Source: Leptolyngbya sp. 'hensonii' (GTDB taxonomy: Bacteria; Cyanobacteriota; Cyanobacteriia; GCF-001939115). Taken from it: a stretch of DNA of 64,000 bases. The translations under genes and the position numbers were made by a program. The stretch covers positions 1-64,000 of the forward strand of contig NZ_MQTZ01000005.1 in assembly GCF_001939115.1 (NCBI RefSeq). The letters are read 5' to 3'. The notes beneath the pieces are model-generated. The model worked only from the letters and a program-made list of their open reading frames with translations. It searched no databases and was not told the DNA's origin. Of this stretch, positions 1 to 64,000 are shown piece by piece. Position 1 is the stretch's first letter; each line of letters starts with the position of its first letter.

Positions 1-194
1 TGAACGGGTTCAACTTCAACCAGTCGTTGATTGATTCTCAAGGTCGTGTGATCGGGACTTGGGCGGATGTGCTGAACCGGGCTAACCTGGGGATGGAAGT
101 GATGCACGAGCGCAATGCTCACAACTTCCCTCTGGACTTGGCTGCGGGTGAGTCTGCTCCGGTTGCGGTTGCTGCTCCTGCCATCCATGGCTAA
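1..194 (+). CDS. psbA: Photosystem II reaction centre protein D1, 3' end (partial)
   Basis: The last 63 codons of a D1 protein are readable from base 3 to a TAA at 192-194. The end contains [20 protein letters not shown] and then LDLAAGE, the universal D1 C-terminus. D1 carries the P680 chlorophylls, QB and ligands of the Mn4CaO5 cluster in thylakoid photosystem II. The His of the [12 protein letters not shown] stretch and the Ala where CtpA cuts off the C-terminal extension are present; the free alpha-carboxylate there ligates the cluster. The extension that follows (about 16 residues, Ala/Val/Pro rich) is the part removed on maturation. The 5' end lies outside the window, so the isoform (D1:1 or D1:2) cannot be judged. 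Confidence 0.97.
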
Positions 195-227
195 GGAATA
201 AATCCAGTCTCTTCTAGAGTCTGTCAG

Positions 228-262
228 TAAGGCCGCGAGTCATCGCGGCTTTACTATCTTTT
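228..262 (+). terminator. Rho-independent terminator after psbA
   Basis: A 10-bp stem (TAAGGCCGCG with CGCGGCTTTA, one G-U pair) closes a 6-nt loop and is followed by CTATCTTTT. It lies 34 bp after the psbA stop and before recR. Confidence 0.75.
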
Positions 263-295
263 GGAGCTGTAATGACTTGAGGCTTTACGTGGGGG

Positions 296-967
296 ATGGA
301 ACTGGTGCGATCGCAGGATCGACTACACTGGTATGCAGTCAATTGGCAAGCATTTTGGGAGGAAACTCAAACGGTTTACACTCGCCCTTTAGCCCGCTTG
401 ATTGAACAACTGCAGCGGCTGCCTGGAATTGGCCCTAAAACCGCTCAGCGATTGGCCTTACACATCATTAAACGTCCTGAGGGTGAGATTCAGGCTCTGG
501 CTCAAGCATTACTGGATGCTAAGCAACAGGTAGGAGTTTGTTCCATCTGCTTTCATCTTTCAGCAGAGCCTATTTGTGAGATCTGTCGATCGACCAGCCG
601 CGATAGCCACACCATCTGCGTGGTAGCAGACTCTAGGGATGTGATTGCGATCGAAAAAACCCGTGAGTATCGGGGAAAATATCACGTTTTGGGAGGTCTA
701 ATTTCTCCCATGGATGGGATTGGTCCGGAACAACTCCACATCCAACCCCTGATCCGAAGAGTCAATAAGCAAAATATTGAAGAAGCGATTCTCGCCATCA
801 GCCCCAGTGTTGAAGGAGAGACAACAACCCTGTATATCGGTCAGTTGCTCAAGCCCTTCACAAGGGTTACCCGAATTGCCTTTGGTCTCCCCATGGGAGG
901 TGACCTGGAGTATGCCGATGAGGTAACACTGGCCCGAGCTTTGGAAGGAAGACGGGAACTAGATTAA
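296..967 (+). CDS. recR: Recombination mediator protein RecR
   Basis: RecR works with RecF/RecO to load RecA on gapped single-stranded DNA. Visible features in order: a helix-hairpin-helix LPGIGPKTA (residues 42-50), a four-cysteine zinc finger (C82, C85, C94, C97), then a Toprim domain beginning near [12 protein letters not shown] and containing [15 protein letters not shown]. The family usually starts right at the (M)[12 protein letters not shown] segment, which here is residue 28. The frame has only ATG 296 or GTG 305 upstream of it, so this protein carries about 25 extra N-terminal residues or starts at a non-standard codon. It stands alone, convergent with the response regulator 17 bp downstream. 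Confidence 0.95.
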
Positions 968-984
968 CTCACCGACATCAGGGC

Positions 985-1539
985 CTATTTCAGTTTCTGC
1001 TTGATGATAGTGATGATCTGGGTCATCTGCTTTTTCAGTTGATCAATTTCTTGCTGCATGGCGATGATTTTTTCCTGCAGCGCTTGAATATCCGCTGAGT
1101 TTTCGGTTGAGCTGGCGTAACCATCGGGTACGGAGGAACGACTGGTGACGAGGGGTGGCTTCCGCTTAATCTTGATCATGGCGGATTTAATCGCCTCAAC
1201 CAATTGCTTCTGCTCAAAAGGCTTTTCAATAAACTCGAAGAATTCAAACGGTTCCGAGATCTTCTCCGTTACTTCTTCTTTACGCCCGGACATGACTACA
1301 AGAGGAATCAGCCGCAGTTCATGTTCTTCCTCAATGTGCTGGTAGACTTCCCATCCGCTCATACGAGGAAGCAGGAAGTCTAGCATGATCAGGTTAGGCC
1401 GCTCCTGACGAACCAGGTTCAACCCTTCCAGGCCATCCTTGGCTTCCAAAACTTCGAAGTTGCCTTTTGGCAACATATCTCTTACCCGAGAACGAATGAC
1501 TTTACTGTCGTCAATAACCAGAATCTTGTGAGTTGCCAC
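985..1539 (-). CDS. Response regulator, receiver domain with C-terminal coiled coil
   Basis: A CheY-like receiver fills residues 5-125: acidic pair D10/D11, phospho-acceptor D54 in MLDFLLP, S84 in VVMSG, and K106 in EKPF. The last 30 residues (from about 150) form a heptad-patterned helix rich in Q, K and I, probably an oligomerisation or docking segment. No DNA-binding or enzymatic output domain is present, so it likely signals by protein contact. No histidine kinase is adjacent, so the cognate kinase is unknown. The start has a purine-rich stretch (CCAGAGGAG on the minus strand) 7-15 bases upstream. Confidence 0.85.
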   Translation of the reverse strand: MATHKILVIDDSKVIRSRVRDMLPKGNFEVLEAKDGLEGLNLVRQERPNLIMLDFLLPRMSGWEVYQHIEEEHELRLIPLVVMSGRKEEVTEKISEPFEFFEFIEKPFEQKQLVEAIKSAMIKIKRKPPLVTSRSSVPDGYASSTENSADIQALQEKIIAMQQEIDQLKKQMTQIITIIKQKLK

Positions 1540-1862
1540 AATCGACTCCTCTGGAGGTGCTGAAGGTCAAAACTACAAAACTAGAAGAAGTTACAGTTTT
1601 TTAATATTGTTAGCACCTGATCCTGATCACAGGTGAGGTGCAGGGTAAAACTGAAAAGATATTAATCAGGAATAACCTTAACCTACATTCCAGACATACG
1701 AAAGCATAAAAACAAGCATTTCGTAGAGCCTTTCCTGGTATAGTTCTGGCTCCCCTATATTCGACACTAGGTTAGTTATAGCGTGATAGAGCTTTTAACA
1801 GCAAAATTCTAATCTAGTATCCTAGTTTTTACTGGTTCAAACGTAAAGACTTCAAAATTAAG
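1540..1862. other. Intergenic region between divergent response regulator and lipA
   Basis: No gene seen. The stretch is A+T rich and must hold both divergent promoters. An interrupted palindrome CACCTG-N10-CAGGTG lies at 1614-1635; its left half GCACCTGA (1613-1620) is identical to half of the palindrome upstream of the Rrf2 gene at 24361. A TATAGT hexamer at about 1739 could be a -10 box for lipA. Confidence 0.4.
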
Positions 1863-2810
1863 GTGTATCACGTTTCCCCTAATCCATCCGAACGAGCTAA
1901 GCAGCGTTCAGAGATTGAGGCCATGCCGGAGTGGCTCCGGCGTCCGATCGGCAAGGCCAGCGACATCTCAACCGTTCAGCAAATTATCAAACAGCGGCAA
2001 ATTCATACGATTTGCGAAGAAGGCCGCTGCCCCAACCGGGGTGAGTGTTATGCCCAGAAGACGGCTACTTTCCTCCTGATGGGTCCCACCTGCACCCGGA
2101 GCTGCGCCTTTTGCCAGGTGGACAAGGGACATGCACCCATGCCCTTGGACCCTCGGGAGCCTGATCAGGTGGCTGAAGCGGTGCAACTCCTGGGGCTGCG
2201 CTATGTGGTTCTAACTTCAGTCGCCCGGGATGACCTGCCAGATCAGGGAGCCGGGTGGTTTGTGGCCACCATGACTCAAATTCGACGACTCAGCCCTGAG
2301 GCTCAAATTGAAGTTCTGACTGCAGATTTTTGGGGTGGGTCAGCTCTGGATCTGTCTCTATCGCTGGAGGAGAGACAACGCCAGCGTATTGCTACGGTCG
2401 TCGCGGCCCAACCTGCCTGCTACAACCACAATGTTGAGACGGTGCGACGGCTCCAGGACCGGGTCCGGCGGGGGGCGAAGTACGATCGTTCGCTCCGAGT
2501 ATTACAGGCTGTCAAAGATCTGAACCCGGCTATTCCGACCAAATCCGGGTTAATGTTGGGCCATGGCGAGTCTCAGGAAGAGGTGATCGAGGCCATGGAT
2601 GATCTGAGATCGGTGGGCTGCGATCGACTGACCCTGGGGCAATATTTGCGCCCTTCCCTGGAACATCTGCCCGTTCAGAAATACTGGACCCCTCCAGAAT
2701 TTGATCGCTTGGGGGAGATCGCTCGGAATTTGGGCTTCACACAGGTTCAATCAGGCCCCCTGGTCCGTAGTTCCTATCATGCTGGCCAGACCCCCTTAGC
2801 CCACACCTGA
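1863..2810 (+). CDS. lipA: Lipoyl synthase
   Basis: A radical SAM enzyme that inserts two sulfurs into octanoyl groups on E2 and GcvH proteins. Both signature clusters are present: auxiliary cluster CX4CX5C (C51, C56, C62) and radical SAM CX3CX2C (C77, C81, C84). The terminal RSSYHA supplies the conserved serine ligand. Family motifs [20 protein letters not shown] and TKSGLM are intact. A short insertion rich in E, R and Q (about residues 161-180, after ADFWGG) precedes YNHN, where most LipA proteins are shorter. The start is GTG 1863; ATG 1923 (MPEWLRRP) is an alternative with GAGG upstream. The protein supports pyruvate dehydrogenase; the E1 beta gene pdhB is elsewhere in the window. Confidence 0.93.
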
Positions 2811-3011
2811 GGGGAATAGTTGATTTTTTTTGCCCATTAATCTTTGGGTTTGTGCAATTGACTTCCATGTAAAGCGATAACGTCACTTATGCTGGTATTG
2901 GGGAACTGCCTCCAAACCAGCCTAATCTTTTGGGGCTTCATAATTTCAAGATTCTCCAGTCTCTCTGGCGATCGCCCCTACTTACCTTTACCCCTGCCAG
3001 GTTCTCAACAT

Positions 3012-4241
3012 ATGCAATCCAGTTGGCGAATCGGTTCCATCTTCAATATTCCCCTCTACATTGATTTTTCCTGGCTTTTCATTGTTGTCATTGTTGCAAT
3101 CTTGAATGGATTTGCCTGGAGAGAGGTCTACCCAACCTGGCAGCCCCTGCTTCTGGGAGGTGCAGGGTTGTTGACCGCCTTACTCCTATTTGGCTCCGTC
3201 TTACTCCACGAATTGGGCCATAGCCTGGTGGCTAAAACTCAAGGTATTCAGGTCAACTCTATTACCCTGTTTCTATTTGGCGGGATCGCCGCGATCGAAC
3301 AGGAGCCTAAAACTCCCGGGCGCGCCTTTCAGGTGGCGATCGCGGGTCCTGTGGTTAGCCTGGTGCTCTGTGGTGGTTTGAGTATCCTGACCTGGAACCT
3401 GCCCACCTCACACCCGGTTGCGTTTCTAGCGGCTGATCTGGCCAGAATCAACCTGGTGCTGGCCCTGTTCAACCTGATTCCCGGCCTGCCTCTGGATGGG
3501 GGGCAGGTGCTGAAAGCCGCCATCTGGAAGGCTACCGGCGATCGTCTGCGGGCAACTCGCTGGGCTGCCAGAACGGGTGAGATTTTAGGCTGGCTGATTA
3601 TTCTTCTGGGTTTCGTTTCTGTTCTGATTCCAGGGGTTGCAGGGGGAAATATCTGGCTGGCGGTGATTGGCTGGTTTATCCTGCGCAATGCCGATCGCTA
3701 TCGCCACATTACGGACTTACAGGAGGCCCTGCTGCAACTCAATGCAGCCCATGCCATGGGCCGAGAATTTCGGGTCGTGGAAGCCGGAATGACCTTGCGA
3801 CAGTTTGCGGATCAGTACCTGCTGGATACGGCCCGTTCACCCATGTATTTTGCGGCTGCAGATGGGCGCTATCGGGGTCTGGTAGAAGTGACTGCCCTGC
3901 ACCAGGTAGAACGCAGCCAATGGGAAACGAAAACGTTGCAAAATATTTTACAGCCTTTGACTGCCATACTGACTGTTCAGGAGCAAACACCCCTGATCGA
4001 AGTCATCAATCTGATGGAAAAACATCAGCTCAGCCGGATTACCGTTATTTCTCCGGCTGGTGCAGTCGCCGGAGTCATCGATCGGGGGGATATTGTCCAG
4101 GTTGTGATGCAGCAACTGAAGGTCCAGATTGCTCCTGCCGTGATTCAAAATATTAAAGAAGCAGGGGCCTATCCACCGGGATTTCCCATTCTGGCTGTGG
4201 CCAAAGCAACAGAAGAGTTATTGCCTCACCAGGATCCCTAA
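3012..4241 (+). CDS. Site-2-protease-type M50 membrane metalloprotease with CBS domains
   Basis: A polytopic intramembrane zinc protease. Using the start at 3012 (MQSSWRIGSIFNIPLYIDFSW, where related proteins begin), zinc ligands HELGH fall at residues 66-70 and the third ligand D162 in LDGG. About five hydrophobic segments cover residues 15-215, followed by a cytosolic pair of CBS repeats (about 235-375) that may bind adenine nucleotides. The reading frame is open upstream to an ATG at 2889, which would add 41 poorly conserved residues; neither start has a clear ribosome site. The substrate is not deducible. Genes of this type are often monocistronic in cyanobacteria, as here. Confidence 0.87.
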   Translation: MQSSWRIGSIFNIPLYIDFSWLFIVVIVAILNGFAWREVYPTWQPLLLGGAGLLTALLLFGSVLLHELGHSLVAKTQGIQVNSITLFLFGGIAAIEQEPKTPGRAFQVAIAGPVVSLVLCGGLSILTWNLPTSHPVAFLAADLARINLVLALFNLIPGLPLDGGQVLKAAIWKATGDRLRATRWAARTGEILGWLIILLGFVSVLIPGVAGGNIWLAVIGWFILRNADRYRHITDLQEALLQLNAAHAMGREFRVVEAGMTLRQFADQYLLDTARSPMYFAAADGRYRGLVEVTALHQVERSQWETKTLQNILQPLTAILTVQEQTPLIEVINLMEKHQLSRITVISPAGAVAGVIDRGDIVQVVMQQLKVQIAPAVIQNIKEAGAYPPGFPILAVAKATEELLPHQDP

Positions 4242-4264
4242 CCCATTAGCCCCAAGATTGGCCT

Positions 4265-4906
4265 TTAAGAATATTGCGGATCCCCTTTGGATTTTGCTTT
4301 TGCCTTAGCTGCACTCCGCTTTAAGGCATCCAGGCGAGCTTCGTACTTAGACCGCTGACGCTTCTTGGGAGACTGTTCAATCAAAGTTTTCAGAGCACTA
4401 CCCAGACTTTTGTAGGCGTTGGGTAGGGTGTAACCGAACCGAGTGGCCAGTTGGATGGCTCGATCGTCCGCCTCGATCGCTTCGCGCAATTTCTTTTCAC
4501 CATTATTCTTCAGGTATAGACGGTAGCCCGCGAAGCCTGACAGGCCCAGAGCCAGAACCAGCAACAACCCGTCCTGAACCCAGAGTTCGCCGACTGCCCC
4601 CCCCAGACCGATCGCCAGAGCGGCCATTTCCCAACCATCCCTGGGAATCGTATCATTCTGCACCCGACCCACCTCGTGCCAGAACAGCAGATTTCGCTGG
4701 TCGGTGGCCAACTGTTCCCACTTCGGTAAATCAATTTGAATCTCAACCTGATCTTTGCCAATCTCTTCACTAGTAATCAGGGGAGGGTTCACAGCCGAGG
4801 TGACTTCTACCGTGACCCAGCTCTGGAGTTCAGGGGGTAGGAGCCCTTTGAGACGACGGAGTTCACTCATTTCAGCTCTAGCAGAGGATGCAGCAAAAGA
4901 TGTCAT
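4265..4906 (-). CDS. DUF3318 family membrane protein
   Basis: This resembles the cyanobacterial DUF3318 family (function unknown). Residues 1-90 form a soluble part with ELRRLKGLLPPELQSWV near the start and HEVGR at about 77-81. Two adjacent hydrophobic helices follow (about 93-130), then a charged helical tail rich in K, R and A. The HE pair recalls a minimal metal-binding motif, but no second motif supports calling it a protease. It is convergent with the CBS metalloprotease gene (23-bp gap). Confidence 0.75.
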   Translation of the reverse strand: MTSFAASSARAEMSELRRLKGLLPPELQSWVTVEVTSAVNPPLITSEEIGKDQVEIQIDLPKWEQLATDQRNLLFWHEVGRVQNDTIPRDGWEMAALAIGLGGAVGELWVQDGLLLVLALGLSGFAGYRLYLKNNGEKKLREAIEADDRAIQLATRFGYTLPNAYKSLGSALKTLIEQSPKKRQRSKYEARLDALKRSAAKAKAKSKGDPQYS

Positions 4907-4995
4907 GGTTTCAACGTTGGAGATTCAAACAATAAAAAATGGATGTCAACGATCCACATTTGCAGTATAGCGATCCTCACCGCTCCGTAACAGTC

Positions 4996-5604
4996 TCAAA
5001 TCGTGCTGAAATCACCCCGATTATTCTGGTGATTCCACTTCCAGATAATACTAGAGAGGAGATTGGTCAGGATGTGGGCCAGAATTGGCACCAGCAGATT
5101 GCCTGTGGCCATGGCGCTGTAGCCCAGCAAAAATCCGACTAGAATGGCCCACGCCATGTAAGGCCACTGTTGCAGGCTGCTCAGGTGGAGCACCCCAAAA
5201 GAAATGCTGGAAACTGCCAGAGCCATGAAGCCCAGACCAAAGGCTGGCAACATCACGCCTCGAAACAGCAATTCTTCGCTCAGACCAGGAAGCAGCCCCA
5301 ACCAGAGTAAATCTGGCCAGAGCAGCGGTTTCAAGACCAGTTGCAGATAGTAGTCTGCACTCTGGCGATAGGCTGGCCAAAAGCGATAAATCAAGGAACT
5401 GGCCGCCGTAATCAGCAGACCTACCCCCAGACCCACCAGCAGAGCTCTGATCTGAAATTTCCAGGGCAACAGAGCCACCGCGCCAAATTTACGCCATAGG
5501 GTTGCCATCAGTAGCAGGACGATCGCCGTCACTCCGATCGCCAGTAGAACCTGAATGCGCGTCAGGGGTTCAAGATCGGGATTAGGGGAAGGTTGATCTG
5601 CCAC
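4996..5604 (-). CDS. CPBP family intramembrane metalloprotease
   Basis: A Rce1/Abi-type membrane protein of about six helices. Diagnostic motifs are seen in order: EELLFRG (motif 1, about residue 110), FGVLHL (motif 2) and ILAHILTN (motif 3), giving the Glu-Glu, His and His of the putative active site. Cyanobacteria carry many copies with unknown substrates. The protein is short (202 aa) but complete. It follows the DUF3318 gene direction with a gap of 89 bp and need not be in the same transcript. Confidence 0.85.
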   Translation of the reverse strand: MADQPSPNPDLEPLTRIQVLLAIGVTAIVLLLMATLWRKFGAVALLPWKFQIRALLVGLGVGLLITAASSLIYRFWPAYRQSADYYLQLVLKPLLWPDLLWLGLLPGLSEELLFRGVMLPAFGLGFMALAVSSISFGVLHLSSLQQWPYMAWAILVGFLLGYSAMATGNLLVPILAHILTNLLSSIIWKWNHQNNRGDFSTI

Positions 5605-5686
5605 AAGAAAATACTAAAGGTTTATGCTTTGCCAAAGATCTTTAACCAAGATGGTATCAGGAGAGTTACAAATTTTTGTCCCTCTC

Positions 5687-6736
5687 TCAGCATACAGGAC
5701 GCAACGAAGATAAGTGGGGACTCAGGGCCGCAACGCTGACTCCGGCGCGGTGAGCTGCGATGGCACCCAGGGCTTCCAGGTAGGAGTTCACCTGCAGGGC
5801 TGGAATGCCCAGGGCTTCTGGCGTCACCTGCATTTTGGTCTGGTTATCTTTGACGGCAATCACTTGGGCCTGCCCCTGACTCAAACTGAGGATGGCGCTG
5901 CCCCCACAGGCTGTTGCAGGCACAATCACGGCATCCACCTGATGGGACCAGATTGCAGTGGCCTTGGGCGAGGTGACAAATTGAGGAGCCCGACTCAACC
6001 CTGCCAGCACACAGGGCAGGAATGTAAAGCCAATTTCTTCGGCAGCCGATCGGGGGGAAAGCTGGGGGTCCAGGGGCAGGGGCAGGAGTGCAGGGGCATG
6101 GGCAGAGGGAACCCGAAACGTCCGTACTACCAGATGGCTGATCACGGCTTCTGCGCCAGCCAGGGGGTCCACCCCCTGACCGTGACGGTACTCCTGCAGG
6201 GCTGCACTGTCCTGGTCATCGGGGAACCGGGCCACCACCGCGATCGCCTCGGCCCCAGCCTGCGTAATCAGCCGGTCCACAGCCCGCAATAAGCTACCCG
6301 GATTTTGAATCGTACCCCAGGTGGCTCCGGAGGGTGCGGTCCGGAGTTCCACCCCTAGGGGGGCATCGGTGATGACATAGTCCGTCAAACGGAGACCCAG
6401 GGTAGCGCGAGTGGCCTCAGCCGCCTGGATCTGCCGCAGTTGCAACTCAGATTCGATCGCCCGATCCAGGACCAGACCCACCCGATTCTGATGGGTCGGA
6501 GCTAAGCCCCATTCACCGGCAGCAAAGCGATCGAGCGCGTAGCCTTCCACGTAGAAGGCATTAGGTAGGGGCCAGTAGAGCTGAGCCCCATTCAACACAT
6601 TAGGGTGGGTAATCAGGCAATCCACCATCTGGGCCATGGCTCTGGCCACAGGCAGAGCATCTCCGGCGTAGCCTCCGATCGCTGCCCCAATTCCGGTGGG
6701 AATAATCAGAACAGCGGTATAAGGACGCAGGCTCAA
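5687..6736 (-). CDS. DUF3326 domain-containing protein
   Basis: Recognised as the DUF3326 family, found in cyanobacteria and plastid-bearing eukaryotes, with no established function. The N-terminus reads VLIIPTGIGAAIGGYAGDALP; later segments include THPNVLNGA and a conserved ATACGGSAIL near residue 275. No membrane span or signal peptide is evident, so it is probably cytosolic. Its ATG overlaps the stop region of the upstream 68-aa gene by 4 bp, so the two are very likely translationally coupled. Confidence 0.75.
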   Translation of the reverse strand: MSLRPYTAVLIIPTGIGAAIGGYAGDALPVARAMAQMVDCLITHPNVLNGAQLYWPLPNAFYVEGYALDRFAAGEWGLAPTHQNRVGLVLDRAIESELQLRQIQAAEATRATLGLRLTDYVITDAPLGVELRTAPSGATWGTIQNPGSLLRAVDRLITQAGAEAIAVVARFPDDQDSAALQEYRHGQGVDPLAGAEAVISHLVVRTFRVPSAHAPALLPLPLDPQLSPRSAAEEIGFTFLPCVLAGLSRAPQFVTSPKATAIWSHQVDAVIVPATACGGSAILSLSQGQAQVIAVKDNQTKMQVTPEALGIPALQVNSYLEALGAIAAHRAGVSVAALSPHLSSLRPVC

Positions 6737-6939
6737 CTTAATGGCGCAATGGGGGAGAGCTTTGCGGGTTCCAGGGTCACGATCGCCTCAACATGAGCTT
6801 TCTGCTGCACCACGTTGACATCGGTCACGGCCCAGCGGAGGGGTTCACCCCGCTTTTGCAACTCGGCCTCGATCGCCTGTTGCATTTGGATGGGGGACTC
6901 CTGGAGATCAACTTCTGCAGTGATAAAGTGAGTGGTCAT
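6733..6939 (-). CDS. Small conserved-looking protein coupled to DUF3326
   Basis: A 68-residue soluble protein beginning MTTHFITAEVDLQESP, with a predicted beta-alpha-beta pattern and no cysteine. I do not recognise the family. Its stop codon overlaps the start of the DUF3326 gene (ATGA-type junction), which argues that it is real and works with that protein. The start is supported by a purine run (AGGAAAGTC on the minus strand) shortly upstream. Confidence 0.6.
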   Translation of the reverse strand: MTTHFITAEVDLQESPIQMQQAIEAELQKRGEPLRWAVTDVNVVQQKAHVEAIVTLEPAKLSPIAPLS

Positions 6940-6974
6940 AGGACTTTCCTGAAAAGCAACCTTCAGTCCTTTCC

Positions 6975-7304
6975 TTACTTTTTCTGGAACTGACCGAACT
7001 GAAGGTAGTATACCGTGTCTTCCTTCTCTGTCTCAACCTTCAGATCAGAACGGGGATAGGACACACAGAGTAAGGCAAACCCTTGTTCACGAATTTCCGG
7101 GGCAATGCCCATCCCGTCGCTCTGGTCTACCGTCCCCTCAATCAATTGAGCGGCACAGGTGGTACAGACGCCAGCATTACAGGAATTAGGCAGAAAATCG
7201 AGACCCGCTTCATACGCCGCAGATAACACGGTCTGATCTTCGGGCACCTGGATGGTGTGAGTTTCCCCCCGGTAGTTAATTTCAACGGTGTAGGTCTTGG
7301 CCAT
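6975..7304 (-). CDS. Plant-type [2Fe-2S] ferredoxin with C-terminal extension (FdC2-like)
   Basis: A beta-grasp ferredoxin with cluster ligands C42, C47, C50 and C80 in the plant-type spacing (CX4CX2C...C). Unlike photosynthetic PetF it lacks the usual acidic AGYDSLLTC loop; instead it has QGFALLCVSYPRSDL and a tail VYYLQFGQF. That tail resembles the FdC2 proteins of plants, which are thought not to serve general electron transfer from photosystem I. Redox partner unknown. Just upstream of the small/DUF3326 pair on the same strand (35-bp gap), so possibly one transcript. Confidence 0.85.
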   Translation of the reverse strand: MAKTYTVEINYRGETHTIQVPEDQTVLSAAYEAGLDFLPNSCNAGVCTTCAAQLIEGTVDQSDGMGIAPEIREQGFALLCVSYPRSDLKVETEKEDTVYYLQFGQFQKK

Positions 7305-7418
7305 GGATAGAAGAATTGCAACTGCAGAACAACATCAAATCATATAGCAAATTTCACGGGAATGCGGAGGCAGGATGGGGCCACTGCCCACCTCCTGCCC
7401 TGACCAAGCGGGTGACGG

Positions 7419-7970
7419 CTACAGGGTCAAAAATGGCCGTGCCAGGAAGAAGCTAGAAATCGACTTGGCATCCACCGGTTCTCCGGCCAGAATTGCAGCT
7501 TCCAATTGCTGGGGTCTCATCAACACCACTTCAATATCTTCATCCGCGTCCTGATCCGGAGGGAGGTCTAGCTTTTCCAGATCCTGAGCTAGGAAGGCAT
7601 AAATAATCTCATCGGAGTAACCGGGAGCCAGCACAATCTCTCCCAGTTTCTGCCAGGTCTGGGCGCGATACCCAGTTTCCTCTTCAATTTCCCGCCGAAT
7701 GGTGCTTTCCGCGTCTTCATTGGGTTCCAAGGTGCCTGCTGGAAATTCCAGCACCCGACCCATCACCGCAAAACGATATTGCCGGACCAGGACCAGTTGC
7801 CCGTCCGAAGTCACGGGGACAGCCAAGGCCCCACCGGGGTGGCGGATACATTCCCAGTCACCTTCGGCTCGATTGGGCAGACGCAGCCGATTGACTTCAA
7901 AGTTAAACTTGCGCCCTTCGTAGAACAGACGCTTTCTCAAGAGTTGGGGAGGCTCAGAGCCGACAGCCAT
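7419..7970 (-). CDS. NUDIX hydrolase, ADP-ribose pyrophosphatase type
   Basis: The NUDIX box GX5EX7REUXEEXGU is complete at residues 79-101, starting GTLEPNEDAE and ending REIEEETGY. Upstream CIRHPGGALAVPV and LVRQYRF match the ADP-ribose/sugar-nucleotide pyrophosphatase branch, so the likely reaction is ADP-ribose to AMP plus ribose-5-phosphate. Substrate choice is inference. The gene begins 10 bp after folK and is probably co-transcribed with it. Confidence 0.87.
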   Translation of the reverse strand: MAVGSEPPQLLRKRLFYEGRKFNFEVNRLRLPNRAEGDWECIRHPGGALAVPVTSDGQLVLVRQYRFAVMGRVLEFPAGTLEPNEDAESTIRREIEEETGYRAQTWQKLGEIVLAPGYSDEIIYAFLAQDLEKLDLPPDQDADEDIEVVLMRPQQLEAAILAGEPVDAKSISSFFLARPFLTL

Positions 7971-7980
7971 GGATGGAAAC

Positions 7981-8457
7981 TCACAACTTTTGCACTCCTG
8001 AACAGTCTACCGCCTGCAGGAGTTCACCGATCGTCTTTCCCGTAATTGGGTCCACCCAATCTGGGGCGATCTCAGCCAGGGGGACGAGAACGAAAGCCCG
8101 ATCGCCCATCCGGGGGTGGGGAATCTGGAGCTGTGGCGTTTCCAGCACCAGGTTATCAAACAGCAATAGATCCAGATCCAGCGTTCGAGGACCGTTTCGT
8201 TCCTGGCGCACCCGCCCGAACTGGACTTCGACCTGGAGCAAGGTTTGCATCAGGGGCCAGGGTTCCAGCCCAACCTGCAACAGGGCGCAGCCATTCACAT
8301 AATCTGGCTGGGGTGGCCCCACCGGACTTGTCCGATACCAGTGAGAGCGTCGGGTGACAGCAATTTGGGGATAGTGATCCAGGAGATCCAGGGCGGCCTC
8401 GATCGTGGCCTGGGAGTCCCCGAGATTGCTACCGAGGGCGATCGCTGCGGCAGGCAT
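7981..8457 (-). CDS. folK: 2-amino-4-hydroxy-6-hydroxymethyldihydropteridine diphosphokinase
   Basis: HPPK transfers pyrophosphate from ATP to 6-hydroxymethyl-7,8-dihydropterin in folate synthesis. Family motifs: ALGSNLGD near the start, SHWYRTSPVGPP, the catalytic-loop segment RNGPRTLDLDLLLFD (about residues 86-100), and IPHPRMGDRAFVLVPLAEI. Length (158 aa) is normal. It starts 2 bp after the stop of the secreted-protein gene and ends 10 bp before the NUDIX gene, so all three may share a transcript. metF in this window is also a folate gene but is distant. Confidence 0.95.
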   Translation of the reverse strand: MPAAAIALGSNLGDSQATIEAALDLLDHYPQIAVTRRSHWYRTSPVGPPQPDYVNGCALLQVGLEPWPLMQTLLQVEVQFGRVRQERNGPRTLDLDLLLFDNLVLETPQLQIPHPRMGDRAFVLVPLAEIAPDWVDPITGKTIGELLQAVDCSGVQKL

Positions 8458-8459
8458 CC

Positions 8460-8969
8460 TTAGAATTTGAGCTGGCTAGAGTGGATTACTCCGATCGAAC
8501 CACAAACATCCGTGTAGTACCAGGGTCCGGCTGAGCCATAAATGTTAATGGTCGTGGGACTGTTGATAGTACAGAGCACGGTGCCATTGGGGGAGTTTCT
8601 GACATTAGACGGGGGATCGAAGACAAAAGCCGCATTGTTGCCCCCGTTGTAGCTGCAGACCACTTCCAGCATCCGCTGGGTGGCGCGGGATTGGGGCCGA
8701 TGCACCTGTTTTTCTGGGAAAGTGGTCCAGGTGCCGTTCTGGCAGTTGGCCTGGCTGACGACCTTTTCATTGCCCAGGTAATACACAAAATTGACGCTGC
8801 GGGCACTGGCCCGGGAAATCGAGCACAGGTCTACATTTACGGCCTGACCTGCGACTGCGGTTCCGGCGAAATAATTACAGGATTCTGCCTGGGCTTTGGG
8901 CGGGCTCCAGAGCAGGGAAGCCCCGATCAGCGCGCAGGACAGACTCAATCCGAGGGAAAATTTATTCAT
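8460..8969 (-). CDS. Secreted protein of unknown function
   Basis: A 169-residue protein with a clear Sec signal peptide (MNKFSLGLSLSCALIGASLL, likely cut after AQA near residue 28). The mature part holds several cysteines spread through beta-rich sequence (SCNYF, DLCSIS, ANCQNG, VVCSYNGG, GTVLCTI, TDVCGS), suggesting disulfides outside the cytoplasm. I do not recognise the family; the last third (NIYGSAGPWYYTDVCGS) recalls SH3b-like repeats, but weakly. A strong ribosome site TGGAGGC sits 7 nt before the ATG. Its tight junction to folK looks accidental rather than functional. Confidence 0.7.
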   Translation of the reverse strand: MNKFSLGLSLSCALIGASLLWSPPKAQAESCNYFAGTAVAGQAVNVDLCSISRASARSVNFVYYLGNEKVVSQANCQNGTWTTFPEKQVHRPQSRATQRMLEVVCSYNGGNNAAFVFDPPSNVRNSPNGTVLCTINSPTTINIYGSAGPWYYTDVCGSIGVIHSSQLKF

Positions 8970-9181
8970 AAATAGCCTCCATTTTGGCTATCTGCTCAGG
9001 CATCTATAACAACATCGAGACCTGCAAGAGGGATTGGGTCGTGTTTCAATTTTTGGATTCCACTCGCTAATACGGGATGGCTATAGTCCTCTTTTATACT
9101 GCCAGCATATCAACTGTGGCTCAGATCGGCGGGTGATCCTCATCAAATGCAACAAGGTTAGGGTAGACCCACTTGCTCGAA
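8970..9181. other. Intergenic, promoter side of secreted-protein gene
   Basis: No gene recognised. The first 15 bases carry the ribosome site of the secreted-protein gene. The rest is unremarkable until the short-repeat block that begins at 9182. Confidence 0.4.
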
Positions 9182-9410
9182 GTTTCCCTTTCGGAACTTG
9201 AACGATCGCCTGCATTCCCTTCTTGGGAGGGGTTGGTGTGTCCCTGGTTCCCAGAGTCTGGCTGGGGACCAGATGCTGCGACGCTGGATGACGGCATGGG
9301 CAGCCTTCAAACCTCAACGATCGCACTTTGAACCCCGACATTGCAGCTCAGAAGTCGAACGATCGTTCTCTGAACCCAAAGATTCCCCTTCGGAACTTGA
9401 ACGATCGCCT
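9182..9410. repeat. Repeat block downstream of the NACHT-GUN4 gene: 42-bp units and one partial B unit
   Basis: The 42-bp unit (family A) is recognised by AACGATCG preceded by CCTTCGGAACTTG or CAGAAGTCG. AACGATCG starts at 9201 (single copy), then at 9316, 9358 and 9400, exactly 42 bp apart. Between them, 9241-9305, is a truncated copy of family B (CTGGTTCCCAG...CTGGGGACCAG, then GATGCTGCGACGCTGGATGA). The same families recur on the other side of the NACHT-GUN4 gene at 11931-12750. Confidence 0.85.
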
Positions 9411-9414
9411 TTTT

Positions 9415-9504
9415 GTCCCTGGTTCCCAGAGTCTGGCTGGGGACCAGATGCTGCTGCGACGCTGGATGACGGCATGGGCACCCAGGCAGAGCCTGGGCGC
9501 TAGG
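9415..9504. repeat. Full-length family B repeat (about 90 bp, two hairpins)
   Basis: The unit consists of hairpin 1 (CTGGTTCCCAG - 7 nt - CTGGGGACCAG), a linker GATGCTGCGACGCTGGATGA (with an extra GCT in this copy), GACGGCATGGG, and hairpin 2 (CCCAGGC-AGA-GCCTGGG), ending GCGCTAGGA. Further copies lie at 12277-12750. Confidence 0.85.
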
Positions 9505-9508
9505 AAAT

Positions 9509-9547
9509 CCCCTCTCGGGAGGGGTGGCCCGCAGGGCCGGGGTGGGT
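9509..9547. repeat. Family C repeat, G/C-rich, abutting the NACHT-GUN4 stop codon
   Basis: A 39-bp unit with two short stems (CCCCTC...GAGGGG and GGCCC-GCA-GGGCC) ending GGGGTGGGT. A near-identical copy is at 12167-12205, beyond the other end of the gene, and a diverged one in reverse orientation at 38795-38834. It may double as the gene's terminator hairpin, although no T-run follows. Confidence 0.75.
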
Positions 9548-11907
9548 CACAGGTTACACTTTACAAGTCTCGATGTGAGAGAAGAGAACCCCCCCCCCCC
9601 GAAGGCAGACCAAGGACATACCACATTCTCTACGCGCAACCCACTCTCTCGCGCACAAACAGGGAGGTGTCCTCTAGGTGATGTGGTGCTAAATTTTACA
9701 TTGCATTTATAACGAGCGCTCCTCCCCCTTGCCAAATTTGCCATCCATCCGACTTGATGGCAAAACCGATCCCAGGCTTCTTGATGATACTGGCCGTCTG
9801 GGATGCCGCCGCATTGGAGATAAATCTTCTTCTGTACCGTGAAGCCAAACCGGCCCTGGCTGTATTTCACCCAGAGGCTGTCGATCGTCTTCAACTCCTC
9901 ACAGGGAAAGTTCAGCAACTCTTCTGGTTCAAACCACTGGCCCTCTTCCTTGCCGACGGTGGTGATCATCAGCCGGTAGGTTTCCCGGTCGGCTTCTCGC
10001 CACTGTCCCTGCTTCAGATAGTTCTCCAGTTGGGCATAACGGGAAGTCTGTACCGTCAGTTTCAGGGCCTCCAGTCCTGCTTCCAGCGTGGGGTCAACTC
10101 GTTTAGTCGTTTCCTGAAAACAGAGATAAGCCAGGTCGATGGCTCCCCGTTGCATCATTTCTCGGATCAGGGTAGTTGGGTTGACCTGGGCGGCATAGAG
10201 CAAAATTGTCGGTTTCCACCAGTCATCCTGGAAGTGGTCATAGAGCCGACTTTCCTGCTTCAACTGGGCAATTTGGGTGGCGGCTAAATATTCCTGAAAG
10301 CTGAGATGGGCAAATTCAAATTCGTCTGGTTCTCGCTCCACCAGCAATTCGCTAATCTGCACCACTTGTTCCAGAAAGTCTTTAGCGGCAACGGTTTCGC
10401 TCTCTTGTTGCAGGCATTTGGTCAGTCCCTGTAGGAGCTTGGCGCGATCGATCCGTTCCCAGCGGTTTTGCATCATGGCCAGGGCCAGCATTTGCAGAAT
10501 CGTCTGGGCCTCGCACTGGGTCAGCAGGGTTTCCAGCTTACGGGCAGCCGGACGATCTCGAAGCTGCAACCGGCACATTTCCCGATACAGTTCCACCCGA
10601 CGCTTGGGTAGTTCCGAACCTGGAAACCGGCGATGAAAGGTGACGATCATGTTCAGCAGCAGAGGATTTTTGGCCAGATCCTGGAGTTCCTGGCGGGCTT
10701 GGATCTGGGTCAACAGGTCTTTGGCGGCTTGCTGGGCCAGTTGCTGCACATCGGGTGTGTTGCGTCCTCCATGGGTGTAGCGTTCCTGGCTGAGATACCA
10801 CTTTTCCACAAATTCCTGACGTTGAGCTGCATCAAAGTCTTTAATCCAGAAAGGGGTGGCCAGTTCCAGCCGATCGCCCGCGTCCTGTTCCCGGTAGGCT
10901 TTGGGCCGGGAAGTTACCATAAACACCGATTTGCCATATTGGTGCAGTTGTTCCATGATCCAGCGGGCTACGGCAGGACGTTGCGTCTTTGCCACTTCAT
11001 CGAAGCCATCCAGCATCACCAGAGCCTTGCCCTGCTTCAGGATGTCCCTGGCCCAGTGGGGCGGCACCTGTAAGTCCTGAGCACCGGGTAATCCGGGAAT
11101 GTGATGGTAGGTGATCAGATCAGGCAGACTGGGGGGATTCTCCTGGGAGAGCAAGTCTCGATATTTCCGCAGGATTAGCAGCACTGGAATCAGCTTGGGG
11201 GCCGATCGGGGCTGTTGCTTTTTGCCATATAGGTAGGCAATGTGTTTCAGCAAGGTGGTTTTGCCATAGCCCCCCCAAGCCTGGACCACCAGTTGCCGAA
11301 ACATGGGTTCCTGCCGGGTTCTCGCCAGAATTTCCCAGATGGTTGTCGTTCCCTCGAACTGTTCAAAGACAGCCTGCCGCAATCCCGGCGAGAGGGGGCT
11401 GGCGTCGAGCCTGAGGGGAATAAATACGTCCTTGAGTAGGGGAGTAAAGATCCGATCGTGCTGGGCTACTCCTTCAGAACGAAAGGATTCACAATCCGAT
11501 GCCTGACGTTGGAGATATTTATTGTCAAAGCCGGAAAGCTGCCACTTCAGGGCTTCATTCAGGCTGTCCATCCCCTTGTTCAGGGCATCGGCATCCTGTT
11601 TGCCCTTATCGGCATAAATCTCTGACAATCGCTCGACAAAATTTTTGCTATAGGCTGCCCATACTGCCGTCACGATGGTTACAGGAAATGTGAGTAGAAC
11701 CATTGCCCACTCTTGCCTTAGCAAAAAACTGGCAAACAACCACCCACTTCCACCCAGAGGCATCCACTGGACGAATGCCTGCACCGATCGCTGCACAAAT
11801 CGTCGTTCTGAACTGGGGGATGCTTTGGCTAGACTGGTGGGAGTCTCTTTGGGGTCTGGCTCTGGCGTCATGGCGAGACAGGCTCGGCAACGGGAATTTT
11901 CTCCCAT
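9547..11907 (-). CDS. Membrane-anchored NACHT NTPase with C-terminal GUN4 domain
   Basis: Domains in order: two hydrophobic helices (about residues 45-88), a linker helix, a NACHT/STAND NTPase with Walker A GGYGKTT (212-218), Walker B LVMLDGFDE (296-304) and sensor VTSRPKAYRE, a winged-helix/helical region to about 600 containing FAHLSFQEYLAA, and a GUN4 domain (about 625-765) with NFPCEELKTIDSLWVKYS and GRFGFTVQKKIY. Stand-alone GUN4 binds porphyrins and stimulates Mg-chelatase; as a fusion it is probably the sensor that controls the NTPase, possibly in stress signalling or defence. The C-terminal codons run through a 12-base homopolymer. Start 11907 is the first ATG; ATG 11871 (MTPEPDPK) is equally plausible. 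No partner gene is adjacent; both flanks are repeats. Confidence 0.88.
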   Translation of the reverse strand: MGENSRCRACLAMTPEPDPKETPTSLAKASPSSERRFVQRSVQAFVQWMPLGGSGWLFASFLLRQEWAMVLLTFPVTIVTAVWAAYSKNFVERLSEIYADKGKQDADALNKGMDSLNEALKWQLSGFDNKYLQRQASDCESFRSEGVAQHDRIFTPLLKDVFIPLRLDASPLSPGLRQAVFEQFEGTTTIWEILARTRQEPMFRQLVVQAWGGYGKTTLLKHIAYLYGKKQQPRSAPKLIPVLLILRKYRDLLSQENPPSLPDLITYHHIPGLPGAQDLQVPPHWARDILKQGKALVMLDGFDEVAKTQRPAVARWIMEQLHQYGKSVFMVTSRPKAYREQDAGDRLELATPFWIKDFDAAQRQEFVEKWYLSQERYTHGGRNTPDVQQLAQQAAKDLLTQIQARQELQDLAKNPLLLNMIVTFHRRFPGSELPKRRVELYREMCRLQLRDRPAARKLETLLTQCEAQTILQMLALAMMQNRWERIDRAKLLQGLTKCLQQESETVAAKDFLEQVVQISELLVEREPDEFEFAHLSFQEYLAATQIAQLKQESRLYDHFQDDWWKPTILLYAAQVNPTTLIREMMQRGAIDLAYLCFQETTKRVDPTLEAGLEALKLTVQTSRYAQLENYLKQGQWREADRETYRLMITTVGKEEGQWFEPEELLNFPCEELKTIDSLWVKYSQGRFGFTVQKKIYLQCGGIPDGQYHQEAWDRFCHQVGWMANLARGRSARYKCNVKFSTTSPRGHLPVCARESGLRVENVVCPWSAFGGGGFSSLTSRLVKCNL
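9589..9600 (-). repeat. Twelve-base homopolymer (poly-G on the coding strand) inside the NACHT-GUN4 gene
   Basis: Twelve consecutive C on the plus strand encode GGGG near residue 770. Gain or loss of one base shifts the frame, but all three frames end within 15 nt of each other (stops at 9547-9549, 9554-9556 and 9561-9563), giving tails FSSLTSRLVKCNL, VLFSHIETCKV or SLLSHRDL. Confidence 0.9.
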
Positions 11908-11930
11908 TTTGGCGTATTTTCTTGTCCTTG

Positions 11931-12166
11931 CAGCTCAGAAGCCGAACGATTGTACTCCGAACCCCAAGTTTCCCCTTCGGAACTCGAACGATCGCCCTGT
12001 GAACTCGGAGTTTTCCCTTTGGAACTCGAACGATTGCACTTTGACCCCGAAGATTGCACCCCAGAAGCCGAACGATCGCACTCTGAACCCGAACATTGCA
12101 CTTCTGAAGCTGAACGATCTCACTTTGAATCCCAACTTTCCCCTTCGGAACTCGAACGATCTCATT
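11931..12166. repeat. 42-bp tandem array (family A), six units, upstream of NACHT-GUN4
   Basis: AACGAT starts at 11945, 11987, 12029, 12071, 12113 and 12155: six steps of exactly 42 bp with no spacer sequence. Two subtypes occur, one with CCCCTTCGGAACTCG and one with CAGAAGCCG before the core. Because 42 is a multiple of three and the unit has few stops, several frames on both strands stay open; on the minus strand it reads as a 14-residue repeat around RSFEFRRGNLGF. Confidence 0.9.
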
Positions 12167-12205
12167 CCCCTCTGGGGAGGGGTGGCCCGCAGGGCCGGGG
12201 TGGGT
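12167..12205. repeat. Family C repeat, second copy
   Basis: The sequence CCCCTCTGGGGAGGGG followed by GGCCCGCAGGGCC and GGGGTGGGT matches the copy at 9509-9547 at nearly every base. Confidence 0.8.
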
Positions 12206-12210
12206 CTGCT

Positions 12211-12750
12211 TAGGCACCCAGGCAGAGCCTGGGCGCTAGGAGAGGGGAGAACTTACCTCTGGGGAGGGGTTGGTGTGTCCCTGGTTCCCAGAGTCTGGCT
12301 GGGAACCAGATGCTGCGACGCTGGATGATGACGGCATGGGCACCCAGGCAGAGCCGGGTCTGCTTTGGCAGGGGTCCCTGGTTCCCAAACTCTGGCTGGG
12401 AACCAGATGCTGCGACGCTGGATGACGGCATGAGCCCCCAGGCAGAGCCTGGGCGCTAGGAGACGGGGAGAACGGGGTGGGTCTGCTTAGGCCCCCAGGC
12501 AGAGCCTGGGCGCTAGGAGCCTGGGCGCTAGGAGAGGGGGAGAAATTCCCTGGTCCCTGGTGTGTGTCCCTGGTTCCCAGAGTCTGGCTGGGGACCAGAT
12601 GCTGCGACGCTGGATGATGACGGCATGGGCACCCAGGCAGAGCCTGGGCGCTAGGAGACGGGGAGAACGGGGTGGGTCTGCTTAGGCACCCAGGCAGAGC
12701 CTGGGCGCTAGGAGCCTGGGCGCTAGGAGACGGGCCAGATGCTGCGAATC
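12211..12750. repeat. Cluster of family B repeats, full and partial copies
   Basis: Full-length or nearly full copies at about 12277-12355, 12374-12460 and 12566-12658; 3' halves only (CCCAGGC-AGA-GCCTGGG-GCGCTAGGA) at about 12211-12241, 12491-12533 and 12686-12729; and a fragment CCAGATGCTGCGA at 12735-12747. In the 12277 copy hairpin 1 is a perfect 11-bp inverted repeat (CTGGTTCCCAG/CTGGGAACCAG). Spacer motifs such as GGGGAGAACGGGGTGGGTCTGCTTAGGC also recur. No coding capacity is supported. Confidence 0.85.
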
Positions 12751-12751
12751 T

Positions 12752-14392
12752 CTACCGATCGCTCTCCATTCCCGTCAGGGTCAGACCCAGGGGATAGGTG
12801 ATAGCAAAGCAGTAGGATAACTCCCGGCGGGCTTCCGGTGGCAGGACGATCGTCCACTCCAGTGCCTGGGGGCTGCTGGAGGTGGGGGCGGGTAAGGCCC
12901 GCAGCAGGCGGGTGGTAACTTGCTCACTGCGGCTCAGGGGGAGTTGCTCGGTTACTTTCAGGGTGATTTCCCGATCGCGCAGGTTGGCGATCGTCAGGCG
13001 ATAGGCGTAGGTTGTAACCTGGCTTTGCAGGAAGATGCCCCGGCGGGTCTGGCATTCAACCAGTTGCCGCTGTATCTTCAAGCCCTCGTCAATTCCTAAA
13101 TCCAGGCGGAAGGGCTGGCCGGGGGCTACTTGCTCCAGCCGGATGGTGCCGATGAACAGGTTGTTGCGAAAGATGTTGGCCTGTCCTGGTAGCAGGGTGA
13201 CACCATGGGGATGGTTGGTGACGATCGCCTGCAGGTAGGCAAAGCTGGCCAAACGAGGTAATGCCACGTATTCAATCCGGCAGGGATACTCATCTTCCAG
13301 AATGGTGACTTTGCGGGGAGTGCCGTCACCAGGAATCCCGTCTTCCTGGCCCAGGAGGAGGGTGGTGATGCCATTTTCGCGGGCAACTTTGGTGACGATG
13401 GGGGGCACTGCAATCGGTTCGGTAGGAATTGTCTCGGATCTGAGCGAAGAATCCCCACTGGTGATCGCCGGGTTCTGGCCCGGATGACGATACGGACTCG
13501 ACTCCGGGGGTGACACATCAATGTACCAGGGATGGAACTGGGGCCAGAGGGCTCCCGTGCCGAGTTCTGAGGTGGAGAGGGTAAGGCTGGCCCCGGCCCA
13601 GTTTTCCCCACTGTACTGCTTGACTTCTGCCAGATAGCTGACTTTTACCTGCCGTCCAGTGCGGTTGAAGGTCATGTCGTAGAGGGGCGTCCAGCCTGCC
13701 CGATCGACTACATAGGACAGCTCCAGAACAAACTCTCCGGCTCCACTGGGTTCCACCATCACCACCAGTCGATGGCCTCCCTGACCTGGTGTGGCTTCGA
13801 TCTGGGCCAATTGCTGACGCAGCTTTTGAAGCTGCTGCTCCAGATCCTGCTGTTCCTGCTCCAGTTGGGAAATTACCGTGGTGAATTCGCGGTACTGCTG
13901 GCCCAAAAAGTCCACAAGCTGCCGGGTTTGCTCTAGATCGATTTGCCGCTGGGCCAACCCTTGGGAGAACTGATCCACCGATTTTTCGCTCAACCCCTGG
14001 ATAAACTCCCGTTGCAATTGCAGGGAGTCCAATCGGTTGCGAATGTGGCGTTGCTGCTCCTCCAGGAGGGCAATTCGATCGTTCAAGTCTGTGATCTCAC
14101 TAACGATGGGTGGGGTGGTCTGCAGGGGTTCGGTACGAATGCCCAACAGGCGAACCCCCACCGTCCCAATTCCACTCACTTGTAGGGACTCCGATCGCAG
14201 GCAGGGAGACAGACCTGGGATGACCAATTCCCGTTCCAAACCCGTCAGGATCACCACCCCTCGACGGATAATCAGGGCCTGGTTGACATAGGCTGTGACG
14301 GCCAAAATGCTGGTTTCGACGACCTGAACGGTGTCTTGCTTGAAAGTCCCGATTTCTGGATGACTCAGGGATGCTGCCGAACGCTCTACCAC
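12752..14392 (-). CDS. Mucoidy inhibitor MuiA family protein (DUF4139)
   Basis: The N-terminal part (about residues 20-95; VTAYVNQALIIRRGVVILTGLERELVIPGL) fits DUF4140. A long coiled coil follows (about 105-215, rich in Q, L and E). The C-terminal part matches DUF4139, with SYVVDRAGWTPLYDM and KVSYLAEVKQYSGENW and later ITLKVTEQLPLSRSEQV. Biochemical function is unknown; the family name comes from a mucoidy phenotype in enterobacteria. The stop lies directly against the family B repeat cluster. No signal peptide is seen. Confidence 0.85.
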   Translation of the reverse strand: MVERSAASLSHPEIGTFKQDTVQVVETSILAVTAYVNQALIIRRGVVILTGLERELVIPGLSPCLRSESLQVSGIGTVGVRLLGIRTEPLQTTPPIVSEITDLNDRIALLEEQQRHIRNRLDSLQLQREFIQGLSEKSVDQFSQGLAQRQIDLEQTRQLVDFLGQQYREFTTVISQLEQEQQDLEQQLQKLRQQLAQIEATPGQGGHRLVVMVEPSGAGEFVLELSYVVDRAGWTPLYDMTFNRTGRQVKVSYLAEVKQYSGENWAGASLTLSTSELGTGALWPQFHPWYIDVSPPESSPYRHPGQNPAITSGDSSLRSETIPTEPIAVPPIVTKVARENGITTLLLGQEDGIPGDGTPRKVTILEDEYPCRIEYVALPRLASFAYLQAIVTNHPHGVTLLPGQANIFRNNLFIGTIRLEQVAPGQPFRLDLGIDEGLKIQRQLVECQTRRGIFLQSQVTTYAYRLTIANLRDREITLKVTEQLPLSRSEQVTTRLLRALPAPTSSSPQALEWTIVLPPEARRELSYCFAITYPLGLTLTGMESDR

Positions 14393-14481
14393 GCCTCCTC
14401 CTCTACAGGTTGCTCGATTCAGACTGGCAGATGCACGGGCAGATATGAGTATACAGCGTTTGCTAATTTTGGGGGGTGGAA

Positions 14482-15390
14482 TTAAAGGGTAATCCCGGCC
14501 AGGTCAAGGATTTTGGGAATTAAATCCTCCCGCTTGACGGCCATCATGTGGACGCCCTGGCACAACTGACGGGCCATCAGCACCTGTTCTGCCGCGATCG
14601 CAATACCCTCCTGGAGTGGGTCGGCGGCTTGCTCCAGCCGATCGATGATGGGTTGGGGAATATTTACCCCTGGGACACAGCGGTTGATGAACTGGGCATT
14701 TTTGGCGGATTTGAGCAGGAAGATTCCGGCCAGGACAGGCTTTCCAGCCGGGGTGGCAAGCTGGGTCATGAACTTTTCCAGCCGATCGAAATCGCAGATG
14801 AGCTGGCTCTGGAAAAATTGGGCTCCTGCTTCGATCTTGCGTTCAAACCGGCTCTGCAAGCTGGACCAACTGGCTAATTGGGGGTCGATCGCGGCTCCGA
14901 CAAACAGATCCGTGGCTCCATCCGTCAGGGGTTTCTGGTTCCAGTCCAGACCGTGATTCAACTGGCGGATCATCTGCAGCAACCGCACCGATTCCAGGTC
15001 GAAGACGGCCTTGGCATCCGGGTGATCCCCAGCCTTCACCGGGTCACCCGTCAGGGCCAGGATGTTGCGAATTCCCAGGGCATGGGCTCCCATCAGATCA
15101 GACTGGAGGCCAATGCGGTTGCGATCGCGACAGGCTACCTGGCAGATCGACTCGATCCCGTGCTGCTGCAAAATCACGCAGGCCGCCAGGGAGGACATCC
15201 GTAGAACCGCCCGACTGCCGTCGGTAATATTGATTGCATGGACACGCCCCTGCAGCAATCTGGCCATTTCCAGCATGTGGGTCGGGTCCCCTCCCTTGGG
15301 TGGACAGGCTTCAGCCGTAATCAGGAACTGACCGGATTGCACGGCGGAGCGGAAGGAGGAGAGGGGACTCGGCGCAGCAGACTCAGGCAT
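14482..15390 (-). CDS. metF: Methylenetetrahydrofolate reductase
   Basis: A TIM-barrel flavoprotein that reduces 5,10-methylene-THF to 5-methyl-THF for methionine synthesis. Visible: LITAEACPPKGGDPTHMLEMA near the start (the family's ExxPP Glu), INITDGS, ILALTGDPVKAGDHP (the conserved LxGDP flavin/folate segment), and GAAIDPQ. Length is about 300 aa as for bacterial MetF. It sits 38 bp downstream of trpS on the same strand, possibly transcribed with it. It is a divergent branch of the family, so the NAD(P)H preference is not assignable. Confidence 0.88.
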   Translation of the reverse strand: MPESAAPSPLSSFRSAVQSGQFLITAEACPPKGGDPTHMLEMARLLQGRVHAINITDGSRAVLRMSSLAACVILQQHGIESICQVACRDRNRIGLQSDLMGAHALGIRNILALTGDPVKAGDHPDAKAVFDLESVRLLQMIRQLNHGLDWNQKPLTDGATDLFVGAAIDPQLASWSSLQSRFERKIEAGAQFFQSQLICDFDRLEKFMTQLATPAGKPVLAGIFLLKSAKNAQFINRCVPGVNIPQPIIDRLEQAADPLQEGIAIAAEQVLMARQLCQGVHMMAVKREDLIPKILDLAGITL

Positions 15391-15428
15391 GGACGTTGAA
15401 CCATTAACTGGATGAATTCCATCCTACG

Positions 15429-16442
15429 TTACAGCGGTATCGAGTAGCCGAGGGCGGATTTCACCTTGAGTAGGGTGTCGTTAGCGATCGCGGCTGCCTG
15501 CTCTCGTCCCTGGCGCAGGATGGACTCCAGATAGCCTTTATCTGCCATGACTGCGTGATATTTCTCCTGAATCGGCTGGAGGGCGGCGATCGTGGTTTCC
15601 GTCAGCAAGGGCTTGAACTGGCCCCAGCCCATATCCTGACATTCGATCGCCACTGCTTCCTTAGATTGACCCGACAGCAGCATGTAGAGGGTCAGCAGGT
15701 TGTTGGCCTCGGGTCGTTCCGCGTCATCGAAGACCAGGCCCCGGTGAGGGTCGGTTTTACATTTTTTGATCTTCTGCTGAATTTGCTCCGGGGTATCTAG
15801 CAGATTAATCCGGCTCTGATCCGAAGGGTCAGACTTGGACATTTTCTTTGTCCCATCCGTCAGACTCATCACCCTGGCTCCTTCAGACCGAATTAAGGGG
15901 TCCGGCTGCTTCAAAATCCGTTGCTTCCCCTTATTCCCGTACAGATGGTTGAAGCGGGCGGCAATGTCACGGGTTAGCTCCAGATGTTGCTTCTGGTCTT
16001 CACCGACAGGCACCTTATCCGCCTGGTACAGCAGGATATCCGCTGCCATCAGCACGGGATAATCCAGCAGCCCCGTACTGACGTTTTCCCCTTGTTTGAT
16101 CGCCTTCTCTTTGAACTGGACCATATCCTGGAGCCAGTTCAGGGGGGTAATACAGTTCAGCAGCCAGGTCAGCTCACTGTGGGCTGGGACATGGGACTGG
16201 ACAAAGATATTGGAGTGAGTCAGATCAATGCCGCAGGCCAGATAAATGGCGGCAATGCCATAGGTGTCTGTGGCCAGAATTTTGGGATCATGGGGCACGG
16301 TAATTGCGTGCAGATCCACTACACAGAAGAAATTCTCGTACTGACTCTGGTTTTCCACCCAGTTACGGATAGCGCCCAGATAATTACCCAAATGGGGATT
16401 GCCCGTGGGCTGGACTCCCGAAAGAACACGCTGCCTGGTCAT
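15429..16442 (-). CDS. trpS: Tryptophanyl-tRNA synthetase
   Basis: Class I aminoacyl-tRNA synthetase. The ATP site signature appears as GNPHLGNYLGAI (HIGH variant, about residues 14-25) and KMSKSDPSD (about 197-205). Also diagnostic: VQSHVPAHSELTWLL, YPVLMAADILLY and PVGEDQKQHLELTRDIA. Length 337 aa is typical. The upstream region to the divergent 105-aa gene is only 97 bp. Confidence 0.96.
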   Translation of the reverse strand: MTRQRVLSGVQPTGNPHLGNYLGAIRNWVENQSQYENFFCVVDLHAITVPHDPKILATDTYGIAAIYLACGIDLTHSNIFVQSHVPAHSELTWLLNCITPLNWLQDMVQFKEKAIKQGENVSTGLLDYPVLMAADILLYQADKVPVGEDQKQHLELTRDIAARFNHLYGNKGKQRILKQPDPLIRSEGARVMSLTDGTKKMSKSDPSDQSRINLLDTPEQIQQKIKKCKTDPHRGLVFDDAERPEANNLLTLYMLLSGQSKEAVAIECQDMGWGQFKPLLTETTIAALQPIQEKYHAVMADKGYLESILRQGREQAAAIANDTLLKVKSALGYSIPL

Positions 16443-16539
16443 GCTAAAAATAAATGGGGTTATTGCTTACAAAATGTTAAATTTTATTGTGTACTCTCAA
16501 AACAAGTTAACAAAATTTTTAACCCATTCCTCGATCATT

Positions 16540-16857
16540 ATGAATCACTCCTTGCTCTTGAATCGGACGACTCCTAGCTTTGACGATCGCCTGCGTCATT
16601 GTCTGGCCTTGGCTCGAAACCTCTCTGATCATGCCGAAGCTCTCCAGGCTTTTGAACAACTCCGAGCAGATGTTGCCCAGCATCAGCCGGAGATGGCCGG
16701 GATGCTACAGTTGCTCTGGCATGAAGTGATGACCGCTCGCCGTTCGGCTGCATTCTGGCAGCAGCTTTCTGATGTGGAGAAAGAAATTTCTGAGCAAATG
16801 GCGGCCAATCACCTGCAATTACAGCAGAATTATCTGCGCCTGATGCAGGAACAATAA
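16540..16857 (+). CDS. Small helical protein of unknown function
   Basis: A 105-residue protein, all-helical in appearance, with heptad-like leucines and no membrane span. I do not recognise it. The start ATG 16540 is chosen because the frame upstream runs into the trpS 5' end and promoter; no clear ribosome site is present. It is divergent from trpS, and the radical SAM gene begins 110 bp downstream. Confidence 0.55.
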   Translation: MNHSLLLNRTTPSFDDRLRHCLALARNLSDHAEALQAFEQLRADVAQHQPEMAGMLQLLWHEVMTARRSAAFWQQLSDVEKEISEQMAANHLQLQQNYLRLMQEQ

Positions 16858-16967
16858 TTGTTTCAATTAATTAGCTCTCAATAAAAATATTCACTTAGGC
16901 ATAGTTCTTTATTTTCCTCCTGGCGATAGTCTTGGATTTAAACCAATCCAAGATTATGGGGGTGTCC

Positions 16968-18551
16968 ATGAGAGCTTTGCTACTCTGGCCGGTCATGCCG
17001 AATTCGTTTTGGTCCTACCAGGAAACTCTGGACTTGGCAGGGCTGCGGTCTACGAATCCACCACTTGGTTTACTTACAGTGGCGGCGATGCTGCCGTCCG
17101 ATTGGGAGATTCGCTTCGCCGATCGCAATGTCCGTTGTGAAACAGAGGATGATTGGGCCTGGTGTGATCTGGTTATCATTTCTGCCATGATTATCCAGCG
17201 GCAGGATTTTCGAGAACTGATCCAGAAAGGGGTCTTCCTGGGGAAGAAGGTCGCCGTGGGAGGGCCTTTCCCCACATCCGTGCCGGACTTTGCCCTCGAA
17301 TCGGGGGCCCACTATTTGATCCTAGATGAGGGAGAATGTACCCTGCCTCTGTTTCTGGAAGCCCTGGAACGGGGAGAACCCGAGGGGATCTTCCGATCTG
17401 CTGAAAAGCCTGATGTCACCCAGACCCCGATCGCCCGCTTCGACCTGCTGGACTTGAACGCCTACCTGGCCATCACGGTTCAGTTTTCCCGGGGTTGTCC
17501 TTTCCAATGTGAGTTCTGTGACATCATCAACCTCTATGGGCGAAAACCCCGCACCAAGACCCCAGAACAGATGCTGGCTGAACTGGAAGTTCTCTATCAG
17601 ATGGGGTGGCGGCGGTATGTGTTCGTCGTGGATGATAACTTTATTGGCAACAAGCGGAATGCCAAGCTATTTTTGCAGGCCCTGATTCCCTGGATGGAGG
17701 AACATCAGTATCCCTTCATTCTGCTCACGGAAGCTTCCCTGAACCTGGCCGAGGATATGGAACTGGTCGAGTTAATGGTCAAGGCCGGTTTCACCCTGGT
17801 CTTCATGGGTATTGAAACCCCCGATACCGATAGTCTCCTGGGTATCAATAAAGTTCAGAACACCCGCCAGTCTCTGATTGACTCCTGCCATAAGATTACC
17901 CGTGCGGGTCTCCAGATCATGTCTGGCTTCATTATGGGCTTCGACAACGAACGTCCCGGTGCCGGTCAACGCATTCAACAATTCATTGATGACACGGGCA
18001 TTCCCCAATGCCAGTTCAGTTTGCTACAGGCGTTGCAAAATACGGCCATGTGGGAGCGACTGAAACAGGAGGGTCGGCTGACCGATAGCCTGAACACCTT
18101 CCACCAGGGAGCGATCATGAACTTTGTGCCCACCCGATCGGTGGAAGAGATTACTGAGGAATACATTGAAGCTTTCTGGGGGATTTACGAGCCCATGCCT
18201 TACCTGAAGCGCACATTCCGCCACTTTATGATGATGAATGGCTGGCGCGGTAAAACCTGCCGTCCGATCACCGGGAAAGAAGTGGGCTTATTCTTTGCCA
18301 TCTGCTGGCGACAGGGTATCACCCGCTCTACCTGGTTTCGGTTCTGGTGGCAGTTGGTCACGATCGCTCTGCTCAAGCCCCGTCTGTTCTACGACTACAT
18401 GACCACTCTGGGCGTCGGGGAGCATTTCTTTGCCTATCGGCATCAGGTGCGGGCCCAACTCCTGCAACAACTGGTCAAACTCAAGCAGACCAAGCCAGTG
18501 CCGGATCAGCCTCAAGTTGAAGCCGAAGCAACAGCCTGTGTCACGATTTGA
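16968..18551 (+). CDS. B12-binding-domain radical SAM protein
   Basis: Residues 1-130 look like a cobalamin-binding Rossmann domain (RALLLWPVMP; VVISAMIIQRQDF; KKVAVGGPFPT), lacking the classic DXHXXG. The radical SAM core has CX3CX2C in RGCPFQCEFCDI (about residue 183 onward), followed by the C-terminal extension typical of DUF4070-type proteins (FMMMNGWRGKTCR). Substrate unknown; relatives include hopanoid-modifying enzymes such as HpnP and HpnR. The start MRALLLWP at 16968 is preferred over ATG 16956 or TTG 16932, since relatives begin there and GGGGGTG lies just upstream. Confidence 0.85.
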   Translation: MRALLLWPVMPNSFWSYQETLDLAGLRSTNPPLGLLTVAAMLPSDWEIRFADRNVRCETEDDWAWCDLVIISAMIIQRQDFRELIQKGVFLGKKVAVGGPFPTSVPDFALESGAHYLILDEGECTLPLFLEALERGEPEGIFRSAEKPDVTQTPIARFDLLDLNAYLAITVQFSRGCPFQCEFCDIINLYGRKPRTKTPEQMLAELEVLYQMGWRRYVFVVDDNFIGNKRNAKLFLQALIPWMEEHQYPFILLTEASLNLAEDMELVELMVKAGFTLVFMGIETPDTDSLLGINKVQNTRQSLIDSCHKITRAGLQIMSGFIMGFDNERPGAGQRIQQFIDDTGIPQCQFSLLQALQNTAMWERLKQEGRLTDSLNTFHQGAIMNFVPTRSVEEITEEYIEAFWGIYEPMPYLKRTFRHFMMMNGWRGKTCRPITGKEVGLFFAICWRQGITRSTWFRFWWQLVTIALLKPRLFYDYMTTLGVGEHFFAYRHQVRAQLLQQLVKLKQTKPVPDQPQVEAEATACVTI

Positions 18552-18569
18552 TGCGGAGGTTGGCAAAGT

Positions 18570-20219
18570 TCAAGCCGGGAATTTCTGGGAGGTCTCTTCC
18601 TCCCAGTCGATTTTGATCCGATCGCGCCCTTCCTGCTTGGCCTGATAAAGGAGGCGATCGGCCTGGTTGATGAACTGATCCGTGGTGATGTCACCGGTTG
18701 GACACAAACTCACAATGCCCATACTGAGGGTGACGTAGGGACGAACCAGGGAACCCCGATGTTCAATCTGCAACTCATAAATCCGGCTCTGGATACGCTT
18801 TCCCACGGTCACTGCTCCCTGTAAATCCGTATTCTGCAGTACCACCATGAATTCTTCGCCCCCATAGCGGGCTGCCAGATCCGACGATCGCTCAACGGCC
18901 TGGCCAATCACTGCCGCAATTTGCTGCAAACAGGCATCACCAGCCTGATGACCATAGGCATCATTGTATTTTTTGAAATAATCTACGTCGCAAAGCAGTA
19001 AAGAAATCGGAAATTTTTCCCGTTTGGCTTGCAGCCAGGCCTGCGCCAAGAACTCATTAAATCGACGCCGGTTCGCCAGTTGGGTCAGAGTATCTGAATT
19101 GGCTAGCTGGTAAAGTTGCTGGTTCGCTGTCAGTAACTCCTGGGTGCGGTCCGCCACTTTTTGTTCCAGGGTGCGGGAATATTCTTCCAATTGGCGATTT
19201 TGGGCTTCCAGGGTGACCGTATAGTGGCTGATATCTGTCATCATCGTGTTCAGAGTATCTGCTAGAAAGCCCAACTCGTCATTGCTCTGAACATGGACAG
19301 CGAAATTATAGTCGTGGTCTCGAATCCGCTGGGCGATCGCCTGGAGTTGGACCAGGGGGTGGGCTAGTTGACGGGCCAGCAGGAGAGCCAGCAAAGTTGA
19401 AATGGCAAAACTGATTCCGACAAAAGCAGCGCAAGCAGATTGCAATTTTTGGATCTCATCCGCTTCGGTTTTGGCCATATAGTCCAGCCCCAAAACCGCG
19501 ATCGTTTGGCCTGTCTGATCCTTAATCGGAATTGCGGCAGTGACAGAGGTATAGAAACTATCCGTGAAAAAATCTTGCGTCACCTGGACCTGTCCGTCAA
19601 AGGCCAATCGAAATACTGGATCTGGCGACACATACAACTGACCGATCGGCAACCCCTGCCAGTAGTTTACCTGGGGGTCCGGGGTCGAGGAAGCCAGAAA
19701 CTTCAACACCCGACGATCGGGAGATTCTGGAGTGGTCACCAGCAAATACGTACCAATTCGTTTGGGGTCCACAGATTTCCCAATAAAAATCTGGGGATAG
19801 ATCTTCCGGGGAGGATAGACCTGCTGGCGACTGGCGTAATCAATTTTGCGCAAAATTTGCACAAGGCGCTGAAAATCTGCGGACCTGTGATAGCGTTGGG
19901 CAACATCTACGGGCAAACTATCCAGAGTTGCCCCAGAGGCAATTTGCTGGATGGCTGCTGGCGTCACCTGAGACTCGATCTCAATGGCAGTTTTCAACCG
20001 CACGATCGCGGCTCGACTTTCATCATCGAATAAATAGGCACCCGTCCGTCCGACATCCGCCAATCGCCCAGTCATCTGGCGAATCACCAGGCGATACGTT
20101 GCAGAGTAGAAGAAAGAAACACTGGCCGTTGCAATCCCGACTGCCAATGTAGCAATCATTAAACCAAGCTTAATGCCAAACGGGATGCGTACAGGCCGAC
20201 CAACCGACTTATTTGCCAT
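18570..20219 (-). CDS. Membrane diguanylate cyclase with periplasmic sensor and HAMP domain
   Basis: Order: TM helix 1 (about 14-40), periplasmic sensor of about 220 residues (Cache-like in layout), TM helix 2 (about 262-282), HAMP (283-335), short coiled coil, GGDEF domain from about 370. The active site is GGEEF (453-457), a functional variant. An inhibitory I-site RSSD (444-447) stands exactly five residues before it, so product feedback is expected. The reaction is two GTP to c-di-GMP. The sensed ligand is unknown. Monocistronic, convergent with the radical SAM gene. Confidence 0.92.
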   Translation of the reverse strand: MANKSVGRPVRIPFGIKLGLMIATLAVGIATASVSFFYSATYRLVIRQMTGRLADVGRTGAYLFDDESRAAIVRLKTAIEIESQVTPAAIQQIASGATLDSLPVDVAQRYHRSADFQRLVQILRKIDYASRQQVYPPRKIYPQIFIGKSVDPKRIGTYLLVTTPESPDRRVLKFLASSTPDPQVNYWQGLPIGQLYVSPDPVFRLAFDGQVQVTQDFFTDSFYTSVTAAIPIKDQTGQTIAVLGLDYMAKTEADEIQKLQSACAAFVGISFAISTLLALLLARQLAHPLVQLQAIAQRIRDHDYNFAVHVQSNDELGFLADTLNTMMTDISHYTVTLEAQNRQLEEYSRTLEQKVADRTQELLTANQQLYQLANSDTLTQLANRRRFNEFLAQAWLQAKREKFPISLLLCDVDYFKKYNDAYGHQAGDACLQQIAAVIGQAVERSSDLAARYGGEEFMVVLQNTDLQGAVTVGKRIQSRIYELQIEHRGSLVRPYVTLSMGIVSLCPTGDITTDQFINQADRLLYQAKQEGRDRIKIDWEEETSQKFPA

Positions 20220-20481
20220 CAGGGTGAAATGGCCTCTTGCACCAACTATAACGGTCCTAATTTGATTTGTGAACGTTGAGTGAAGCTTGCCAGGGGTTAG
20301 GCATTGTTATCCCATTACAGATGTTGAGGCCAGCCCTATCCACTCTGGATCTGGAAAAAGGCAATTAACAAGGCACAAGATAATTTTACCCCTGAAAAAG
20401 ATTAGCTAACCCTTATGTCACAACCTACCTACCCCTACAGGCGGAGCAGGTCTGCAAGGCAGCGAAGTCGGATGCTTGATG

Positions 20482-21450
20482 TTATCCCCCTTCTGGATGC
20501 TTATATTCAATGACTAAATCAGGCAGCCCTTCCAAATGCTCGATCGGTTGCGCAGCCTCCAGGGGAGCAAACACCGTCAAACCCCGGTGGATACACTCGA
20601 CTTCGACGGGGGTGGTTCCGATTAAATCCCCATCGACATGGACTTTTTGCGGGGAGTCTGTGGTGATGAGAAACCGCCGATCGCGGAGAAACCCAATTCC
20701 ATTGCGGGTGGTGGGGGCTCCAGCTAGGGCCGAGCTAAACAATTCGTAGGCGATCGCAAAAGAATGCATCACATTTTCTGGTGCCAGAATCGTCAGGTCG
20801 AGTAACCCATCATCAAAAATAATTTGGGCCGGTCCCTGAGCCAGAATGGAGGTGGGAGGCGCAGCATTGGCAACGGAGACGGATGCTGCTGAGACGGTAA
20901 TCACTCGATCGTCGGTCTCAATTCGGGTTTCAAATAGCTCTAAATTTTTGACCTGATCCAGAGCCGCCAGAATATAGGCCAGGTTGCCCAGTCGGTTTTT
21001 GGCTTCCCGATCAGCAATCTCGATCGTTTCGGCTTCAAACCCGACATCCATTTTCAAAATCATCGGCTTGCCGTTGCAGCGAGCTGCATCCAGGGTGCGG
21101 GTTGTCCCTGCTAAAATCACCTGGCAGGCTGCCTCTATGCCTGTGGGGATGCCGGTGGCATTGGCGAAAGCATTGGCGGTGCCTCGGGGAATGACGCCCA
21201 GGGGAATTGTCGTCCCAATCAGAGGGGTGGCTGCAGCCGAGAGGGTGCCATCCCCACCGGAGGCCAGAATAGCCTCAGCACCCTGTTCCACAGCAGTCTT
21301 GGCCAGTTGGCCCACGTCGGTTTCGGGATCAGTGATGTGAATCTCCAGATCGATCGCCGGTTCTAGAATTGACCTGATGATTTCCAGATCGATTTCCGGG
21401 TTCCGTTGCCCCGCAACGGGATTGAAAATCAAGCAGGCTGAGCGTCGCAT
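20482..21450 (-). CDS. Diacylglycerol kinase-family lipid kinase (YegS/BmrU type)
   Basis: The catalytic fold begins NPVAGQRNPE; the nucleotide-binding motif GGDGT is at residues 65-69 and PRGTANAFA at 88-96. These are hallmarks of DAGK/sphingosine-kinase-like lipid kinases. The C-terminal beta domain contains DGLLDLTIL and VHVDGDLIGTTPVEVE. The protein has no membrane span; it probably acts peripherally on the membrane. The exact lipid substrate cannot be assigned. Divergent from the GH13 gene over a 246-bp region. Confidence 0.88.
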   Translation of the reverse strand: MRRSACLIFNPVAGQRNPEIDLEIIRSILEPAIDLEIHITDPETDVGQLAKTAVEQGAEAILASGGDGTLSAAATPLIGTTIPLGVIPRGTANAFANATGIPTGIEAACQVILAGTTRTLDAARCNGKPMILKMDVGFEAETIEIADREAKNRLGNLAYILAALDQVKNLELFETRIETDDRVITVSAASVSVANAAPPTSILAQGPAQIIFDDGLLDLTILAPENVMHSFAIAYELFSSALAGAPTTRNGIGFLRDRRFLITTDSPQKVHVDGDLIGTTPVEVECIHRGLTVFAPLEAAQPIEHLEGLPDLVIEYKHPEGG

Positions 21451-21530
21451 AGGTTAATTTTGGGGGTGAACAGGGAAGGATTAGGAATCCTATCCTTTCC
21501 ACTGTCTCTGGATGGCACTGTTTCAGTCAA

Positions 21531-21616
21531 GGCGCAAAAGAGGGAGTTGCCGCATGCTTAAAATACTTCCTGGGTAGGATTTAATCTCCCGATCCTTGGA
21601 TGAAACTTGACTGAAA
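21531..21616. promoter_or_regulatory. Paired inverted 11-mers between lipid kinase and GH13 genes
   Basis: TTTCAGTCAAG at 21531-21541 is the exact reverse complement of CTTGACTGAAA at 21606-21616; centres are 75 bp apart, about seven helical turns. This is suggestive of a looping pair of operator sites, but no regulator is known. Confidence 0.4.
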
Positions 21617-21696
21617 TAGCCCATAATCCTGGGGCAAAAACGCAGGCGAATGATCTGGTTGGCTGACAAAACTCCTCAATTACTTAAGTTAAACCT

Positions 21697-23628
21697 ATGG
21701 TTTCCACCCCATCTTCTTTGTCTCCCAAGGCTTCATCTGGCCTGGAGAATGCATCCACTGAATTCATTCAGTCTCAGATAGACGCTCAAAAACAGGATAC
21801 GGATATTGACCTGGAGTTTTTGTACACCAGAGATATTGAATTTCGGCAGGAAACGATTTACTTCATTGTCGTCGATCGCTTCTTTGATGGGGATCCAGAC
21901 AACAGTGAGGGGCCGAACCCGGAACTCTATGACCCCGATGGGCAGGATTGGGGACGCTACTGGGGCGGCGATCTGCAAGGGGTGATTGAAAAGCTGGATT
22001 ACCTGAAAAATATGGGGGTGACGGCCCTCTGGCTGACCCCCTTATTTGAACAGATTGAGGATCTATTTGTCACCAGTGCAGCCATTCATGGGTACTGGAT
22101 TCGGGATTTTAAGCGCCTGAATCCCCGGTTCATTGGCAAGGATGAAAATCCTTCCCTGAATGCCACGCAAGAAACCCGTAATACCACTTTCGATCGTCTG
22201 ATTGCAGAGTTGCACAAGCGCAAGATGAAACTGGTGCTGGATATTGTCTGCAACCACAGTTCGCCGGATGTCAGTGGCCACAAAGGAGAACTCTTTGACG
22301 ATGGGGTGAAAATTGCCGATTTCAATAATGACAAGGACAACTGGTATCACCACTACGGAGAAGTGACCGACTGGGAGAATGAGTGGCAGATTCAGAACTG
22401 TGAACTGGCAGGGCTGGCCACGTTCAATGAAAACAATATCCAATACCGTAACTACATCAAGTCCGCAATCAAACAGTGGCTGGATCGGGGGGTGGATGCT
22501 CTGCGCGTTGATACGGTCAAACACATGCCCATCTGGTTCTGGCAGGAGTTTAACGCGGATATGCAGGCCCACCGACCGGATGTCTTCATTTTTGGCGAAT
22601 GGATTTACAACCATCCCGCTGACGATCGCTCCGTTGAATTTGCCAATTGCTCTGGCATGACGCTGTTGGATTTTGGCCTCTGTGTGGCAATCCGGGGGGC
22701 GCTGGCCCAGGGTGCAGAGGCCGGATTTCACCTGGTGCAGGATATTCTCAATCAGGATGCGAACTACGGGGGAGCGACTGAGCTAGTCACCTTCATCGAC
22801 AACCACGATATGCCCCGGTTCCAGTCGTTGAATCCTGATCCGGAGATGTTGCGGGTGGCGATCGCCTTAATCATGACCACCCGAGGGATTCCCTGTATCT
22901 ACTACGGTACAGAACAATATCTCCATGACGACACCAATGGGGGCCATGATCCCTACAACCGACCCATGATGAACGCCTGGGAGCAGGATACGGAGGTGTA
23001 TCGCTATATTCGCTTGCTGTCTGGATTACGGCGATTGAATCCGGCGGTGGCTCTGGGCAGCCAGTGGCAGAAGTACGTCACCCCAGATGTGTTCTGCTAT
23101 GTGCGGCGCTATGGCAATTGTGCCTGTTTTGTGGCGTTGAATCGGGGAGAGACCATTACCCTGGAGGCAGTTGCCACCGATTTGCCCGATGGAGAACATA
23201 CCTGTGTGTTGTCCCGGCGCAAATTTACGGTGCAGGATGGCATGATTCCTTCGTTGGAATTGGGCCGACGGGATGCGATCGTCCTTAGCCATGTGGGAGA
23301 ACGGGTGAAGGGCCAGACGATCGTCCGGGTGCAACTGAATGGGGTCAACACCCAACCGGGAGAGACGATCGTGGTTGTGGGAGACTGCCCGGAACTGGGC
23401 AACTGGGACATCACCGGGGCCTATCCCCTGGAGTACATCAACTCCAATACCTGGTTTGCGGAAATTCCCTTCAATGAAAGTGCGGGTAAGCTGATTCACT
23501 ACAAGTACGCCATGTGGCGGGAAGGGCAATCGCCCCTGCGAGAAAACCTGGTGGCCCGCCATTGGGTGATTGCCAGTGAAGGAACGGTCAAATGGCGGGA
23601 TACCTGGGCTTCCGAACGGGAAGCATGA
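21697..23628 (+). CDS. GH13 alpha-amylase-family enzyme with C-terminal CBM20 starch-binding domain
   Basis: A (beta/alpha)8 glycoside hydrolase: DIVCNHSS (182-189), nucleophile D272 in ALRVDTVKH, acid/base E301 in FIFGEW and D371 in FIDNHD are all present. Residues from about 540 form a CBM20 module (VRVQLNGV...VVVGDCPELGNWD...LIHYKYAMW). Related architectures are alpha-amylases and cyclodextrin glucanotransferases; the domain set here lacks the CGTase D domain. There is no signal peptide, so it likely acts on glycogen or starch-like glucan in the cytoplasm. Hydrolase versus transferase cannot be decided from sequence. Confidence 0.9.
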   Translation: MVSTPSSLSPKASSGLENASTEFIQSQIDAQKQDTDIDLEFLYTRDIEFRQETIYFIVVDRFFDGDPDNSEGPNPELYDPDGQDWGRYWGGDLQGVIEKLDYLKNMGVTALWLTPLFEQIEDLFVTSAAIHGYWIRDFKRLNPRFIGKDENPSLNATQETRNTTFDRLIAELHKRKMKLVLDIVCNHSSPDVSGHKGELFDDGVKIADFNNDKDNWYHHYGEVTDWENEWQIQNCELAGLATFNENNIQYRNYIKSAIKQWLDRGVDALRVDTVKHMPIWFWQEFNADMQAHRPDVFIFGEWIYNHPADDRSVEFANCSGMTLLDFGLCVAIRGALAQGAEAGFHLVQDILNQDANYGGATELVTFIDNHDMPRFQSLNPDPEMLRVAIALIMTTRGIPCIYYGTEQYLHDDTNGGHDPYNRPMMNAWEQDTEVYRYIRLLSGLRRLNPAVALGSQWQKYVTPDVFCYVRRYGNCACFVALNRGETITLEAVATDLPDGEHTCVLSRRKFTVQDGMIPSLELGRRDAIVLSHVGERVKGQTIVRVQLNGVNTQPGETIVVVGDCPELGNWDITGAYPLEYINSNTWFAEIPFNESAGKLIHYKYAMWREGQSPLRENLVARHWVIASEGTVKWRDTWASEREA

Positions 23629-23682
23629 TAGGAAACTCTCACATGGTTAAATTGCTATGCAAATTTCTGGCTCAATGGAAGA

Positions 23683-24264
23683 GTGAGGTTAAAATCATTC
23701 AAACAAGTAGAAGTCTTGCCGCTCAATAGACCTGTGATTGTATCCCGACTGTTGCGGAAAACCTTGCTACCTTATCACTCCCACCTGACTGTTGTTGTTC
23801 TTCCTGATGAAACGACTGCTTTTGAAGCCTATCGGCTTCTCCAGGTTCATGGGATCTCCCCAGAACATCTGGCGATCGTGGGGGAAGGCTACAGCAGTCC
23901 TGATTTGGTTGGCTTGTTACAACCCATGCAAATTGCTGTTCGTAAGGCTCGTGAATTGTCCTTCTTAGCCGGTACGCTGGGCTCGATCGCGGGTCTGACT
24001 TCAGTTGTGGTTCTGGCAGCCGGTTTAGGATTTCCACTGACCTCCACCCTGGTGCTCCTGATCCCAGCAGGGGGAATTGTGGCAGGATTCTGGGGAGCCG
24101 TTCTGGGAGCCCTGATTGGCTTTTTTGGTGAAGGGAGTACCTCCGGCGTGTATCGTCACTATCTGCGCCAGGGACGTTATCTGCTCATGATGGAGGGGCC
24201 AGAAAAGCTGATTGACTGGGCCCATGAAATTTTAAGTAACACCTCCCACTTTTCCGGTCGATAG
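23683..24264 (+). CDS. Membrane protein with glycine-zipper helices
   Basis: A soluble N-terminal alpha/beta part (TVVVLPDETTAFEAYRLLQVHGI, about residues 35-65) recalls the general-stress-protein-17M-like fold. Two long hydrophobic glycine-rich helices follow (about 92-150). The frame opens at GTG 23683; GTG 23734 is an alternative start and would remove 17 residues. Function unknown. Same strand as GH13 but 54 bp later. Confidence 0.65.
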   Translation: MRLKSFKQVEVLPLNRPVIVSRLLRKTLLPYHSHLTVVVLPDETTAFEAYRLLQVHGISPEHLAIVGEGYSSPDLVGLLQPMQIAVRKARELSFLAGTLGSIAGLTSVVVLAAGLGFPLTSTLVLLIPAGGIVAGFWGAVLGALIGFFGEGSTSGVYRHYLRQGRYLLMMEGPEKLIDWAHEILSNTSHFSGR

Positions 24265-24348
24265 GAAGGGTCTTCCCGTTGGGATCAAAATTCAATGAAA
24301 TTCAAGGGTTAATTCGTTTAACTCACAAACTCCAGTGGAGAACCGGAG

Positions 24349-24378
24349 TATAATGGGGCTGCACCTGAATTCAGGTGC
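24349..24378 (+). promoter_or_regulatory. Promoter -10 box and perfect palindrome upstream of rrf2
   Basis: TATAAT at 24349-24354 is followed at 24361-24378 by GCACCTGAATTCAGGTGC, a perfect 18-bp palindrome that would cover the transcription start. No good -35 hexamer stands at the usual spacing. It lies 44 bp before the Rrf2 start codon, well placed for autoregulation. Confidence 0.6.
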
Positions 24379-24422
24379 TCAAATTGCTTAGCCTATAACC
24401 CTGTTCTGGAACTGGATTATTT

Positions 24423-24860
24423 GTGGAACTTTCTTGCAAAAGTGAATACGCCCTTCTGGCTCTGTTGGAATTAGCTGCCCACTATAACAGTGCCGAGCCA
24501 CTGCAAATTCGTCAGATTGCTGCCCAGCAGAACATTCCCGATCGCTACCTGGAACAACTTCTGGCCACGCTGCGGCGCTGCGGCATTGTCCGGAGCCAGC
24601 GAGGAGCTCGGGGTGGTTACATCCTGGCCCGTGAGCCCTGGAAAATTACTTTATTTGAAGCCATGAGTTGCATCGAGGGCGCAGATTCTCAACAAACAGA
24701 GCATAATGCTGCCACCCGCACCATGGAGAGTATGGTTATCCGGGAGATCTGGCAAGAAGCCGATCGGGCGACAGCCTCTGTCATGCAGAAATACACTTTA
24801 CAAGATCTGGCAGAAAAACGAGATGCCAGACGGCAGTTAGATATCATGTACTACATTTAA
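24423..24860 (+). CDS. Rrf2-family transcriptional regulator
   Basis: A winged-helix regulator: MELSCKSEYALLALLELAAHY at the start, recognition region IPDRYLEQLLATLRRCGIVRSQRGARGGY (about residues 39-67). Cys residues occur at 5, about 53 and about 83, but the closely spaced three-Cys cluster motif of IscR is absent, so an Fe-S cofactor is doubtful; CymR-like regulators of cysteine metabolism also lack it. It precedes cysK by 87 bp on the same strand, so control of cysteine synthesis is a reasonable inference. The start is GTG 24423. Confidence 0.87.
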   Translation: MELSCKSEYALLALLELAAHYNSAEPLQIRQIAAQQNIPDRYLEQLLATLRRCGIVRSQRGARGGYILAREPWKITLFEAMSCIEGADSQQTEHNAATRTMESMVIREIWQEADRATASVMQKYTLQDLAEKRDARRQLDIMYYI

Positions 24861-24869
24861 GCCTTTGGG

Positions 24870-24914
24870 TTTTGAGTTTTGAATGTTGAATTCGGCTGAA
24901 CTCAAAACTCAAAA
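24870..24914 (+). repeat. 13-bp perfect inverted repeat between rrf2 and cysK
   Basis: TTTTGAGTTTTGA (24870-24882) and TCAAAACTCAAAA (24902-24914) with a 19-nt loop. It is A+T rich and not followed by a T-run in the plus direction, so operator, processing site or dispersed heptamer repeat are all possible. A similar A/T-rich heptamer repeat occurs at 37268. Confidence 0.55.
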
Positions 24915-24947
24915 TTTAGAAGTTAAACCTACAGAGGGAGTTAAGTC

Positions 24948-25895
24948 ATGCGAATTGCCCGCGACATCACTGATCTGGTTGGGCGTACACCACTCGTACA
25001 GTTAAATCGGATCCCCCAGGCAGAGGGGTGTGGGGCACAGATTGTGGTTAAGTTAGAGGGGATGAATCCTGCTGCTTCAGTCAAGGATCGCATTGGGGTC
25101 AATATGATCAATGCGGCAGAGCGGGAAGGGTTGATTAAACCAGGAAAAACAACTCTGGTGGAGCCTACCTCTGGGAATACCGGGATTGCCCTGGCAATGG
25201 TGACGGCAGCCCGAGGGTATCGCCTCATTCTGACCATGCCGGAGACGATGAGTTCGGAGCGGCGCGCCATGTTGCGGGCCTATGGGGCGGAACTGGAACT
25301 GACCCCAGGGATTGAAGGGATGGGGGGGTGCATTCGTCGGGCCCAACAATTGGTGGAAACCATCCCGAATTCTTACATGCTGCAACAATTTCGCAACCCG
25401 GCGAATCCTCAGACCCATCGGGAAACCACTGCGGAGGAAATTTGGGCCGATACGGATGGTCAGGTCGATTTTTTGATCGCGGGTGTGGGGACGGGGGGCA
25501 CCATTACTGGTGTGGCAGATGTGATTAAGCAGCGCAAGTCAACGTTTAAGGCGATCGCGGTGGAACCGGCCAACAGTCCCATCCTCTCCGGCGGCCAGCC
25601 CGGAGCCCACAAAATCCAGGGGATTGGGGCCGGGTTTGTTCCCCAGGTGCTGCGGACGGATTTGATCGATGAAGTCATTACGGTGACGGATGAAGATGCG
25701 ATCGCCTATGGTCGACGGTTGGCCCGTGAAGAAGGTCTGCTCTCCGGTATTTCCAGTGGGGCGGCCCTCTATGCTGCGATTAAGATTGGGAAACGCCCTG
25801 AGAATGCAGGTAAGCTGATCGTCATGGTGCAGCCCAGCTTTGGAGAGCGCTATCTGAGTACAGCCCTGTTCCAGGATCTGGAACCTGCCTCCTAA
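24948..25895 (+). CDS. cysK: Cysteine synthase A (O-acetylserine sulfhydrylase)
   Basis: A PLP enzyme making cysteine from O-acetylserine and sulfide. The PLP lysine lies in [10 protein letters not shown]; substrate loop [11 protein letters not shown], phosphate loop [11 protein letters not shown], and C-terminal [11 protein letters not shown] are all present. Length 315 aa is normal. A ribosome site (GAGGGAGT) precedes ATG 24948. The C-terminal end is convergent with the K+ channel gene (4-bp gap). Confidence 0.96.
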
Positions 25896-25899
25896 TTTC

Positions 25900-26952
25900 T
25901 TACAGGCGGGCATTCGTCCGGGAGGGATGTTTAATCGCATAGTGACGGGCAAATTGAGGGATATCCCCCCGATGTCCCATGACAATCACGATGTCAGCGG
26001 CATCGAGAATCAGGTCATGGCCGGGATGGGTGATTATGGTTCCATCTGCTTTCCGAACTGCAACCACAATAAAGGCTCCTTTACCCCGCACCTCCAGGTC
26101 GCTGACGGCTCGCCCCACAAACAGGGATCGATCTGAGATCAACAGTTCATCCAGTTGAATATCAATCTGGGCCAGTAATTCATTTAGATCCCGTCGTCCT
26201 TCCTGTCCCTGGAGAAAATCCAGGGCAGCTGGATGGGTGATCATGTGGGCCATCCGCTCCGCCCCGATCGATGCGGGGAGCACCACCCGATCGGCCCCAG
26301 CCAGTTTCAGCTTCTTCTCGGTCGAGGGTAACTCCCCCCTGGCCAGAATCATCAGATTCGGGTTGAGTTCCCGTGCTGTCAGGGTGATGAATACATTAAA
26401 GGCATCATCGGGAAGAACCGTAGCCAGGGCCTTTGCCCGTGTGATCCCAGCGGCGAGGAGCACCATCTCATCAGTGGCGTTGCCACTGATGACGAGATAA
26501 CCTTGCTCGCTGGCTTCCAGCATCCGATCACCATCCAGATCGATTACAACAAAGGGCTGATTGGCCTGGATGAGCTTCTTGGCCAGCATTTGCCCAATCC
26601 GGCCAAACCCACAGATGATGACATGCTGCTCTAAGGATTCAATGCCCATGGTCATACGCCTTTCATCCAAAACTTTGCGAATTTCCCCTTCGGCAAACAT
26701 CTGGACAAAGCCCCCGACTAGATAAACCGCAGAGGTGGTACCAGCTACAATGACGGCCATCGTGAACAGTTTGAGGGTAGGGGAGATCAGGGGCTTGACT
26801 TCGCCATACCCCACCCCAAAAACGGTGATTACCACCATGTAGCTCGCATCCAGGATGCTCCAACCGGCCAGGGTGTAGCCCACGATCGCTACCACAATGG
26901 TGGTGAAAAAGAAAATGGCTCCAGTAATAACCCGACGAAGTGGTCCCTGCAT
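25900..26952 (-). CDS. Two-helix potassium channel with RCK (TrkA-N/TrkA-C) domains
   Basis: Two TM helices (about 10-30 and 62-85) flank a pore loop with filter GVGYGE (46-51), where most K+ channels have TVGYGD. A Rossmann RCK-N domain follows (GFGRIG, 115-120; VVIDLDGDRM) and an RCK-C domain near the end (LFVGRAVSDLEVRGKGAF). This is MthK-like architecture, predicted to be gated by a ligand such as Ca2+, NAD or nucleotides. Ion selectivity is inferred from the filter; the Glu in place of Asp deserves note. Confidence 0.87.
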   Translation of the reverse strand: MQGPLRRVITGAIFFFTTIVVAIVGYTLAGWSILDASYMVVITVFGVGYGEVKPLISPTLKLFTMAVIVAGTTSAVYLVGGFVQMFAEGEIRKVLDERRMTMGIESLEQHVIICGFGRIGQMLAKKLIQANQPFVVIDLDGDRMLEASEQGYLVISGNATDEMVLLAAGITRAKALATVLPDDAFNVFITLTARELNPNLMILARGELPSTEKKLKLAGADRVVLPASIGAERMAHMITHPAALDFLQGQEGRRDLNELLAQIDIQLDELLISDRSLFVGRAVSDLEVRGKGAFIVVAVRKADGTIITHPGHDLILDAADIVIVMGHRGDIPQFARHYAIKHPSRTNARL

Positions 26953-27025
26953 GTTTGAACCCTCAGTCGTACTAGGAAGACTATATAGTGCAGGTCACAA
27001 TGAAGACATCGTCTGTCATCCAAAC

Positions 27026-28264
27026 TTATTGCAGCATTGTCTTAGAGGCAATCCGGGTTTTCTTCCGATCTTCTTCAGACAGATCTTCTCCCGCCTGCAG
27101 ACGGGTGGCGTTATCCTGCAGAACGGTAGCGGCATTGTGATCCCCCAGGTCCATAGCTGTCTTGGCCGCCGTCTGTAACATGGTCGCAGCCCCAGCCCGA
27201 TCGCCCTGGCGCAATTTTGTTTCCGCAATTTGAGTCTGGCGATATTTGGCCAAGGCCAGAACATACTGCTGCACCTCTGGATTGGTCGCAGCCTGGAACT
27301 CCTGCTGCACCATGACCTCGATCGGTAAACAGTCAGAAAAAGCACCCTCCTGCCCTGCGATCGGGTCATCATAGCGCACCTGCACCCGCCCGATCGTCTG
27401 TTGCCCTGGGGGAAGCTGGTGCAGGTACAGATTCGCCAGAACTACTCGGGGCACATCGATCATCAGATCCCCCAGCCGGACCACAAACCAGCCTTCCTCC
27501 TCCTGCAGGGGCAACTCGATCGCATCGGGAGCCACTTGGGCGATCGGCTTTAGCTCAGCCAGACGAACATTGGGGGACAGATTCAGTTGCAAAAACGCAT
27601 TGGTCAACCCGACAGATTGCATGCGCTGAAATAAGCGGCCAAACTCGCCTATAGCCTTTTCCGGCTGTTCAATATAGGCCATGGTGCCCCCTCCAGCATC
27701 TGCGATCTGCTCCAGAATATCCTGGTTCCAGTGATTGCCAAAGCCCAGGGTATTTAGGGTCAGGTTGTAACCGGCAGCCAGGTGAGCTAGTTTAAGGCAG
27801 CGATCGTTATCTCCATGTTCGTTCTCGCCATCGGTCAGCAGAAAAGCCTGCGACACCATATCCTTCCGGCTCTTGGCCAGTTCTTCAATCCCCAGGCGTA
27901 GCCCTTCATCAATGGCCGTGCCTCCGTCAGCCCGCAATAGACCAATCTGGCTTTTGATCGGGTCAGAGTCATGCACCAACTGGTTCGGGACCAGAACCTT
28001 GGCTTTGTGGTCAAAAGCAATCACAGAGATGCGATCGCCGGGAGATAATTGTTCCACCAAGCGCTGGGCTGCCTGTCTGACCGTCTCTAGGGGCCGTCCA
28101 TGCATGGAACCACTGTGGTCCAGAATTAGGCACAGGTTTAGAGGGACTGTTCGACCTGTGCTTTCTGGCATCGCTGAGATGGATAGGGCTAGCTGGCGCT
28201 GACTCACCGCCTGAGCCGCGTCAAGATGAGCATCATTCAGACTGGGGCATAACCGGACTCGCAT
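27026..28264 (-). CDS. VWA-domain protein
   Basis: A von Willebrand factor A domain (about residues 40-220) with a complete metal-ion-dependent adhesion site: D49-H-S51-G-S53, a later Thr in GGTAIDEG, and LTDGEN. The rest is a beta-rich segment followed by a helical tail. No signal peptide, so probably cytosolic. The role is unknown; such proteins usually scaffold metal-dependent protein contacts. The coding strand opens divergently from clpR with 119 bp between. Confidence 0.83.
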   Translation of the reverse strand: MRVRLCPSLNDAHLDAAQAVSQRQLALSISAMPESTGRTVPLNLCLILDHSGSMHGRPLETVRQAAQRLVEQLSPGDRISVIAFDHKAKVLVPNQLVHDSDPIKSQIGLLRADGGTAIDEGLRLGIEELAKSRKDMVSQAFLLTDGENEHGDNDRCLKLAHLAAGYNLTLNTLGFGNHWNQDILEQIADAGGGTMAYIEQPEKAIGEFGRLFQRMQSVGLTNAFLQLNLSPNVRLAELKPIAQVAPDAIELPLQEEEGWFVVRLGDLMIDVPRVVLANLYLHQLPPGQQTIGRVQVRYDDPIAGQEGAFSDCLPIEVMVQQEFQAATNPEVQQYVLALAKYRQTQIAETKLRQGDRAGAATMLQTAAKTAMDLGDHNAATVLQDNATRLQAGEDLSEEDRKKTRIASKTMLQ

Positions 28265-28383
28265 AGGGAGAGTTTCCTGAAACTTAAATCGACGCTAGCT
28301 CCAAGATAGCTTTACTGTCACATCCAGTGGCACGCTAGACTGTAAAAAAGTGCTTACACCGAAGGTAACAGTACGGATACGTC

Positions 28384-29040
28384 ATGGACTCTTTAATTAA
28401 GGCTGTTCAATCCCCCTACTATGGGGATAATTACTACCGCACCCCTCCCCCTGATCTGCAATCCCTGCTGTTGAAGGAGAGAATTGTCTATCTCGGTGCG
28501 CCTCTGGTTCCGGCTGTCACTGAGCTCATTATTGCTGAGCTGTTGTACTTACAGTACGAAGATCCGGAGAAGCCGATTCGGCTTTACATCAATTCCACCG
28601 GAACATCGATCGAAAGCGGCGAATTTGTTGGCATCTTTGAAACAGAGGCTTTCGCCATCTGCGACACGATGAGTTACATCAAACCGCCCATCCATACCAT
28701 TTGCATGGGCACAGCTATGGGCTCGGCAGCCATGCTGCTTTCTGCGGGTACTAAAGGTCAACGGGCTAGTTTACCCAACGGTACGATCGTGTTGCGTCAG
28801 CCCCGCAGTATTGCCCAGGGTCAGGCGACGGATATTCAAATCCAGGCCAAGGAAGTGCTGGCCAACAAACAGACTGTGATTGAAATCCTGTCTAAAAATA
28901 CAGGTCAACCCCCGGAAAAGATCGCGAAGGATCTGAACCGCACCTTTTACATGACCCCCCAGGACGCCAAGGACTATGGCCTGATTGATACGGTGCTGGA
29001 AAACCAGGCCGTACCTAAAGCTCTGGCTGGAATCAATTAA
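28384..29040 (+). CDS. clpR: ClpR, inactive ClpP-like subunit of Clp protease
   Basis: A ClpP fold with the catalytic residues lost: where ClpP3 has Ser in LAASMGS this protein has G113 (GTAMGSAA), and the catalytic His is R138 (VLRQP). ClpR forms a mixed heptamer with ClpP3 in the essential cyanobacterial ClpP3/R core that works with ClpC. The next gene is clpP3, 50 bp downstream, matching the conserved operon order. ATG 28384 gives the usual N-terminus. Confidence 0.94.
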   Translation: MDSLIKAVQSPYYGDNYYRTPPPDLQSLLLKERIVYLGAPLVPAVTELIIAELLYLQYEDPEKPIRLYINSTGTSIESGEFVGIFETEAFAICDTMSYIKPPIHTICMGTAMGSAAMLLSAGTKGQRASLPNGTIVLRQPRSIAQGQATDIQIQAKEVLANKQTVIEILSKNTGQPPEKIAKDLNRTFYMTPQDAKDYGLIDTVLENQAVPKALAGIN

Positions 29041-29090
29041 ACATGTCCCCTTTTCGTCCTCTGACCATTCATTTCTAAACGGAGCAGTAT

Positions 29091-29693
29091 ATGCCAATTG
29101 GTGTTCCTAAAGTCCCTTACCGGATGCCGGGGGATCAATATACGCAATGGATTGATATCTACAACCGGCTCTATCGGGAGCGGATCATCTTTCTGGGCCA
29201 GGAAGTTGATGACCAGATTGCGAACCAGATTGTGGCAGTGATGCTCTACCTGGATTCGGAGGATCAGAATAAGGATATCTATCTCTATATCAACTCGCCA
29301 GGGGGCTCGATCACCTCAGGCATGGCTATCTATGACACCATGCAGCACATCAAGTCAGATGTGGTCACCATCTGTGTCGGTCTGGCAGCATCCATGGGCT
29401 CTTTTCTGCTGGCAGCAGGGACTAAGGGGAAGCGCTTGGCCCTACCCCACTCACGGATTATGATTCACCAGCCCATGATCCCCAGTGTTGTCCGTGGACA
29501 GGCCACCGACATTGAAATCGAAGCCAATCACATCCTGAAATTGCGGGAAAACCTCAACACAATGCTGGCCTTCCATACGGGCCAAACGGTGGAAAAGATC
29601 AAAAAAGATACCGATCGAGACTACTTCATGTCAGCCGAGGAAGCGAAGGATTATGGGTTGATTGATCGGGTACTGGAAGACAAGGCCCCCTGA
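29091..29693 (+). CDS. clpP3: ATP-dependent Clp protease proteolytic subunit ClpP3
   Basis: Active ClpP: S101 in GLAASMGS and H126 in RIMIHQP, with the Asp in the C-terminal third ([21 protein letters not shown]). It pairs with ClpR to make the ClpP3/R core. Length 200 aa. A ribosome site (ACGGAG) precedes ATG 29091. The transcript likely ends at the hairpin 29711-29744. Confidence 0.95.
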
Positions 29694-29710
29694 CAGGGTG
29701 CTAGGGGAGT

Positions 29711-29744
29711 GAGTTCAAGGTTCCCGCAGTTGAACCTTGAACTC
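29711..29744 (+). terminator. Perfect 13-bp hairpin after clpP3
   Basis: GAGTTCAAGGTTC (29711-29723) and GAACCTTGAACTC (29732-29744) around an 8-nt loop, 17 bp after the clpP3 stop. A T-run follows only about 11 nt later, so it may be a terminator or an RNA-stabilising hairpin. It also argues against translation of the J-protein starting this far upstream. Confidence 0.6.
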
Positions 29745-29822
29745 AGAACTGTGACTTTTGAACGGTTGTTCTCTTGGCAAAACCGGCAAAATCGGTATAA
29801 TCCTGCCATGCTTTGTTATTCC

Positions 29823-30434
29823 ATGAATCTTGCAGATTGCTACCGGGTTCTGGGTTTGAGGTCAGGGGCATCTCTTGATGAGATCAAGATGTCCTATCGT
29901 CGTTTGGCAAGGCAGTTCCATCCAGATACTAATCCTGGTGATCAGCAAGCCAGAGACAAGTTTATTACCCTGACAGAAGCCTATAAGCTTCTGATCAGTG
30001 TGGTGAAACCAGAGGAGGGGAACCAGGCCACTGCCGCTCAAGACCCTGATCCTTCCGCCAGCCCTGAAACCGAGGGGGGTAGAGTCAAAGTCTCTCGGAA
30101 AGCTCCTCCGATTCAAATGAATCCGGATCTGTCTCCCCTGGAGCAGCAGATCAAACGGGATTCCTACGAACAACTACAGTACCTGCTGAAACACCGTCGT
30201 TTTCCTCGGGCCATTGCCCTCGTGGAAGGGCTAGCCCAACGTCTGCCCAAGGATGCAGAAGTGCGCCAGTGGCAGGCCATCACCTATCAGCGTTGCGGTC
30301 GTCACTTTATTGATGCAAATCAATTAGAAAAGGCCAGGGCCTATCTGAAAAAAGCCCTGAAGACGGACCCCCGCAATCGCTCCCTCTGGGCTGAGGTGGA
30401 GAAGGATTTTCGTCGAATCGAACAACTGTATTAG
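29823..30434 (+). CDS. J-domain protein with C-terminal helical repeat region
   Basis: A J domain at residues 1-65 (ADCYRVLGLRSGAS...YRRLARQFHPDTNPG) retains a normal HPD motif. A variable linker and a C-terminal TPR-like helical region follow. The start ATG 29823 is chosen because J-domain similarity begins at once; the open frame extends upstream across the clp hairpin but without similarity. Another in-frame ATG is at 29808. The protein is a Hsp70 co-chaperone of unknown client. moaD follows 2 bp later. Confidence 0.85.
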   Translation: MNLADCYRVLGLRSGASLDEIKMSYRRLARQFHPDTNPGDQQARDKFITLTEAYKLLISVVKPEEGNQATAAQDPDPSASPETEGGRVKVSRKAPPIQMNPDLSPLEQQIKRDSYEQLQYLLKHRRFPRAIALVEGLAQRLPKDAEVRQWQAITYQRCGRHFIDANQLEKARAYLKKALKTDPRNRSLWAEVEKDFRRIEQLY

Positions 30435-30436
30435 TT

Positions 30437-30697
30437 ATGGCAGAATTCCTGGTGACGGTCACAGTCAAACTCTTTGCGGCGTATCAGGAAGTCTGTGGCT
30501 TTCCTGAACTGACCCTGACCTTGCCAGTTGGAACTGCAGTCGCTGAAATCCGCGATCGCCTGATTGCAGCCCACCCGGAACTTCTACCCTGGCGTGACCT
30601 AACCCGCTTTGGGATCAACCTGCAATTCGTCCCTGGAGACACCCCCTTGCAAGATGGGGACGAAGTGGTTTTGATCCCTCCCGTCAGCGGGGGGTGA
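30437..30697 (+). CDS. moaD: MoaD/ThiS-family small sulfur carrier
   Basis: A beta-grasp protein of 86 residues ending in the diagnostic Gly-Gly (PPVSGG). Typical MoaD is adenylated and thiocarboxylated on this Gly and gives sulfur to molybdopterin synthase. The body (VKLFAAYQEVCG...GDEVVLIPPVSGG) fits MoaD better than ThiS. No other moa gene is nearby, so the assignment to molybdopterin rather than another sulfur-carrier path is moderate. It follows the J-protein gene after 2 bp and overlaps the 3' end of the next, convergent gene by 14 bp. Confidence 0.85.
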   Translation: MAEFLVTVTVKLFAAYQEVCGFPELTLTLPVGTAVAEIRDRLIAAHPELLPWRDLTRFGINLQFVPGDTPLQDGDEVVLIPPVSGG

Positions 30698-31325
30698 GGG
30701 CATCACAAGTGGGGTGGGTGGTTCGATCGCAACGGTCTTGCCACAGAAATTGAACAGATTGCGTGATTGGGTGAAAGAAGTGAGGATCAGATCGATAGGC
30801 TAACCACAGGGTTGTTCCTCCCAGCAGCACGATCGTTCCCAGGAGCATCCCATTCAGGCGCTTGACCTGGGAGCGCAATTCCAGAATTTCCTGTTCTGTG
30901 ATGGCGGAAGCGGAGGCTAGGGCCGATCGGGGTGGTGGCCCGGAGGCAGGCAATGGGGTAGCTGGTCGAGGGGGCTTTTTTGCACTAGCTTCTTTGAAGC
31001 TCACCTTACGTTGCAACCAATCGGCGATGAGTTGGGGGCAGTTTTTGTGAAACCAGCGAATGGCAATCATCCGAAACACCGGCCTGGATAATCTGGAAAC
31101 GGATTTCATCAGGCGATTGAGCCGACGGCGACGGATTTTTTGATTAATGAGATTAACAGAACCCACATCATACAGACACTCAATAATCAATTTAATTGTG
31201 GCTTCTTCCCGCAAACCCAGATTTTCCAGTAGCAACCGGATATCCTGCATGCGTTTCGCCTCCAGCTCAGCCTCTGCAGAGCGCTGAGCTAACGCTTGCT
31301 GAGATGGAGATAAAGCTTTCGTCAT
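30684..31325 (-). CDS. Membrane protein of unknown function
   Basis: A 213-residue protein: a basic, helical N-terminal region to about 110 (LIIECLYDVGSVNLINQKI; RLNRLMKSVSRLSRP), a Pro/Ala-rich linker, one hydrophobic helix (MLLGTIVLLGGTTLWLAY, about 160-178), then a short tail. I do not recognise the family. The gene ends inside moaD (14-bp convergent overlap). Confidence 0.6.
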   Translation of the reverse strand: MTKALSPSQQALAQRSAEAELEAKRMQDIRLLLENLGLREEATIKLIIECLYDVGSVNLINQKIRRRRLNRLMKSVSRLSRPVFRMIAIRWFHKNCPQLIADWLQRKVSFKEASAKKPPRPATPLPASGPPPRSALASASAITEQEILELRSQVKRLNGMLLGTIVLLGGTTLWLAYRSDPHFFHPITQSVQFLWQDRCDRTTHPTCDALTPR

Positions 31326-31578
31326 TCTGCTGAGTCCACCAGTCCTTCAACCCCTATCCTATTCCTGATCTTGATGGACGGCTAATTTTTTCTCGCTCTT
31401 CCAGTGGCTCCCCAAACAGTTTAAAATCTGAGTTTGCGTCTCTAAAATAATACCAATTCAAATTTCGATCGTGCCACTTATCGCCGCACAGGTGTGGGCA
31501 ACGCTTCTGAGCAGGTGCATGACGAAAACTCACTTTGAATCGGTACAACCTTATCATCGCCGTTCTCTAGAGGTATCA

Positions 31579-32562
31579 ATGGCAGAAACCTTCATGTTCA
31601 ACGCCCTGCGGGAAGCAATCGACGAAGAAATGGGCTACGATCCCACCGTTTGTGTGATGGGGGAAGATGTAGGCCACTACGGCGGTTCCTACAAGGTGAC
31701 GAAAGACCTCTATAAGAAGTATGGTGAGCTGAGAATTCTGGATACCCCGATCGCTGAAAATAGCTTTACGGGGATGGCCGTTGGGGCTGCGATGACTGGC
31801 TTGCGGCCCATTATCGAAGGCATGAATATGGGGTTCCTGCTCCTGGCCTTTAATCAGATTTCCAATAATGCTGGCATGTTGCGGTACACCTCTGGCGGCA
31901 ACTTCAAGATTCCTCTGGTGATTCGCGGCCCTGGTGGGGTCGGTCGTCAATTGGGAGCAGAACATTCCCAGCGTTTGGAAGCTTACTTTCAGGCTGTTCC
32001 GGGCCTCAAGATTGTGGCCTGTTCCACACCCTATAATGCCAAGGGGTTGCTGAAATCGGCCATTCGGGACAGCAACCCCGTTTTGTTCTTTGAACATGTT
32101 CTGCTTTACAACCTGAAGGAAGATCTGCCAGAAGAGGAATACTGGCTCCCCCTGGATAAAGCGGAGGTGGTTCGTCGGGGTCAGGATGTGACCATCCTCA
32201 CCTATTCCCGCATGCGTCACCATGTGCTGCAGGCCGTGAAAACCCTGGAGCAGGAAGGCTATGACCCGGAGGTGATCGACCTGATTTCTCTGAAGCCCCT
32301 GGACTTTGACACGATCGGAGCCTCTATCCGCAAAACTCACCGGGTTGTGATTGTGGAAGAATGTATGCGAACGGGTGGTATTGGAGCCGAATTGGTCGCA
32401 TCAATTAACGATCGCCTGTTTGATGAGCTGGATGCCCCAGTCGTTCGCCTTTCCTCCCAGGATATTCCCACGCCCTATAACGGAACATTGGAAAATCTGA
32501 CGATTGTTCAACCGGCCCAGATTGTTGAGGCCGTGCAGAAAATCGTCAATAACCAGATGTAA
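31579..32562 (+). CDS. pdhB: Pyruvate dehydrogenase E1 component, beta subunit
   Basis: The E1 beta subunit works with E1 alpha and TPP to decarboxylate pyruvate and reductively acetylate E2. Start ATG 31579 ([18 protein letters not shown]) has a ribosome site TAGAGGT 7-9 nt upstream and gives the standard 327 aa. Motifs: [43 protein letters not shown], and [10 protein letters not shown]. The frame is open upstream to 31471, but that part shows no homology. secD follows in 37 bp on the same strand; whether they share a transcript is unclear. Confidence 0.95.
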
Positions 32563-32599
32563 TGGATGACGATAAAGATGTAATGGATGAGGACATGCT

Positions 32600-34054
32600 A
32601 TGCAAAGGCAACAATCGTTAATTGTGCTGATCCTGGTGCTGGTGATGGCCGCCATCCTGGTAATCGTCCGCATTCCAGCCAAACTGGGGCTGGATTTGCA
32701 GGGGGGGTCCCAATTGACGTTGCAGGTTAAACCGACTGAGGATGTCAAAGAAATTGATACCCGGGTCATGGAGGCGGTCCAGAAAGTTGTGGAAGGCCGG
32801 ATCAATGGTCTGGGGGTGTCGGAAGCAGTTGTGCAAACGGTTGGGCAAAGCCAGTTAATTATTCAACTTCCGGGTGTCAATGACCCCCAACAGGCAGAGC
32901 GGGTGCTGGGGGGGACGGCCCAGTTGGAGTTCCGCAAGCAAAGGCCGGGTTCTGAGGGACAGTTCTTTGCTGAGTTTCAGGTTCGGTTGGAATTGAGACG
33001 GCAACAGGAACAACTGCTGGCAGAGCAACAGCAGTTGCGCAAATCTGATGATGAAGCTGCAATTGCCAAGAACAAAGCTGCGATCGATGAGAATAAGGCA
33101 GCCATCAAGCGCAATAACGAAGCGCTCCTGGGGCTGTTCGATCGCACTGGCTTGACAGGTAAAAACTTGAAAGATGCAGATGCTCGGGCCACCAGCACTA
33201 CTGTCTGGGAGGTTACCCTGGCTTTTGATCCGAAGGGAGGCGACTTGTTTGCCCAAATGACCAAGGATTTGGCTGGTACAGGGCGGAGTATTGGTATTTT
33301 TCTGGATGATGGGCTCCTCAGTGCGCCCACCGTGGGGCCTGAATTTGCCCAGAGTGGAATTTTGGGCGGTAATGCTGTAATTACCGGGAATTTCTCGGCG
33401 GAAACTGCCAATGAACTGGCTATTCAGTTGCGGGGAGGCGCTCTCCCAGTACCAGTCGAAATCATTGAGAACCGAACTGTAGGAGCCAGTCTGGGGAAAG
33501 ATAGTATCCAGCGCAGCATTTATGCCGCCATTGGGGGGCTCGTGCTCGTGCTGATTTTTATGGCTGTCTACTATCGGTTACCGGGGATGATTGCCGATTT
33601 GTCCCTGGTGATTTATGCCATCCTTACCTTTGCAGCCTTTAGCCTACTAGGAGTGACCCTCACCCTGCCCGGTATCGCTGGATTTATTCTCAGTATTGGG
33701 ATGGCGGTTGATGCCAATGTGCTGATTTTTGAACGAACTCGGGAAGAATTGCGAACTGGGAAGACCCTGTATCGATCGGTTGAATCTGGTTTTTACCGGG
33801 CGTTCTCCAGTATTTTGGATAGTAATGTGACCACCCTGATTGCCTGTAGCGTTCTGTTTTATTTAGGGGCTGGTCTGGTCAAAGGCTTTGCCCTCACCTT
33901 GGGTTTGGGGGTGGTGATCAGCATGTTTACAGCCCTCACCTGTAGCCGGACCCTGTTACTGTTGGCCCTGGGATTCCCTGGCTTGCGGAAGCCCGAACTC
34001 TATTGTCCTAACTTACCCCCGTCTTCCCGTTCTTCGGCAGGAGCAACGTCATGA
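32600..34054 (+). CDS. secD: Protein translocase subunit SecD
   Basis: The SecDF complex uses the proton gradient to drive late steps of Sec export. SecD here has TM1 near residue 8, a long periplasmic region (about 40-300) with an unusual Q/E/A-rich helical insertion at about 125-185, and five TM helices near the C-terminus. Conserved motifs include [22 protein letters not shown] and [19 protein letters not shown]. SecF starts inside its stop codon (4-bp overlap ATGA), a sign of translational coupling. Confidence 0.96.
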
Positions 34055-35028
34055 GATTACAGATCATTCGCCAGCGGTCTATCTGGTGGTCGTTGTCAAT
34101 CATCGTTATCCTGTCGGGTCTGGTCTCCATGGCGATTTCGTGGCAACAAATTGGTTCCCCCCTGCGACCTGGCCTGGATTTTGTTGGAGGGACCCGCCTC
34201 CAGTTTGAGTTGGCCTGTAACAAAGCTAAGACCTGTACCCAACCGATCGATCCGGCAGTAGTCCGGGAACTTCTCAATAATCAGAATTTGGGCACCAGCA
34301 GTATCCAGGTTGTGGATAAGTATGCACTCTCGATTCGCAGCCGGACCCTGGATGTGGAGCAACGGAATCGGGTTAAGCAGGTTTTGGAAGCAAAACTGGG
34401 AGCTTTTGACGAGCAGAAAACCCAGATTGATACCGTAGGTCCTGCCCTGGGAAAACAACTGTTCACCACAGGGATGCTGGCGCTGGGTCTGTCTTTCCTT
34501 GGGATTGCCCTCTACCTGACTGTCAGATTCCAACCCGACTATGCTTTCTTTGCCATTGTTGCCCTCTTCCATGATGTGCTGATTACGGTTGGGGTTTTTT
34601 CCATCCTGGGGTTGGTCATGGGCAAGGAAGTGGATAGTTTGTTCGTGGTGGCTTTGCTGACCATCATTGGATTCTCCGTGAATGACACGGTGGTGATTTA
34701 CGATCGCATCCGGGAAACAATTACCCTCAATCCCACTCGTCATATTGATGATATTGTGGATGACGCGGTGAATCAGACCCTGACCCGATCGATCAATACG
34801 ACCCTCACTGTTCTGCTCACCCTGACCTCGATCTTCCTGTTTGGTGGGGAAACCCTGAAAGATTTCGCCCTGGCGCTCATTATTGGGTTTACGATGGGGG
34901 CTTATTCCAGCATCTTTATTGCGAGTACCCTGCTGGCCCTGTGGCGAGAGTTGACGGGTAAGGTTATTCCCTTAGCTGTGGAAGGTTCTGCCAGCGAAGA
35001 ATCGACAGCTTCCCTGGAAGATTCCTAA
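34051..35028 (+). CDS. secF: Protein translocase subunit SecF
   Basis: Six-TM partner of SecD. The N-terminal TM (about 10-28) is followed by [14 protein letters not shown], then a periplasmic stretch of about 110 residues, and five TM helices beginning at about 145. Diagnostic motifs [15 protein letters not shown] and [14 protein letters not shown]. Its ATG 34051 overlaps the secD stop by 4 bp. Length 325 aa is usual for cyanobacteria. Confidence 0.96.
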
Positions 35029-35074
35029 CTGACCTACGGGGATGTTGCTTGAATGCTTCCCTTGAACGTTGGAT

Positions 35075-35470
35075 ATGCCTAAGTTCACAGAACATCCACC
35101 AGAGATGGACCCCATCTTCGCGCAGCAGGTCCAGCGGCTGCATCAACTCACTGTTTGTGGTCGCTGGTTGATGGTAGGGTTCTTCTGGCTCACGATCGGC
35201 AGTCTCAGTCTGTGGGGATTGCGATCGGAGATGTCTCTCTGGATCGAATATTTCACCTGGACGGCTGTACGGTATGCTCTGATTTACAATCGCCTGCCCG
35301 CCCTGGGCCTCTGCTTTTGTATTGGGATGACGGCAGCCGTTCTGGTTTGGCAGAGTCGCAATATTTTGATGGGATTGCCCCAACGAGAGCAACGCCATCT
35401 GGAACAGCAGGTTCACCGAATTCGAAAGCAGGGAGCCAGTCACCCGCTCTGGCGATGGGTCTGCCGCTGA
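35075..35470 (+). CDS. Small membrane protein of unknown function
   Basis: A protein of 131 residues with two hydrophobic helices (about 32-52 and 77-97) and a basic C-terminal tail. ATG 35075 (MPKFTEHPPEMDP) is preferred over TTG 35069. I do not recognise the family. It begins 46 bp after secF on the same strand and could be carried on the sec transcript. Confidence 0.6.
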   Translation: MPKFTEHPPEMDPIFAQQVQRLHQLTVCGRWLMVGFFWLTIGSLSLWGLRSEMSLWIEYFTWTAVRYALIYNRLPALGLCFCIGMTAAVLVWQSRNILMGLPQREQRHLEQQVHRIRKQGASHPLWRWVCR

Positions 35471-35505
35471 TCTATCGATCTACCTTACGAATCTGAAGCA
35501 GGTTA

Positions 35506-36096
35506 CTACTGGGTAAGCAAATGCTTCTTCACTAAACCAGGGATCTGGCTGGGGTGAACCCGGCTGTAGCGAGCTTTATCTGGCATGAAGACCAGATTGG
35601 GACCAGCTTTACAGTGTTTCATACAGCCTGTTCCCTTGATGTTGACCTGTCCCTCTAACCCACTATCCTTCACTGCTGCTGCTAGTGCCTGGCAGAGCTG
35701 CCGACCTCCCTGCCGCTGGCAATCTGATTTCTGACAGACCAGGATAGTTGCTGGTTTCGCTGCAGCAGAAACCGCAACTTGGGAAATTTCAGGAGTATCA
35801 GCAAAAGCCAGTTGAGCTGGTGATGTGGGTGTAATACGGTAAGCCTTCAGTTTCAGAGTTCCCGTGTCAGCGTCTAATTTCTGCTCCCCCCAGACCTGGA
35901 TCCAGTCGCCCAATTTAAGGATGCCTCCTTGGGTAATCAGCCCTGCCCGTGATTCTTTCGTTAATTTGATGGTCTGTTCCCCTGCGGCTGTAGCTAGTTG
36001 CATCCATTTCAGCTTATAGCCATCCTCCAAGAGGAACCCAAGAAATCGGCCTGACAAGGTGAATTCTGTAATCCCATCGCTATGCCCTTTTCCCAT
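35506..36096 (-). CDS. Thioredoxin-fold [2Fe-2S] ferredoxin-domain protein
   Basis: The N-terminal half (about 1-105) is a beta-rich domain of unknown role (LSGRFLGFLLEDGYKLKWMQL; LKLGDWIQVWGEQKL). The C-terminal half is a thioredoxin-like ferredoxin with four cysteines that fit a [2Fe-2S] site: first pair around LVCQKSDCQRQGG, second pair in GTGCMKHCKAGPN. Such proteins resemble the NuoE/HoxE fold. The electron partner is unknown. The upstream 81-aa gene ends 3 bp before it, so both are likely in one operon. Confidence 0.8.
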   Translation of the reverse strand: MGKGHSDGITEFTLSGRFLGFLLEDGYKLKWMQLATAAGEQTIKLTKESRAGLITQGGILKLGDWIQVWGEQKLDADTGTLKLKAYRITPTSPAQLAFADTPEISQVAVSAAAKPATILVCQKSDCQRQGGRQLCQALAAAVKDSGLEGQVNIKGTGCMKHCKAGPNLVFMPDKARYSRVHPSQIPGLVKKHLLTQ

Positions 36097-36099
36097 AAT

Positions 36100-36345
36100 T
36101 TAGCCTGCCTGTAAACACTGTTTGAGCCAATCCACTAACTCTCGCCGATCGGCCATGATCTGTTGCACCACGCTTCGAAGCTGGATGGCCCCCGTAACAT
36201 GGGTAATTTCTACCCACAGGTGACCGTCCTGGGAGACCTCACAGGGGATGGCCAGTTCCTGCAGGCGTTGAAAGACCTGCCAGCGATCGCTACGGGGAAT
36301 GGTAACCCTCTGCCGATTCAGGGTATTGGGAAGAGAATAGCTCAT
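36100..36345 (-). CDS. Small protein of unknown function upstream of ferredoxin-domain gene
   Basis: An 81-residue soluble protein with an alpha/beta pattern (VFQRLQELAIPCEVSQDGHLWVEIT), no family recognised. Its stop is 3 bp before the ferredoxin-domain gene start, indicating translational coupling and probably a joint function. Confidence 0.6.
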   Translation of the reverse strand: MSYSLPNTLNRQRVTIPRSDRWQVFQRLQELAIPCEVSQDGHLWVEITHVTGAIQLRSVVQQIMADRRELVDWLKQCLQAG

Positions 36346-36662
36346 AAATCATTAACTCAGATGCAATTGATTCTTAGTTGATAGACAAGCCAGATCGATT
36401 AAAGAATGAAGGCACCTGGAATAAATCTGTGCTAAGGCTTTATGGGCCTGATTTTTCAGGTATTGTCTGATCTTTGATCAATCTGTGAGAGCAGCAGGTT
36501 ACTTGACACAGCTAAACCTTAAAGCCTCTTATTGAGAATAATATGCAATTAATTGAAAAAAAGCAAGATAAATTGCAGTCTATTGTGAATAGTTTTCATT
36601 AAGCATTGGATGGGAGTCAGCGAAATGCTTGCAGTGAAAGAGTTTCGTCTTTTGTCTGGGTT
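36346..36662. other. A+T-rich intergenic region
   Basis: No gene seen. It holds the promoter for the minus-strand pair 36345-35506. On the plus strand TTGACA at 36503-36508 and the A/T-rich segment TTGAGAATAATATGCAAT near 36532-36549 resemble a promoter and a weak Fur-like box, but there is no plus-strand gene until 37346. A small RNA is possible but unsupported. Confidence 0.3.
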
Positions 36663-37172
36663 TTAATGATCGATTTCGAGATTCAAGACGTAGGATCCAA
36701 GTTGAACTTTGTCTGACCAGAGTTCATACTCCACCCGCAGGTGTTGGGGCAGATCCTCCCCCTGCAGCCAGAGGCTGCGCGTAAAATTTCGGAGTCGTAA
36801 ATGGCTGATTGCTGCTGGAAATTCACTCTGTAGCCAGTAGCGACTCAATCCATACACTCCTTGCTCCCAAAAATGGCGGTAACTGTACTTGCCATTTCCC
36901 TGCATCGTCATGATCACCCGATAGGGAGAAATTTCTAGCCACAGGAGCCGAGGCGTCTGGGTAGTCTGCAGGGATGCAGGACTGTCACTCTGCGAATTTC
37001 CTGCCAGTTCTGCTTGCAGGGGCGCATCCAACACTCTGGGTTCGGTCAGAAGGAGATGAAAGCGCTGCGAATCTTTTTGGTAAAGTGTGGCGGCTGTTTC
37101 AATCACAGACCAAACGGGTAAGTCTGTAGAGACCAGAGAAAGACAAACGGACCTGCGGTGATGCGTCAGCAT
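36663..37172 (-). CDS. Hypothetical soluble protein
   Basis: A protein of 169 residues, beta-rich in the C-terminal half (LLWLEISPYRVIMTMQGNGKY; LRVEYELWSDKVQLGSYVLNLEIDH). It has no signal peptide, membrane span or recognisable motif. The pattern is reminiscent of cyanobacterial lipocalin-like hypotheticals, but this is only an impression. It is monocistronic and divergent from aroA over 173 bp. Confidence 0.6.
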   Translation of the reverse strand: MLTHHRRSVCLSLVSTDLPVWSVIETAATLYQKDSQRFHLLLTEPRVLDAPLQAELAGNSQSDSPASLQTTQTPRLLWLEISPYRVIMTMQGNGKYSYRHFWEQGVYGLSRYWLQSEFPAAISHLRLRNFTRSLWLQGEDLPQHLRVEYELWSDKVQLGSYVLNLEIDH

Positions 37173-37267
37173 GACAGTGAGGAGAGAATGGGGAAGAATT
37201 ATCCTCTTTTTAAAGTCCGAAGCATTTCCTTGGAAGACACTTCGCGCAAAACAATCAAAAACTGAAG

Positions 37268-37288
37268 TTCAAAATTCAAAATTCAAAC
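37268..37288. repeat. Three tandem heptamers TTCAAAA
   Basis: TTCAAAA TTCAAAA TTCAAAC, a short tandem heptamer of the kind common in cyanobacterial intergenic DNA. It lies in the aroA promoter region. Confidence 0.6.
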
Positions 37289-37345
37289 TTTGATAACTCG
37301 TAAAGCGGTAGGATCACTAGCGCAGTCTTAGCTCAGTCTATCTCA

Positions 37346-38695
37346 ATGTCCGGTCCGATCGTATCGTTACAAACCACGGAAAATCACCAGCATCTCACTA
37401 TTCGGCGTCCTACCCAGGGAATGACTCTGCGGGGACGCATCCAGGTTCCTGGAGACAAGTCTATTTCCCACCGAGCCTTGATGCTGGGAGCTCTGGCGAC
37501 GGGGGAAACTCAAATTCAGGGCTTGCTCTTAGGAGAAGATCCCCGCAGCACAGCCAATTGCTTTCGTGCTCTGGGGGCTGAGATTTCGGAACTGAATACT
37601 CAATCCGTAATTGTACGGGGGATTGGTCTGGGGCAACTGCAGGAACCGGTGGATGTTCTAAATGCGGGCAACTCTGGCACCACCCTGCGGTTGATGTTGG
37701 GTATTCTGGCTTCCCACAATGGACGGTTCTTCACTGTCACCGGGGATAGTTCCCTGCGATCGCGGCCCATGTCTCGGGTCGTCAAACCCCTGGAACAGAT
37801 GGGAGCTTTGATCTGGGGTCGGCAGGGAGGAGCCCTGGCCCCACTGGCAGTGCAGGGGCAGCAACTCCAGCCCATGCACTACCCCTCACCGATCGCCTCG
37901 GCCCAGGTGAAATCCTGTATTCTGCTGGCTGGGTTAATGACAGACGGCCAGACCACCGTTACCGAACCCGCGCTTTCCCGCGATCACAGTGAACGGATGC
38001 TGCGGGCTTTTGGTGCGGATGTCAGGGTTGATCCAGAAACCTGCAGCGTTACGGTGACGGGACCAGCCCAATTGCAGGGGCAGACCGTGATCGTGCCGGG
38101 GGATATCAGTTCGGCGGCCTTCTGGTTAGTGGCTGGGGCGATCGTGCCCGGTTCAGATCTGGTGGTGGAAAATGTTGGGGTGAATCCCACCCGGACGGGG
38201 GTGCTGGAAGTGTTGGAGCAGATGGGGGCTGATATTACCCAGGAGAACCCCCGGATTGTGGCCGGAGAACCTGTGGCGGATCTGCGGGTGCGTCATAGGT
38301 CTTTGCAGAGCTGCACGATCGCTGGGGATATCATTCCCCGGCTGATAGACGAGATTCCAATTTTGGCAGTGGCTGCTGCCTTTGCCCAGGGGACTACGGT
38401 GATCCGGGATGCGGCAGAGTTGCGGGTGAAGGAAAGCGATCGGATTGCGGTCATGTGTACCCAACTGAACCGGATGGGAGCGCAGGTGAGTGAGCTGGCA
38501 GATGGACTGGAAATTGTGGGTGGGGCAACCCTCAAAGGTGCAGAGGTAGACAGCCATGCTGACCATCGGATTACCATGAGTCTGGCGATCGCGGCCCTCA
38601 ATGCCTCCGGGACTACGCTCATTCATGGGGCTGAGGCAGCAGCTATTTCTTACCCAGGGTTTGTCACAACTTTACAGCAAGTTACTGAATCGTAA
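37346..38695 (+). CDS. aroA: 3-phosphoshikimate 1-carboxyvinyltransferase (EPSP synthase)
   Basis: Sixth step of the shikimate pathway: shikimate-3-phosphate plus PEP to EPSP. Motifs: [18 protein letters not shown] (PEP/S3P site), [39 protein letters not shown], and [11 protein letters not shown]. The pattern ([17 protein letters not shown]) suggests EPSPS class II-like features, which often lower glyphosate sensitivity; this is inference. The start ATG 37346 follows a short A/T-rich leader; a second in-frame ATG (MTLRGRI) at 37421 is possible but leaves the typical N-terminal extension out. Confidence 0.95.
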
Positions 38696-38750
38696 ATTGC
38701 TTGAGCATGGGTGACTTCTGATGGAACTGTCGTTGCTCAGGACTGTTATG

Positions 38751-38780
38751 GGTTATTTGGCTGGTTAAGTCCCAATAACC
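38751..38780 (+). terminator. Possible hairpin after aroA
   Basis: GGTTATT (38751-38757) pairs with AATAACC (38774-38780). No T-run follows, so termination is uncertain. A similar inverted repeat (GTTATGGG / CCCATAAC) lies at 46236-46275. Confidence 0.3.
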
Positions 38781-38794
38781 TATGACCGTTTGAA

Positions 38795-38834
38795 GCCCAC
38801 TCTGGCCCCTAAGGCCACCCCTCCCCGGAGGGGA
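38795..38834. repeat. Diverged family C repeat, reverse orientation
   Basis: CCCACTCTGGCCCCTAAGG followed by CCACCCCTCCCCGGAGGGGA corresponds to the reverse complement of the copies at 9509 and 12167, with several substitutions. It shows that family C is dispersed and not tied to the NACHT island. Confidence 0.6.
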
Positions 38835-38933
38835 TCTAATGACCAATGACTAATCTTACGAGAGATCCACAACAAGTTGGGAATACTGGGAGAAGAATAG
38901 ACCCAAGCATTCAAATCTAGCGAGCGACAGAGC

Positions 38934-39356
38934 ATGTGGCGCAAGCTTACGAGCCTTTTTCATAGCCTCAGTAGCTACTCTGACCTGAGTCCCGACTTAG
39001 GTATGCGGCGTAGGATCAACCAAGCCCTGAGGAGCCGACCTTCCCTGGCACCCAGCGAATGGTACGAGTATTTCTGGCGACAACGGGGGGTATCCAGGGA
39101 TGTTGCAGCGCTGATTTACACGCGCATGGAACATTACTCTGGGCTTAATTTTTCCAGGGTGGTTCCGGGCGATCGCCTGGAGGAAGATTTGAAAATTTCC
39201 CTGGTGTCCTGGTTCGACTGGCATTTAAGTCTCTGTGATGACTTCCAGCAGAAGTTTGGGGTGGATTTGAGTGAATGCTTCGACCTGCATGCCCTCAAAA
39301 CTGTGGAGGAGTTAATGCTATTCCTCGATCGGCAACTCTTGCCGATCAACCATTAA
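38934..39356 (+). CDS. Hypothetical protein, DUF1493-like
   Basis: A protein of 140 residues. The middle and end (DRLEEDLKISLVSWFDWHLSLCDDFQQKFGVDLSECFDLHALKTVEELMLFL) resemble the acyl-carrier-like pattern of DUF1493 proteins (DLG..G.D......FEEKFGVD), but the phosphopantetheine Ser is not evident. Role unknown. ATG 38934 is the first start; the ribosome site is weak. It precedes the chaperone operon by about 185 bp and may be independent. Confidence 0.6.
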   Translation: MWRKLTSLFHSLSSYSDLSPDLGMRRRINQALRSRPSLAPSEWYEYFWRQRGVSRDVAALIYTRMEHYSGLNFSRVVPGDRLEEDLKISLVSWFDWHLSLCDDFQQKFGVDLSECFDLHALKTVEELMLFLDRQLLPINH

Positions 39357-39541
39357 GGGGTGGAGGCACCGCTCCAACAAAGGGATTCCCCCTCTATAAC
39401 CCCGTAGACAAAATTCTATGAAAAAAGGCAGGTTTTCCAAGAACTGGGCATAGGATCAGGACATTGACGGTTGAATTGAAGTGATGGTGTCTGGCCCTGA
39501 GGTTGTCTTTCTCTGCTGCAAGTCTTTGCGGAATTTTCCCT

Positions 39542-40411
39542 ATGCAAACCGAAAAGAGTAAGCTTCTGCGTTACCTCCGAAAGTTCTGGCTCTGGTACGT
39601 GCTGGGTTTGGGGTTGCTCGCTTTTGCAGTTCTGGTGATGGCCCAACAGGCCTCACCCCAGGCATCCGCAGATACCCGGTTAATTGTTGTGGCCATCTAT
39701 CTCCTGGCTGTCTGCGCCTGCTTTATCGTTCCCTATACGCAGCAGATGGATCAGGAGGTGCTGGAAGCCTTACCCCGCTCCCTGGAAGATCTGAGAAAGC
39801 TGGGGCGAGAGTACTACAAAAATACCAGCGCCATCCAGGATAACAGCGCTTTGGTCGAGCGGTTACAGGCGACGATCGCCCAGGAAAGTCCAGCCCTACT
39901 AGAAGTTAAACAGGCAATGGACGAGCTTTTAATTCGCCAACGCCAGGAAAATGCCAACCTCAAACGTGAAGTTGAGGATTGGGTCGCATCGGTGATTCAC
40001 TTTTTCCGATTACTGGAACGGGCTCTGATCTATGAACAGGGTCTGGACAGTCGGGCTACCTTGGAAAAGCTCTTACAGGAGTTTGCCCATACCTGTAGCA
40101 CCCGGGGGCTGGAACGGATTCTGCCGGTGGCCAATGATACCCTGGATGCCCGTTTCCACGCGGTGATTGGGGAAGAAGCTGTGTCTGAGCAACCGTCAGG
40201 CCAGATTCTCCGATGTGAGAGCTGGGGATACCGACTGGGCTCAACTGTGATTGAGCGGGCCAAGGTGGTGATTACCCGGTCCGAGGCTGCGATCTCAGAA
40301 CTGGTAGAACTGGACTCAGGGGCGGCTAATCCGGCGTTGGATAGGAGTTCCATGGTATCTCTCATTGAAGTAGACCTGGCAAATCTGAAAGGAAAAGAAG
40401 CCCATGAATGA
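39542..40411 (+). CDS. Membrane-anchored GrpE-like nucleotide exchange factor
   Basis: From ATG 39542: two TM helices (about 17-34 and 48-66), a helical stalk (about 75-145), then a GrpE-type C-terminal domain (about 145-255): FFRLLERALIYEQG in the dimer helix, ARFHAVIGEE (the FDP..HEAV site), SGQILRCESWGYRLGSTVIERAKVVITRSE, matching the GrpE beta-wing. Canonical GrpE is soluble; two N-terminal membrane helices are unusual. The Hsp70 gene starts 8 bp before its stop, so the two are translationally coupled. The first in-frame start (TTG 39503) is rejected for lack of similarity. Likely role: releasing ADP from the adjacent Hsp70 at the membrane. Confidence 0.78.
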   Translation: MQTEKSKLLRYLRKFWLWYVLGLGLLAFAVLVMAQQASPQASADTRLIVVAIYLLAVCACFIVPYTQQMDQEVLEALPRSLEDLRKLGREYYKNTSAIQDNSALVERLQATIAQESPALLEVKQAMDELLIRQRQENANLKREVEDWVASVIHFFRLLERALIYEQGLDSRATLEKLLQEFAHTCSTRGLERILPVANDTLDARFHAVIGEEAVSEQPSGQILRCESWGYRLGSTVIERAKVVITRSEAAISELVELDSGAANPALDRSSMVSLIEVDLANLKGKEAHE

Positions 40412-42149
40412 TTTTGCAGTTGGCATTGATCTGGGTACATCCACATCGGAAATTTGCATCTATAAGAATCACGATGCAGTCCCCCTGCCTGACCCGATTA
40501 CGAAGATGCCGATCGTGCCCTCGATCGTGGCTGTGAACCGCAATGGCGAGCTGCTTGTCGGGGAAGCGGCCCGGGGGCTAGTGGATGTGGCGGGCCAGGG
40601 GATTCGAGAAGTCAAGCGCAAAATGGGCAGCAGCGAAACGGTTTGCCTGTTTAAGCAGGGCTATCGTCCGGAAGAAATCTCAGCCCTGATTTTACGAAAA
40701 CTAAAAGAAAATGCCGAGGAAGCCCTGGGGGCAACAATTCGGGATGTGGTGCTATCCGTGCCAGCCAATTTCCCCGATGCTGCCCGCCAAGCGACGTTGA
40801 ATGCGGGTAAATTGGCTGGCTTGAATATCCTGCGCCTGATCAATGAGCCGACTGCCGCAGCTCTGGCTTTTGGGATCAAAAATATTGAGGCCGAAGAACA
40901 ACTGGTGGTCTTCGACTTTGGGGGAGGCACCCTGGATATTACCGTGCTGGAAATGGTGGCAGGGGTGTTGGATGTGAAGTCCAGCTTTGGCAATCCGCAA
41001 TTGGGGGGAAAGGACTTTGACGAAGCCTTGATGGCCCTGATTCGGGAAAAGTTTACTGCTGAGCACCCAGGTGCAGAAGTTTCGGATATCTCCCTGCGAC
41101 ATCTGAAGGAGGTGGCTGAAACAACCAAGAAAGTCCTCTCGAACCAGCGATCGCACGAAGTCCGCATTCCCTTCTTTGCAGCTCAGGGGGGTAAGCCGGT
41201 GGATCTGGAGGTGGAAATTACCCGGCGGGAATTTGAACAGGCGATCGCCCCATTGCTGGATCAGGCCCGGGACTGTGTGAATCAGGCGCTTAAGGCCAAG
41301 AAACTGCGGCCTGAGGCGATCGATCGGATTCTCCTGGTAGGCGGGACCACCTACATTCCGGCAGTGCGGCAACTGGTGTTTGAGATCTTTGGCAAGGAGC
41401 CCAAAGCGGATGTCAACCCTGACTTGGCGGTGGGCATGGGAGCCGCAATCCAGGCGGCGCTGGCGAAAGGTCTGATCAGCGAGGAATCCGGCGTGATCCT
41501 GACCGATGTTGCTCCCTTTGGTTTGGGAATTGGTGCCCTGACCCTGGTGGGCCGACAACCCATGATGAGTTATGACGCCCTGATTCAGCCCAATACCACC
41601 ATCCCCTATTCCGTGAAGCGGGAGTACAGCCTGCTCCATGCGGAGCAGCGCCAGGTAGAACTTCGCCTGTACCAGGACCATACTGGCAATGCCCGGCTGC
41701 TCTCAGAGGTGGTAGATACCGGCATTGTGGGGGAGATCACAGATATTCCTCCGGCCCCGGATGGTAAGCCCTATCCGGTAGAGGTTGAGTTCTCCTACGA
41801 TATCAACGGCATTGCCAGAGTCAAAGCCTCGATTCGGGCCATTGGTAAGAGTGTGGAAATTGCCTATGGCCAATCCGACAAGCGCATGGATCAGCAGGAG
41901 ATGACCCAGGCTGCAGGACGGATTCGGGATCTGTGGCGGCAGAATGCCAAGGCCAGACAGTACGAAGGGTTGATCGATCGGGCAGAGCGGTTCATGGCAG
42001 CAATTCCTCCAGATGAGCGATATCCCCTCTCTGATGTTGTCCTGGATTTGAAGGCTGCTCTGGCGGCAAATAATGCTGAGCAAATCGAGGCTGTGGGCGA
42101 TCGGTTGGTGGACCTGATGTTTGACCTGGACGATGGCCTGGGAGGATAA
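40404..42149 (+). CDS. Hsp70-family chaperone, HscC-like
   Basis: ATPase domain 1-380: GIDLGTSTSE (8-17), INEPTAAALAFG, VFDFGGGTLDITVLE, GGKDFDEAL and LLVGGTTYIPAVRQ. The substrate domain contains ILTDVAPFGLGIGAL, QPNTTIPYSVKREYS and EFSYDINGIARV. Length 581 aa is shorter than DnaK (about 640); the lid is short and no EEVD-like tail is present. Spacing and motifs (ILTDVAP, FSYDINGI) agree better with HscC-type Hsp70 than with DnaK1-3. It overlaps the membrane GrpE-like gene by 8 bp and precedes the J/TPR gene by 3 bp, so the operon encodes a complete Hsp70 cycle set. Confidence 0.9.
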   Translation: MNDFAVGIDLGTSTSEICIYKNHDAVPLPDPITKMPIVPSIVAVNRNGELLVGEAARGLVDVAGQGIREVKRKMGSSETVCLFKQGYRPEEISALILRKLKENAEEALGATIRDVVLSVPANFPDAARQATLNAGKLAGLNILRLINEPTAAALAFGIKNIEAEEQLVVFDFGGGTLDITVLEMVAGVLDVKSSFGNPQLGGKDFDEALMALIREKFTAEHPGAEVSDISLRHLKEVAETTKKVLSNQRSHEVRIPFFAAQGGKPVDLEVEITRREFEQAIAPLLDQARDCVNQALKAKKLRPEAIDRILLVGGTTYIPAVRQLVFEIFGKEPKADVNPDLAVGMGAAIQAALAKGLISEESGVILTDVAPFGLGIGALTLVGRQPMMSYDALIQPNTTIPYSVKREYSLLHAEQRQVELRLYQDHTGNARLLSEVVDTGIVGEITDIPPAPDGKPYPVEVEFSYDINGIARVKASIRAIGKSVEIAYGQSDKRMDQQEMTQAAGRIRDLWRQNAKARQYEGLIDRAERFMAAIPPDERYPLSDVVLDLKAALAANNAEQIEAVGDRLVDLMFDLDDGLGG

Positions 42150-42152
42150 GCG

Positions 42153-43607
42153 ATGGCTTTCGAGCTGTACCACACGCTGGATATTTCCCCCCAGGCAGCA
42201 CCGGATGAAATCAAAAAGGCTTACTATCGCCTGGTGCGCAAGTATTCCCCGGAGAAAGAACCGGAGCGTTTCAAGCAGATTCGGGAAGCCTATGAAACCC
42301 TGTCTGACCCTAAAGCCAAGCAGAACTATGATGATCTGCAACAGCATGGGGAGGAAATTGATCAGTTCTTGCGCCAGGCAGAAGACCATATCCAGCAGTC
42401 GGAGTGGGAAAAAGCAATTCGCCTGCTAAAACGAGTGCTGGTCCTTCTCCCCGGTTCAGAAGCAGCCCGCAACCGTTTGGGCATCTGTTACATTCACAGC
42501 CAGCAATGGGAACAGGCGATTAAAGTCTATGAAGCCCTGACCCGCCACAGTCCGGAGGTGCCGCTCTACTGGTTTAACTTCGGGGCCATTTATGACCGCT
42601 GGGCGCTGAGCCTGAAAGACAAGGATGAACAGAACGAGCGGCCCCATCTGTATCAACAGGCTCGGGACTACTATCAGAAAGCGATCGCCCTGGAAACGTT
42701 CAATGCGGAGCCCTATCTGGCGATCGCCGAAACCTATCTGGACCAGAGTCAGTACAGCGAGTCGATTACCTGGGCAGAGCGGGCTATGGAGGCCGATGGT
42801 CAGATCGACTACTCTGACTTCGAGGCTCTCATTTTTATTTGTAAAGTTTATCTCTATAGTAATGAGTTAAAGGGGATTGAGACCATTGCCCGGCGGATTC
42901 AATCTCTATTGCCGGACAGTGAAGATGCCCGCAAGTATGCAGCCAATCGGTTTGCGGCTCTGGGTTATGACCTGGCCAAGGCGGGTCTGAACAATGCCAG
43001 TGTGCCATTGCTCCAGGCAGCGATGAGTTTTATTGAATCTGCCAGACGGTTTGATCCGAATGACCAAGGGATTCAAAAACTCCACTGGAATGTGGCCGAA
43101 ATCATCCGCGGGTTTAAACAGTATGAGGTTTTGAAAGAGGATACCCAAATCGTCCATAGCCTGAAACGGCTCTCTGCGCTCTGTATGATGGCGACCCTAG
43201 GCTATGCGGAGGCTACCGAGGTGGACAAGCTCTACGGGGATATTTTTGTCGAGATGCGATATTTCCCAGAAGCAGCCATTCTCAGTTCAGTCCGCCGGAT
43301 CCGCTCCCAATATCCTGCGATTTATCGATTGAATAAAACCCTGTTTGATGAAATTGAGACCGGCATGACTGGTCGCTTGCCCACTCCAGCGCCAGCCAGG
43401 GCTGCACCAACCGGCTCAGCCCAGCGCTCCGCTGGGAGAGGACCCACTCCAAAACCGCCCTCCCTCTCTCAAGGCAAATTACAACGGCTTTGGGCCGGGA
43501 TTGGCCTGATGGGTTTCGGGGTCTTCCTATTTATGATTATGGGGGGATCCTGGTTTGGATTTTTCTGCTTTATTGTGGGTTTTGGCCTGATGCTGGGCAA
43601 CCGCTGA
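42153..43607 (+). CDS. Membrane-anchored J-like/TPR protein with altered HPD motif
   Basis: Residues 1-65 form a J-like domain (ELYHTLDISPQAAPDEIKKAYY...FKQIREAYETLSDPKAKQNYDDL) in which the essential HPD is S32-P33-E34. A TPR array occupies about 70-300 (WEKAIRLLKRVLVLLPGSEAARNRLG and further repeats), then a helical region, a Pro/Ala linker, and two TM helices at about 443-482. With the upstream membrane GrpE and Hsp70 genes this makes a membrane chaperone triad. Altered HPD is also known in J-like partners of HscC, so the protein may still recruit this Hsp70. Confidence 0.85.
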   Translation: MAFELYHTLDISPQAAPDEIKKAYYRLVRKYSPEKEPERFKQIREAYETLSDPKAKQNYDDLQQHGEEIDQFLRQAEDHIQQSEWEKAIRLLKRVLVLLPGSEAARNRLGICYIHSQQWEQAIKVYEALTRHSPEVPLYWFNFGAIYDRWALSLKDKDEQNERPHLYQQARDYYQKAIALETFNAEPYLAIAETYLDQSQYSESITWAERAMEADGQIDYSDFEALIFICKVYLYSNELKGIETIARRIQSLLPDSEDARKYAANRFAALGYDLAKAGLNNASVPLLQAAMSFIESARRFDPNDQGIQKLHWNVAEIIRGFKQYEVLKEDTQIVHSLKRLSALCMMATLGYAEATEVDKLYGDIFVEMRYFPEAAILSSVRRIRSQYPAIYRLNKTLFDEIETGMTGRLPTPAPARAAPTGSAQRSAGRGPTPKPPSLSQGKLQRLWAGIGLMGFGVFLFMIMGGSWFGFFCFIVGFGLMLGNR

Positions 43608-43628
43608 AGTTAGGATGCTCCCAGAGCA

Positions 43629-45911
43629 TTAATCCTCCGCATGACCCACGCGACGTAGGTTTAAGACATCGCTGAGTTTGCGGATCTGGGCCAGAATTCG
43701 CTCTAACTGGTCATGATTTTGAATATCAATTCCCAGGCCAATCACGGCAGTCTGATCCGGATAGGTTTTGACCTGGGCGTGACGGACGTTGATGCTGCTG
43801 TCACTCAAACGAGACAACACATCTTTCAAAATTCCAACCCGATCGATGACCTCAATCTGAATCTCCACCGGATAGGTCTGGGGTCTGCCAGCCTCTTCCG
43901 TATTGGGATTCCAACTCACAGGCACGAACCGATCACCGACGACATTATCCAGGTTGCCACAGCCCTGGCGATGAATGGAAATGCCCCGACTGCTGCGAGT
44001 CACGACCCCAATAATGGGTTCACCAGGCACAGGATGACAACAACCAGCCAGGTGGTAGAGCAGTCCTTCCACGCCTAAGATCGGAGATTTGCTGGACCGA
44101 TCCACCGGCTGAATGCGGCTACTGGGCAATATGGGCGTCAGTTCGGGAGAGGGGGCTACGGGCTGTTGCGCCTTAACCGCATCTCGAATTCGGTTGACAG
44201 CCAGGTTCAGAGTCACTTCACCATGGCCGATCGCCGCCAGCAGATCTTCCACACTGTGATAGTTACAGCGTTCAGCCACAGCCTTCATGGGAGCCGACTT
44301 CAGTAGCGATTCAAAGCCATTCTTACCAATCTCCCGCTCCAGCATGTCCCGGCCACGGGTAATGTTCTCGTCCCGGTGCGATCGCTTATACCACTGGCGA
44401 ATCCGATTGCGAGCGCCCGCCGTCACCGTGAAATTCAACCAGTCTAGGCTGGGATGGGAGTTCTTCTGGGTGATGATCTCCACGATGTCCCCATTGCGCA
44501 GTAGGGTATCCAGGGTTACCATGCGTCCGTTAAGTTTGGCTCCGGCACAGTGGTGACCGACCTCTGTGTGAATTCGATAAGCAAAATCAACAGGGGTTGC
44601 CCCCCGACCCAGCGCAATCACATCTCCTTTGGGCGTGAAGACATACACATCTTCATCGAACAGATTATCCCGAACGTTCTCCAGGTACTCCTGGGCATCC
44701 TTCAGGTCACTCTGCCAATCCAGCAACTGCCGCAACCAGGTGAACTTTTCGTCTGCAGTCGTCATCTGGATGTTGCTGGCCCCGCCTGACTCCTTATACT
44801 TCCAGTGGGCGGCGATTCCGTACTCAGCTACCCGATGCATTTCCACCGTTCGGATCTGAACTTCCAGCGGGCGACCCGTCAGCCCAACCACGACGGTGTG
44901 CAACGACTGATAGCGGTTGGGCTTGGGCAGACCGATATAGTCCTTAAACCGACCGGGAATCGGTGTGAACTCATCATGAACGATCGCCAGTGATCGATAG
45001 CATTCCTCGTTGGTATAGACAATGATGCGGACGGCAGCCACATCAAAAATCTCGTGGAATTCCTTTTGCTGCCGATGCATCTTTTCATAGATGCCGTACA
45101 GGTGCTTGGGGCGGCCACTGACATCGCTGAATCGGATGCCGGATTGGGCTAGGCGTTGGCGGAGGGTTTCTGTGACCCGGTCCAGGGTGGCTTCCCGATC
45201 GCCCCGCTTTTCGGCTACCAGTTCCTGCATTTCCCGATAGGACTCTGGTTCTAGATACTTAAATGCCAGATCCTCCAGTTCCCATTTAAAGCGCCCAATC
45301 CCCAAACGATTGGCTAGGGGCGCAAAAATCTCCCGGGTTTCCTGGGCAATGCTGCGGCGTTTACTGTCGGACAGATGCTCCAGGGTCCGCATATTGTGCA
45401 GGCGATCGGCCAGCTTGACCACAATCACCCGAATATCCTGGGCCATCGCCATAAACATGCGGCGGAAATTTTCAGCCTGCCGTTCTGTCTTACTGGAGAA
45501 ATTGAACTTGGAGAGTTTGGTCACCCCCTCCACCAGATATCGAACTTCGTGCCCAAAGCGCTGTTCAATCTCATCGGCAGTGACTTCTGTGTCTTCTACC
45601 ACATCATGCAGAAAACCGGCAGCAATCATGACACTACTGCCTCCCAGATCCCGCAGCAACCCAGCAACAGCAACAGGATGGGCAATGTAGGGTTCTCCAG
45701 AAGCCCGATATTGCCCTTCATGCAGGCAGTAGGCAAACTCAAAGGCTCGACAAATAAGTTCGTTATCTGTACGAACTTGAGCCGCATCCTCCAGGGTTGA
45801 CTCAGAGTGACAGACGCCTTTTTGAGCAATCAGGCACTCCTGCAGCCAGTCAGGGATGACAAAATCGAATTGGGAGACGGGAGCCGCGACGTTCATGCTG
45901 GTAGGCTGCAA
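43629..45911 (-). CDS. rel: Bifunctional (p)ppGpp synthetase/hydrolase (Rel/SpoT)
   Basis: The stringent-response alarmone enzyme. Order: HD hydrolase domain (HPVAVAGLLRDLG; FLHDVVEDT with H101-D102 and E106-D107), synthetase domain (RFKDYIGLPKPNRYQSLHTVV; LEVQIRT), TGS domain (VYVFTPKGDVIALGRGATPVDFAYRIH), helical/CC region with C-H pairs (GCCHPVPGEPIIG), and ACT domain at the end. Both active sites look intact. The start is ATG 45911 or 45896 (MNVAAP). It is convergent with the J/TPR gene. Confidence 0.95.
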   Translation of the reverse strand: MQPTSMNVAAPVSQFDFVIPDWLQECLIAQKGVCHSESTLEDAAQVRTDNELICRAFEFAYCLHEGQYRASGEPYIAHPVAVAGLLRDLGGSSVMIAAGFLHDVVEDTEVTADEIEQRFGHEVRYLVEGVTKLSKFNFSSKTERQAENFRRMFMAMAQDIRVIVVKLADRLHNMRTLEHLSDSKRRSIAQETREIFAPLANRLGIGRFKWELEDLAFKYLEPESYREMQELVAEKRGDREATLDRVTETLRQRLAQSGIRFSDVSGRPKHLYGIYEKMHRQQKEFHEIFDVAAVRIIVYTNEECYRSLAIVHDEFTPIPGRFKDYIGLPKPNRYQSLHTVVVGLTGRPLEVQIRTVEMHRVAEYGIAAHWKYKESGGASNIQMTTADEKFTWLRQLLDWQSDLKDAQEYLENVRDNLFDEDVYVFTPKGDVIALGRGATPVDFAYRIHTEVGHHCAGAKLNGRMVTLDTLLRNGDIVEIITQKNSHPSLDWLNFTVTAGARNRIRQWYKRSHRDENITRGRDMLEREIGKNGFESLLKSAPMKAVAERCNYHSVEDLLAAIGHGEVTLNLAVNRIRDAVKAQQPVAPSPELTPILPSSRIQPVDRSSKSPILGVEGLLYHLAGCCHPVPGEPIIGVVTRSSRGISIHRQGCGNLDNVVGDRFVPVSWNPNTEEAGRPQTYPVEIQIEVIDRVGILKDVLSRLSDSSINVRHAQVKTYPDQTAVIGLGIDIQNHDQLERILAQIRKLSDVLNLRRVGHAED

Positions 45912-45950
45912 AACTAGAAGGGCTGAGAGGTAAGGCTAATTGTAAAACCT

Positions 45951-45980
45951 ATGGGTGATGTATCACCCATGATCATGGGT
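45951..45980 (-). promoter_or_regulatory. Overlapping palindromes upstream of rel
   Basis: ATGGGTGA-TGTA-TCACCCAT (45951-45970) overlaps the perfect 16-bp palindrome ACCCATGATCATGGGT (45965-45980). The two cannot form at once. They lie 40-69 bp upstream of the rel start codon: candidate operator or leader hairpins. Confidence 0.45.
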
Positions 45981-46274
45981 TTGGGAAATCCACTGGATGA
46001 AGAAAATTAAACTGGTCAGAATCGTCTGCTGTTCACTCAGCCAGGGATCATCCTTGAAGACTGACTTGAAATATATGGGGTTATAAAAATAGTTTCAGCG
46101 TATATCCCAAAAACCGGGGATAAGGCAAGTTTTTTCTTAATAATAAGGCAAATCTGACTGATTTTGTTGCGAAACTTTAAGCGATTTGAGGCTGAATTGC
46201 CCAAAACGCATCAGGTCCTTGAGTTATTGTCATGGGTTATGGGTCATTGCGACCCCGTCGGCCCAATCCCATAA
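45981..46274. other. Intergenic region between rel and DUF3067 genes
   Basis: No gene seen. A 24-bp loop-forming inverted repeat (GTTATGGG 46236-46243 and CCCATAAC 46268-46275) sits at the 3' end of the DUF3067 gene and may act as its terminator, although no T-run follows. The remainder is A+T rich. Confidence 0.35.
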
Positions 46275-46586
46275 CTATTCCAAAATCCATTCTGAAGATC
46301 GCTCTCCCAAATCCAGCGGGATATTGACAGCCTTGCCCAGACGAGGTCGATCGCGGGTTTGTTCGATAAAGGTCCTTACCTGCTGAATGCTATCCCAAGC
46401 AATGAGATAACGGGCGATCGCATTCAGATGGTCCAGATATTCTGCTTCGCTCATGGGGAAAGAGGCCTGTTCCAGATATTTCCACATGATCTGGATGACG
46501 ATTTTCCCCTGAATCCGGCGAATTTGGATGCCGTACGATCGCCCCCATTTAGCGAGCAAAAGCTGTTGCAAATCCTGTCCAGTCAT
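46275..46586 (-). CDS. DUF3067 family protein
   Basis: Recognised as the cyanobacterial/plastid DUF3067 family, function unknown. The 103-residue protein begins MTGQDLQQLLLAKWGRSYGIQIRR and contains IVIQIMWKYLEQASFPMSEAEYLDHL; it looks soluble and alpha/beta. It is monocistronic, divergent from petC. Confidence 0.75.
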   Translation of the reverse strand: MTGQDLQQLLLAKWGRSYGIQIRRIQGKIVIQIMWKYLEQASFPMSEAEYLDHLNAIARYLIAWDSIQQVRTFIEQTRDRPRLGKAVNIPLDLGERSSEWILE

Positions 46587-46912
46587 GCGCTGCTTGACTT
46601 TGACGATGCTTTATAATTTGTAATCTTTCTGTGCAGTGTTCTCAGACTATGATGCCACCGTTCCATAGAGATTAGAACCCGGTTTGATCAGAATTCTTGT
46701 GTAACAAAAGGTGTAATAATACCCATATTAGAAAGCTATAAATGCTGTGCCCGTAAAAGATCCAGGCGTTTAACTGTTGATTTTTAGGCAGATAAATGCC
46801 GATTTATCTCGGAGGGCTAGATCTCAAAGTTTGTTGACGTTTGTTCACGGAGCTTTGCATCCTAGCCACCCCAATTAACGTAAGACCGTAGTACCCCTAA
46901 GTAGAGTAAGTC
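46587..46912 (+). promoter_or_regulatory. Upstream region of petC-petA
   Basis: No gene seen. It is the promoter region of petCA (plus strand) and DUF3067 (minus strand). TTGACG near 46843 is the best -35 candidate, but no clear -10 box is at the right distance; an A/T-rich segment TGTAATAATACCC near 46711 could hold another promoter. About 75 bp directly precede the petC start. Confidence 0.4.
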
Positions 46913-47452
46913 ATGGCTCAAGTCTCTGGTTCTGCCGATGTGCCCGATATGGGGCGTCGCCAATTCATGAATTTGCTGATGGTTGGTGCAGGTTCCAGCA
47001 CCGTCCTGGGCATGCTGTATCCTGTGGTGAAATACTTTATCCCTCCCTCTAAAGGCGGCGTTGGTGGCGGTATCACAGCCAAGGATGCCCTGGGTAATGA
47101 TGTCCTTGCGAGCCAGTTTCTGTCTACCCACAAGGCAGGCGATCGGGTTCTGGCTCAGGGATTTAAGGGGGACCCCACTTATCTCGTTGTAACCGATGAT
47201 GGCACGATTGCCAGTTATGGAATTAATGCAGTCTGCACCCATCTGGGCTGTGTTGTGCCCTGGAACTCTGGAGAGAATAAATTTATCTGCCCCTGCCATG
47301 GCTCCCAATACGATGTAGCCGGTAAGGTCGTTCGGGGCCCTGCTCCCCTCTCTCTGGCCCTGGTTCATACCACGGTTAATGAGGACACGGTTTCCTTTAC
47401 TCCCTGGACTGAGACAGACTTCCGCACCGGCGAAAATCCCTGGTGGGCTTAG
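46913..47452 (+). CDS. petC: Cytochrome b6f complex Rieske iron-sulfur subunit
   Basis: The [2Fe-2S] subunit carrying electrons from plastoquinol to cytochrome f in the thylakoid. One N-terminal TM helix with twin-arginine-like [13 protein letters not shown] (residues 13-25) anchors it and suggests Tat export. Rieske ligands C108/H110 (CTHLGC) and C126/H129 (CPCHG) are present, plus the disulfide cysteines C113 and C128. petA follows in the same direction 71-116 bp downstream, the standard petCA operon. Confidence 0.97.
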
Positions 47453-47568
47453 TTTGGGTTGAGCACAAGAAACCCTGATGGTTTCACCCTGTTCACGACT
47501 GTGCTGAATCTAATCTCAATTCTTTGATCCATGCGCCTGTTTATCCATTCGACAATCATTTCTTGAAG

Positions 47569-48552
47569 ATGAAAACCAGGATTTTCCCTACTGTGTTAGT
47601 ACCAGCAATATTCCGCAGAACAGTCCTGACCGTGCTGGCTGCGATCGCTCTGTTTGTCTCTGGCAGTCTGGCCTTCCCAGAAGGCGCTGCTGCTTATCCG
47701 TTCTATGCCCAGCAAGCTTATCCCACATCTCCACGGGAAGCAACGGGCCGGATTGTCTGTGCAAGCTGCCATTTGGGAGCCAAACCAACGGAAGCTGAAG
47801 TTCCCCAGGCTGTACTGCCGGACACGGTGTTTGAAGCTGTCGTTAAGATCCCCTATGACACCAATGTGCAGCAACTCTATGCTGATGGTAGCCGGGGTCC
47901 ATTGAATGTGGGTGCGGTGGTGATGCTACCTCCCGGTTTTAAACTGGCTCCAGAAGACCGAATTCCAGAAGAGATGAAGGAGAAGGTTGGGGACGTTTAC
48001 TTCCAGACCTACAGTCCGGAGCAAGAAAATATTATCTTGGTTGGCCCCCTTCCTGGTGAACAGTATCGTGAACTGGTTTTCCCGATTTTGTCTCCCGATC
48101 CAGCGACTGACAAGAATATTCACTTCGGCAAATACTCGATTCATATCGGAGGCAACCGGGGTCGGGGGCAGGTCTATCCCACGGGTGACAAGAGCAATAA
48201 TGCAGTCTATAACGCTTCTCTAGCGGGTCAGATCACTCAAATTGCCAAGAGTGAAGACAACAGTTATGCCGTGACTATTCAGGCGGCAGATGGAAAAACT
48301 GTGGTAGAGACCATTCCCCCTGGTCCGGAATTGATTGTTTCGGAAGGACAGGAGGTCGCCCTCGGCGAAGCCCTGACCAACAATCCTAACGTGGGTGGTT
48401 TCGGCCAGTTGGATAAGGAGATTGTTCTGCAAAGTCCTGATCGGGTGAAGTGGCTGATTGCCTTCTTGGCGATCGTCACCCTGACCCAGATCATGCTGGT
48501 GCTGAAGAAGAAGCAGGTCGAGAAGGTTCAAGCTGCTGAGCTGAATTTCTAA
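47569..48552 (+). CDS. petA: Cytochrome f
   Basis: Start ATG 47569 (MKTRIFPTV; upstream GAAG) gives a Sec signal peptide ending before Y43 of [10 protein letters not shown], whose mature N-terminal Tyr is the axial heme ligand. The c-heme motif CASCH falls at residues 64-68. A single C-terminal TM helix ([17 protein letters not shown]) anchors it with a short stromal tail [15 protein letters not shown]. The open frame begins 15 codons earlier at TTG 47524, but those residues are not conserved. A possible terminator follows at 48579-48611. Confidence 0.97.
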
Positions 48553-48578
48553 GCCCTGTGGTTTAAGACATAAGGATG

Positions 48579-48611
48579 AGGGGTTTGATATCCACTCAAC
48601 CCCTTCCTTTT
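48579..48611 (+). terminator. Possible terminator after petA
   Basis: AGGGGTT (48579-48585) and AACCCCT (48598-48604) with a 12-nt loop, followed by TCCTTTT. It ends in the left direct repeat of the MITE-like element, so that insertion lies exactly beyond the petCA transcript. Confidence 0.5.
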
Positions 48612-48780
48612 GGCATTAATATACTTCATGCACCAACACTGCCCTCACCCCCGGCCCCTCTCCCAGAGCGGGAGAGGGGAGAAATTAAGCGTTAATGCCC
48701 CTTCTCCCCATTGTGGGAGAAGGGGGTGGGGGAAGAGGGGAAAGGGATTGGTGTGCCAAGTATATTGTTGCCTTCCTTTT
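48604..48780. mobile_element. MITE-like foldback element with direct repeats
   Basis: A 161-bp element (48612-48772) is bounded by imperfect 25-bp terminal inverted repeats starting GGCA...AATATACTT...CACCAA and ending TTGGTG...AAGTATATT...TGCC (19 of 25 positions match). Exact 8-bp direct repeats TTCCTTTT flank it (48604-48611 and 48773-48780), the signature of a target-site duplication. The interior has nested G/C hairpins (CCCCTCTCCC-AGAGC-GGGAGAGGGG; CCCTTCTCCC...GGGAGAAGGG). No coding capacity; an absent transposase would have to act in trans. The transposase family is unassigned. Confidence 0.7.
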
Positions 48781-48803
48781 TGTCTGGCTGAAAAGCCTAA
48801 GGG

Positions 48804-49892
48804 CTAGCGGGGAAGGGATATCCGCACGATCGTCTGCTTGCCGAGAATACTCTCGATCAACATCTCACCCCCATGCAGCTCGGTCAGCCGTTTGGCGATC
48901 GCTAGTCCCAGGCCAGTGCCCTGCTGATCGAACAATTCTGGGTCAAACTGCATGTAGGCTCCGACATGGCTGATCTGCTCAGCAGTCATCCCCCGCCCAT
49001 AATCGATTACATGCAAAACAAATTTGTCATCACTTTCAAAGCTATAGACCTTCACTAGAGAGCCCTGGGTAGAAAAGCGGAAGGCATTATCAACGAGCTC
49101 TTCCACGATTTTCTTCAGTTTGTTTTCAGATATCCGGGCTGAAACCGATTTCAGGCTCAGTTCCAGATCTTCCCGGCGACCGTATTCTTCTGACTTTTGA
49201 ATCGCTTCATCGGCAATGACGGTCTCTGAATAATCAATCCGATAGTTCTGTAGCGCTTTCACCTGATCTGGGTTGGTTGCAATGACTTCCAACTTGGCAT
49301 ACAGGAGGAAATTATGCATGAGCTGGTGCAGCAGGTTGGCATTACTGTGGATCATCTCAGCCATCTCCAGGATCTCAGCCGGAGTTGCTGTATTGTACTC
49401 CTCAATCAAATCGGAAGACAGATGGGTAATCACACCTAAAGGTGAGGTGAGGGCTCTGGGCAGCGCAAAGCTTATGCTCTGGCGCAGATCATCCAGCCTC
49501 TGTTCGGACTGGCTCACGATCGCCTCCTGCTTGTTCAGACGAGTGGTGATCGCCTGGAGCAATTCGGCATGGGTAAAGGGTTTGGGTAGGTAGTCATCGG
49601 CACCCAGGGTCATGCCTTGGCGAATGTCCGATCGTTCTACCTTGGCGGTCAAGAAAATGAAGGGAATCGTTTCAGTTTGAGGATTTAACCGGAGTTGGCG
49701 TAAAACGCCATAGCCATCCAGTTCGGGCATCATCACGTCACAGAGGATCAAGTTCGGTTGGAGCTGGCTGGCTAATTCAACGCCCACCTGTCCATTTTCT
49801 GCGCCTGCAGCATAAAAGCCTTCTGCATCCAGAATGTCTAAGATGCTGTCACGAACGGCTTTTTCGTCTTCAATGACCAATATTTTTTTCAT
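48804..49892 (-). CDS. REC-histidine-kinase-like protein lacking the phospho-acceptor His
   Basis: Start ATG 49892 (MKKILVIEDE) is chosen: relatives begin there and the longer frame would overlap the kinase gene. Receiver domain with D9, D52 (LCDVMMP), and K104; a dimerisation helix pair in which the H-box reads ALPRALTSPLG with R146 in place of His; then an HATPase_c domain with normal boxes (N box ELVDNAFRFS, G1 DYGRGM, G2 GTGLGLAIAKRL). It can bind ATP but cannot autophosphorylate in the ordinary way. The CBS-PAS kinase gene ends 10 bp upstream on the same strand: they form an operon. Confidence 0.88.
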   Translation of the reverse strand: MKKILVIEDEKAVRDSILDILDAEGFYAAGAENGQVGVELASQLQPNLILCDVMMPELDGYGVLRQLRLNPQTETIPFIFLTAKVERSDIRQGMTLGADDYLPKPFTHAELLQAITTRLNKQEAIVSQSEQRLDDLRQSISFALPRALTSPLGVITHLSSDLIEEYNTATPAEILEMAEMIHSNANLLHQLMHNFLLYAKLEVIATNPDQVKALQNYRIDYSETVIADEAIQKSEEYGRREDLELSLKSVSARISENKLKKIVEELVDNAFRFSTQGSLVKVYSFESDDKFVLHVIDYGRGMTAEQISHVGAYMQFDPELFDQQGTGLGLAIAKRLTELHGGEMLIESILGKQTIVRISLPR

Positions 49893-49902
49893 TCCGGTAT
49901 CC

Positions 49903-52095
49903 CTACCTCTGACTTGGAATGCACACTGTAAACGTTGTTCCCACACCAGCTACGCTATCAAATTTAATCGTACCGCCATGGGCTTCAACGGCTTTCTTGA
50001 CAATTACTAACCCCAGGCCTGTCCCTGCAATATTGCCCACATTAGTGGCGCGTTGAAACGGTTCAAACAAACATTTCTGATCTTCGAGGGGAATCCCAAT
50101 ACCGTGGTCCTCAATTTGAAAGACGGCAATATCATCCTGACAGTTTAGACGGAAATTCACACGACTGCCTTCAGCAGAATATTTCAGGGCATTAGATAGC
50201 AAATTAACCAGGATATGACGCAACAATTTCTCATCCACCCAGGCTCCGATCGGGTTGCCCACCCAGGTGAAATTTAGACGGCAGGAGGAGTTGGTCCCCA
50301 ATTGCACCTCTTCTACCAGATCCGCACAAAACTCCTGCAGATTCAATTGAATTGGTTTAAATTCGAGCTTGCCGGCTTCAGCCTTGCCTAATATTAAAAC
50401 GTCATTCAACAGATCGGTCATATGTTTCGCTGCACCTTGAATCCGTTGTAGAGCAACCTGTTTCTTCTCTTCTGACCACTTGTTGCTGTAGTGCTCCAGA
50501 CACTCGGCTGAAGCCAGAATGGTCGTTAAGGGGGTGCGAAATTCATGGGAAGCCATCGCCACAAAGCGAGTCTTTAACTCATTCAGCTCTTTTTCTCGGG
50601 TTAATGCTTTGCGGATATTCCGCTCCACCTGTTTCCGTTCCGTAATATCGCGGGTGATACCTCGATAGCCCTGCCATTCCCCACTGCTACTGAAGACTGG
50701 GGCACCACTAATCTCCAGGACAATGCGATGCCCCGCTTGATGCAAAAGGACTGTTTCAATCTGGCTGAAGGACTCCCGTTGGGCCACAACATACTCCAGA
50801 ACTGTCGTCAGCCGTACCGCCTCATCGGCTGGCATGAAATCAAAGATCCGTCTTGAGAGTACCTCTTCTGCGGTATAACCCGTAATCTGTTCTACTCGGG
50901 GATTCACGTAGATGAAATTCAGGGTTTGATCAATTTCCCAGACCCAATCGTTGGTTTGTTCTACCAGATTACGGAATTTGGCCTCCCCGGTTTGCAGCTT
51001 CTCATTGGCCTGTTGCCAGAGCGCGATCCGTTCTTCTACCCGACGCTCCAGTTCTTCATTGGCTTTTTGTAAAGCGGCCTCTGCCTGTTTGCGCTCAGCC
51101 AGTTCATGCTGCAGTTGCTCATATAGTTCAGAGAGCTGCGCCGTGCGAGTTTGGACTAACCGCTCTAATTCCAGTGCGTGGCTCCGCAGAAGGCTCATCT
51201 TCTCTGCTTCTAAGCTATGGATAGACTCCTGGAGATTCCGAATATACCTGTGCATTTCAGCGGGATTTAGAATTTGCAACAGATTGAACTGGGTCACCAA
51301 TCCCAACAGGTTTTCCTGATCATCCGTCACAATCAGACAGGGCAACTGCCGCTGTTGCATTTCCTGGAAAACTAACCAGAGCGAATCCCAGGGCTTTAGG
51401 GTTGTCGCAGGTGTTTCCATAATGGTCTGGGCCTCAACCTCCTCCAGATTGCTCCCCTGTAACCACCCGTGTAGGATATGGTGAGCTGTCACCATTCCTA
51501 TGGGAATGGTCTGCTCTTCGCTTGCCTGATGGACAATTACAATGTGAGACACCCGATGGTCTGTCATCAGCTGGGCCAGTTGCAGGATAGGGGTATCAGG
51601 CGTTGCAGTTACTGCTGATGTGTCGAGAATATTCTCAATTCGGTAGAGCTTCAGCAGGTTAGTAGGCTGCAATCCTTGCTGCACGCTGTTCGATGAAATT
51701 AAGCCCAGAACTTTTCCCTGCTGGTCCACGATCGGCAGGTGATGAATGTGCTGATGATAAAACAGGGAGAGAACCGACAGCGGGTTATGCAATTCTGTAT
51801 CTGCGATTGTAATCACCGGTCGAACCATGACATCGGTCATCTTGAGTGATTCAATAACAGTCCTACTCACGGCCAATCGCACTGCATCCCACTCTGTAAA
51901 AATACCGACAACTTCACCTTGATCCACAGCGACGACACAGCCTGCAGCATGAGCCTGCCGACTCTGATCCAGAAGACGGATAACCTCTGGGAGGGGGGTA
52001 TCCAGCTCGGCTGTCAAGAGATTAGATTCAATCATGGACCGGATCGTAGGCGAGAAAGCGGGTGTGTTGACGGACGGAGATCCCATGGCTGGCAT
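49903..52095 (-). CDS. Sensor histidine kinase with CBS and PAS domains
   Basis: Four CBS motifs in two pairs (about residues 20-290; e.g. VVGIFTEWDAVRL, KVLGLISSNSV, LLGLVTQFNLL), a coiled coil (about 290-370), PAS/PAC (about 370-490, ending ITRDITERKQ), HisKA with H517 in MASHEFRTPL, and HATPase_c near the end (N, G1 and G2 boxes visible; GIGIPLEDQKCLFEPFQR). No TM helix, so it is a cytosolic kinase likely reading adenine nucleotides by CBS. The REC-kinase gene follows 10 bp later. Confidence 0.92.
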   Translation of the reverse strand: MPAMGSPSVNTPAFSPTIRSMIESNLLTAELDTPLPEVIRLLDQSRQAHAAGCVVAVDQGEVVGIFTEWDAVRLAVSRTVIESLKMTDVMVRPVITIADTELHNPLSVLSLFYHQHIHHLPIVDQQGKVLGLISSNSVQQGLQPTNLLKLYRIENILDTSAVTATPDTPILQLAQLMTDHRVSHIVIVHQASEEQTIPIGMVTAHHILHGWLQGSNLEEVEAQTIMETPATTLKPWDSLWLVFQEMQQRQLPCLIVTDDQENLLGLVTQFNLLQILNPAEMHRYIRNLQESIHSLEAEKMSLLRSHALELERLVQTRTAQLSELYEQLQHELAERKQAEAALQKANEELERRVEERIALWQQANEKLQTGEAKFRNLVEQTNDWVWEIDQTLNFIYVNPRVEQITGYTAEEVLSRRIFDFMPADEAVRLTTVLEYVVAQRESFSQIETVLLHQAGHRIVLEISGAPVFSSSGEWQGYRGITRDITERKQVERNIRKALTREKELNELKTRFVAMASHEFRTPLTTILASAECLEHYSNKWSEEKKQVALQRIQGAAKHMTDLLNDVLILGKAEAGKLEFKPIQLNLQEFCADLVEEVQLGTNSSCRLNFTWVGNPIGAWVDEKLLRHILVNLLSNALKYSAEGSRVNFRLNCQDDIAVFQIEDHGIGIPLEDQKCLFEPFQRATNVGNIAGTGLGLVIVKKAVEAHGGTIKFDSVAGVGTTFTVCIPSQR

Positions 52096-52326
52096 ATTAA
52101 AGAAAGAGCGATAAGGAGGGTTAAATCACAGACTTTAAGATGAGCGCACAAGCGAGTCCGTGAATATCATTACGTAAATATAACTAATCATGACGTTTTA
52201 GCCTGGATGTTTTTAGTCTTCCCAACCACAATTCCTGGATCTCTTCTATTTTGAAGAAAAAGTGAAGCACTGGTAACCTTCTTTAAGAACAGGGGAATGG
52301 GTCGTCCCATGGGATAATGCTGTCTC

Positions 52327-53991
52327 ATGCAATCCTACGACGTCATCATCATTGGGGCGGGTCACAATGGCCTAGTCTGCGCTGCTTACCTGCTGAAAGC
52401 GGGCTACAGAGTATTACTACTGGAAAAGCGCCCTGTACCGGGCGGAGCAGCAACGACGGAAGCCGTGATTCCAGATCAAGCCCCAGAGTTTAGATTCAAT
52501 CTTTGTGCGATTGACCATGAGTTCATTCATCTGGGGCCTGTGGTGCAGGAATTAGAACTCCACAGATATGGTCTGGACTATTTGTTCTGCGATCCCGTCG
52601 TCTTTTGCCCCCACCCTGACGGGAAATATTTTCTGGGTCATCGATCGATCGAAAAAACCTGTGCTGAGATTGCTCGGTACAGTCCCAGGGATGCTCAGAA
52701 GTATGCTGAGTTCACCGATTACTGGCTGCGGGTGATTCGGGCCATGACGCCCATGTTCAATGCTCCGCCTAAATCTCTCCTTGAAATCCTAGCTAATTAT
52801 GATCTGGGCAAGGTCCAGGACTTGTTCTCTGTTATCCGATCGGTGAACAGTACCCTCGATTTTGTCCGCACGATGCTGACCAGTGCTGAAGATCTGCTCA
52901 ATGAGTGGTTCGATGAGGAGTTTCTTAAGGCTCCCCTGGCCCGCCTCTCGGCAGAAATGGGCATCCCCCCCTCCCAGAAAAATCAGGGGGTGGGAGCGAT
53001 GATGATGGCCCTGCGCCATGAACCCGGCATGGCCCGTCCCAGAGGAGGAACCGGGGCGCTGGTGCAGGCCCTGGTGAAACTGGTCCGTCATCTGGGTGGC
53101 GAAATTCTGACGGAACAATCGGTCAAGCAAGTCCTCATTGACGAGGGCAGAGCCGTTGGGGTTTGTGTAGACAACGGCACCGAGTATCGGGCATCTGCGG
53201 GTGTGATTTCTAATATTGATGCTCAGCGACTGTTCCGGCATCTGATTCGAGCGGAAGATTTGCCTTCCAGGGATCAGCCCCTGCGCGATCGGTTAGATCG
53301 CCGCATCGCCAACAACAATGAAACGATTTTGAAAATTGACTGTGCCCTATCGGAGCCCCTTCGGTTTGAGCATTACGATCATCGGGATGAGTATTTAATC
53401 GGTTCCGTCTTGATTGCCGACTCTGTGCGCCACGTTGAGATCGCCCATAGTGACCCGGCTCTGGGCCGTATTCCCGATGCCGATCCCTCGATTTATGTGG
53501 TGATGCCCACGATGCTAGATCCCTCCATGGCTCCAGAGGGCAAGCATACCCTGTGGATTGAATTTTTCGCCCCGTATCAAATCGCTGGGGCTGAAGGAAC
53601 GGGCCTCCAGGGAACGGGTTGGACCGATGACCTGAAGCACAAGGTGGCCGATCGGGTGTTGGACAAACTGGCTGACTATGCTCCCAACCTGAAACGGGCC
53701 ATCATTGCCCGCCGAGTCGAGAGTCCGGCGGAGTTAGGAGAACGCCTGGGCGCGTTGAAGGGAAACTACTATCACATTGACATGACTCTGGAGCAGATGG
53801 TCTTCCTGCGCCCCCTCCCAGAACTGGCCAATTACATCACCCCCATTCAAGGGCTGTATCTCACAGGCGCAGGCACCCATCCCGGTGGCTCGATTTCTGG
53901 CATGCCAGGACGCAATTGTGCCCGAGTTTTTCTGCAAAAACAGGGGCCGATCTCCAGACTACTCCGACAAGCGGGTTGGTCCAAAGCCTGA
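52327..53991 (+). CDS. crtO: Beta-carotene ketolase, CrtO type
   Basis: A FAD-dependent oxidoreductase of the phytoene-desaturase superfamily that adds 4-keto groups to beta-carotene, giving echinenone and canthaxanthin; this is the type in Synechocystis (unrelated to CrtW). Dinucleotide motif GAGHNG (10-15), VPGGAATTEA, CAIDHEFIHLGP, GGTGALVQALVK, and the C-terminal LTGAGTHPGGSISGMPGRNCARVFL match strongly. Length 554 aa is normal. Monocistronic; the 231 bp upstream is shared with the divergent kinase gene. Confidence 0.95.
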   Translation: MQSYDVIIIGAGHNGLVCAAYLLKAGYRVLLLEKRPVPGGAATTEAVIPDQAPEFRFNLCAIDHEFIHLGPVVQELELHRYGLDYLFCDPVVFCPHPDGKYFLGHRSIEKTCAEIARYSPRDAQKYAEFTDYWLRVIRAMTPMFNAPPKSLLEILANYDLGKVQDLFSVIRSVNSTLDFVRTMLTSAEDLLNEWFDEEFLKAPLARLSAEMGIPPSQKNQGVGAMMMALRHEPGMARPRGGTGALVQALVKLVRHLGGEILTEQSVKQVLIDEGRAVGVCVDNGTEYRASAGVISNIDAQRLFRHLIRAEDLPSRDQPLRDRLDRRIANNNETILKIDCALSEPLRFEHYDHRDEYLIGSVLIADSVRHVEIAHSDPALGRIPDADPSIYVVMPTMLDPSMAPEGKHTLWIEFFAPYQIAGAEGTGLQGTGWTDDLKHKVADRVLDKLADYAPNLKRAIIARRVESPAELGERLGALKGNYYHIDMTLEQMVFLRPLPELANYITPIQGLYLTGAGTHPGGSISGMPGRNCARVFLQKQGPISRLLRQAGWSKA

Positions 53992-53999
53992 GGGGTGTT

Positions 54000-54845
54000 T
54001 TAACCCGTAATATGCAAGGGAATGATCAGCAGGGGGAGAAGACTCCAGAGCAATCCCAGACAGCTTCCCCGATCAGGGTGGCAGGATAGGGGGGAGCCAG
54101 CCAGGAGAATATCTACTCGCTCCGTGAGCCGGTGGCCCAGGATGGTCTGACTGAAGGGAACTGCCATGTCCAGTTGGAGCGTTGGCTGACTCACGACCAA
54201 CAGGAGAGACTCGGCCAGCAACAGGGGATCAACCTGTTTCACCGCCCGATCGTCAGCGCGCAATTCCCGGAGGAGAAGGAGTTCTTGCCAGAGAGCCTCT
54301 GTTTGGGGCAACCAGGTGGTTAGCCGCCGCAGCCAGCCCAACCAGAAGAACCAAAAAGTATCGCGATAGCGGGCATGGGCCTGTTCATGGGCCAGTACGG
54401 CCTGTAGATGATCGGGGTCTAGGGCATTCAGCAATCCCTGGCTGATGACTAGCTCGGATTGCCAGAAGCCGACCTGAGCGATGTAGAGTTCTGGGGTTTG
54501 CAACAGGCGAGCTGTAGCCCCAGCCAGAGCAATGGTGGGATACTGATGGATCTGGACCCATGTTTTCTGACCTTGCCAGAGTAAATGGATCCAGACCAGG
54601 GTGGCAACCAGCAGGAGCCCGATCGCACCCCCATAACTGAGCCATCCTTCCCAGGGCCAAACCATCCAACCATGGGGACCCATGCAAACGATCGCGATCG
54701 TCGTCGCCAGCAGGAACAACGGTGGAAACAGGAACTGATAGAGGGTGCAGGTCCAGCGTTCACTCCAACGGGTGGCCGATGGCAGGGATTGGGATCGCAC
54801 CCACCAGGCTACTCCCAGGCCAGTCAGCAGCATCAGGAAATGCAT
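54000..54845 (-). CDS. petP: M56-family membrane metalloprotease, PetP type
   Basis: Four N-terminal/central hydrophobic helices and a zinc motif HEQAH at residues 153-157, with a downstream Glu (RELRADDRA) as the likely third ligand: the BlaR1/MecR1 protease fold without a penicillin-sensor domain. In Synechocystis the homologous pair PetP (protease) and PetR (BlaI-type repressor) controls the copper-dependent change from cytochrome c6 to plastocyanin, with PetP cleaving PetR. Here petP abuts petR directly (stop/start at 54845/54846) and petJ is divergent 283 bp away, so the assignment is supported by context. Confidence 0.87.
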   Translation of the reverse strand: MHFLMLLTGLGVAWWVRSQSLPSATRWSERWTCTLYQFLFPPLFLLATTIAIVCMGPHGWMVWPWEGWLSYGGAIGLLLVATLVWIHLLWQGQKTWVQIHQYPTIALAGATARLLQTPELYIAQVGFWQSELVISQGLLNALDPDHLQAVLAHEQAHARYRDTFWFFWLGWLRRLTTWLPQTEALWQELLLLRELRADDRAVKQVDPLLLAESLLLVVSQPTLQLDMAVPFSQTILGHRLTERVDILLAGSPLSCHPDRGSCLGLLWSLLPLLIIPLHITG

Positions 54846-55271
54846 TTAGGGTTCCTCCCTGGCCTTGCGAGCGGCCCGTAGTTTGGCGGCGATCGCCTCT
54901 AATTGCTCCACACTGGCCTGGTCCAGACTATCGGCAAAAGCAGCAACTACATCAGGATTGCCTATGGCTAGAAACCGATTCAGTTGTTCATAGGCCTGCA
55001 GAGACTGAGCCTGCTGGCGGGAAATTAGGGGAGACCAGGTAAAACTGCGCCCTGCCCGATTGCAAGTCAGCCAGCCTTTCTGAGCTAGGCGGTTGAGCAC
55101 CGTGGTGACGGAGGCGTAAGCCAGTTCTCGATCGGGATCGGCCAGGATGCGATCGTGGACTTCCTTCACCGTCACTATATTTAAATCCCAGATAATTTCC
55201 ATAATCTCAGCCTCCAGGGGGCCAAGAGACAGTTGTCTCGGACGGTAATCTGGCAAGGCAGCCATAGGCAA
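54846..55271 (-). CDS. petR: BlaI/CopY-family transcriptional regulator, PetR type
   Basis: A 141-residue winged-helix protein (LEAEIMEIIWDLNIVTVKEVHDRILADP; AYASVTTVLNRLAQKGWL at about 54-71, the recognition region) with a helical dimerisation tail. The family is destroyed by a paired M56 protease. Its gene is followed without gap by petP and is divergent from petJ, matching the known petR-petP control of petJ in Synechocystis. Confidence 0.87.
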   Translation of the reverse strand: MPMAALPDYRPRQLSLGPLEAEIMEIIWDLNIVTVKEVHDRILADPDRELAYASVTTVLNRLAQKGWLTCNRAGRSFTWSPLISRQQAQSLQAYEQLNRFLAIGNPDVVAAFADSLDQASVEQLEAIAAKLRAARKAREEP

Positions 55272-55479
55272 GGGTAGTAGCAGGTTAAAACAGAAAGATG
55301 GATTAGGACTGACGATTATTAGGTCTCAAACAAGCAGATTGCCAATCTACCCGCTCATTTTAGAGGAGCCTGCTAGATCTGAATATTAAGAGGCATTGAG
55401 CTTGAATTCAGACCTCCAACTTTTTGAAGACGTTAAAGACCTTAAGAGGAATTTTCCCATTTTTAGGATAGATGTTAAG

Positions 55480-55501
55480 GTTTGACGGGTTGTCGTTTGA
55501 C
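55480..55501 (+). promoter_or_regulatory. Direct repeat GTTTGAC in petJ promoter region
   Basis: GTTTGAC occurs at 55480-55486 and 55495-55501, 15 bp apart. The second copy contributes TTGACA, a good -35 hexamer for petJ; a repressor bound at the pair could block it. The identity as a PetR site is inference. Confidence 0.4.
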
Positions 55502-55554
55502 AGGACTTCGCTTGCCCAGGAGGATGAAAAGCGTAAAATTAGCATCTTCAAAGA

Positions 55555-55902
55555 GTGGGTATTAACGTGAGAACACGATTGGCTGCAGCCTTTTCCCTGG
55601 TCCTGGCCCTGGTAATGTTCATGGTTGCTCGTCCGGCACTGGCAGGTGATGCCGCATCCGGTGCGAAAGTCTTTAGTGCAAATTGTGCCAGCTGCCATGC
55701 AGGGGGCAAAAATATTGTAAATCCAGCAAAAACTTTAAAGAAGGCAGATCTGGATCAGTATGGGATGAACACAGCCGCTGCCATTGTGACTCAGGTTACC
55801 AATGGTAAAGGGGCGATGCCTTCCTTCAAGGGACGGCTGACGCCAGAACAGATGGAAGATGTAGCTGCTTATGTTTTAGAGCAGTCTAGCCAAGGCTGGT
55901 AA
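55555..55902 (+). CDS. petJ: Cytochrome c6
   Basis: A soluble lumenal c-type cytochrome that carries electrons from cytochrome f to photosystem I in place of plastocyanin. Sec signal peptide ([21 protein letters not shown]) cut after ALA, mature start [21 protein letters not shown] with heme motif CASCH; C-terminal [21 protein letters not shown] contains the axial Met. GTG 55555 or GTG 55567 could be the start; the ribosome site is weak in both. Divergent from petR-petP. Confidence 0.95.
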
Positions 55903-55935
55903 CAACTGACCCACCCAGCACTAGGGGCGAACATC

Positions 55936-56865
55936 ATGATCAGACTGATCGCAGGCGTCTGGCTGTCCATTGTCATGGTCATCAGTTGGATGAGCGCCCC
56001 AGCGATAGCCTGGGCTTTAAACCCACTTCAGGTCACAGCCCAGGAGACTTTTTCCCGGACCGGGATAGAACATTTCCGGGCTGGAGAATATCACCAGGCA
56101 TTGCTTGCCTTTACCCAGGCCATCGAAGCAAATCCCAGTTCAGTTGCTGCTTACAGTAACCGCTGTCTGACGCACATGCAATTGGAGGACTATCAAGCGG
56201 CGATCGTGGATTGCACCCAGGCTTTGGAATTGGGCGCTGGTGCTGGGGGCATTGAACCCTATCTCAATCGCGGACTGGCCTATTATCAACTTGGGGACTA
56301 TGAGGCGGCGATCGCAGACAATACGCACCTGCTAGAACTCCAGCCGGATGATGCCAGAGCCTATTACAACCGGGGATTGGCTCGATCAAAACTGGGACAA
56401 TATGACCAATCTCTGACAGATTTTGATCAGGCCCTCAGTCAGGGGTCTGACCTGGCTACCGTCAATCTGGCAGACATTTATAACGATCGAGGGTTGGCCC
56501 TGGCTCAGTTACACCGCTGGCAGCAATCCCTCGACAGTTTCGGAGGGGCAATCCGCCTGTATCCAACCCATGCCCGCGCCTTTCATAATCGTGGCTGTGT
56601 GTATGAGCAGCAGGGGGAATATCGAGCTGCCGTTCAGGATTTTACGATGGCCTTGCGATTGAATCCGGCCAATGCAGCGACCTATGTCAACCGGGCGATC
56701 GCTTACCGCCATTTGCAGAATCATGAGGCCGCTTTGCAGGATTTACAGCAGGCATCCGTTTATTTCCTGGCCCAGGGTGGGCAGGAATCCTACCGGCGGG
56801 TGCTGGGAATGATTCGGCAATTACAGCCAGAATCTCCTTCCCTGAGGGCGATCGCTGGGATTTAA
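55936..56865 (+). CDS. Secreted TPR protein
   Basis: An N-terminal signal peptide (MIRLIAGVWLSIVMVISWMSA, cut near AIA) precedes about six TPR motifs (AGEYHQALLAFTQAIEANPSSVAAYSNRCLTHM and so on) that fill the protein. No enzymatic domain. A periplasmic or lumenal protein-interaction scaffold is likely. It starts 33 bp after petJ on the same strand, so co-transcription with petJ is possible. Confidence 0.82.
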   Translation: MIRLIAGVWLSIVMVISWMSAPAIAWALNPLQVTAQETFSRTGIEHFRAGEYHQALLAFTQAIEANPSSVAAYSNRCLTHMQLEDYQAAIVDCTQALELGAGAGGIEPYLNRGLAYYQLGDYEAAIADNTHLLELQPDDARAYYNRGLARSKLGQYDQSLTDFDQALSQGSDLATVNLADIYNDRGLALAQLHRWQQSLDSFGGAIRLYPTHARAFHNRGCVYEQQGEYRAAVQDFTMALRLNPANAATYVNRAIAYRHLQNHEAALQDLQQASVYFLAQGGQESYRRVLGMIRQLQPESPSLRAIAGI

Positions 56866-56876
56866 AGCTCAATGCC

Positions 56877-59558
56877 TCAGGGTTCCCCAATCAGGGTAAA
56901 GGCTGCCCAGGCTTTCGGGTCAGGATACTCTTTGAGCGTGGTCAGCATGGCCTGCCTCATGGCCTGGGCCTTATCAGGATTCTGCTGCAGGGTTTCATAA
57001 AATTGTGTCATCAGAAAGGCTGTGGGTTGATCGGGTACCTGCCAGAGGGAGACAATCACCGTGGGCACCCCAGCAGAGATAAAGGCACGGGACAGGCCAA
57101 TGATGCCATCTTCTGTAATGTTTCCCCTGCCCGTATCACAGGCACTTAAGACCACCAGTTCAGCCTGCAATTGCAAATCCAGAATATCGCTGGTGGTGAG
57201 AAAACCATCCTCTTTGCCAGAAGCTGCCAAGGCAATCGCACCCGGAATTCCCTGGGCAATCACCTCGTTCAGCAGCCCATGGGTTGCCAGATGGATGATG
57301 CGGGCCTGGGAGAGTTGCTGCCGCACGGCTGTTTCGGTGGCCTGGGCTCCTAGCAGGGGGGAAGTTCCCAGTAATTTGGCGATCGCCTTCGCCTCAGTTT
57401 CAGCACCGGGGAGGGTATTCAAGCGGATGGCTGGTCGGCCAGGACCGGGGGGCAGGCTGGGCATGGTGGGATTGCCCACTATCAGGACTTTTCCTGGTTG
57501 GGTTGCAGGTGGGCGACGGTTCAGGTCCAGAATCTGAATCGAGGGCGAAATCGTCAGGGTATGCCGTTCAATCAAATAGGTGCCCTGTTGATCCTGGAGG
57601 GCAGCGAAGGGAACGAAAAATAGCGATCGATGAGGAATGATGATCACTCGCGCCTTTGGATCCGTGGGCAACAGGTCAGCGATCGGTTGAATCAGCATCT
57701 GATACTGCTGCTGCAATTGGGCATTCTCTTGCCGCTGTCGGCGCAGCTCTGCATAGGCCCGGGCCAGTTCCTCTGGACTTTCTGTAAAAGTGATACCCCG
57801 AACCCCGATCGCACTACGACTGGCTGCCACCAGATCCTTCAAGCGCAGGTTCTTTTCGTCTAAAGCCTTAAGGCTGGAACGGCGGAAATGGGTCTGGCCA
57901 CTGGGTTGTACCACCCAGATGAACAGTTCCGTCTCAAGGCTCTCCAAGATGCTATTCCGAGTGATATCGTCCGTGATCACTGAATATTCGACTAACGTCG
58001 CCTGCCGTTCCCTGGCAATGCGTCGCATGTCAGCAATCTGAATCGGCGTTAGCGGCTCAACAAAGGTCTTTCCAGGTTGACGACGGCGAGCCAGCAACTC
58101 GGCGAAGGCTCTGGCCCGTCCCTGCTCCGAGATTTCCAGGGCCGCTTCCGGCTGATTCTGGGCTGCCAGGACCTCCTGTAGGGTGGTGTAAATGCGGGCG
58201 AATTGCTCGAAGATGGACACTTTGAACTGGTCATTCTCGCCCAGACGACCCCGAATCTTGTCCCAGACGGAGATCGCACTTCTCAAGCTGGCTTCAGCCT
58301 GGGGATACTGCTGCAGCCGCACATAGGTCACCCCCAGGTTGGTCAGCACAATGCCTTCCCCCCGACCATAGTTCACCTGACGCATGATTGGCAGAGCCTG
58401 CTGATAATGCTCAATCGCCCGATCGTACTGTCCCAGCCGATAATAAAGATTGCCCAGGTTATTAAGAACCTGCCCTTCTGCCTCTCGTTTATTAAACTCG
58501 CGGGCGATAGCCAGATCCTGCTGAAATAGATCGATCGCTTTCTGCAGATCTCCTTTATCCATGTAGGCCAAACCCAGATTTCCCAGGGCCAGACCCTGTA
58601 ACAGCCGGTTGTTGATCTTACGGGCAAGGGTCAGGTCTTCCTGATGATACTGAATCGCCCGATCCAGGTCCCTTTTATAGTAGTAAACATTCCCTAGTCC
58701 TCGTGCAGCCAGTCCTGCCTGATCTTCATAGCGGTTCTCAAGGGCAATCTTGCGGCCCTGCTCATAGTAGCCGATCGCCCGGTCGTAATCCGCCAGGTAA
58801 TAATAAGCCCGCCCCAGGTAATTCATAGCCTTCGCCTCCCCATAGTGATCGGCCTCACGCTGAGCCAGTTTAAGGGCCTGCTGGAAGACGTCGATCGCCC
58901 GAGCGTAATCTTCTAACCCCAGGTAAACGGTACCCAGGTTGCCCAGGGCCGCCTGCTCACCTCTGGGTGATTTGGTCTCCCTGGCGAACTTAAGTGCCTG
59001 TTGATAAGCTCCGATCGCCTGATCGGACTTACCCAGAGCGTCATAGACCAGCCCCAAACTGCCGTAAGCCACCATCAAGTCTGTGGGATTACCAGATTCG
59101 CGGGCCAGTTTCAGGTATTGCTCGTAAATGGGCAGGGCATTGGCATAATCCTTCAGAGCCCGATAGGCCCGCCCCAATTTTTCCAAGGCATCGGCTTGCC
59201 CCTGCCGATCGTTTAGGGCCTGGGTCAGGGCCAGCAGTTCTCCCAGCGGCTGAATCGCTTTCTGGTACTCCTTAAGTTCCAGGTAGACTGTGGCCAGATT
59301 CCCCAGGGCGTAAGATTCCCGGCGGCGATCGCCCAGTTGCTGATAGATCTGGCGAGCCTGCTGGAACGCCTCAGCCGCTCCGGTCCCATCCCCCTGCTGG
59401 AACTTTTGCACGGCCTGGCGCATCAACTGATTAGCCCTTTCTAGGGCAGGGTCCTGAGCCAGAATAGCAGGGATGACTGACTGGGCAGAAAACACTAGGC
59501 GATCGGGAGCCTGACTTGTCGCAGCCAGCAGACTCATTAGAAGATCAACACTCATCAC
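56877..59558 (-). CDS. TPR-CHAT protein (caspase-like)
   Basis: An 893-residue protein. Signal-like start (MMSVDLLMSLLAATSQAPD), about ten TPR motifs (about 40-440, repeated A.GNLG..Y...D..KA...), a helical linker, and a C-terminal CHAT domain (about 580-890). CHAT is a caspase-like fold: the catalytic His lies in IIHLATHGLL and Cys in VVLSACDTGRGN, both intact. This is the same fold as separase and the CRISPR-linked TPR-CHAT protease Csx29. Its target here is unknown. Divergent from a secreted TPR gene across a short gap. Confidence 0.9.
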   Translation of the reverse strand: MMSVDLLMSLLAATSQAPDRLVFSAQSVIPAILAQDPALERANQLMRQAVQKFQQGDGTGAAEAFQQARQIYQQLGDRRRESYALGNLATVYLELKEYQKAIQPLGELLALTQALNDRQGQADALEKLGRAYRALKDYANALPIYEQYLKLARESGNPTDLMVAYGSLGLVYDALGKSDQAIGAYQQALKFARETKSPRGEQAALGNLGTVYLGLEDYARAIDVFQQALKLAQREADHYGEAKAMNYLGRAYYYLADYDRAIGYYEQGRKIALENRYEDQAGLAARGLGNVYYYKRDLDRAIQYHQEDLTLARKINNRLLQGLALGNLGLAYMDKGDLQKAIDLFQQDLAIAREFNKREAEGQVLNNLGNLYYRLGQYDRAIEHYQQALPIMRQVNYGRGEGIVLTNLGVTYVRLQQYPQAEASLRSAISVWDKIRGRLGENDQFKVSIFEQFARIYTTLQEVLAAQNQPEAALEISEQGRARAFAELLARRRQPGKTFVEPLTPIQIADMRRIARERQATLVEYSVITDDITRNSILESLETELFIWVVQPSGQTHFRRSSLKALDEKNLRLKDLVAASRSAIGVRGITFTESPEELARAYAELRRQRQENAQLQQQYQMLIQPIADLLPTDPKARVIIIPHRSLFFVPFAALQDQQGTYLIERHTLTISPSIQILDLNRRPPATQPGKVLIVGNPTMPSLPPGPGRPAIRLNTLPGAETEAKAIAKLLGTSPLLGAQATETAVRQQLSQARIIHLATHGLLNEVIAQGIPGAIALAASGKEDGFLTTSDILDLQLQAELVVLSACDTGRGNITEDGIIGLSRAFISAGVPTVIVSLWQVPDQPTAFLMTQFYETLQQNPDKAQAMRQAMLTTLKEYPDPKAWAAFTLIGEP

Positions 59559-59679
59559 TCATGACATGGTTGCAATCATCCTGATTCTAATCGAGCAGCC
59601 CCTCCGATCTGCGGTTTGGGTAAAGCTTATCGATAAGATGGAAGCGTACAGCATCCTATTTCAAATCGGAGGATCACGG

Positions 59680-60957
59680 GTGCGGAGGAGTTTCACGATC
59701 GCGATCGCCCATCTGGCTCTTGTGGGCGCAGTAGTAGGGGGGGCTGGCCCAGGGCTGGCCCAGGATAAACCCGCTCAGTTTCCACCCAATCCCCTGGAAA
59801 TGACCGGACCCGATCCCCTGCTGCCCAATCCCCCGGTTTCCCGCCCCCTCAGTCCCCAGGAACGGCGTCTCCTGTCGGAAGCTCTGGATCAGTTAAATCT
59901 GCAGGCGATCGCCGCCCATAAAGCCAAAGATAACCAGAAGGCTTTTGAGATCTGGAACCGGGAATTACGGCTCCGGCGGGCGCTAGGCCCTCTGGTGGAA
60001 GTCCCAGCGTTAGGTCGGGTGGGGGATATTGCCTGGCGAGAGAGCGACACCACGGAAGTGCGGCTGATTACGGAACGACTGCAGAAAATTCAGCAGGAGA
60101 CCCAGTCCGATCTCTTACCCGATCCGGCTACCCGCCTGACGCTGAAGCGGTTACTGGGAACCGCATATCTGCAAGTGCGGGGGAAAGATCAGGCCGTGGG
60201 GGTTTATCAGGAATTGCTGACTGATGCCCGACAACGTCAGGATCGGGCGGCTGAAGCCACGGCCCTGACGACGATCGCAGAACTGCACCTGAACTGGTTT
60301 GCCTATGAAAATGCGGCGACCACCTACCGGGAACTGTTGCAACTGATGTCAGCCCATCCTGCCCTGAAAGTGATTCCCTACCATCCTCCCCAGCCTATGG
60401 CTGAGAAACCGGAACAGCCATCCCAGCCCATAACGGTTGTGGATGTCCTGCTGAAGCTGGCCTATATCTACGAGCAAAATCGCCAACCCGCCGAGGCGAT
60501 TCTGGCCGAACAACAACTGGTGGACATCCTGCGAAAGCAAAAAAATCCTACCTTGATCCCGCCCCTGCAATTGGCGATCGGGGATAACTATCGAAGCTTA
60601 AACCAGCTTGACAAAGCGGCTGAATCTTATCAGCTGGCTTATACCCTGGCTTTATCCCAGCAACAGTTTGGCTATGCTGCAGATGGGTTAAAGAAACTGG
60701 CTGATTTGTATAAGACCCAGGGACAGTTAGAGGCCGTACTCCGGATTTATCAATATCTGCTGGATGTGGAGCGGCAGTCCTACAACGTTTATGGTCAGCT
60801 AGTAGTGTATGACCAGATGGGACAGGTGTATCTGAGTCGCCAGGACTTTGCCCAGGCCCGGGTTGCTTATCAACAGGGATTGGCTCTGGCTAAGCAACTG
60901 AAGTATCGGGAGGCCTATTTTGTGGAACAGGTGAATCGGCTGACCTCGCCCCCATGA
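59680..60957 (+). CDS. Secreted TPR protein divergent from the CHAT gene
   Basis: Start GTG 59680, with a strong ribosome site GGAGG at 59668-59672 (spacing 7); the frame is open from 59566, but only this start begins with the signal peptide VRRSFTIAIAHLALVGAVVGG cut near GLAQ. The 425-residue product has a Pro-rich segment and several TPR-like repeats with Q/Y spacing. No enzyme domain. It is divergent from the TPR-CHAT gene, and the two may share regulation. Confidence 0.72.
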   Translation: MRRSFTIAIAHLALVGAVVGGAGPGLAQDKPAQFPPNPLEMTGPDPLLPNPPVSRPLSPQERRLLSEALDQLNLQAIAAHKAKDNQKAFEIWNRELRLRRALGPLVEVPALGRVGDIAWRESDTTEVRLITERLQKIQQETQSDLLPDPATRLTLKRLLGTAYLQVRGKDQAVGVYQELLTDARQRQDRAAEATALTTIAELHLNWFAYENAATTYRELLQLMSAHPALKVIPYHPPQPMAEKPEQPSQPITVVDVLLKLAYIYEQNRQPAEAILAEQQLVDILRKQKNPTLIPPLQLAIGDNYRSLNQLDKAAESYQLAYTLALSQQQFGYAADGLKKLADLYKTQGQLEAVLRIYQYLLDVERQSYNVYGQLVVYDQMGQVYLSRQDFAQARVAYQQGLALAKQLKYREAYFVEQVNRLTSPP

Positions 60958-61066
60958 TTCCGGACCTCCAAGTTCTTGAAACAGTCAGAGAACGGAATGA
61001 CTTTACCCCATTGCCAGAGGGCTGTGCTTTAATGAGGATGATTTTGTGAATTTTAATTGAGTTTTT

Positions 61067-61087
61067 AGCCGTTACCGAGTAATGGCT
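61067..61087 (+). terminator. Hairpin upstream of the SpoIID gene
   Basis: AGCCGTTA-CCGAG-TAATGGCT, an 8-bp stem with one G-U pair, followed by GTTTATT. It is 110 bp after the TPR gene's stop and could end that transcript. Confidence 0.45.
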
Positions 61088-61140
61088 GTTTATTAGAACC
61101 GGTTCGGAAGTTTTGAAACCCCCTTGAGTGAGGATCGTGC

Positions 61141-62262
61141 ATGTTTCGCCCGCTTGCCAAGCACCGCATTTTTAAGATCTTCAAGAAATTGGGTCCGTGG
61201 TCGGTTCCAGTCCTATCCCTCCCCCTACTTTTACCCCTGGTCCTGGCTGAGTCAATGTCCCAGCCTTTACAGCCCGTTGGCAAGTCGCTCAAGGCTTTAA
61301 GTGCTAGTGTTCTGACCGAGTGGATGGCGGTCCCTCAGTTCGCCCCAACCCTGTTCACCCTGAATGGTCAGATTCTGGCGGCGAATTCCGCGCTCCCTCA
61401 GCAAGGGCGCAAGATCGGGCAGGAGGGGCAGGTAGGATCTGCTGTGGCTCGACAGTCAGGACAATCTCAAAAGCAGATGAATGCTCAGCGATCGGTCCAG
61501 CCTACCCCAGTTGTTCGTCAGGCTGTTGCACCGGTTGGCCCAACCCTGGAATTGCAGGTCAAGGTCGCTGAAGGGGCCGTTCTGCCAGTTAGTACTTCTA
61601 CGAAGGGGATTGTGGTCGATGATTCAGGCCGGGTGCTGCGTGGGATGCAGGCGATGCAACCGGTATATGCCCAACCGGGTTCTCAAGGCATAAATCTGAA
61701 CTCCTGGGACGCTCCAACCTCGATCTGGATTGAAGCTAGCGAAGGGGGCTTTGTCTTTGTCGGAGAACATTGGTATCGGGGGCGGGTCCGGTTGGTCCTG
61801 ATTCAGGATAGTATCGTGGCGGTTAATCACGTTGATCTGGAAGATTACCTCCCCAGTGTGGTAGGCAGCGAAATGTACCACGATTGGTCTATAGAGGCCC
61901 TGAAGGCTCAGGCGGTAGCGGCCCGATCCTACGCACTGGTTCACTATATTCGGCCAGCAGGAACCTACTATCAGATTGGTTCAGATGAATATTTTCAGGT
62001 TTACAAAGGGCTGGACAGTGAGGCCCCCTCAACTCGTGAGGCTGTCCTGCAAACAACGGGTCAGGTGCTCAGCTATCGGGGCGGTGTGGTTGAATCCCTG
62101 TATGCCGCTTCGGATGATCTGGTGCTGGAAGCTCACAAAGGTGTTGGGATGAGTCAGGAAGGAGCCCAAAAACTGGCTTCTCAGGGATATAGCTACCTCC
62201 AGATCCTGGGAAATTACTATCCAGGGACAACGCTGGCCCAACTGAAACCTTATCAGCCATAG
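61141..62262 (+). CDS. SpoIID/LytB-domain protein
   Basis: N-terminal hydrophobic segment (VPVLSLPLLLPLVLAESMS, signal peptide or anchor), a Q/V-rich linker, then a SpoIID domain (about residues 200-373): DLEDYLPSVVGSEMYHDWSIEALKAQAVAARSYALVH and GVGMSQEGAQKLASQGYSY followed by ILGNYYPGT. In Bacillus SpoIID is a peptidoglycan lytic transglycosylase; cyanobacterial copies are thought to act on septal or cell-wall glycan, but that is untested here. Confidence 0.88.
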   Translation: MFRPLAKHRIFKIFKKLGPWSVPVLSLPLLLPLVLAESMSQPLQPVGKSLKALSASVLTEWMAVPQFAPTLFTLNGQILAANSALPQQGRKIGQEGQVGSAVARQSGQSQKQMNAQRSVQPTPVVRQAVAPVGPTLELQVKVAEGAVLPVSTSTKGIVVDDSGRVLRGMQAMQPVYAQPGSQGINLNSWDAPTSIWIEASEGGFVFVGEHWYRGRVRLVLIQDSIVAVNHVDLEDYLPSVVGSEMYHDWSIEALKAQAVAARSYALVHYIRPAGTYYQIGSDEYFQVYKGLDSEAPSTREAVLQTTGQVLSYRGGVVESLYAASDDLVLEAHKGVGMSQEGAQKLASQGYSYLQILGNYYPGTTLAQLKPYQP

Positions 62263-62292
62263 ACCTCTCCTGGCCTCTAGTTGAAATTGGTA

Positions 62293-62718
62293 TTACCGGG
62301 CTGAGCGCTTGGCTAGCCAGTAAAAGCACAAGATGCCCAATAAACTGGCAGCTAGGTCAGTCAAACTAAAGGTGCGCTGGGGAGACAGCGCCTGAATGGT
62401 TTCGTCAGAGGTTGCGAACAATCCTACTAACAGAGGACCCAGAGGCAGGGAAAGGGAAAAGAGTCTGACCCGGCGATGGTTGAGGGCCTGATGGATGAAA
62501 TAGGAGGCTAGACCCAGAAGAACAAAATGGCCGATCGTGTCGTAGAACGGAATTTGGGCCAATTGGGTTGGTAGAATTCCCAAGTAAGCGAAGGCACAAA
62601 TGCCCAACAGCAGGCCACAATAGGCGATGCAGGTTATTACCCACCCATAACTTGCTAAACCATCGTGGCCAGAATTTAACCGCTTCATGTCCAATCTCCT
62701 ACGCTGACTCGATCCCAT
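62293..62718 (-). CDS. VanZ-like membrane protein
   Basis: Four hydrophobic helices in about 130 residues, with the VanZ-type pattern FYDTIGHFVLLGLASYFIHQ and ATSDETIQALSPQRTFSLTDLAASLLGILCF (the D-E-x-x-Q-x(4,6)-R-x-F-x-x-x-D signature). The start is ATG 62718 or 62688 (MKRLNSG). VanZ confers low-level teicoplanin resistance in enterococci; general function unknown. Convergent with the SpoIID gene. Confidence 0.8.
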   Translation of the reverse strand: MGSSQRRRLDMKRLNSGHDGLASYGWVITCIAYCGLLLGICAFAYLGILPTQLAQIPFYDTIGHFVLLGLASYFIHQALNHRRVRLFSLSLPLGPLLVGLFATSDETIQALSPQRTFSLTDLAASLLGILCFYWLAKRSAR

Positions 62719-62789
62719 AGGACAGGGTCATTACCCTCTGTAAAACAGGATCGGAGTCAGTGATTCCCGATGGCAGCGGAGTCAGTCAG

Positions 62790-63323
62790 TTAAAATCGGA
62801 TACCTACGCCTCCCTGAAGAGCGACAGCTCCGCCACCACTCTTGTAGGCATCGATCGCATAAATGGCATTCCCGAAAATGACAAAGTCACTTCCTGGTAG
62901 AACAATGTCAATCCCAGGTTGGATGACGAAGGTGCTCCGGTTGCCTACAGGAGAGGGAGAGCCTCCATCAGAGAAGGAATAACCAGCTCCGATGTAAACA
63001 TCCGTTTGCCAGTTTAAGGGGATGTCGTAAGAAACGGTGGGAATGATAGCTGTGGTGCCACTAAAGAACATGCCCTGCACCCGAGCTGATAGGGGAAGTT
63101 CCAGAAACTTGTAGCGAGCGGCAACCACGGCGGCGATCTGACGCCCTTCGTGGATGGCTCCTCCCTGGGTTACCCCAAAGGATGGCCCTACACCGATATA
63201 GCTGCCATAGGCGGGTTGGGCGGATGCAGAGAGCTGCACTGTAGCTGTGGACCCAATGGACAGGAAGACGCCCACTAGAATATTCTGACCAACCTGAAAG
63301 ACTCGATGGTTGAAACTTTTCAT
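62790..63323 (-). CDS. Secreted outer-membrane-like protein
   Basis: Start ATG 63323 (MKSFNHRVFQVG) with a ribosome site AGGAG about 8 nt upstream; the frame runs on to 63422 but without signal-like sequence. Signal peptide about 38 residues (cut near ASA). The mature part is rich in G, S, Y and V with alternating hydrophobics (YIGVGPSFGV; VYIGAGYSFSDGG; GGVGIRF ending in F), the pattern of a small outer-membrane beta-barrel. Family not recognised. Confidence 0.68.
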   Translation of the reverse strand: MKSFNHRVFQVGQNILVGVFLSIGSTATVQLSASAQPAYGSYIGVGPSFGVTQGGAIHEGRQIAAVVAARYKFLELPLSARVQGMFFSGTTAIIPTVSYDIPLNWQTDVYIGAGYSFSDGGSPSPVGNRSTFVIQPGIDIVLPGSDFVIFGNAIYAIDAYKSGGGAVALQGGVGIRF

Positions 63324-63682
63324 ATGCTTGCTCCTCATACCCAAAAACAGACCCCTGTTAGTAGATTTAATCGGGCAATAAAATTGGCATAACCCGTCAT
63401 AAACAGGCATCAAAGTTAGCACATGGCAGCCAATAATAGTTAAAAAATCACCCGATTAGGGGGAAATTTAAATCTCTTTCTAGCAGATAAGGATCTGGAT
63501 TGATCTGGGGTTAAAAATGCGGCATTCCGGATTTCATTCTGCCTGGTGAAAGACGGGCGATCGCTGGAGGTATCCTGCTTCTGGAATCAAGTTGGATATT
63601 TGGCTAACTTTCAAGAATTGAGATTGGAATCACATCCTGATTCCTGGAGAGAGGGATAATCTGGAAGGGTTCACCCTTGGCT
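63324..63682. other. Intergenic region upstream of the final gene
   Basis: No gene seen. Contains the leader of the outer-membrane-like gene (minus strand) and the promoter of the secreted protein that runs off the end. A HIP1-type GCGATCGC is at about 63557. No hairpin or repeat was recognised. Confidence 0.3.
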
Positions 63683-64000
63683 ATGGATGTGAAAACAACA
63701 GGGATGGGAAATCAAATGGTGCGAAAAGTTTTTCTGGTTATAACCGCCACCCTGATCATGATTGTCTCTGGATTAATGATGTCCAGCCCTGTTTGGGCCA
63801 ACTCAACTGAGATCAGGGCCTTGAATCCAGCTCCCATACAAGTTGAGCCTTTACCCAGCCAGTTTGTCTCCACAACTGCTCAAGGGGCGGCTCACTCCTT
63901 GAAAGTGGGTAAAGTTGCCTTGGCCAGGAACACGGCTCAACCGGGTCAACCCGTCCATATGGAAGTAACAGCCAATGACCTGTTCGATCGTGGTGAAACA
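63683..64000 (+). CDS. Secreted protein, 5' part (runs off the window)
   Basis: 106 codons are open to the last base. A signal peptide is clear (MVRKVFLVITATLIMIVSG, cut near VWA); ATG 63716 fits it best, ATG 63683 is an alternative with 11 more residues. The remainder (STEIRALNPAPIQVEPLPSQ ... LKVGKVALARNTAQPG) is beta-rich and not recognised. Confidence 0.6.
   Translation, partial: MDVKTTGMGNQMVRKVFLVITATLIMIVSGLMMSSPVWANSTEIRALNPAPIQVEPLPSQFVSTTAQGAAHSLKVGKVALARNTAQPGQPVHMEVTANDLFDRGET

Follow-up and report, generated by a model that had tools for sequence, protein, structure and literature searches.

The cyanobacterium Leptolyngbya sp. 'hensonii' was found to carry, within a 64,000-nucleotide stretch of contig NZ_MQTZ01000005.1 (hereafter the window), a cassette of three genes encoding a GrpE-like protein, an Hsp70 and a protein that joins a J-like domain to TPRs (J/TPR). 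This triad probably represents a dedicated Hsp70 machine of the HscC type, encoded by one travelling cassette, usually tethered to the membrane and equipped with a private exchange factor. The components, their folds, their linkage, the clade of the Hsp70 and the co-occurrence of a linked GrpE with a GrpE-signature loop are established. No such cassette was found described in the open-access literature on HscC, GrpE, membrane-anchored GrpE, cyanobacteria and Planctomycetes, subscription papers lying outside the scope of the search.

Gene layout and recurrence of the cassette

The cassette spans positions 39542-43607 in the order grpE-like, hsp70, J/TPR (Table 1). The first two genes overlap by 8 bp (ATGAATGA) and a gap of 3 bp separates hsp70 from the J/TPR gene; order, coordinates, overlap and gap had all been given correctly in the original prediction. 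Around it lie housekeeping genes (EPSP synthase, SpoT/RelA and cytochrome b6f), and the housekeeping chaperone cluster of this genome (C50) is likewise ordered grpE-dnaK-dnaJ. Directly upstream of the triad lies a gene for a 140-aa protein that had no significant match in Pfam; judged by eye it bears a faint likeness to acyl-carrier protein, and it was absent beside the other triads.

Table 1 Coordinates of the features described. Positions in the window are numbered from its first nucleotide; L numbers denote the loci inspected in other genomes.
Feature	Source	Position	Strand	Basis or description
GrpE-like nucleotide-exchange factor	window	39542..40411	+	PF01025, AF2 model, Foldseek, hydropathy
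Hsp70, HscC-like, soluble, 581 aa	window	40404..42149	+	PF00012, trees and AU tests, alignment with E. coli DnaK, HscC and HscA
J/TPR protein	window	42153..43607	+	PF00226 and TPR families, AF2 model, Foldseek, J-domain alignment, hydropathy
Conserved C-terminal tail of Hsp70	window	42100-42149
140-aa protein	window	38934-39356
In-frame TAA, codon 197 of J/TPR	G278	L033:9780-9782
Defence-type neighbours	G278	L033:2506-13427		cas1-cas2, CRISPR-like repeat array, TdeIII-type type II RM system
Defence-type neighbour	G382	L053:1705-6564		NB-ARC/APAF1_C protein
Defence-type neighbour	Calothrix MAG	L062:2737-6421		TPR-CHAT protein
Defence-type neighbour	Anabaena	L034:12113-12823		PADLOC candidate PDC-M52A/B
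Defence-type neighbour	G938	L140:709-4524		probable CHAT protein, by C-terminal motif
HTH-GrpE fusion		L079:6381-7073
HTH-GrpE fusion		L080:6545-7225
HTH-GrpE fusion		L081:6439-7122
HTH-GrpE fusion		L082:517-1194
J-GrpE-Hsp70 set	Nostoc sp. UHCC 0302 plasmid	L100:2212-8214
J-GrpE-Hsp70 set	Acaryochloris plasmid pMB01	L108:1-4621
J-GrpE-Hsp70 set	Planctomycetota G386:C85	L083:6088-8460

Six cyanobacterial genomes have the three genes side by side, and four genomes of Planctomycetota have them either complete or cut off. Besides the window, the order GrpE - Hsp70 - J/TPR occurs in G278, G066 (Anabaena sp. UHCC 0187), G382, G938 and G939, while a Calothrix MAG has Hsp70 - J/TPR at the start of a contig. 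Among the Planctomycetota, G588 carries a complete triad, G633 has two tandem J/TPR genes, the GrpE gene of G386 is cut by the contig end, and G400 has the order J/TPR - GrpE - Hsp70, with a GrpE gene that lies beneath an antisense ORF and was revealed by the PF01025 search. The linkage of the trio, which recurs in further loci of these two phyla, thus exceeds chance, and the conserved gene order that had been predicted was borne out by the neighbourhood scan at this depth of sampling (Cyanobacteriota and Planctomycetota). Two loci call for comment. In G633 the first gene had no Pfam match and an hhalign probability of 4%, and its position, two predicted transmembrane (TM) segments, length and architecture point weakly to a GrpE. 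The J/TPR gene of G278 contains an in-frame TAA, the remaining frame being intact and conserved, which may reflect a broken gene, a sequencing error or a recent loss.

The cassette is rare, occurring in about 1% of the genomes sampled. A search of 291 cyanobacterial genomes with the GrpE-like protein gave two close relatives beyond the genome's own (40% and 37% identity); weaker GrpE matches elsewhere in the phylum were set aside, the neighbourhoods inspected being mostly housekeeping grpE-dnaK clusters. J/TPR was found in 4 of 386 genomes in the cyanobacterial search and in 4 of 294 genomes of Planctomycetota. A profile built from the J/TPR alignment matched J-domains in 323 genomes and, among the matches listed, the full-length protein in 2 of the 390 genomes of the class. 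A genome-wide named scan with strict patterns returned five loci, including Bacillota fragments with a 33-34% match, and tblastn against plasmids with the GrpE-like and J/TPR queries disclosed no triad. Since every host searched has a separate GrpE with a stronger match, the triad comes on top of the housekeeping system.

The exchange factor, the Hsp70 and membrane anchoring

The 289-aa product of the first gene matched PF01025 at 44.6 bits (E 1.6e-11), above the Pfam gathering cut-off of 25.8; its relatives in other triads scored 46-54 bits. In its AF2 model two hydrophobic helices stand at the N-terminus; the remainder comprises one very long coiled-coil helix, more helical structure and a beta domain of six strands, and pLDDT is about 95 over the GrpE part (residues 121-250). 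When this model was compared with the PDB by Foldseek, the best twelve matches were all GrpE (1dkg, 9a81, 3a6m and 4ani among them), the top one being the GrpE-DnaK complex 1dkg (E 3.6e-8). The assignment of this gene as a GrpE is thereby confirmed. The two N-terminal TM helices foreseen for it are borne out by hydropathy, with Kyte-Doolittle values of 2.24 for residues 15-33 and 2.67 for residues 47-65, both above the threshold. A typical GrpE is soluble, and the TM segments are a difference from such proteins, no bar to membership of the GrpE fold family. The start of the protein is rich in K/R, the loop between the helices is nearly uncharged and K/R residues follow the second helix; this pattern suggests an N-in/C-in topology, with the GrpE domain predicted to face the cytoplasm. 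Identity to housekeeping GrpEs is 14-19%.

The same genomes encode other GrpE-like proteins that are unlinked to Hsp70, namely short forms and fusions of an N-terminal helix-turn-helix domain to a diverged GrpE domain. The fusion is kept in several Nostocales with no linked Hsp70 gene, and it is possibly a transcription factor built on the GrpE fold.

The Hsp70 of the window matched PF00012 (E 1e-115). Its one hydrophobic stretch lies at the interdomain linker; otherwise no TM segment was seen, and the protein is soluble, as had been proposed. In the preferred tree, with DnaK as outgroup and the long-branch rows excluded, seven triad Hsp70s formed one clade (support 100/99), sister to seven HscCs (99/98), which were themselves monophyletic without the triads (100/98); the Hsp70 of the plasmid type described below branched next to HscC and the triads, and the DnaKs stood on the opposite side (100/100). 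A tree rooted on YegD-like sequences placed the triads at the base and was set aside in favour of one without these rows, because the long branches met there. Grouping of the triads with cyanobacterial DnaK1-3 was rejected by the AU test (p 7.2e-9), grouping with all DnaKs gave p 0.0075, and the score of the window Hsp70 against TIGR02350 (403 bits) lay below the cut-off of 823. The original prediction had named two outcomes that would count against it, a first gene product without the GrpE fold and an Hsp70 inside DnaK1-3 with an unconserved gene order; neither occurred.

Alignment with E. coli DnaK, HscC and HscA disclosed several traits common to the triads and HscC, namely a deletion at DnaK 76-101, the L1,2 insertion, a shortened lid and loss of D477. 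The GrpE-signature loop (DnaK 290-295) is of full length in the triad Hsp70s, whereas HscC and HscA have it in shortened form or not at all. One of the two salt-bridge pairs of the cleft is also retained (R/K55-E267, lower nucleotide cleft), and R56 is lost in every triad Hsp70 except that of G400. Monophyly of HscC and the retained loop exclude assignment of the triad Hsp70 as a true HscC. The prediction of a greater resemblance to HscC than to DnaK therefore holds as to proximity, but the protein belongs to a sister clade and keeps the GrpE-signature loop. A 2021 review argues from the absence of this loop and of the cleft salt bridges that HscA and HscC work without GrpE (PMC8215388); the loop retained in the triads fits with a linked GrpE, and both observations point the same way. 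The GrpE and Hsp70 trees agree in branching order for G588, G386, G382, the window and G278 with Anabaena, although the support of some forks is modest and G633 was not placed. Since reviews state that Hsp70s of the HscA and HscC types manage without a nucleotide exchange factor (PMC8215388), an Hsp70 that is sister to HscC and linked to its own GrpE makes this statement directly testable.

TM segments, called from hydropathy and sequence only, differ between loci. Among the nine complete ones, five have a GrpE with two TM helices (the window, G278, Anabaena, G588 and G633) and four a soluble GrpE, with a coiled-coil-like N-terminus instead in G382, G938 and G939 and a length of 156 aa in G400. 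The J/TPR protein ends in a two-helix hairpin in the window, in one TM segment in G588, G400 and both G633 copies, and in a CFI-box-CTERM domain in Anabaena and G386 (NF041770, E 3.6e-21 and 5.9e-24), G278 having the same kind of sequence; no tail was detected in G382, the Calothrix MAG, G938 and G939. By hydropathy the cassette is thus wholly soluble in G382, G938 and G939. The description as a membrane machine suits the window, with its two-TM GrpE and hydrophobic J/TPR tail, but does not extend to those three loci or to the GrpE of G400. Because both elements vary in this way, predicted anchoring is frequent and present in two phyla, but it does not define the cassette.

The J/TPR protein and its motif

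The third protein matched PF00226 over its J-like domain (residues 5-60; 58.8 bits against a cut-off of 27.8, E 5.9e-16) as well as TPR families. Its AF2 model has the J-domain fold (helices 4-8, 17-30, 37-51 and 53-81) followed by a high-confidence TPR superhelix at about 65-407, for which Foldseek gave TPR matches. After a linker, residues 443-483 are continuously hydrophobic and long enough for a hairpin of two helices, in agreement with the two-TM tail proposed for this end; here the evidence is hydropathy, model confidence being low over the segment. Two conserved stretches were noted in passing. One, ADGxVDFxDF, lies within the TPRs (residues about 213-225 in the window) and is present in nearly all triad J proteins; it resembles half of an EF-hand loop, but the first acidic positions are missing and calcium binding is for this reason not claimed. 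The other, L.D.(L/M)(F/Y)D.(E/D), forms the C-terminal tail of the triad Hsp70s, was absent from the DnaK and HscC sequences compared, and is a candidate docking peptide for the TPRs.

The HPD motif, on which the original prediction was silent, is absent from all 13 J-domains examined. It is replaced by SPE in the window, Anabaena, G278, G938 and G939, by PPE in G382, Calothrix, G386 and G588, by TPE in G400 and by PPH in both G633 copies, while the DnaJ and a CbpA-like protein of the window genome keep HPD. Like the J partners of HscC, E. coli DjlC among them, the triad J-domains have a short loop between helices II and III and the pattern xP(E/D).DP..F..(L/I)R.AYE, and the motifs of HscC partners likewise depart from HPD (HPE in DjlC; RPD, DPQ and DIE in others). 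The proline, nearly always the Glu, and a basic helix II are conserved in the triad J-domains across two phyla, which argues for a function. The J/TPR tree was poorly resolved.

According to a 2026 review, ATPase stimulation is abolished by any replacement except HPE, and it is enigmatic whether deviations from HPD are accidents or selected (PMC13254874). The prediction that the three genes encode all parts of an Hsp70 cycle is accordingly sound as regards the GrpE fold, the Hsp70 and the J/TPR protein, but unproven as regards the cycle, since no J-domain of the clade has HPD and only HPE is reported to be tolerated. DnaK R167 and Q378, which read the Asp of HPD, are replaced by L/R and H/R in the Hsp70s of G588 and G633 and retained in the remaining triads; the changes in these two cases may represent co-variation or loss of contact.

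Proposed cycle, alternatives and known systems

From these data we infer that the parts are co-localised and run such a cycle, that the TPRs choose the clients and that the non-HPD J-domain is active. In the window both co-chaperones would be seated in a membrane, be it the thylakoid or the plasma membrane, with their working domains on the cytoplasmic side. The TPR superhelix may select clients, dock the Hsp70 or do both, and the short-loop J-like domain would trigger ATP hydrolysis on its cognate Hsp70, the Glu of SPE perhaps taking the role of the HPD Asp as in the DjlC-HscC pair. The membrane-held GrpE would then free ADP and client. With the co-chaperones held on the membrane, each loaded Hsp70 would finish its cycle at one place, and the cycle could run without competing for the DnaK, DnaJ and GrpE in general use. 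Other lineages would have exchanged the anchor (CFI-box tail, single TM) or lost it.

The absence of HPD from all members can also be read as an inactive J-like domain of the type IV or Pam16-like kind, so that J/TPR merely tethers or restrains the Hsp70 and a housekeeping J protein or the client triggers hydrolysis. HPN or QPD kills activity, Pam16, whose HPD is mutated, inhibits its partner Pam18 (PMC13254874), and the altered R167 and Q378 in G588 and G633 fit this explanation. However, both residues persist in the other triads, the kept proline, basic helix II and nearly kept Glu look like selection for contact with Hsp70 and not like decay, and HscC partners deviate from HPD too, yet HscC is stimulated by DjlC (PMC8215388). 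An inactive J-domain is for us the less likely case, though one to be taken seriously. That the triad is a recently duplicated accessory copy of ordinary DnaK/GrpE/DnaJ, with a membrane anchor added and no distinct role, is suggested by its three components and by the identical order of the housekeeping cluster in this genome. It seems barely credible in view of the exclusion of DnaK1-3 by the Hsp70 tree (p 7e-9), the low identity of the GrpE to housekeeping GrpEs, and a J protein with TPRs and neither G/F nor Zn domains nor HPD.

Neighbouring genes raise the question of a chaperone of defence or stress islands, controlling a large sensor or effector (NB-ARC, CHAT) or serving anti-phage defence, as DnaJ mediates the sensing of phage by bNACHT25 (PMC12169576). 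Defence-type genes adjoin the triad at five loci (Table 1), and the distribution of the cassette is patchy. The neighbours nevertheless differ at every locus, those in the window are housekeeping genes with only weak PADLOC matches, and genes of these kinds are abundant in Nostocales, so we consider this role very improbable. None of the three triad proteins matched a PADLOC model, and identification of the triad as a known anti-phage defence system was rejected on this ground.

A dedicated, HscC-type machine is the preferred explanation. The triad would act as a cross between HscC-DjlC, which it resembles in substrate domain, J type and tail anchor, and DnaK-DnaJ-GrpE, which it resembles in having a private exchange factor. 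It belongs to neither, as its Hsp70 stands outside both the HscC and the DnaK clades and has the GrpE loop that HscC lacks. With HscC and its E. coli partners DjlB and DjlC (Kluck et al. 2002, as reviewed in PMC8215388) it shares, beyond the sister Hsp70 clade and the traits listed above, a nearby-encoded, short-loop, non-HPD J partner with a C-terminal membrane tail in the window, DjlC being tail-anchored (PMC8215388). HscC has no GrpE signature and is predicted to work independently of GrpE, and no GrpE gene adjoins it in E. coli or in the annotated plasmid loci inspected, whereas the triad has its own, often membrane-anchored GrpE and keeps the loop; the J motif of the triad is SPE or PPE where DjlC has HPE, and TPRs are added. 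The housekeeping GrpE-DnaK-DnaJ system resembles it in the three functions, the GrpE fold, the GrpE-signature loop and often the gene order, but has an Hsp70 of another clade; the GrpE of the triad is diverged and carries TM helices, and its J/TPR protein replaces the J-G/F-Zn-CTD architecture of DnaJ.

Among eukaryotic systems, the PAM import motor of mitochondria (mtHsp70, Pam18/Pam16 and Mge1) also has an Hsp70 served by two J proteins held at the membrane and by a homologue of GrpE, and one of its J partners, Pam16, lacks HPD; Pam18, however, has no TPRs, the triad has no linked translocon, and Mge1 is soluble, unlike the GrpE of the window. DNAJC7 and DNAJC3 (P58IPK, which was among the Foldseek matches) unite a J-domain with TPRs in a single protein, but they are eukaryotic, have a canonical HPD and no linked GrpE, and their TPRs stand before the J-domain.

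More tentatively, and with somewhat less confidence than is placed in the machine itself, the triad may be proposed as a third kind of dedicated Hsp70 machine in bacteria, next to HscA-HscB and HscC-DjlB/C. Its Hsp70, sister to HscC, would have retained or reacquired a GrpE of its own, usually membrane-embedded, and its J-domain of the (S/P/T)P(E/H) type would drive the cycle. If so, the HPD rule would hold for pairs of the DnaK type without being general to J-domains. The lack of HPD in every copy makes the cassette a clean test of that rule, for which three small proteins suffice.

The plasmid tblastn with the Hsp70 query also brought to light a second self-contained set, distinct from the triad, in which the genes for a 98-aa J-like protein, a soluble GrpE and an Hsp70 stand in that order. 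It was found on two cyanobacterial plasmids and in one planctomycete (Table 1), and TPR genes adjoin it in both plasmid copies. Its J motifs again depart from HPD (PAH and SPE), that of the planctomycete copy being SPE as in the window. The Hsp70 reading frame is interrupted on Acaryochloris pMB01, and further Hsp70 matches occur on two other plasmids of Acaryochloris.
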